From a virus, in the IMG/VR virus record IMGVR_UViG_3300030103_003195, positions 1 to 21,427 of that record: a stretch of DNA of 21,427 nucleotides. One strand, given 5' to 3'. Of this stretch, positions 1-21,427 are shown in pieces. The first letter of the stretch is position 1; the number at the start of each line of letters is the position of its first letter. The notes beneath the pieces are model-generated. The model was given only the letters and a program-made list of their open reading frames with translations. It was not told the DNA's origin and did not search any database. Position numbers and translations under genes: made by a program.

Positions 1-1
1 A

Positions 2-1282
2 GAAGAGGAACAAAATCAAGACCGCAAAAGACGTGCAGCAGAAGAACAGGCAAGAATAGAGTCTTTACGTAAACAAAGAGAACAGGCATTCAATCAACAA
101 CAATCGCAATTTGACAGAGAAATAGCTTTGGCAGAAGCAGAAGGAAAGTCAACAGTTGAATTAACTAAACAAAAGATTCAAGCAAGTATTGCATTTCAAA
201 AAGAAAAAGTTAAAGAGATACAATTGCAATTAGACGGACTAGCAGTAGCTGAAAAAGCGATTGCAGGTAATAGTGCTTTTTCTAGAGCAGTCTTGGAAAC
301 TGCTAGAAAAGACAGAGAGGAAAGGGAAGCCATAATACAAGAATTGAACAATAAGATTGCAGACAGTGAAAACCAACTGAAAATAAATGTAATAAACAAC
401 AATAAAGCAAAAGCAACAAGTTACAAAACATATGCAAAAGATGTTGAAAATAGCCAAAGACAAATAGAGGACCTTCAAAACCAATTATTACAGGATGGTT
501 TAGAAAAAGAACTTTTAATAAACAAACAAAGGTTTGAAAGACAAAGAGAGGATATTACTGCAACAGGTCAACAAAGACTTCAATTAATAGACTTGTTCAA
601 TCAACTTGAACTCCAAAAAGAAAAGGAAATAAGAGAAAAATTTGATGTATTTAAAACAGAATCTTTTGATACTGAAATTGCTCAACTTGAGTTACAAAGT
701 GCCAAAAAAATTGAGATAGCAAAAAATGAAAACATTCAATTAGCAGGTTTAAGCAAAGAGTTGACTGATGAAGAGAAAGCCAATAATCTATCTGCTCAAC
801 AAGCTAAAGTAAAATTTGCTAATGATGCGTTTGGAGCATTGAGCGAGTTAACAAATGCCTTTGCAGGAGAAAGTGAAAAGTCACAAAAAAAAGCATTTCA
901 AATTAACAAAGCAATTGGTATTGCTCAAGCCATAGTAAATACAGCCGGTGCAGTTTCAGCAGCCATTAACCCTGCTGTTGGCGGTTTGGGTATTCCTGCT
1001 GGTATTCCCGGAGCGGTATTGGCAGCAGCAACAGGAGCAGCTCAAATTGCAACAATAGCCAAAACTAAATTTGGGGGAGCAGGTTCAGGAGAAACTCCAA
1101 GCATAGATGCAAGCGCAGCAGGAGGTCAAGCACGAGCACCTTCTTTCAATGTGGTCGGTGACAGCGGTGTAAATCAATTAGCACAAATACAACAACAACC
1201 CGTACAAGCGTTTGTGGTGAGTGGCGAAGTAACAACGAGCCAAGCTTTAGACAGAAACAGAGTAGAAAATGCAACACTATAA
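2..1282 (+). CDS. Phage tail tape-measure protein, C-terminal part (5' end outside window)
   Basis: The reading frame is open from the first bases of the window, so this is the 3' part of a larger gene; a TTG at 128 is not the true start. About the first 260 residues are Gln/Lys/Glu-rich coiled coil. A hydrophobic Ala/Gly/Ile-rich segment follows (nt about 910-1075), then a Gly/Ser/Gln-rich tail ending in a VSGEVTTSQALDRNR-like motif. This coiled coil, hydrophobic helix and short terminal motif is the usual C-terminus of tape-measure proteins in Bacteroidota phages. The family sets tail length and is associated with DNA passage during infection. The gene ends 21 bp before the next start, and a GTTATTATA element lies in that gap. 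Identity rests on composition and the terminal motif; another large coiled-coil virion protein is possible. Confidence 0.7.
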   Translation, partial: EEEQNQDRKRRAAEEQARIESLRKQREQAFNQQQSQFDREIALAEAEGKSTVELTKQKIQASIAFQKEKVKEIQLQLDGLAVAEKAIAGNSAFSRAVLETARKDREEREAIIQELNNKIADSENQLKINVINNNKAKATSYKTYAKDVENSQRQIEDLQNQLLQDGLEKELLINKQRFERQREDITATGQQRLQLIDLFNQLELQKEKEIREKFDVFKTESFDTEIAQLELQSAKKIEIAKNENIQLAGLSKELTDEEKANNLSAQQAKVKFANDAFGALSELTNAFAGESEKSQKKAFQINKAIGIAQAIVNTAGAVSAAINPAVGGLGIPAGIPGAVLAAATGAAQIATIAKTKFGGAGSGETPSIDASAAGGQARAPSFNVVGDSGVNQLAQIQQQPVQAFVVSGEVTTSQALDRNRVENATL

Positions 1283-1289
1283 ACAAATA

Positions 1290-1301
1290 AAAGTTATTAT
1301 A
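1290..1301 (+). promoter_or_regulatory. GTTATTATA element, copy 1
   Basis: AAAGTTATTATA sits 2 nt upstream of the protease ATG at 1304. The same AAAGTTATTATA core precedes the starts at 2617 and 5403. It may be a promoter -10/-7 element giving leaderless or nearly leaderless mRNA, or a translation-initiation element. Confidence 0.4.
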
Positions 1302-1303
1302 AT

Positions 1304-2437
1304 ATGAGGATAGTAGAATTGATCATAGACGAATCAGACGAGCAAAGCGGAATTGAAGCAGTATCGCTTGTTGAAACACCAGCAATAGAAGAAAATTTTA
1401 TAGCACTAAACAAACAACAAATACTACTTAAAGAAGTAGATAAAGAAAAGCGTATTCTTATGGGTGCAGCTTTAGTGCCTAATAAACAAATCTACAGACG
1501 CAACGAAAAGACGAATGATGAATACTACATTTACTTTAGTAAAGACACTGTTCGTAAAGCTTCTGAGTTATTTTTTAAAAGATCTAATCATAAAAACGCA
1601 ACTTACGAACATCAACAACCAATAAAAGGAACTACTATCGTAGAAAGCTGGATTGTCGAAAACACGAAAAAAGATAAAAGCGCACACTACGGCTTAAACG
1701 TGCCAGAGGGTACTTGGATAATCAGTATGAAAATTGAAGATGAAGAACTATACAACAAGGCCAAAGAAGGCGAAATAAAAGGTTTTAGTATTGAAGGATA
1801 TTTTGCCGATAAATACGATATGACTAAAGAAGAAAGCTTTGAAGACTTTGAAAAGAAAATGCTTGTTGAAGAACTAAAAGAACTTCTACAAAAACAAGAA
1901 TTAGAATCATATAGCGACTATCCAGAAAGCGTAAGAAACAATGCAAGGCGAGGTCGTGAATTGAATAAAGCAGTGGGCAACAAATGTGCCACACGCATAG
2001 GAAAATTACGAAGTAAGCAATTGATGGACAAAGAAAAACTTTCAGTGTCTGTAATTAAAAGAATGTTTAGCTATTTAAGCAGAGCAGAAACTTACTACGA
2101 TGCTGGTGACAAAGAATCTTGTGGTTATATTTCTTATTTATTGTGGGGTGGTAAATCAGCAAAGACTTGGGCAGAATCTAAACTAAAACAAATAGAGCGA
2201 GAGGAGTTGGCAAGTATGTTAATCGATGACAATTTTGCAATCATAGATGACCGACTTGCCTATTCTTCTGAAGCTATGGCACAAAAAGCGGCTAAAGATT
2301 TAGGTGTTGAAGGCATACACGAACACGAATACGAAGGCAAGACTTGGTATATGGTTGGCGAAACGCACGAATTAGATTTATACGGTAAATGTCCAAAGGG
2401 CTACAAAAAGAAGAATGGTAAATGCGTTAAGAAATGA
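1304..2437 (+). CDS. XkdF-like phage (prohead) protease with C-terminal extensions
   Basis: 377 aa. Residues 1-30 carry the start typical of this family (VELIIDE... GIEAVSLVETPAIE). Residues about 50-170 resemble the XkdF/Peptidase_S78_2 putative phage serine protease: H103 in a YEHQ motif and S162 in a GFSIEGYF motif are the likely catalytic pair. Residues about 205-298 form a separate module (YPESVRNNARRG... CATRIGK... RMFSYLSRA... SCGYISYLLWGG... KLKQIE) often found in Bacteroidota phage head proteins. A last module from about 312 ends in a two-Cys motif (C363, C374; GKCPKGYKKKNGKC). The expected role is maturation of the capsid or scaffold; the scaffold-like and capsid genes lie 0.6-1.3 kb downstream, which fits. 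The stop overlaps the next ATG (ATGA). The extensions have no assigned function. Confidence 0.72.
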   Translation: MRIVELIIDESDEQSGIEAVSLVETPAIEENFIALNKQQILLKEVDKEKRILMGAALVPNKQIYRRNEKTNDEYYIYFSKDTVRKASELFFKRSNHKNATYEHQQPIKGTTIVESWIVENTKKDKSAHYGLNVPEGTWIISMKIEDEELYNKAKEGEIKGFSIEGYFADKYDMTKEESFEDFEKKMLVEELKELLQKQELESYSDYPESVRNNARRGRELNKAVGNKCATRIGKLRSKQLMDKEKLSVSVIKRMFSYLSRAETYYDAGDKESCGYISYLLWGGKSAKTWAESKLKQIEREELASMLIDDNFAIIDDRLAYSSEAMAQKAAKDLGVEGIHEHEYEGKTWYMVGETHELDLYGKCPKGYKKKNGKCVKK

Positions 2438-2574
2438 GAAAAAAACGAACCAAAGAAACACAAGGTAAATCAAGCCCTAAAGGAGGCAAAAGAGGTTGCT
2501 TATGTAAAGACAACACATATAGTTCAAAGTGTTGTAACGGCACACTTAGAGCGCAAGGAATAGGCAAGATTTAA
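2434..2574 (+). CDS. Cys-rich 46-residue conserved phage miniprotein
   Basis: The ATG overlaps the protease stop (ATGA), implying translational coupling. It encodes a basic N-terminus (MRKKRTKETQGK) and then a compact Cys motif, RGCLCKDNTYSSKCCNG, ending LRAQGIGKI. Four Cys in the C-x-C ... C-C arrangement could bind a metal or form disulphides. As far as I recall, similar short CLCxDnTYsxKCCxG...QGIG segments occur next to head and tail genes of Bacteroidota phages, usually as hypothetical proteins; I know of no demonstrated function. It is real rather than a chance frame because of the coupling, the ordered Cys pattern and the lack of any competing gene. Confidence 0.65.
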   Translation: MRKKRTKETQGKSSPKGGKRGCLCKDNTYSSKCCNGTLRAQGIGKI

Positions 2575-2602
2575 AACAAAAATGAAACAAACAATTTAAT
2601 AT

Positions 2603-2614
2603 AAAGTTATTATA
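2603..2614 (+). promoter_or_regulatory. GTTATTATA element, copy 2
   Basis: AAAGTTATTATA followed by GT and the ATG at 2617. It is identical in its 12-base core to the elements before 1304 and 5403. It occupies the 42-bp gap between the Cys-rich miniprotein and the coiled-coil protein. Confidence 0.4.
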
Positions 2615-2616
2615 GT

Positions 2617-3057
2617 ATGAATACACATAGAGCCGTTAGGCAATTTTTAGCAAAAGCAGAAAACAAGACAGAATTAAAATCTCAAAGAGTTGAATTAAAT
2701 GTTGTACAAGACATAAATAAAGCTTTGGGTAAAGTAGAAAAAGCTAATAAAAATTTATTAGACATCGGGGTAAAAGCAAAACAAGCCGAGAAAAAACACG
2801 AAGATGCGTTAATGAAAGCTTATGAAAAATCGTTAGATGACCAAGATAAATTAACGGATAAATTGAAAAAAGAGGAAAACGCAATGTCCGAAGCAAAAAA
2901 AGCTATTGCATCGGCAGAAAAAGGCGCAAAAGCGTTAGGATTAGATGCAAGTCAAATACCAAATTATGAAATATTAGTAAGCTTAATGAAAGACTTTCCA
3001 TCACTATATAATGATGCAAATAATTTAATTAGATTAATTTCATCGGCTAAAATTTAA
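2617..3057 (+). CDS. Coiled-coil protein of the head gene cluster, function unknown
   Basis: 146 aa, rich in Lys, Glu and Ala, with heptad-like helices over residues about 25-100 and a more hydrophobic C-terminal helix (residues 115-146, ending NNLIRLISSAKI). No catalytic motif and no membrane segment. The ATG is fixed by the GTTATTATA element just upstream and by the lack of an earlier in-frame start in the gap. It lies between the protease and the acidic scaffold-like gene, so a role in head assembly is plausible. I do not recognise the family. Confidence 0.7.
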   Translation: MNTHRAVRQFLAKAENKTELKSQRVELNVVQDINKALGKVEKANKNLLDIGVKAKQAEKKHEDALMKAYEKSLDDQDKLTDKLKKEENAMSEAKKAIASAEKGAKALGLDASQIPNYEILVSLMKDFPSLYNDANNLIRLISSAKI

Positions 3058-3069
3058 AAACAAATAAAA

Positions 3070-3711
3070 ATGAAAGATAATTCAATACTAAACAAAGTGC
3101 GTGAACTTCTTGGAATGGAAGTTAAATTAGAGCAACGTAAACTAGAAGACGGTGTAACAATAATTGAAGCAGATGCTTTTGAAGCAGGTACAGAGGTTGT
3201 TATCGTAACAGAAGATGAACAAAAGATTCCATTGCCTATAGGTGAATACAAAATGGAGGATGGTATGTTACTTGTTGTAACTGAAGAAGGTTTAATTGCA
3301 GAGATTAAAGAAGAGGAAGCAGAAGAGGAAGTTGTCGAAGAGGAAGCTAAAAAAGAAAAAGAATACGAAGAGGAAGTTGAGGCAACTACTGAAGAAGCAA
3401 AACCAATTAAGAAAACAGTTGAATCAATCGTGAAAGAAACTTTCTTTTCTGAAATGGAAGCTTTGAAAAAAGAAAACGAAGATCTAAAAGCACAATTAGA
3501 AAAATTATCTAAAGTGGAAACTGTTGAAGAAACTGTAGAATCTACAGAGAAAACAAAAGAAGAAGTTGTTGAACTTTCTGAAGAAGTAGAAGCAGCAGCG
3601 AAACCAATTACACACAATCCAGAGAATAAGAAAAAGACGGAACATATTCAATACAGTGCTAAACGTCAAAAAACGACTCTTGATCGTGTAATGGATAAAT
3701 TAAGTAAATAA
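3070..3711 (+). CDS. Acidic scaffold-like head assembly protein
   Basis: 213 aa. The N-terminal third (residues 15-75) is a beta-rich domain with EDGVTIIEADAFEAGTEV and IPLPIGEYKMEDGMLLVVTE segments, a pattern often seen just before the major capsid gene in Bacteroidota phages. From residue 76 it becomes highly acidic and helical (runs of Glu/Lys/Val, coiled coil about 115-180), and it ends in a basic tail. A low-complexity acidic helical protein encoded 25 bp upstream of the capsid gene, with an XkdF-like protease nearby, fits an internal scaffold that guides shell assembly and is later cleaved. This role is inferred from position and composition. The long antisense frame opposite is a shadow of the Glu-rich codons. 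Confidence 0.65.
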   Translation: MKDNSILNKVRELLGMEVKLEQRKLEDGVTIIEADAFEAGTEVVIVTEDEQKIPLPIGEYKMEDGMLLVVTEEGLIAEIKEEEAEEEVVEEEAKKEKEYEEEVEATTEEAKPIKKTVESIVKETFFSEMEALKKENEDLKAQLEKLSKVETVEETVESTEKTKEEVVELSEEVEAAAKPITHNPENKKKTEHIQYSAKRQKTTLDRVMDKLSK

Positions 3712-3736
3712 TTATTAATAAATAAAATAAAAAACA

Positions 3737-4660
3737 ATGGCAGTATCATTGACATCAACGTACGCTGGTGAATTTGCAGGAAAATATATTTCCGCGGCAC
3801 TTCTTTCCGGTAGTACATTAGAAAACGGATTGGTAACCGTATTACCAAATGTGAAGTACAAGCAAGTGCTTCAAACAGGTTCTTTAGGTAGCATCGTAGC
3901 TAACGCAACTTGCGACTACACTGCATCTGGAACTTTAACATTGGCTGAAAAAATTATCGAGCCAGAAGAATTCCAAGTAAACTATGACATCTGTAAAAAA
4001 GATCTAATTAATTCTTGGGAAGCTGAGCAAATGGGCTTTTCTGCATTTGACAATTTAGCACCTTCATTATCTGATTTCGTTATTGGATACACTGCTGCTA
4101 AAGTAGCTGCTCAAGTAGAAAATACTATTTGGAGTGGACAAACAGGAACAGCTGGAGAATTTGACGGATTTTACTACTTAGCAACTGCTGGTGGTTCTGG
4201 TTGTGTTGCTGTAACAGGAACATCGGTTACTGCTGCCAATTGCATCGATGAGATGGGGAAGGTTGTCGACGCTATTCCTCAAGCAGTCTACGGCAAAGAA
4301 GATCTATTTATTTACGTGGCTCCTAACGTAGCTCGTGCATATATCCGCGCTCTTGGTGGATTTGGTGCTAACGGTCTTGGTGCTAACGGTGTAAACAACG
4401 AAGGAACAACTTGGTTTACTAACGGTGCATTGTCATTCGATGGTATTCCTGTAGTAGTTGCACAAGGTCTTCCAGCTTCATCTATGATGGCAGCACAAAA
4501 ATCTAATATGTTCTTTGGAACTGGACTACTTTCAGACCACAACGAAGTTAGAGTATTAGATATGGCAGAACTTGACGGAAGCCAAAATGTTCGCGTAATT
4601 ATGCGATTTACTGGTGCCGTTCAAATGGGAATTAATTCAGACGTAGTTATCTACGCTTAA
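3737..4660 (+). CDS. Major capsid protein
   Basis: 307 aa. It begins MAVSLTSTYAGEFAGKYISAAL and contains NGLVTVLPNVKYKQVLQT and ITEPEEF-like segments (IIEPEEFQVNYDICKKDL), which resemble the capsid proteins of Bacteroidota siphoviruses. Gly/Ala-rich beta structure dominates and there is no signal or membrane segment. The C-terminus (VRVIMRFTGAVQMGINSDVVIYA) is the hydrophobic beta strand typical of such capsid proteins. Support also comes from its place after the scaffold-like gene and the strong terminator 20 bp downstream, a layout suited to a highly expressed virion protein. An HK97-like fold is expected but cannot be shown by reading alone. Confidence 0.75.
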   Translation: MAVSLTSTYAGEFAGKYISAALLSGSTLENGLVTVLPNVKYKQVLQTGSLGSIVANATCDYTASGTLTLAEKIIEPEEFQVNYDICKKDLINSWEAEQMGFSAFDNLAPSLSDFVIGYTAAKVAAQVENTIWSGQTGTAGEFDGFYYLATAGGSGCVAVTGTSVTAANCIDEMGKVVDAIPQAVYGKEDLFIYVAPNVARAYIRALGGFGANGLGANGVNNEGTTWFTNGALSFDGIPVVVAQGLPASSMMAAQKSNMFFGTGLLSDHNEVRVLDMAELDGSQNVRVIMRFTGAVQMGINSDVVIYA

Positions 4661-4680
4661 TATTAACTATAACTAGAGAA

Positions 4681-4708
4681 GGGTAGGTAAGATTGCCTGC
4701 CCTTTTTT
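4681..4708 (+). terminator. Rho-independent terminator after the capsid gene
   Basis: GGGTAGGT (4681-4688) pairs with GCCTGCCC (4695-4702) in 8 bp including two G-U pairs. The loop is AAGATT, and six T follow at once (4703-4708). Confidence 0.85.
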
Positions 4709-4730
4709 ATTTAAAAAAAATTTTTCACTT

Positions 4731-5303
4731 ATGAGTTGTGATATTACCAATGGTCGCGTTGAAGAATGCAAAGATTCAGTCTCAGGATTGAAAGCAATCT
4801 ACTTTGCAAATTTCGACGATCTTGACACAGACAACATCACTTACGATGTAACAAACACGGACACAATTGACACTTGGGTACCAGCATCGCTTTTATCTTT
4901 GTACAAGTACGAATTAAAGTCAAGCGAAAATTCGTTTACGACTGCCGTACAAACTTCAAGAGATAACGGTACTACATTCTTTGAGCAAACTTTGGCTATT
5001 TCTTTAAAGAAACAAGACCAAGCTATGCACAAGAATATAAAACTGCTAGCCTATGGCCGGCCGCGCATAATAGTTCGCACGATGACCGATCAGTTCTTTC
5101 TCATGGGATTAGCTCAAGGCTGTGATACCACAGCAGGGGAAATTTCCAGCGGAGCTGCCCTGGGAGATTTTAATGGCTACAAATTGACGTTTGTTGCTTC
5201 CGAGGTTCTGCCTGCGAACTTTATTGATGTTTCTACAGAAGCAGCATTAAAAACAGCTTTTGCAGATGGTTCAGGAGCAGATGCTTCAATTGTGACAGCA
5301 TAA
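4731..5303 (+). CDS. Tail-tube-like virion protein
   Basis: 190 aa. The sequence starts MSCDITNGRVEECKDSVSGL, followed by YFANFDDLD, LYKYELKSS, DNGTTFFEQTLAI, LLAYGRPRIIVR and GYKLTFVASEVLPANFI. This order of motifs is common in proteins encoded just after the capsid gene in Bacteroidota phages, usually called structural or major tail proteins. Beta-rich content and size fit a tail-tube subunit. It sits between two strong terminators, so it can be expressed as its own unit. About nt 5041-5220 (residues 104-163) are clearly richer in GC and use GCC, CTG and TCC codons unlike the rest of the gene, which suggests a recombined segment. The exact structural role is inferred. Confidence 0.6.
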   Translation: MSCDITNGRVEECKDSVSGLKAIYFANFDDLDTDNITYDVTNTDTIDTWVPASLLSLYKYELKSSENSFTTAVQTSRDNGTTFFEQTLAISLKKQDQAMHKNIKLLAYGRPRIIVRTMTDQFFLMGLAQGCDTTAGEISSGAALGDFNGYKLTFVASEVLPANFIDVSTEAALKTAFADGSGADASIVTA

Positions 5304-5331
5304 GGTTTTTCTTTTCCTTTCATAATGTAAG

Positions 5332-5358
5332 AGGCACTTTTCGGAGTGCCTTTTTTTT
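5332..5358 (+). terminator. Rho-independent terminator with TTCG loop
   Basis: AGGCACTT (5332-5339) pairs with GAGTGCCT (5344-5351), closing a TTCG tetraloop (5340-5343), and is followed by a run of T to 5358. It separates the tail-tube-like gene from the gene at 5403. Confidence 0.85.
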
Positions 5359-5385
5359 GTCAATTAAAAACAAAAAGCGGTAAAA

Positions 5386-5397
5386 AAAGTTATTATA
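5386..5397 (+). promoter_or_regulatory. GTTATTATA element, copy 3
   Basis: AAAGTTATTATA occurs 5 nt upstream of the ATG at 5403. It follows a strong terminator by about 28 bp, and the downstream genes need a new promoter, so this copy gives the best argument that the element is transcriptional. Confidence 0.45.
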
Positions 5398-5402
5398 GTA
5401 TA

Positions 5403-5735
5403 ATGATAATTTTAACTACAAGTGGAGTACAACAGACGTTTAGTTTCATACCAAGAAGCCAAACCTACGACACTTTAAATTTAACAGACGAACAACTAAA
5501 CACAACCGTAGCCGTAACAATCCAAGCAAGTACAAACGGAGATTATTACGATACAATTAGTGCCGTGTTTTCGTTAAAAGAAGGACACTTCTATAAGCTT
5601 GAATTAAAAAACGGTAGTACGGTAGTTCATAAAGACAGAGTATTTTGCACTGATCAACCTGTAGCAACCTATTCAGTAAACAACGGACAGTATACAAGCC
5701 AAGCATCGAATAACGAATTTATAATTTATGAGTAA
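5403..5735 (+). CDS. Small conserved Bacteroidota phage protein, virion region
   Basis: 110 aa. The ATG at 5403 is chosen over an upstream GTG at 5346 because that GTG lies inside the terminator stem and the GTTATTATA element lies directly before 5403. The sequence (MIILTTSGVQQTFSFIPRS..., ending VFCTDQP... YSVNNGQYTSQASNNEFIIYE) is beta-rich with no membrane segment. Short proteins with a TTSxxQQxFSFIPRS start and a KDxxFCTDQ motif occur between the tail and portal genes of flavobacterial phages; their function is not known to me. It overlaps the portal start by 8 bp, so the two are probably cotranslated. Confidence 0.65.
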   Translation: MIILTTSGVQQTFSFIPRSQTYDTLNLTDEQLNTTVAVTIQASTNGDYYDTISAVFSLKEGHFYKLELKNGSTVVHKDRVFCTDQPVATYSVNNGQYTSQASNNEFIIYE

Positions 5736-7500
5736 GGATATACACATATTAGAATTAGCCGCCTACGAGCAACCAATTATTACGGAATCTAAACGTGAAG
5801 ACTGGGTAGAGTTTGGCGATGATAATAATTATTACCAATTTTTGATTGACTGCTACACAAATAGTACGACACAGAACGCTATCATAAACAACACTAATAG
5901 ATTAGTATACGGAAAAGGTTTAAGCGCTTCAGACGCTTCGAGAAAGCCAAATGAGTACGCTGCTATGATGGCTTTATTTAGCAAAAAATGTACACGCTAT
6001 CTTGTAAGCGACTTAAAACTATTAGGGCAGTGTGCTATGCAAGTCATATACACGAAAGACAGAAAGAAAATAGCACAAGTAGAACATATTCCTGTTCAAT
6101 TATTAAGAGCCGAGAAGTGCAACGAAGAAGGTAAGGTAGAAGCTTACTATTATTCAGACGATTGGACAGACACTAAAAACTATAAACCACAAAGAATTCC
6201 AGCATATGGATGCTCAAAAGAAGCAATTGAAATATATTTAATTAGGCCGTATAGTGTTGGATTGAAGTATTATTCTTTACCGGATTACATTGGTTGTTTG
6301 CCATATTGCACACTCGAAGAATCAATCAGCGAGTACTTGCTAAACGAAGTAAATAATGGTTTCTCGAGTAGATCTGTGATCAATTTTAACAATGGTCAGC
6401 CGAGCGATGAACAGCAAAGATTAATAAAAAGCAAAGTTTTAAACCAACTTACAGGAACGCAAGGCGAGAAAGTCATCATATCCTTTAATAATAATGCTGA
6501 GAGCAAAACAACCGTTGATGCGATGCCGGTGAATGATGCACCGGATTTATACGCAACACTTGCAGAAGAATGTTTAAGAAAAATAATGCTTGGTAACAAT
6601 GTTACTTCGCCTTTATTATTTGGAATTGCAAGTAGTAATGGTTTTAGTTCAAATGCAGACGAGTTGAAAGATAGTTTTATTCTTTTCGATAATATGGTAA
6701 TTCGACCGATGCAAGAACTATTGATTGATGCGTTTGATGAAATACTTGCATACAACGGCATAGCTTTAAACTTGTACTTTAAAACATTAAAGCCATTAGA
6801 ATTTACCGATTTGAGTGGTATGATGGATGAAGAACAAATCGAAGAAGAAACAGGTTTAGAATTAAGCGAAGTAAATAAAGAACTACAAGACTTTATTGCA
6901 TTAGGCGAAGAAGAAAACGAAGAATGGCTTTTATTAGATGAATATGAAGTAGATTACGAAACAGACGATGAAGAAAACACGCTATTATCAAGCGACATAA
7001 AAACGGAACTAAGTTTTAAAGACAAATTAATTAATCTTGTTTCCACAGGTGTAGCATTTCCCAATGCTAAAGACGCTAAACAAGATCAAATAGTAGACGG
7101 TATTAAATTTATGACAAGATATGTTTATGCTGGTGACATACAAGACAATACACGAATATTTTGTAGAACTATGCTACAAGCTAATAAAATATATCGTAAA
7201 AAAGATATTTTAAATATGAAGACAAAAGCCGTTAATCCAGGTTGGGGTCCAAGAGGAAAAGACACCTACTCTATATGGCTTTATAAAGGCGGGGGTAATT
7301 GCCATCATTTTTGGCAGAAACGTATCTATGTTTCTTTTGAAGGTACAGGTATAGATGTTCGTTCTCCGTTAGCAAGAACGGTATCAATCGAAAAGGCAAG
7401 AAAATACGGTTACTCTATAAAAAACAATAGTGTTTTAGTTGAAAAAAGACCTATTGATATGAAGAACAGAGGTTTCTTACCTAAAAATAAAAAGCAATAA
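5728..7500 (+). CDS. Portal protein with C-terminal extension
   Basis: 590 aa. Residues about 1-380 read as a phage portal: an early WVEFGDDNNYYQFLIDCYTNS segment, NTNRLVYGKGL, a LLGQCAMQVIY strand, HIPVQLLRAEK, an SGIASSNGFSS-like loop (LLFGIASSNGFSSNADEL) and the long helix FILFDNMVIRPMQELLIDAFDEIL. An acidic linker (about 365-425) leads to a C-terminal domain (about 430-590) with TRYVYAGDIQDNTRIFCRTM, KAVNPGWGPRGKDTYSIWLYKGGGNCHHFWQKR and a Pro-rich end. That domain is found fused to portals or alone in Bacteroidota phages. The portal dodecamer forms the DNA entry vertex and connects head and tail. The extension, with CHH and paired Cys, may have a MuF-like or metal-binding role; this is unproven. 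Confidence 0.75.
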   Translation: MSKDIHILELAAYEQPIITESKREDWVEFGDDNNYYQFLIDCYTNSTTQNAIINNTNRLVYGKGLSASDASRKPNEYAAMMALFSKKCTRYLVSDLKLLGQCAMQVIYTKDRKKIAQVEHIPVQLLRAEKCNEEGKVEAYYYSDDWTDTKNYKPQRIPAYGCSKEAIEIYLIRPYSVGLKYYSLPDYIGCLPYCTLEESISEYLLNEVNNGFSSRSVINFNNGQPSDEQQRLIKSKVLNQLTGTQGEKVIISFNNNAESKTTVDAMPVNDAPDLYATLAEECLRKIMLGNNVTSPLLFGIASSNGFSSNADELKDSFILFDNMVIRPMQELLIDAFDEILAYNGIALNLYFKTLKPLEFTDLSGMMDEEQIEEETGLELSEVNKELQDFIALGEEENEEWLLLDEYEVDYETDDEENTLLSSDIKTELSFKDKLINLVSTGVAFPNAKDAKQDQIVDGIKFMTRYVYAGDIQDNTRIFCRTMLQANKIYRKKDILNMKTKAVNPGWGPRGKDTYSIWLYKGGGNCHHFWQKRIYVSFEGTGIDVRSPLARTVSIEKARKYGYSIKNNSVLVEKRPIDMKNRGFLPKNKKQ

Positions 7501-7501
7501 T

Positions 7502-8002
7502 ATGGCAACTGCACTATTAATAACCAGAGACGATATAGTACGTTTTACAAACGTAAATGGTAATGTGGACGTAGATAAGTTCATTCAGTTTTGTCTTATT
7601 TCTCAAGATATTCATATACAATCTATGCTTGGCACAAAGCTACTTGAAAAGATACAAGCAGACATAATAGCCGGTACTTTAGCAGACCCTTATTTGAATT
7701 TACTAACTAAATACGTGAAGCCAGTTCAAATCCATTTTGCAATGGTTGAATACTTGCCTTACGCAGCTTATACAGTCGCAAATAAAGGTGTATATAAACA
7801 CGGAGCAGAAAATAGTGAAACAGTAAGCAAAGAAGAAGTAGATTTTATGATCGAGAAACAACGACAAACGGCTATGCACTACAAAGAAAGATTCGTTGAT
7901 TATATTTGCAACAATAGTGCATTGTTTCCAGAGTACAACGCAAACGAAGGCGAGGATATGTTTCCGAACGATAGTACGAACTTTACAGGTTGGTGCATAT
8001 GA
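7502..8002 (+). CDS. DUF6712-like head-tail connector protein
   Basis: 166 aa, starting 1 nt after the portal stop. It is mostly helical, with LITRDDIVRFTNVNGNVDVDKFIQF near the N-terminus, IQSMLGTKLLEKIQADI, KPVQIHFAMVEYLPYAAYTVANKGVY and a conserved GAENSETVSKEEVDFM segment, ending FPEYNANEGEDMFPND. This matches the DUF6712 pattern of Bacteroidota phages, thought to be head-completion or adaptor proteins because they follow the portal and resemble helical connectors. No enzyme motif. The stop overlaps the next small ATG (ATGA). Confidence 0.65.
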   Translation: MATALLITRDDIVRFTNVNGNVDVDKFIQFCLISQDIHIQSMLGTKLLEKIQADIIAGTLADPYLNLLTKYVKPVQIHFAMVEYLPYAAYTVANKGVYKHGAENSETVSKEEVDFMIEKQRQTAMHYKERFVDYICNNSALFPEYNANEGEDMFPNDSTNFTGWCI

Positions 8003-8115
8003 AAAAAAGAAAGTATACTATAAAAAAACGAAACATAATTCGTTTACAAAAGTTTTTAAACAAATTAGAAGATGGCAGACATAAAGATAAGTGCGCTAAC
8101 GGCAAAGAGTGCTAA
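7999..8115 (+). CDS. Possible 38-residue basic miniprotein
   Basis: The ATG overlaps the stop of the previous gene (ATGA). It encodes MKKRKYTIKKRNIIRLQKF followed by a C-terminus with two Cys (KDKCANGKEC). It is very basic and helical and overlaps the next gene by 44 bp in another frame. The coupling, and the fact that it fills the 69-bp gap between genes that are otherwise tightly packed, favour translation. Small basic proteins at this place are seen in related phages, but I cannot assign a role and the frame could be fortuitous. Confidence 0.42.
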   Translation: MKKRKYTIKKRNIIRLQKFLNKLEDGRHKDKCANGKEC

Positions 8116-8527
8116 TTTAGCAACTACAGACCGTTTTGCAATAGCAGAAAGTGCTGGAGGTGGTTCTTTTAATAGTAAGCACATTACAGGCTCAGAAATT
8201 ATTGACGGTGTTAAATTGACAACACAAAGAGGTATTACAGTTTTTCCAAAAACATTAACATTAGCAGATGCAAATAAATTTTTGACGTTGGATAGCAGTA
8301 GTGCAAATGTAACCACAATTCCTCCCAATAGTTCAGTGGCTTTTCCTACAGGAACACGAATTGAAATTGCACAGAGTAACAGTGGACAATCTCAAATAGT
8401 TGCAGGAAGTGGTGTTACTTTAAGAGCAGCAGGAGGAGCATCTAAACTATCAGCACAATATGCAACGGCTACATTGCTAAAAGTGGCAACAGATGAATGG
8501 TATTTATTTGGTTCAATAACAACTTAA
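8072..8527 (+). CDS. Small phage structural (tail or fibre) protein
   Basis: 151 aa. It begins MADIKISALTAKSANLATTDRFAIAESAGGGSFNSKHITGSEI, the start often seen in phage tail appendage proteins (an ISxLT...L.. tDrf motif). The C-terminal half (TLADANKFLTLDSSSANVTTIP ... RIEIAQSNSGQSQIVAGSGVTLRAAGGASKL ... ATLLKVATDEWYLFGSI) is a beta-rich module common in marine phage fibre proteins. There is no signal or membrane segment. It lies 10 bp upstream of the LamG protein and is probably part of the same virion appendage. The substrate or receptor cannot be read from the sequence. Confidence 0.6.
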   Translation: MADIKISALTAKSANLATTDRFAIAESAGGGSFNSKHITGSEIIDGVKLTTQRGITVFPKTLTLADANKFLTLDSSSANVTTIPPNSSVAFPTGTRIEIAQSNSGQSQIVAGSGVTLRAAGGASKLSAQYATATLLKVATDEWYLFGSITT

Positions 8528-8537
8528 AAGAAAAGAT

Positions 8538-10043
8538 ATGGCAGTCACGAATGGATGGGGGCAGGGAGCGGTTAATAATACCAACAATTGGGGGAAGGGT
8601 AAAACCACAGCAACCAATAATTGGGGAGAAATATATGACTCAAGCTCAAGTGGGGATACTAATTTAGGAACTACAGCAGCTTTTGTTAATACTAAAAGTA
8701 TAGAACTTGACGGTGTAGATGACTTTGTCAATTGCGGAGACTCCGATAACTTATCTTTTGGTAATGGCTCAACTGATTCGCCTTTTAGTATATCTGCTTG
8801 GATAAAACCTAACGACAATCAAAAATTCAGAATTATTTTTAAATATAATCCAACTGAAACTTTAAGAGAATACTTTTTTCAAGTATCTAGTTCGTCAAAA
8901 TTACAAGTAGGACTTTATGACGCTAATAATTTAGGTAGTTTAGGTAGAAACGGGAATACAACTATATTAGAAAATGTATGGAGTCACGTTGCAATGACAT
9001 ATAATGGGAACGGTTCAAATACAGGTATTAAAATATACTTAAATGGTGCTTTAGATAATGGTAGTACGTCTGGAGGTGGTTCGTATACTGCAATGAATAA
9101 TACAACAGAACCCTTTTTAATAGGTAAATTCAACGGAGGCAGTACTGCAAATGGTTTAATAGATGAAACGGCAATATTTAACACAGAATTATCTGCAAGT
9201 GATGTGACCGATATTTATGGCAGCGGTGTTCCCTCTTCCCTTTCAAGTTATAGCAGTTTAATTTCTTGGTGGAGATGCGGAGACGGTGATACATCACCTA
9301 CACTTACGGACAATGGTTCGGGTGGCAATAACGGCACTATGACTAACTTTAGTACATTCTCAACTGATGTGCCTATTGAATTATTTAGTAAAAAATCAAT
9401 ATTACTTGACGGAGTAGATGACTATGCAGATATGGGCAACCCTACAAGCTTGCAAATTACAGGAGCGATGACTCTGAGTGCGTGGGTAAAAACTACTGCA
9501 AGCGGCGCTTCAGATATGCTTATTGGAAAAGATGGGGTTTCGGCAGGTACTAGAACCTTTTTGTTTTTGAGGTCAAGCAACAATGCTAAGTTTGGAATTT
9601 TTAAAAGCGGTTCGTTTGTTTCAGTAACAGGAACATCTGCAATTAATGATGGCAATTGGCATCACGTTATGGGAGTAAACACAGGAACAGATTTAAAGAT
9701 ATATGTTGATGGAAACCTTGAAGCAACTAATGCAGGAGGCGGTGGAACTATTGACAATGGAACAGGCATCTTTTATCTTGGTAGACGTGGAGGTTCTCCC
9801 GCACAGCGTTTATTTTATACAGGCCACTTAGATGAGGTTGCTGTATGGAATAGTGACCAATCTTCAAATGCAAGTGCTATATATGGAACAGGAACACCGA
9901 CAGACCTTTCTATATATTCACCACTTTCTTGGTGGAGATGCGGAGACGGAGATACTTCGCCGACACTTACCGATAACGGAAGTGGTGGCAATAACGGAAC
10001 AATGACAAACTTCAGCACATTCTCAACTGATGTACCAACTTAA
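8538..10043 (+). CDS. Tail or fibre protein with two LamG-like domains
   Basis: 501 aa. A short N-terminal part has two NGWG/NNWG-type repeats (residues 1-33). Two concanavalin A/LamG-3-like domains follow, about residues 52-275 and 285-501. Each starts with an LDGVDD motif (DGVDDFVNCGD; DGVDDYADMGN), has a WHHV-like strand (WSHVAMTYNG; WHHVMGVNTG), KIYLNG/KIYVDG and a GLIDE/GHLDEVAVWN strand. Each ends with the same 37-residue tail (SWWRCGDGDTSPTL... STFSTDVP). LamG domains usually bind carbohydrate or protein, so attachment to a surface polysaccharide is a fair inference. The gene lies just before the lysis cassette, where receptor-binding proteins often sit. Enzyme activity is not indicated. 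Confidence 0.65.
   Translation: MAVTNGWGQGAVNNTNNWGKGKTTATNNWGEIYDSSSSGDTNLGTTAAFVNTKSIELDGVDDFVNCGDSDNLSFGNGSTDSPFSISAWIKPNDNQKFRIIFKYNPTETLREYFFQVSSSSKLQVGLYDANNLGSLGRNGNTTILENVWSHVAMTYNGNGSNTGIKIYLNGALDNGSTSGGGSYTAMNNTTEPFLIGKFNGGSTANGLIDETAIFNTELSASDVTDIYGSGVPSSLSSYSSLISWWRCGDGDTSPTLTDNGSGGNNGTMTNFSTFSTDVPIELFSKKSILLDGVDDYADMGNPTSLQITGAMTLSAWVKTTASGASDMLIGKDGVSAGTRTFLFLRSSNNAKFGIFKSGSFVSVTGTSAINDGNWHHVMGVNTGTDLKIYVDGNLEATNAGGGGTIDNGTGIFYLGRRGGSPAQRLFYTGHLDEVAVWNSDQSSNASAIYGTGTPTDLSIYSPLSWWRCGDGDTSPTLTDNGSGGNNGTMTNFSTFSTDVPT
9264..9374 (+). repeat. 111-bp coding repeat, copy 1 (LamG domain tail)
   Basis: It encodes the 37 residues from SWWRCGDGD to STDVP. The second copy at 9927-10037 encodes the same residues but differs at many third codon positions, so it is an older duplication kept by protein selection. 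Confidence 0.85.
9927..10037 (+). repeat. 111-bp coding repeat, copy 2 (LamG domain tail)
   Basis: Second copy of the SWWRCGDGD...STDVP segment, at the C-terminus of the LamG protein. The nucleotide differences from copy 1 are synonymous as far as I could read. Confidence 0.85.
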
Positions 10044-10054
10044 TAATATATAAA

Positions 10055-10306
10055 ATGAAAAAAGTAGCAGAAACATACGCAATAATTAACATCGCAGATT
10101 TGCCAAATATTGACTTCTTACAAGTAGGCGAAACCAACGAAAACACGATAAGAAAATCAATAGACGAATCGAAATTTGTAATTAAGTACAATTCAGTACC
10201 TTCGTTTATAACTGATGGTACTATTCCACCAATAGAAACTTTAACACATTCAGAGGCACTTAAATTGATGTCTACTGAAGCTTGGAATTTGCCAATAGAA
10301 ATATAA
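10055..10306 (+). CDS. Small protein following the LamG gene, function unknown
   Basis: 83 aa, soluble, no signal or membrane segment. The sequence has an early ETYAIINIADLPNIDFLQVGETNENTIRKSIDES segment and ends with an acidic helix and EAWNLPIEI. It resembles the small proteins that follow fibre genes in flavobacterial phages and may be an accessory or chaperone of the appendage, but this is inferred from place only. The stop overlaps the next ATG by one base (TAATG). Confidence 0.6.
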   Translation: MKKVAETYAIINIADLPNIDFLQVGETNENTIRKSIDESKFVIKYNSVPSFITDGTIPPIETLTHSEALKLMSTEAWNLPIEI

Positions 10307-10461
10307 TGAGACATACAAACGTACTTGCAATATTGTATTTTATTAGCGGCTACTTTGCTGCTATTACAATGTTGTTTAGTACACAATTACACATACAGGC
10401 ATTTGGTATTTTCTTTGTAATTTACCTAACTTATATGCTTGTTGAACAACTAGAACAATGA
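10306..10461 (+). CDS. 51-residue membrane protein with two helices (holin-like or lysis accessory)
   Basis: It starts on the last base of the previous stop and ends with ATGA overlapping the holin start. The product (MRHTNVLAILYFISGYFAAIT..., then QAFGIFFVIYLTYMLVEQLEQ) has two hydrophobic helices (about residues 5-24 and 30-46) joined by a short polar loop, with charged ends. Size, topology and place directly before a holin and endolysin suggest a class II holin, a holin regulator or another lysis helper. No family was recognised. Confidence 0.6.
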   Translation: MRHTNVLAILYFISGYFAAITMLFSTQLHIQAFGIFFVIYLTYMLVEQLEQ

Positions 10462-10934
10462 AAGAACAGTTACTTTTGCTGATTACTAAAACTAAACTAT
10501 ATTCAATGGAACTATTAGCTATTGTCAGCAGCTTCTTTTTGCCTATTTACGGCATATTAATTTTAATCTTTTTTTGTATTTTGTTCGATACAATTACAGG
10601 AATTTGGAAAGCTAAAAAAACGAACACACCCGTAACAAGCAGAAAACTATCTGCAATTATTTCTAAGATCTTATTGTATGAAGCAACTGTAATGCTTTTT
10701 TACTTGATGGATTTTTACCTATTAAACGATATTATTTTAACGTTTTTTAGTGTTGAGTTATTAACTACTAAAATACTTGCTTTGGTTCTTGTTTCTGTTG
10801 AAGTGATAAGTATCAACGAAAACTATAAAGCCGTGAAAGGAATCGACTTGTGGGCGTCTCTCAAAAACCTATTTGCAAGGGCAAAAGAAGTTACACAAGA
10901 TTTTAAAGACGTAAAGAAAAATGGAAATTTGTAA
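10458..10934 (+). CDS. Phage holin family protein
   Basis: 158 aa. Hydrophobic segments are near residues 18-46, 68-90 and 92-118. The first is followed by FDTITGIWKAKK, the short D-x-xTGiwkA loop typical of the phage holin 4 (toxin secretion/lysis) family, and TSRKLSAIISKILLYE is also family-like. The C-terminal 40 residues are charged (KNLFARAKEVTQDFKDVKK), as in most holins. It would open the inner membrane to let the endolysin next door reach the cell wall. It overlaps both neighbours (ATGA upstream; 14 bp with the amidase downstream), so the lysis genes are translated as a set. Confidence 0.75.
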   Translation: MKEQLLLLITKTKLYSMELLAIVSSFFLPIYGILILIFFCILFDTITGIWKAKKTNTPVTSRKLSAIISKILLYEATVMLFYLMDFYLLNDIILTFFSVELLTTKILALVLVSVEVISINENYKAVKGIDLWASLKNLFARAKEVTQDFKDVKKNGNL

Positions 10935-11571
10935 AACGTGCAGACAACCAATTAAAAACACTTCTAAATATTTGTGGATATTTGAAAACGGTCACGGTGG
11001 TATTATAGACGGTGTTTATCAAACTGCTGGTAAACGTTCACCAATCTGGAGTGACGGCACACAATTATTTGAAGGTGAGTTTAATCGAAGTATTGTCAAA
11101 CGATTGATTAAGCTTTGCGAAAAAGCAAACATTGACTACGTTAATTTAGTAGATACAAATGTTGATGTAAGCCTGGCAGAAAGAACGTCAAAAGCAAACG
11201 AAATATACAGAAACACGAATAAGCCTTGTATCTATGTTTCTATACACGCAAACGGCTTTAGTGAAGAAAGTGCAAACGGTTGGGAAGTATTCACAAGCAG
11301 AGGCGAAACAAAGAGTGATGAAATTGCACAAGTGCTATTTGAAAAAGCACAAGCAGAATTCCCTACTTATAAAATGCGTAAAGACTATAGAGATGGAGAC
11401 GCAGACAAAGAAGCTAATTTTTACGTTTTAAGAAATACTGCAATGCCTGCCATACTAAGTGAAAACTTCTTTATGACTAATGAAAAAGAATGTCGATTAA
11501 TTATGAGTGAAGAAGGACGTGACCGTATTGCTAAAATTCACTTTGAAATGATTCAAGAAATTGAAAAATGA
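10921..11571 (+). CDS. N-acetylmuramoyl-L-alanine amidase (endolysin, Amidase_3 type)
   Basis: 216 aa. The zinc ligands and catalytic residue of the Amidase_3 family can be placed: H25 in ENGHGG, E53 in EGEFN, H109 in VSIHANG and E181 in LSENFFMTN. AERTSKANE and NFYVLRNTAMPAILSE are also typical. An extra N-terminal pair of Cys (C4, C7) precedes the domain. There is no signal peptide, so it needs the holin for export. It cleaves the amide bond between N-acetylmuramic acid and L-alanine in peptidoglycan. The start overlaps the holin; its end overlaps the spanin-like gene by 4 bp. Confidence 0.87.
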   Translation: MEICKTCRQPIKNTSKYLWIFENGHGGIIDGVYQTAGKRSPIWSDGTQLFEGEFNRSIVKRLIKLCEKANIDYVNLVDTNVDVSLAERTSKANEIYRNTNKPCIYVSIHANGFSEESANGWEVFTSRGETKSDEIAQVLFEKAQAEFPTYKMRKDYRDGDADKEANFYVLRNTAMPAILSENFFMTNEKECRLIMSEEGRDRIAKIHFEMIQEIEK

Positions 11572-11990
11572 GAATATTTTATTTATTTTGCGTTTTAGCG
11601 CTTTTTTCTTGCTCTGCTAAGTATCACTATAAGAAGGCACTTAAAAAGGGCTTAGAAGTGCTTATAACAAGCGACACGATAAGAATTAGCACAATAGATT
11701 CAGTGCCTGTAATAAAACACGATACAATCGTTTACGAAAAATTCTTTAGTTCTAAAGACACGGTAATAATGTACAATAATGTTTATGTGCCACAAACAAG
11801 GTTAGAAACACGAATAGAATACAAGCTGAAACGTGATACTTTGAAAATGATTACAAGAGTAGAAGTACAGAAAGCAAAAGCAGATGCGAAAATAAATAAG
11901 AAGCCTAACTATTGGGGTATGCTTATATTTATTGCTTGTGTTTTTCTTGTGGGCTTGTTTGGGACGAAGCTGGTAAATAAATACTTATGA
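11568..11990 (+). CDS. Candidate one-component spanin (u-spanin-like lipoprotein with C-terminal membrane helix)
   Basis: 140 aa. Residues 1-15 form a lipoprotein signal with lipobox LFSC (C15). Residues 16-112 are a periplasmic beta/helix region rich in Lys, Thr and Asp. Residues about 115-132 form a membrane helix (GMLIFIACVFLVGLFG) followed by KLVNKYL. An outer-membrane lipid anchor and an inner-membrane C-terminal helix in one chain is the layout of unimolecular spanins such as T1 gp11, which fuse the inner and outer membranes in the last lysis step. Location right after the endolysin (ATGA overlap) supports this. Sequence similarity to known spanins cannot be judged here. Confidence 0.6.
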   Translation: MRIFYLFCVLALFSCSAKYHYKKALKKGLEVLITSDTIRISTIDSVPVIKHDTIVYEKFFSSKDTVIMYNNVYVPQTRLETRIEYKLKRDTLKMITRVEVQKAKADAKINKKPNYWGMLIFIACVFLVGLFGTKLVNKYL

Positions 11991-12856
11991 AACTAATAAA
12001 ACACGGAAGAAACGTACACGAATTACAATTAGAACATACACACAAGCTTGCGATGTTAAGTGATTTACATTGGGACAACCCCAAATGCGACCAAGAACTA
12101 CTTAAAAAACATCTTGACTATTGCAAAGAAAATTCTATTCCTGTTATGATCAATGGCGATATGTTCTGTTTGATGCAAGGACGTGGTGATAATCGCAGAA
12201 ACAAAAACGATATACGACCAGAACACAACAACGCAAGGTATTTAGATTCTATTGTAGAAACGGCAGTTGAATGGTTTGCACCTTATGCAGACATATTAAC
12301 AGTTATTGGCTACGGCAACCACGAAACGGCAATAATTAAGTGGCAAGAAACAGATATTTTGCAACGTTTTGTAGATCTTTTAAATTTAAAATGCCATTCA
12401 AACGTACAAACAGGTGGTTATGGTGGTTGGTTAATTGTTAAAATTTTAACGCATACTAAATCGTTTCCGTTTAAAATAAAATATTTTCACGGTAGTGGTG
12501 GCGGTGGTGTGGTGACTAAGGGTGCTTTAAACTTGACAAGGGCATTAGAAATGTATGAAGGTTTTGATGTGTTTAGTATGGGACACATACACGAAAACAG
12601 TTGTAGAAATGATGTACGGGATTGTTTGACACACCACAGTAAAACAGGCTATAAAGTAGAACATCGGTATTTGCACAGTATGATAACAGGAACATACAAA
12701 GAAGAATACCAAGAAGGTGCTTATGGTTGGCACGTTGAAAGAGGCGCACCCGTCAAACCGTTGGGTGGTCGCATACTTGAATTAAATTTAGAACGTAAAC
12801 GCACAGACGGTCACGATTTAATGATAAAAGCCATAGATTCACGAAGATTTATTTAA
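11987..12856 (+). CDS. Calcineurin-like metallophosphoesterase
   Basis: 289 aa. All motifs of the family are present in order: D26-x-H28 (SDLHWD), D58 (INGDMF), N111-H112 (GYGNHET), H168 (KYFHGSGG) and H200-x-H202 (MGHIHE), which bind two metals. The residues between (QGRGDNRRNKNDIRPEH) and after (NDVRDCLTHHSKTGYKVE) are family-variable. Related enzymes occur in many phages; substrates range from nucleotides and RNA ends to DNA, so the substrate is open. It is the last gene of the late block and overlaps the spanin-like gene by 4 bp; a long non-coding interval follows. Confidence 0.82.
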   Translation: MKLIKHGRNVHELQLEHTHKLAMLSDLHWDNPKCDQELLKKHLDYCKENSIPVMINGDMFCLMQGRGDNRRNKNDIRPEHNNARYLDSIVETAVEWFAPYADILTVIGYGNHETAIIKWQETDILQRFVDLLNLKCHSNVQTGGYGGWLIVKILTHTKSFPFKIKYFHGSGGGGVVTKGALNLTRALEMYEGFDVFSMGHIHENSCRNDVRDCLTHHSKTGYKVEHRYLHSMITGTYKEEYQEGAYGWHVERGAPVKPLGGRILELNLERKRTDGHDLMIKAIDSRRFI

Positions 12857-12881
12857 TTTTTTTTTAATACTTAACTTGTTG

Positions 12882-12901
12882 TTTTATAGCACGTTATAAA
12901 A
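12882..12901 (+). terminator. Possible weak AT-rich terminator after the phosphoesterase gene
   Basis: TTTTATA (12882-12888) pairs with TATAAAA (12895-12901) around a GCACGT loop; a T run follows at 12911-12918 rather than directly. The hairpin is all A-T, so this is weak evidence. The rest of 12857-12930 is AT-rich with no coding frame. Confidence 0.25.
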
Positions 12902-12937
12902 TAATTGTGATTTTTTTTGTTAAAAAGTTTCATAAAA

Positions 12938-12970
12938 TTGTTAATTAATAGAAAAAGATTATTATATTTG
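12938..12970 (+). promoter_or_regulatory. Bacteroidota-type promoter of the early small-gene operon
   Basis: TATATTTG at 12963-12970 matches the TAnnTTTG -7 element of Bacteroidota promoters. TTG at 12938-12940 may be the -33 element (22-nt spacer). The predicted transcription start is near 12977. It lies at the start of a 370-bp non-coding region upstream of the early genes. Confidence 0.65.
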
Positions 12971-12981
12971 TATATACAAAT
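12966..12981. promoter_or_regulatory. Perfect 16-bp palindrome over the promoter (candidate operator)
   Basis: ATTTGTATATACAAAT is its own reverse complement. It covers the TTTG half of the -7 element and the expected transcription start, a position where a dimeric repressor would block initiation. Confidence 0.5.
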
Positions 12982-13325
12982 TAAGTTCTTTGAGATAGTT
13001 GGGAAACAAAGTTGAGTTTATTGGACACTATGACGCACATCTTGGCAGGAGAGTTCTAATAGGTAAAACCGATTATAAGTATAGGCACTTTTTTTAGTGC
13101 CGATTGTTGCGGAACAATCACTCTTTAGAAACGCTGATAGATTAAGCTCTGTGAAAAGATAGCATACCCAAACGAGGCAAGTGGCTTTACTACCTGTAAA
13201 ATGGTATATCGGAAGGAAACCAAGAAGCAAGTAAAGAATCGTATGTGGCTATTGACCGAGCATAACCCAAAGTAAAACAACGGAAACCATAAGAGCGTTA
13301 AGTCGCTTCTATCTCATTGAACTTT
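12977..13325 (+). ncRNA. Candidate large structured RNA (about 340-350 nt) or structured 5' leader
   Basis: The ends pair: 12985-12998 with 13309-13322 gives 12 of 14 pairs, and AA at 12983-12984 with TT at 13323-13324 extends it. The helix begins about 6 nt after the predicted transcription start. Local hairpins include 13084-13089/13096-13101 (GGCACT, T6 loop), 13102-13108/13113-13119 (GATTGTT, GCGG loop) and 13293-13297/13304-13308, which stacks directly on the closing helix. Longer pairings are 13054-13059/13125-13130, 13164-13168/13203-13207 and 13040-13045/13220-13225. The segment 13185-13191 could pair with 13230-13236, which would cross the 13164-13207 helix as a pseudoknot. There is no good coding frame on either strand, and I could not match it to tmRNA, RNase P RNA, 6S RNA or a group I intron core. 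It ends about 16 nt before the ATG at 13341, so it may act in cis. Confidence 0.6.
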
Positions 13326-13340
13326 TAAAATTTAACACTT

Positions 13341-13559
13341 ATGAAAACACGAATGGAAAAATTACAAATTTTAGTAGGACTTGAAGAAGGCATACAGTCT
13401 TTTAAAGACCGAATAGAACTAAAGCACGATAGTATTAATGGTTGTGGTGGTTACGATAGAGAAAATCGTGATAAATGGACAGACGATATACATACATACA
13501 AGCTATGTATTAAACGATTAGAACAACGATTTAGCAAAGTAAGAAAAACACTTAAATAA
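13341..13559 (+). CDS. Small early protein, helical, function unknown
   Basis: 72 aa, highly charged and helical (MEKLQILVGLEEGIQSFKDRIELKHDS), with a short central loop (INGCGGYDRENRDKWTDD) and a basic C-terminus (LEQRFSKVRKTLK). It is the first gene after the structured RNA and so may be controlled by it. No family recognised. The ATG is preceded by an AT-rich stretch without a Shine-Dalgarno sequence, normal for Bacteroidota. Confidence 0.6.
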   Translation: MKTRMEKLQILVGLEEGIQSFKDRIELKHDSINGCGGYDRENRDKWTDDIHTYKLCIKRLEQRFSKVRKTLK

Positions 13560-13566
13560 ATAGATT

Positions 13567-13677
13567 ATGAACAAGCAAGAAAGAAAAGAAGCAAAAAGAG
13601 AATTACTTACAGGATTCGTGTTTTTGTGGTCGGTATGGATAGGATATTATTTAGTTATGAAAATTATTACGCTATGA
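13567..13677 (+). CDS. 36-residue single-helix membrane miniprotein
   Basis: MNKQERKEAKRELLTG is a charged cytoplasmic head, followed by one hydrophobic helix (FVFLWSVWIGYYLVM) and IITL. It starts 7 nt after the previous stop and its own stop overlaps the next ATG (ATGA at 13674), which favours real translation. Early phage membrane peptides of this kind often act on host functions, but no role can be given from sequence. Confidence 0.55.
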   Translation: MNKQERKEAKRELLTGFVFLWSVWIGYYLVMKIITL

Positions 13678-13943
13678 GTTACGAAATACAAATTGATCAT
13701 AGAGACGATGAAGTAGTAAACTTTACAATTAACGATGTGCCTTGCCAAGTAGAAATAGAAGTTGAAATAGGCGCACAACAATACCCAGTAAGTTACAACA
13801 CTTTTACAGACGATATAACATATGCAGAAAGCGACACAATCTATTATCACGTTAAGTGCGAAACTTTGCTTTGTGCTGGTTTAATTTACTACGATGACAA
13901 CGACATTTGCACGGCTTTAGAGCAACAACTAAACGTAATATGA
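13674..13943 (+). CDS. Small acidic early protein, function unknown
   Basis: 89 aa. The ATG at 13674 is preferred over an upstream GTG at 13626 because it overlaps the stop of the membrane miniprotein. The protein is acidic and beta-rich (MSYEIQIDHRDDEVVNFTINDVPCQVEIEVEIGAQQ) with three Cys and an acidic C-terminal part (YYDDNDICTALEQQL). The VNFTINDVPCQVEIEVE strand pattern suggests a small soluble beta domain. No family recognised. Confidence 0.6.
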   Translation: MSYEIQIDHRDDEVVNFTINDVPCQVEIEVEIGAQQYPVSYNTFTDDITYAESDTIYYHVKCETLLCAGLIYYDDNDICTALEQQLNVI

Positions 13944-14155
13944 AAAACAATATACGAATAACATATACAACGCATAAAATAGGCGAAAGTAAAAGTGCCA
14001 AGCGTAAAGTAATAAATGTACATAGAGGTGTTTTAGGTCATAAAGACGAACCTTATTACGCAACAGAAGCTGAAATGCTATCCTGTGCAATTTACAAATA
14101 CGAAACTTTAAGTAAAGACGAAAAAATGATATATAACAAAACAAAAACAAAATGA
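13940..14155 (+). CDS. Small basic early protein, function unknown
   Basis: 71 aa. The start at 13940 overlaps the previous stop (ATGA); an upstream in-frame start at 13907 lies inside the previous gene and is less likely. The product is basic (MKNNIRITYTTHKIGESKSAKRKVINVHRG), with an EAEMLSCAIYKYETLSKDEK helix. It could be a small nucleic acid-binding protein, but only the charge supports this. Confidence 0.55.
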   Translation: MKNNIRITYTTHKIGESKSAKRKVINVHRGVLGHKDEPYYATEAEMLSCAIYKYETLSKDEKMIYNKTKTK

Positions 14156-14379
14156 GTATAAACAATCAAATTTTCGATTATTATCGAAAGCAACAACAAA
14201 AAATACAAGAAGCAAAGCAGCTACTTGAGGATAACGGTTTTACCGTTAATGAAAAAAAGAAATCTATAAACCAAGAAATAAAACGGTTAGAAAGTCAATT
14301 GACAGGTTTTATGGACAAAGACATACAAACCAACAAGGACATTTATAGGCTTCGCAGAATTTTAAAAGACATAAAGTAA
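14152..14379 (+). CDS. Small coiled-coil early protein, function unknown
   Basis: 75 aa, almost wholly helical with heptad-like spacing (YYRKQQQKIQEAKQLLEDNGF; SINQEIKRLESQLTGFMDKDIQTNKDIYRLRRIL). It overlaps the previous stop by 4 bp and its own TAA shares a base with the next ATG. Probably a small oligomeric protein. No family recognised. Confidence 0.55.
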   Translation: MSINNQIFDYYRKQQQKIQEAKQLLEDNGFTVNEKKKSINQEIKRLESQLTGFMDKDIQTNKDIYRLRRILKDIK

Positions 14380-14627
14380 TGATGACAACAGAAGCACTTA
14401 AATTGGAGTTTTGGGACAACTTTAACAACCAACTATATTGCAATTATTTAATCGCAAAAGACAAAAGAATGAACACTTATAAAATACTATACAAATATTA
14501 CAAAGGCAGCGACACAAGCGCAGAAATGTGCCACGCTATAAAATACGTTAAAGCAGATGACAGGCAAGAAGCAGTAAAAGCTTTTGGCTTATGGGAAAAG
14601 TTAATAATAAGCATTGAAAAAGTATGA
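14379..14627 (+). CDS. Small early protein, function unknown
   Basis: 82 aa, mixed composition, with FNNQLYCNYLIAKDKRMNTYKILYKYYKG and AIKYVKADDRQEAVKAFGLWEKLI. A second ATG at 14382 is an equally possible start. The KYVKADDRQEAVKAF segment looks like a short alpha/beta unit seen in small phage proteins that handle protein or nucleic acid contacts, but I do not assign it. Its stop overlaps a further short ATG at 14624. Confidence 0.5.
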   Translation: MMTTEALKLEFWDNFNNQLYCNYLIAKDKRMNTYKILYKYYKGSDTSAEMCHAIKYVKADDRQEAVKAFGLWEKLIISIEKV

Positions 14628-14689
14628 AGAAACTATTTGAATATATTTACACGCTTATTATAAATTGGATTTATGGAGGACTTAATTAA
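14624..14689 (+). CDS. Possible 21-residue membrane micropeptide
   Basis: The ATG overlaps the previous stop (ATGA) and the frame encodes MKKLFEYIYTLIINWIYGGLN, a single short hydrophobic helix with a Lys-Lys start. It ends inside the DnaA-like gene (17-bp overlap). Translation through it would bring ribosomes to the next start at 14673, so it may act as a coupling leader peptide instead of, or as well as, a membrane peptide. Confidence 0.35.
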   Translation: MKKLFEYIYTLIINWIYGGLN

Positions 14690-15050
14690 AAAAGTGCAAT
14701 ATTACATACGAAAAGACGGACTAAAATCTAAATGTAGAAAGCCATACTATACACACCGAAGAATGTACTTGTTTAATCTTTTACGAAACGCTGGTGTAAC
14801 TTATAGCCGTATAGCTGAATTATTTGATTTAAACCACGCAACAGTTATACACGGTATAAAACGTTATAAGAATCTTAAACAAACACGAGATGCGTTCTTA
14901 TTGCTGGATATAGTTGATTACGATGAAAACTTTAAACGACATAAACACGAATACAATTTGAAACGTGATATTTTAAAAGCTACTACAATAAGAGATTTAG
15001 AAATTATAAAAGGAAGAACAGAAAAAAAACTTTATAAAGAATTAATTTAA
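14673..15050 (+). CDS. DnaA domain IV-like helix-turn-helix protein
   Basis: 125 aa. Residues about 25-70 resemble the C-terminal DNA-binding domain of DnaA: THRRMYLFNLLRNAGVTYSRIAELFDL followed by NHATVIHGIKRY at 54-65, close to the DnaA signature (DHSTVLHA...). The AAA+ ATPase domain of DnaA is absent. The C-terminal half is charged and helical. A stand-alone domain IV could bind DnaA-box-like sites to control phage or host replication, or act as an early transcription regulator. It ends directly at the second TATATTTG promoter (the TAA is 15048-15050). Confidence 0.65.
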   Translation: MEDLIKKVQYYIRKDGLKSKCRKPYYTHRRMYLFNLLRNAGVTYSRIAELFDLNHATVIHGIKRYKNLKQTRDAFLLLDIVDYDENFKRHKHEYNLKRDILKATTIRDLEIIKGRTEKKLYKELI

Positions 15051-15058
15051 TATATTTG
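15051..15058 (+). promoter_or_regulatory. Second TAnnTTTG promoter element
   Basis: TATATTTG, the same 8-mer as at 12963 and again followed by TA. It directly follows the DnaA-like gene and precedes the modification cassette. No clear -33 TTG was found. Confidence 0.5.
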
Positions 15059-15064
15059 TAAACT

Positions 15065-15136
15065 GGTGGGACAATCAAGATTTTTTTAAGTGTTACGTTA
15101 GTAGGGGAATCCCACCTCCCCGAAAGCGTAGCGCGC
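15065..15136 (+). promoter_or_regulatory. Structured leader of the modification cassette
   Basis: GGTGGGA (15065-15071) can pair with TCCCACC (15110-15116). GGGG (15104-15107) can instead pair with CCCC (15118-15121), and the two are mutually exclusive because the strands interleave. A small GCG/CGC hairpin follows near 15126. Two competing stems just before the first gene of an operon are a pattern seen in riboswitch-like or attenuator leaders; no known class was recognised. Confidence 0.35.
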
Positions 15137-15149
15137 AAATATTAAGCTT

Positions 15150-15419
15150 ATGAAAATATTAGAAGAAGCACACAAGATCTTGTATGAAAGATCTGAAGAA
15201 AAATCAAGAATGTATGGGCCTTTTGAAGAAGGAATGAAAAGAGCCGCTCAGATATTCTCAGGTATGACAGGAAGAACAATGACTGCATCAGATATGTATA
15301 AAGCCATGGTGGCACTAAAGTTATCACGAGAATCATATCATCATAAAGAAGATAATTTATTAGATGCTGTAGCTTATTTAGCTACTTTAAATGATCATGA
15401 AAACAATCAAAAAAAATAG
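15150..15419 (+). CDS. DUF6378-like phage protein
   Basis: 89 aa, helical. It contains YGPFEEGMKRAAQIFSGMTG, DMYKAMVALKLSRESYHHKEDNLLDAVAYLATL; the K-x-SRE...H..DN..D...Y closing helix is the mark of the DUF6378 family found widely in phages. The helical layout and acidic-His motif resemble small nucleotide-related all-alpha proteins, but no activity is known to me. It heads the operon that holds the base-modification genes; the next ATG is 2 nt after its stop. Confidence 0.7.
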   Translation: MKILEEAHKILYERSEEKSRMYGPFEEGMKRAAQIFSGMTGRTMTASDMYKAMVALKLSRESYHHKEDNLLDAVAYLATLNDHENNQKK

Positions 15420-15421
15420 TT

Positions 15422-16369
15422 ATGAAAATAGGAATGTTAGGAATAATAGGAAACTGCGTAAAAAGTATTAATTCACATAATGGAGGATGGACACTGGTAT
15501 GTAAGAATATTTTAGAACGTACTTTTGAAAATAAAGTAGAGATTATAAACGATAAAAGTGATTTTGATACTTATGATATAATAGTAATAAATGAAGGTGT
15601 CAACTATAAAGAAGGAGTATATAATTTTTTTGGAGGAGTTCAAGAAACTACAAAAACAAAATTATTTAAGATCTTAGATTTTAAAGGTGAATTGTTTTCT
15701 ATAAATGAGCGTATTGATTTAAATCACATGTGTGAAAAAAGAAAAGAATTACAAGGTTTTAAAGATAGTAAGTTTAGAATACCAGAAATATTTAATACTG
15801 ATGTTCAGTTTAGTAATATTTTAGTAGGAGATAGTCATTCTATATCCGTATATAGGCCGGAATTTAGTATAAATAGAAATGATGGTAAAACACTATACGG
15901 ATTCTTAAAAGATCCCCAGAAGTACTTTAAAAAGCCAATACATAGTTATAATAAAATCTATACGTATTTTGGAAATATAGATATAAGGTTTCATTTATGT
16001 AGACAAAGTAACCCTAAAATAGCTACTGAAAAATTAGTCGATCAATATATAGATTGGTGTTGGAATTCTAAAGCAAAGCCAGTTTGTTTGTTGCCTATCG
16101 AGGTAGAAGATCGAAAAATCCCAGGTACAGGATTATATAATGGAAAACCTTTTTACGGAAGTAGAGAGTTAAGATCAGAATTAGTGTCGATTTTTAACGA
16201 AAGATTACAATCGCATTTTTTAGATTGCTTAGTATGGCCTGAAGAATGGTACGATAAGGATTATGATTTTACAAAAAATATGGAAGCACGACAGTCTGTT
16301 CATTTAAGGCCTAGTTCTTATAAATTTTATGATCAATTAAATAAACAAGAAACACTTAAACTATTTTAA
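15422..16369 (+). CDS. SGNH/GDSL hydrolase-like protein in the modification cassette
   Basis: 315 aa in two parts. Residues 1-120 look Rossmann-like (MKIGMLGIIGNC ... NKVEIINDKSDFDTYDIIVINEGVNY). Residues about 132-310 show SGNH hydrolase blocks: GDSH with S138 (ILVGDSHS), FGNIDIR with N185, and VHL with H294 near the C-terminus. The acidic residue usually three before that His is Gln here (Q291), so the triad may use another acid or the protein may be a non-classical hydrolase. Related proteins act as esterases or acyl transferases on sugars. Beside a putative amino acid:DNA transferase it could deacylate or acylate a modified base, which is speculation. Spacing to neighbours is 1-2 nt. Confidence 0.55.
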   Translation: MKIGMLGIIGNCVKSINSHNGGWTLVCKNILERTFENKVEIINDKSDFDTYDIIVINEGVNYKEGVYNFFGGVQETTKTKLFKILDFKGELFSINERIDLNHMCEKRKELQGFKDSKFRIPEIFNTDVQFSNILVGDSHSISVYRPEFSINRNDGKTLYGFLKDPQKYFKKPIHSYNKIYTYFGNIDIRFHLCRQSNPKIATEKLVDQYIDWCWNSKAKPVCLLPIEVEDRKIPGTGLYNGKPFYGSRELRSELVSIFNERLQSHFLDCLVWPEEWYDKDYDFTKNMEARQSVHLRPSSYKFYDQLNKQETLKLF

Positions 16370-16370
16370 C

Positions 16371-17273
16371 ATGTTAGAACAATTTAAAGACTATTATAGA
16401 AAAGCAAAAATGAAACAAGAATACTCTTATGAAGGTATTCAATGGACAAAGGAAGATATTAATGATGATTTAGTATGGCATGTTCCTATATACGACGTTG
16501 TAAATAGACGGTTTGCAGCATTTAGTAGCTTACCTGAAGCAGTGAGAAAAGGTGAAAATGATCCTAAAGGAAATGGTAAATACTTTCAAAGATTACACGC
16601 GTTAAGTGATAATGATTTTATGACTATGTGTTATTTATTTAGATTATGCGGTTCAGGAATTAACTACAAGCCTAAAGCAAAAGAAGACGAGCCTTGGGGC
16701 ACTCATGGTTTTGGTAATTTTTGGATAGTAGATGAATTAAAAGGAGGATTTACTTGGTCAATAAATTGGATTAACATGATACCAGAAAATAAATTCTGTG
16801 ATGTTAAAGGTTATTTATTGCCTATGATTAAAGGAGGGCTTAGAAACTTTATACAAAAAGAAGCATTAAATCTAACCGATCACTTAATAACATATATTGG
16901 CCAACAAAAAAGAGGTATAAAAGATGTAGTAGATGAAGGTAATAAATGGCTAATAGATAAAGGATATAAAAGACAGAATTTTGTTTTAACTGCTTTTGCT
17001 ATGGATATGGCAGAATATTTTCCTAATAGCGTAGATGATAATAGCGATGTTTACGTAGGTTCTAATGCAAAAAAATGCTTAAAGATGATTTTACCTGATA
17101 TGAAAACAGATGCTGCTTTAAGATATTTATGTGAGATCACAGGCGGTCATAGTAAACCTTACGATATGGAAGATGTAGCATGTGACTTTATTCGCTACAT
17201 AGAAAACTTTCAAAGTGATGATCATGTTAAATTTAATAATGGAATAAAATACTATAACAATGTTCTTAAATAA
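16371..17273 (+). CDS. Putative alpha-glutamyl/putrescinyl thymine pyrophosphorylase-like (amino acid:DNA transferase) protein
   Basis: 300 aa, mostly helical, no signal. Features recalling this family are an early WHVPIYDVVNRRFAAFSSL, the Gly-rich centre GSGINYKPKAKEDEPWGTHG (residues 94-113) with FGNFWIVDEL, and a C-terminal YDMEDVACDFIRYI (residues 264-277) like the D-x-E...C-x-F...Y ending seen in the family. Members, described by comparative genomics and later shown in phages, join an amino acid or polyamine to phosphorylated 5-hydroxymethyl-uracil in DNA. The adjacent PLP enzyme, thymidylate synthase homologue and MazG-like gene strongly favour this assignment over a generic helical protein. 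It is based on remembered motifs, so the exact clade and substrate are open. Confidence 0.5.
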   Translation: MLEQFKDYYRKAKMKQEYSYEGIQWTKEDINDDLVWHVPIYDVVNRRFAAFSSLPEAVRKGENDPKGNGKYFQRLHALSDNDFMTMCYLFRLCGSGINYKPKAKEDEPWGTHGFGNFWIVDELKGGFTWSINWINMIPENKFCDVKGYLLPMIKGGLRNFIQKEALNLTDHLITYIGQQKRGIKDVVDEGNKWLIDKGYKRQNFVLTAFAMDMAEYFPNSVDDNSDVYVGSNAKKCLKMILPDMKTDAALRYLCEITGGHSKPYDMEDVACDFIRYIENFQSDDHVKFNNGIKYYNNVLK

Positions 17274-18150
17274 TCAAAAAGGAAACTATAATAAAGACTT
17301 AGATAGTAAAGATTTACAATACTATTTAGATTTAACGAAAGATTTTAAATCTAGTTTTGATCCATTTCACGTGAAAGAAATAAATGGATTTATGATCATA
17401 GACGAATCTGAAAGTAATAAGGTAGGCGCTAAAGCGCGTTTTGGTGAGTTTCTTATATCTACATGTAAGCAAGATGAAATAGTTTACGTACAGCCACGAA
17501 ATGGCTTTGCAGGTATAAGTCTGAGTTATTTGTGTAAAATCTATGGAAAAAAATTAACATTAATTATGCCTAGTTCAAAAAAATCTAGTAACCATCAAAG
17601 ATTATGTATTGAGTATGGAGCAAAGCCTTTGTTTTTAAGAATAGCAGCTATGCCAAATGCAAATAGTATGGCAAGAAAATACGCAGCAAAAAAAGGAGCA
17701 TTATTTATTCCATTAGGTTTAAATCATGAGTATGTTATTGCTAATGCTGTAAGATGTATTTATGATTATTTTAAAGACAAACCAAAACCTAAAACAATGT
17801 GGTCCGTAATTTCTACAGGTGTTCTTACTAGAGCTATGCAGATTGCATTACCAGATACTAAATTTCACGCTATAGCAGTAGCAAGAAACATACAAAACGG
17901 TGAATTAGGAAAAGCAAAGTTCTATAGCTATCACAAACGATTTACTGCAAAATCAGATCTTATACCTACGGAATTTAACTCAGAGGAAACATACGATAGT
18001 AAAGGATATGATTATCTTTGTAAATACGGAGATAAAGGAGATTGGTTTTTTAATGTAGCAGGTAACGCACCTGAATCTATAATAAAAGCTAGCGAAGTTG
18101 ATAGTTATAGAGATTGGAATGATTTACGTGATTTTAAAAATATATTATGA
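17260..18150 (+). CDS. Fold-type II PLP-dependent enzyme (cysteine synthase/tryptophan synthase beta-like)
   Basis: 296 aa. A Lys in SNKVGAKARFGEF (K54 or K58) fits the PLP Schiff-base position. PRNGFAGISLSYLCKIYGKKLTLIMP (residues 79-104) matches the loop and strand that in this superfamily read SGNhGxalAyxaxxxGxxxtivmP. STGVLTRAMQIALPDTKFHAIAV (185-207) matches the phosphate-binding glycine loop, though it is poorer in Gly than usual. In phage hypermodification pathways PLP enzymes act on an amino acid attached to the base; a role in making or trimming such an adduct is inferred. It overlaps the upstream gene by 14 bp and the next by 4 bp (ATGA). Confidence 0.68.
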   Translation: MFLNNQKGNYNKDLDSKDLQYYLDLTKDFKSSFDPFHVKEINGFMIIDESESNKVGAKARFGEFLISTCKQDEIVYVQPRNGFAGISLSYLCKIYGKKLTLIMPSSKKSSNHQRLCIEYGAKPLFLRIAAMPNANSMARKYAAKKGALFIPLGLNHEYVIANAVRCIYDYFKDKPKPKTMWSVISTGVLTRAMQIALPDTKFHAIAVARNIQNGELGKAKFYSYHKRFTAKSDLIPTEFNSEETYDSKGYDYLCKYGDKGDWFFNVAGNAPESIIKASEVDSYRDWNDLRDFKNIL

Positions 18151-18782
18151 AATACAAAAACGCACAAGAAGCTTTTGAAAATATGTATAAAATAATTTCA
18201 GAAGAAGGATTAATACATGGAGAAACTAAATGCTTATTTAATGTAGGCTTTTATATGTTACAACCTGAAGATAATATAATTAAAACTAAATGGAGAAAAT
18301 TTAAACCAGATTATGCTGAAGAAGAATGGCAATGGTATTTATCAGGGAATACAAACGCTATGAAAATTGCAGAGAAAGCAAAAATATGGTATAAATGTAT
18401 GGATGAATTTGGTAATGTAAATAGTAATTATGGAGCTCACTGGAATGAAGGTGATCAGATAGAATACGTTGTGAATGAGTTAAAAAATAATAACGAATCA
18501 CGTAGAGCTAGTATTTCTATTTACAACGCAAAAAAAAGACACAACTTTAAAAATGACACGCCGTGTACTTATGCAATTAATTTTTGTATAATTAAAAATG
18601 AACTATGTATGAGTGTACTTATGAGATCTAATGATTTATGGTATGGCTTTGCTAATGATCAATATTGTTTTAGTAAATTACAAAAAATGATAGCTGATAA
18701 ACTAAACATAAATGTAGGATGGTATTACCATTTTACTAATAATATGCATTTATATTTTAACTTTTTAAATAAAAAACAATGA
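18147..18782 (+). CDS. Thymidylate synthase homologue (probable deoxynucleotide hydroxymethylase)
   Basis: 211 aa. Clear thymidylate synthase landmarks: EEEWQWYLSGNTN (59-70), NYGAHW (94-99), RRASISI (119-125), catalytic C140 in DTPCTYAI, RSNDLWYGFANDQ (160-172) and NNMHLYFNF near the end. It is shorter than standard ThyA (about 260 aa), as many phage members are. The residue that selects uracil or cytosine is either N170 or D171 depending on a one-residue gap, so dUMP or dCMP cannot be told apart by eye; the thymine-modifying neighbours favour dUMP. The probable product is a 5-hydroxymethyl nucleotide (or dTMP). It is coupled to both neighbours by ATGA overlaps. Confidence 0.78.
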   Translation: MKYKNAQEAFENMYKIISEEGLIHGETKCLFNVGFYMLQPEDNIIKTKWRKFKPDYAEEEWQWYLSGNTNAMKIAEKAKIWYKCMDEFGNVNSNYGAHWNEGDQIEYVVNELKNNNESRRASISIYNAKKRHNFKNDTPCTYAINFCIIKNELCMSVLMRSNDLWYGFANDQYCFSKLQKMIADKLNINVGWYYHFTNNMHLYFNFLNKKQ

Positions 18783-19084
18783 AACTAACAAATGAATTTG
18801 AGTCTATAAGAGACTGGGCAAAAGAAAAAGGTATCTACAAAAAAGGTGATCCTAAAACACAAACTTTAAAATTAGTAGAAGAATCAGGTGAATTAGCAAA
18901 AGCTGTTTTAAATGATGATCAAGATGAAGTAATAGATGCTATAGGTGATTGTGTTGTTGTATTAACAAGCGTAGCGCACTTAAGAGGCGTAACAATAGAG
19001 GAATGTATTAATGTAGCTTATAACGTTATAGCAAAAAGAAAAGGTAAAATGATTAACGGAACATTTGTAAAAGAAGAAAAATGA
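18779..19084 (+). CDS. MazG-like nucleotide pyrophosphohydrolase
   Basis: 101 aa. The all-alpha NTP-PPase motif is visible: EESGE (residues 34-38) and, after 11 residues, EVIDAIGD (50-57), with acidic residues that bind magnesium. The C-terminal KMINGTFVKEE is often seen in phage MazG-like proteins. Such enzymes remove dCTP, dUTP or dTTP, or host alarmones. In this cassette the sensible job is to remove the normal nucleotide so that the modified one enters DNA, or to supply monophosphate to the synthase encoded just before it. Overlaps neighbours by 4 bp each side. Confidence 0.8.
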   Translation: MKLTNEFESIRDWAKEKGIYKKGDPKTQTLKLVEESGELAKAVLNDDQDEVIDAIGDCVVVLTSVAHLRGVTIEECINVAYNVIAKRKGKMINGTFVKEEK

Positions 19085-19497
19085 GGACATATAAAGCAAA
19101 AATAAAAATGCATGATGACTGGAGAATTCAAAACACTGGTATATTAGGTGAAAAAATATTTAACATTTGGTTTAATAAAAACTATGAAACTGAAAAAATA
19201 TTTAAACAATGTGCTGACAGAGATTATGAGGGTATTGATTTTGCAGATGAAAAAGGATACACTTATCAAGTTAAAGCAACAAGAGCGCGTAGCTATTCGT
19301 TTAATTGCTATTTAGATGATCTTAACGAGCATTTAAAAGCTGATGTGTATGTTTTTATTCAAATACACGATAAGTATGCTTATATTGAAAGTTTATATAG
19401 TAAAGAGGAAATACTTAATTTAGCTAGACAAAGCTATAAAGAAGAAAACTCTTGCTTTGTATATGCTAAAGATCTATTACAACAAAAATTATTCTAA
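19081..19497 (+). CDS. PD-(D/E)XK-like nuclease
   Basis: 138 aa. The start LGEKIFNIWFNKN (E24) and a GIDFADEKGYTYQVKAT segment give the core E24 ... D53 ... Q63-V64-K65, the usual acidic, acidic, (E/Q)-x-K signature of restriction-endonuclease-like folds. YVFIQIHDKYAYIESLYSKEEI continues as the beta/alpha core. Members include resolvases, restriction enzymes and DNA-repair nucleases; the small size fits a minimal domain. It is coupled to the MazG-like gene (ATGA) and sits between the modification and replication genes, so processing of replication intermediates or cutting of unmodified DNA are both possible. Confidence 0.62.
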   Translation: MRTYKAKIKMHDDWRIQNTGILGEKIFNIWFNKNYETEKIFKQCADRDYEGIDFADEKGYTYQVKATRARSYSFNCYLDDLNEHLKADVYVFIQIHDKYAYIESLYSKEEILNLARQSYKEENSCFVYAKDLLQQKLF

Positions 19498-19500
19498 ATT

Positions 19501-20115
19501 ATGGAAGGGTGGGTAAAGTTACATCGTAAATTTCTTGAGTGGGAATGGTATGATAAATCTGAAACAGTACACTTGTTTTTACATTGCTTATTAAAAGCAA
19601 ATCATAAAAATAAAAACTATAGGGGTAAAATTGTAAATAGAGGTAGTTTTTTAACTAGTCGTGAATTGCTAAGTAAAGAGCTTGGTTTAAGCCAACGCCA
19701 AATAAGAACATCTTTAAGTAGGTTAAAAATGACCAATGAATTGACCATTAATTCTACAAGAAAAGGTACTCTAATTCAAGTAGTTAACTATACAAAGTAC
19801 CAAGTACAGACCAATAAAGAGACCGATAATAGACCAACAATAGACCAACAACAGACCAGTAACAAGAATGTAAAGAATGAAAATATATACAGATCGTTTG
19901 AGCATTTGTCTATAACACATGGTCAGTATGAAAAGCTTTTACAAGACAATTCTAAAAAACAAATTGATGAGATCTTAGATTCTATAGAAAACTATAAAGC
20001 AAATAAAAATTATAAATCTTTATATTTAACAGCTAAAAATTGGCTAAAAAAAGTACCAAAAGAAGAAGAAGATAAATTAGTAGCACAAGCAAAGAAGCAT
20101 GGTTATGTTAAGTAA
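19501..20115 (+). CDS. Replication initiator / O-like protein with winged helix
   Basis: 204 aa. It starts [16 protein letters not shown], followed by [57 protein letters not shown] and [11 protein letters not shown]. This is the winged-helix, DnaD/phage replisome-organiser N-terminal domain typical of phages. A Gln/Asn/Thr-rich linker (residues about 100-125) leads to a helical C-terminal part with [26 protein letters not shown], as in partners that load a helicase. Phased GACC repeats lie within the gene, mainly in the linker, and suggest that, as in lambda O, the origin is inside the initiator gene. It overlaps the helicase-like gene by 17 bp. Confidence 0.75.
19730..19860 (+). repeat. Phased GACC iteron-like repeats (candidate replication origin)
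   Basis: Five AGACC(A/G)(A/G) copies start at 19808, 19820, 19831, 19842 and 19853 (steps of 12, 11, 11, 11 bp, about one helical turn). Two TGACCA copies at 19730 and 19742 are 12 bp apart, and 19742 to 19808 is 66 bp. The period is not a multiple of three, and the encoded residues do not repeat, so the pattern is a DNA signal rather than a protein repeat. Confidence 0.6.
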
Positions 20116-20959
20116 AGGAATACACACTAAATATTTATTAGATTATAAACACGGAAGAATAAAACAAGGTTTGCCTATTGGTTGTAAGTTAGATGATCAT
20201 ATAGTATTTAAACCTAAACAACTTAACATCATTCTTGGACACGACAACGTAGGAAAAAGTTATTTCGTTTTTTGGTACTTTTTAACACTTGCACTTAAAC
20301 ACGATATAAAGTTTTGTTTATGGGCTGGAGAAAATCAATACGGTCAAATAATGCGTGATATGATTCAGATGTACACAGGTTTGCCGTTTAAAGAATTACA
20401 CGATTCACAAATACGAAGCTACTCAACTCACTTAGAACAATACTTTGACTTTGTAGATAATTCAAGACTATATACCCCTGAACAATTATTAGAAGAGTTT
20501 AAAAACACGGATGCAGATTGTTGTTTAATTGACCCGTTCACAGGTTTAAGCCGTGAATATGGTTACGAAGGCAACTACAAGTTTTTAAATATGGCAAGAC
20601 AATTTGTAAACGAAACAGGAAAAACAATTTATATTAGTACGCATCCAACAAGTGAGAGCGGTAGGCAAGGTAATTTATTTCCCAAGGGTCACATGTGGGA
20701 TGGTCATTTAAAACCACCTATGGCAGCTTACGTTGAAGGCGGTAAAAGCTTTCTAAATAGATGTGATGATTTTATTACGATTCACAGATTAGTAAAACAC
20801 GAAACAATGAAATACGTTACTTTAGTAAGCATTGACAAAATAAAAGATCGTGATACAGGTGGCGAACAAACACTTTTAGAAGACTATATTTTTTGTGACT
20901 TTAATAGAGGTTTAGGTTTTGAATTGTATGGTGTTAACCCTTTAGAAAAATTAAGATAA
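20099..20959 (+). CDS. RecA/DnaB-type P-loop ATPase (replicative helicase-like)
   Basis: 286 aa (ATG at 20105 would remove two residues and is also possible). Walker A GHDNVGKS at 47-54 and Walker B CLIDPF at 142-147 (D145) are clear, as is an ISTHP strand (179-183) like the sensor of RecA-type ATPases. [17 protein letters not shown] resembles the E-x2-x6 segment of DnaB/RepA-like helicases. It lies right after an O-like initiator, as helicase genes commonly do, and so probably unwinds the phage origin. It is shorter than DnaB and lacks the N-terminal helicase-loader domain, so a RepA-like or AAA-type ATPase is the alternative. Confidence 0.72.
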
Positions 20960-21253
20960 ATGGAAAGTTTAGATTTACTAAAAGCAAAGATAAACCTACA
21001 AACTACAATTATTAAGTTTACAAGTAGTATTGAAGAATTGCAAAAGAAGCACCCAGAACGACACGACTTGATTAACTCAATGCTTGAAAGTTTAGAAGAT
21101 ATTGCAGAATTTCAATCCGTGTTTATGCAGTTAGAAGAAGAATTTATTTTAGAGTGCAAAACAAACTTACGTTTGCAGATGCAAATAAGCGAACAGAAAC
21201 ACGAAATAGATAAATTAAACATTTTAGTAGAAAACTTAAAAGAAGGTATTTAA
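20960..21253 (+). CDS. Coiled-coil protein of the replication block, function unknown
   Basis: 97 aa, helical throughout: MESLDLLKAKINLQTTIIKFTSSIEELQKKHPERHDL, then EFQSVFMQLEEEFILECKTNLRLQMQISEQKHEIDKLNILVENLKEG, with a clear heptad pattern. It starts directly after the helicase-like stop, and its stop overlaps the next ATG by one base (TAATG). Likely an oligomeric accessory of replication or recombination; no family recognised. Confidence 0.6.
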   Translation: MESLDLLKAKINLQTTIIKFTSSIEELQKKHPERHDLINSMLESLEDIAEFQSVFMQLEEEFILECKTNLRLQMQISEQKHEIDKLNILVENLKEGI

Positions 21254-21427
21254 TGCCACGATGTAAACATTGTAAAGAAAAGTTTGAAGCTAAACACTTT
21301 AACCAAAAATACTGCTTTAAAAGTGAGTGCGTTCGTGTTTGGGTAGAAACTGCAAAGGTCAAGAATTGGAAGAAAGAAAAGAAACGACTAAAAGACGAAT
21401 TAGAAACGGTGCAAAGCTTGACTAAAA
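21253..21427 (+). CDS. NinG-like recombination protein, N-terminal part (3' end outside window)
   Basis: The open frame starts at the ATG overlapping the previous TAA and runs off the window (58 complete codons). It opens with MPRCKHCKEKFEAKHFNQKYCFKSECVRVW, a four-Cys zinc-ribbon or knuckle pattern (C4, C7, C21, C26), followed by a basic Lys-rich helix (KVKNWKKEKKRLKDELE). This Cys pattern and basic helix are typical of lambda NinG/Rap-like proteins, structure-specific endonucleases that act on recombination intermediates. The catalytic part lies beyond the window, so the call rests on the N-terminus only. Confidence 0.6.
   Translation, partial: MPRCKHCKEKFEAKHFNQKYCFKSECVRVWVETAKVKNWKKEKKRLKDELETVQSLTK

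Follow-up and report, generated by a model that had tools for sequence, protein, structure and literature searches.

The analysed window, a stretch of 21,427 nucleotides (positions 1 to 21,427 of the IMG/VR virus record IMGVR_UViG_3300030103_003195), contains a block of six open reading frames on the plus strand, overlapping or separated by gaps of a few base pairs (Table 1), in line with the tight coupling described in the first-pass annotation. The source phage encodes a portal protein with 39% identity to that of Nonlabens phage P12024S, bearing out its assignment as a phage of Bacteroidota.

Table 1. Genes of the cassette and their products.
Protein	Coordinates	Strand	Length (aa)	Product and features
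P1	15150..15419	+	89	DUF6378 protein; Pfam PF19905, E 3.6e-12; 71/80 loci
P2	15422..16369	+	315	BGT-like N-terminal domain and C-terminal SGNH domain; phrog_13881
P3	16371..17273	+	300	All-helical; DNA-glycosylase / amino acid:DNA transferase fold (model)
P4	17260..18150	+	296	Fold-type II PLP enzyme; PALP E 2e-7; phrog_7093 E 5e-25
P5	18147..18782	+	211	Predicted dCMP hydroxymethylase, T4 gp42 type (Cys140, Asp171)
P6	18779..19084	+	101	MazG-like all-alpha NTP pyrophosphohydrolase; Pfam; 66/80 loci

Relatives of P3 were present in ~165 IMG/VR contigs, nearly all carrying the block of DUF6378, SGNH, P3, PLP and thymidylate synthase (TS) homologue genes, often together with MazG. Within a set of 80 loci retrieved by P3 alone, several of them on incomplete contigs, the neighbouring genes were the PLP enzyme (79), the TS homologue and the SGNH protein (73 each), DUF6378 (71) and MazG (66). 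A second set of 76 divergent contigs contains the core of the cassette again, and the coupling of its genes is far beyond chance. The original proposal of a DNA-base hypermodification cassette is supported. Searches for P3 in a cultured-phage collection (tblastn) and a genome collection (contig scan) gave no match; the phages carrying the cassette are uncultured.

P5 possesses the Cys140 expected of a TS homologue and matches the Pfam thymidylate synthase family with an E-value of 1e-26. Its profile yielded T4 dCMP hydroxymethylase as the top match (E 5e-25), with TS and CMP hydroxymethylase near-tied. Among 66 distinct relatives, the catalytic residues Cys140 and Glu60 (Cys148 and Glu60 in T4 gp42) as well as Ser93 and Tyr95 (T4 Ser94 and Tyr96) were invariant, and Asp137 (T4 Asp145) was retained in 65. 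Likewise, all 66 carry Asp171, corresponding to Asp179 of T4 gp42, in place of Asn177 of the E. coli enzyme, whereas the dUMP-type enzyme of PaMx11 has Asn184 at this position. The D179N exchange lowers the activity of T4 gp42 about 3600-fold (PMC6400193), and an aspartate at the 177 position marks modified-cytosine phage contigs, where a PRA-PH pyrophosphohydrolase co-occurs (PMC8670742). Because this cytosine-specifying aspartate occupies the Asn177 position in all relatives and PaMx11 has asparagine there, cytosine, not thymine, is almost certainly the target base; the cassette very probably places a hydroxymethyl group on cytosine and then decorates it further. In some contigs of the second set a further TS, encoded separately, has the normal Asn motif.

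This assignment departs from the first-pass annotation, which had proposed a hypermodified thymine, with P5 acting as a dUMP hydroxymethylase and P3 and P4 building an adduct on 5-hydroxymethyluracil. The kinds of gene do resemble those of the M6-like, PaMx11 and Pam3 thymidine loci (AADT, HMUDK, PLP, radical SAM or flavin enzymes), which have in common with the cassette a TS-type hydroxymethylase and a putative glycosylase-fold transferase, and in M6-like phages and Pam3 also a homologous fold-II PLP enzyme. The cassette differs from these loci in its aspartate, in the added SGNH protein, which had justifiably been regarded as an unusual partner, and in having one glycosylase-fold protein instead of two, no radical SAM or flavin enzyme and no visible kinase. 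With the uniform aspartate at the pyrimidine-specifying position, a domain of P2 resembling T4 beta-glucosyltransferase (BGT; see below) and no 5-hmdU kinase found in 32 records, we consider thymine hypermodification most improbable.

In the thymidine pathways a P-loop kinase activates the base, and decarboxylation of the amino acid has been reported. The 5-hmdU kinase family (PF18748) was absent from 32 cassette records and AAA_33 gave only three sub-threshold matches, in both cases in records that may be fragments. Twelve records yielded no T4-type dNMP kinase (PF21448), and no kinase for hydroxymethyl-dCMP turned up on contigs that may likewise be fragments. Judged by length and cluster, the P-loop ORFs near the cassettes mostly had the size and position of helicases, RecA-like proteins or terminases. 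From these gene contents, the cassette route seems to operate without the kinase of the known thymine pathways, and no kinase seems to recur.

P2 begins with a domain (residues about 1–100) related to that at the N-terminus of T4 BGT; its hhalign score is 50.6, whereas 60 shuffles reached no more than 21 and 16 other proteins no more than 20. This domain points to 5-hydroxymethylcytosine (5hmC). The alignment spans only residues 1–99 of BGT, and the C-terminal half of P2 aligns with SGNH folds where BGT has its UDP-glucose domain; since the latter is unmatched, we did not file P2 as a BGT. The previously noted SGNH likeness holds for this C-terminal half (about 128–307; blocks GDSHS, GNID and QSVH), where numerous SGNH/GDSL hydrolase structures match the high-confidence model (pLDDT 93) with Z-scores around 10. 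The GDSHS and GNID blocks are retained, and the third block, DxxH in typical SGNH proteins, reads QSVH, with Gln291 instead of Asp. Searching PDB sequences with the P2 and P3 profiles (hmmsearch) returned nothing useful.

Relatives of P2 with 25–32% identity across nearly the whole two-part protein occur in Aeromonas phages 44RR2.8t, 31 and 25 and in Tenacibaculum phage PTm1 (phrog_13881, phrog_17781), where P3 and PLP genes do not lie beside them. For the three Aeromonas phages, genes 42 and 56 have been reported, but no glucosyltransferases (PMC2993671). The relative in phage 25 has two neighbours of interest here, a gene for UDP-galactopyranose mutase (E 5e-54) and one for a protein that, judged by eye, has a glycosyltransferase-like start. 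These neighbours, along with the BGT-like domain, would fit a sugar decoration of 5hmC in which P2 serves as a glycosyltransferase partner of an unusual kind. Such a role appears very unlikely, as P2 carries an SGNH domain at the place of the UDP-glucose domain, no recurring sugar gene was recognised in the cassette neighbourhoods examined, and the PLP enzyme is nearly always there.

For P3, with its characteristic motifs THGFGNFW and EDVACDFIRY, the predicted model (pLDDT 86.7) had the PaMx11 glycinyltransferase (8z2n) as its best solved match (Z 9.3 over 202 residues, rmsd 4.3). A queuine salvage enzyme and AGOG 8-oxoguanine glycosylases were nearly tied (7u07 and 7ou3, both Z 8.8), so the match to the transferase fold is not exclusive. 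Among viral structures, the model matched proteins named amino acid:DNA transferase with E-values of 2e-9 and 2e-3. Family scans with Pfam, PHROGs, NCBIfam and PADLOC assigned P3 to no family, and the Pfam model for amino acid:DNA transferase (PF18724) matched none of 32 P3-family members at E-values up to 10. In profile comparison, hhalign scored P3 against AADT at 16.5 and shuffles at 16.7, with the AADT and HMUDK_hel alignments both no better than shuffles. The aGPT-Pplase-like designation of the first-pass annotation is therefore upheld by the predicted fold, not by Pfam or profile–profile matches, and P3 is transferase-like by fold only. At the level of short motifs, G-x-G-[PN]-[FW] is common to P3 and some AADT and HMUDK_hel proteins, and the C-terminal C-[DE]-x-x-[KR]-Y resembles CEFDKY of HMUDK_hel.

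Phages using 5hmC often destroy unmodified DNA. Together with the AGOG score, nearly equal to that of the glycinyltransferase, this would be compatible with P3 being a base-excising glycosylase that attacks DNA of the host or of rivals in which cytosine is unmodified, the other genes protecting the phage DNA. The constant pairing of P3 with P2 and the PLP gene, including occasional P2–P3 fusions, and the transferase names of its nearest named viral structures leave this explanation with very little probability.

The P2 and P3 genes adjoin each other (median gap about −1 base) and are fused in three contigs (L087, L019 and L160). This adjacency would also suit a final mark of acyl type, an ester or another such group, that the SGNH domain adds to 5hmC at its hydroxymethyl oxygen, while P3 only flips and presents the base and the PLP enzyme makes the small acyl donor. 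Here P3 would be likened to the helical domain of 5-hmdU kinase, which may present the base to its kinase, in keeping with the CEFDKY-like motif and with the single glycosylase-fold protein of the cassette against two in PaMx11. The P2 relative of 44RR carries an extra 455 residues with a weak Pfam HMUDK_hel match (E 0.003), which argues in the same direction; because hhalign of this C-terminal region against HMUDK_hel was no better than shuffled controls, the link is only a Pfam lead. Given also the transferase names of the nearest named viral structures and the expected lability of esters, an acyl mark seems rather unlikely to us.

P4 was confirmed as a fold-type II PLP enzyme by its PALP match, which lies just below the curated Pfam cut-off, and by the PLP lysine K58 (VGAKARFGE), kept in 53/53 relatives. 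It contains a PRxGFAG loop instead of TSGNTG, and a C-terminal YDSKG block. Comparison with M6-type PLP enzymes gave an hhalign score of 48.8 against a shuffled maximum of 22.4. As P4 is thus a distant homologue of the PLP enzymes that accompany the amino acid:DNA transferase in M6-like phages, where the annotation is either PLP enzyme or threonine dehydratase, the view of fold type II as an unusual feature is not supported. The remaining two genes had been identified correctly, P1 as a DUF6378 protein (Pfam E 4e-12) and P6 as a MazG-like pyrophosphohydrolase (Pfam MazG E 2e-7, PRA-PH E 1e-6). No sequence link of either to T4 gp56, or of P1 to P6, was found, and a nucleotide-pool role of P1 is guessed from its neighbours.

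The 5hmC system of T4 consists of the dCMP hydroxymethylase gp42, the dCTPase gp56 and BGT. Catalytic and specificity residues of gp42 are common to P5, and the first ~100 residues of P2 are related to BGT; in contrast to T4, the cassette has an SGNH domain, P3 and a PLP enzyme instead of a visible sugar-transferring domain, and MazG in place of a recognisable gp56 homologue. The 5hmC carbamoyltransferase contigs found by MetaGPA combine an Asp-177 TS homologue, a PRA-PH/MazG-type pyrophosphohydrolase and a non-sugar 5hmC mark (PMC8670742), as we propose for the cassette, which lacks the carbamoyltransferase and has another candidate transferase and a PLP enzyme.

Taken together, we favour, with a probability of about 0.6, a cassette for 5hmC bearing an amino-acid-derived side chain, in which P2 and P3 would replace kinase activation. 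P5 would convert dCMP to 5-hydroxymethyl-dCMP, a step well supported by sequence, and P6, perhaps with P1, may adjust the nucleotide pool roughly like T4 gp56. After incorporation into DNA, P2 would bind the 5hmC site via its BGT-like domain, and its SGNH domain would activate or acylate the hydroxymethyl oxygen, the task of the P-loop kinase in thymine pathways. P3, with its predicted base-flipping DNA-glycosylase fold, could then attach an amino acid, or a group like it, at the methylene carbon, and P4 could trim or supply the amino acid, for example by decarboxylation. The cytosine produced in this way would bear a side chain derived from an amino acid that would block host restriction enzymes. 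We counted against this amino-acid reading the missing sequence match of P3 to AADT or HMUDK_hel, the near-tie in fold, Gln291 of P2 and the hydroxymethyl-dCMP kinase that was not found on the possibly fragmentary contigs. That an SGNH enzyme with a BGT-like 5hmC-binding domain, a divergent glycosylase-fold transferase and a PLP enzyme form a kinase-free route to an undescribed base is a possibility we raise tentatively.

In phage DNA, thymine is known to carry amino-acid adducts, and the established cytosine hypermodifications are, to our knowledge, glycosylated and carbamoylated 5hmC. A literature search for amino-acid-modified cytosine in phage DNA found none among the papers listed, which does not exclude its existence. 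If our proposal is true, a cassette conserved in about 165 viral contigs would bring amino-acid chemistry to cytosine and add a new activating enzyme. The P2 relatives may also provide an answer for phages 44RR, 31 and 25, with their 5hmC genes but no glucosyltransferases, and since these Aeromonas phages can be grown, the idea for P2 is testable. The cassette offers a testable starting point towards a protected base of a new kind in phage DNA.

The cassette placed by the first-pass annotation was confirmed as a block of six ORFs, all on the + strand and overlapping or a few bases apart. Pfam and PHROGs recognised the DUF6378 protein (P1), the PALP-type PLP enzyme (P4), the thymidylate synthase (TS) homologue (P5) and the MazG-like protein (P6) in the window, the SGNH protein P2 being assigned to phrog_13881, a PHROGs family without a name, and the transferase-like P3 matching no family in either resource. 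Querying IMG/VR with P3 yielded 80 loci, many on short contigs, with a PLP gene in 79/80, TS and SGNH genes in 73/80 each, DUF6378 in 71/80 and MazG in 66/80. A search with a distant relative as query gave 76 contigs (2 shared with the first set; longest 162 kb) carrying P3 (76/76), PLP (73/76), SGNH (72/76), TS-type (65/76), DUF6378 (64/76) and MazG (31/76) genes. The cassette genes are constantly linked, a linkage kept among contigs though gene order differs, and P3 was found neither in the cultured-phage nor in the genome collection. The cassette is real, widespread and without an existing name. The portal protein shares 39% identity with its Nonlabens phage P12024S counterpart, which backs the proposed Bacteroidota host.

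Two long second-set contigs (L157, 162 kb; L168, 136 kb) carry GroEL-, GroES- and small heat-shock-like as well as dCMP deaminase-like and dUTPase-like genes near the cassette, as read from sequence.

Cassette genes and additional features in the window and in related records (L-numbers)
Feature	Location	Observation
P1	window 15150-15419	DUF6378 protein
P2	window 15422-16369	Two-part SGNH protein
P3	window 16371-17273	Transferase-like
P4	window 17260-18150	Fold-type II PLP enzyme
P5	window 18147-18782	TS homologue
P6	window 18779-19084	MazG-like
138-aa ORF	window 19081-19497	Overlaps MazG stop; small PD-(D/E)XK-type look (GID ... QVK, by eye); relatives follow cassette in 15-16 first-set contigs
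501-aa protein	window 8538-10043	Two similar concanavalin/LamG-like halves, each closed by a near-identical stretch (SWWRCGDGDTSPTLTDNGSGGNNGTMTNFSTFSTDVP) (by eye)
186-aa protein (cluster c26)	L040:3584-4141	Without name; between PLP and TS genes, also in 11 other contigs; Cys, His, Asp conserved-looking (by eye)
MazG homologue	L061:9502-10245	T5orf172/MUG113-like (GIY-YIG) N-terminal extension, in part of family
Fused P2 relative, Aeromonas phage 44RR2.8t	L126:5956-8343	455-aa region, weakly HMUDK_hel-like; sodium/sugar symporter gene adjoins
Fused P2 relative, Aeromonas phage L9-6	L084:6956-9343	As for 44RR2.8t
Gene row, Aeromonas phage 25	L125:5776-9047	UDP-galactopyranose mutase, phrog_14998 protein (no name), P2 relative
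PLP domain of P4 kind, Erythrobacter phage ZS04	L082:2326-4764	Fused/adjacent to ParB-like, DNA-methylase-like parts; annotated DNA methyltransferase
PLP domain of P4 kind, Microcystis phage Mae-JY30	L083:7390-9708	As for ZS04

We compared P5 with T4 dCMP hydroxymethylase, whose Glu60, Ser94, Tyr96, Asp145, Cys148 and Asp179 align with P5 Glu60, Ser93, Tyr95, Asp137, Cys140 and Asp171. This enzyme was also the best match of the P5 family profile among solved structures, with thymidylate synthase and CMP hydroxymethylase near-tied, and by sequence P5 is of dCMP-hydroxymethylase type. Asp179 sets the cytosine specificity of the T4 enzyme, D179N causing a ~3600-fold loss in kcat (PMC6400193), and Asp at this position marks modified-cytosine phage contigs in an environmental association study, where PRA-PH-type pyrophosphohydrolases often neighbour such TS homologues (PMC8670742). 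Asp171 was invariant in 66 non-redundant relatives, whereas Asn occupies this position in PaMx11, whose enzyme is of dUMP type, and the second-set TS-type ORFs carried the Asp motif in 59/65 cases and the GLPFN motif of normal thymidylate synthase in 5/65. Together, these residues, motif counts and published data argue strongly for cytosine as the modified base, against the thymine first proposed. The 5-hmdU kinase family had no match in 32 records and AAA_33 three sub-threshold matches; because records may be fragments, this absence falls short of proof. P-loop ORFs near 164 cassettes were mostly helicase-like in size and position, and a single record (L208) showed one remote APS-kinase-like ORF by eye.

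The confident AlphaFold model of P2 (pLDDT 93) matched SGNH hydrolases over residues 128–307 (Z about 10), with an altered triad in which Gln291 replaces the Asp of DxxH. T4 beta-glucosyltransferase (BGT) was the top Foldseek match at low TM-score, because P2 residues 1–96 align with BGT residues 1–99, NFFGG being common to both (profile score 50.6; maximum 21 in 60 shuffles and 20 for 16 unrelated phage proteins). P2 holds a domain related to this 5-hydroxymethylcytosine (5hmC) glucosyltransferase, which may serve as a 5hmC-DNA recognition module. Relatives of P2 occur in Tenacibaculum PTm1 and Aeromonas T4-like phages, the L9-6 protein having the complete two-part build. For phages 44RR, 31 and 25, genes 42 and 56 are reported present and glucosyltransferase genes absent (PMC2993671). 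The 44RR relative extends 455 residues further, where a weak HMUDK_hel (5-hmdU kinase helical domain) match (E 0.003) was not confirmed by further comparison. The gene row of Aeromonas phage 25 suggests that its 5hmC is sugar-decorated.

The P3 model is of good quality (pLDDT 86.7), and its best solved-structure match on a second look was PaMx11 glycinyltransferase (Z 9.3, 202 residues, 4.3 Å), with the queuine salvage protein DUF2419 and archaeal 8-oxoguanine glycosylases within one Z unit, and therefore the fold alone leaves the reaction unfixed. Among predicted viral structures, unnamed relatives aside, the best named match (E 2e-9, 25% identity) was a protein labelled 'amino acid:DNA transferase domain', followed weakly by SP10 and PhiW-14 5-hmdU kinase proteins. 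G-x-G-[PN]-[FW], present in 57/57 P3 sequences, also occurs in some amino acid:DNA transferases (AADT) and HMUDK_hel proteins, and C-[DE]-x-x-[KR]-Y near the C-terminus is similar to HMUDK_hel. The model shows a glycosylase/transferase fold; the earlier aGPT-Pplase/AADT assignment itself was set aside because none of the sequence or profile comparisons was significant. Three contigs (L087, L019, L160) encode P2 and P3 as a single fusion protein.

P4 has an invariant catalytic lysine (K58, 53 sequences) and PRxGFAG where a TSGNTG loop is usual. It is homologous to AADT-adjacent PLP enzymes of the M6-like phage Lydia, of EKU1 and of Pam3 (score 48.8 vs 22.4 for shuffles), which makes it a PLP enzyme of M6 type, and closer still to PLP domains of Erythrobacter and Microcystis phages that are linked with ParB-like and DNA methylase-like parts, an arrangement possibly representing another DNA modification type. 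PLP enzymes of thymidine pathways reportedly (Lee et al. 2022) decarboxylate attached amino acids.

In the proposed pathway, 5hmC would be incorporated into phage DNA and activated by the SGNH domain of P2 standing in for a kinase, whereupon P3 would attach an amino acid and P4 tailor the attached group. The main rival retains 5hmC as the base, but has an acyl group as the final mark. Amino acid attachment is the preferred reading. The modified DNA would be protected from restriction, and the base call changes from thymine to cytosine.
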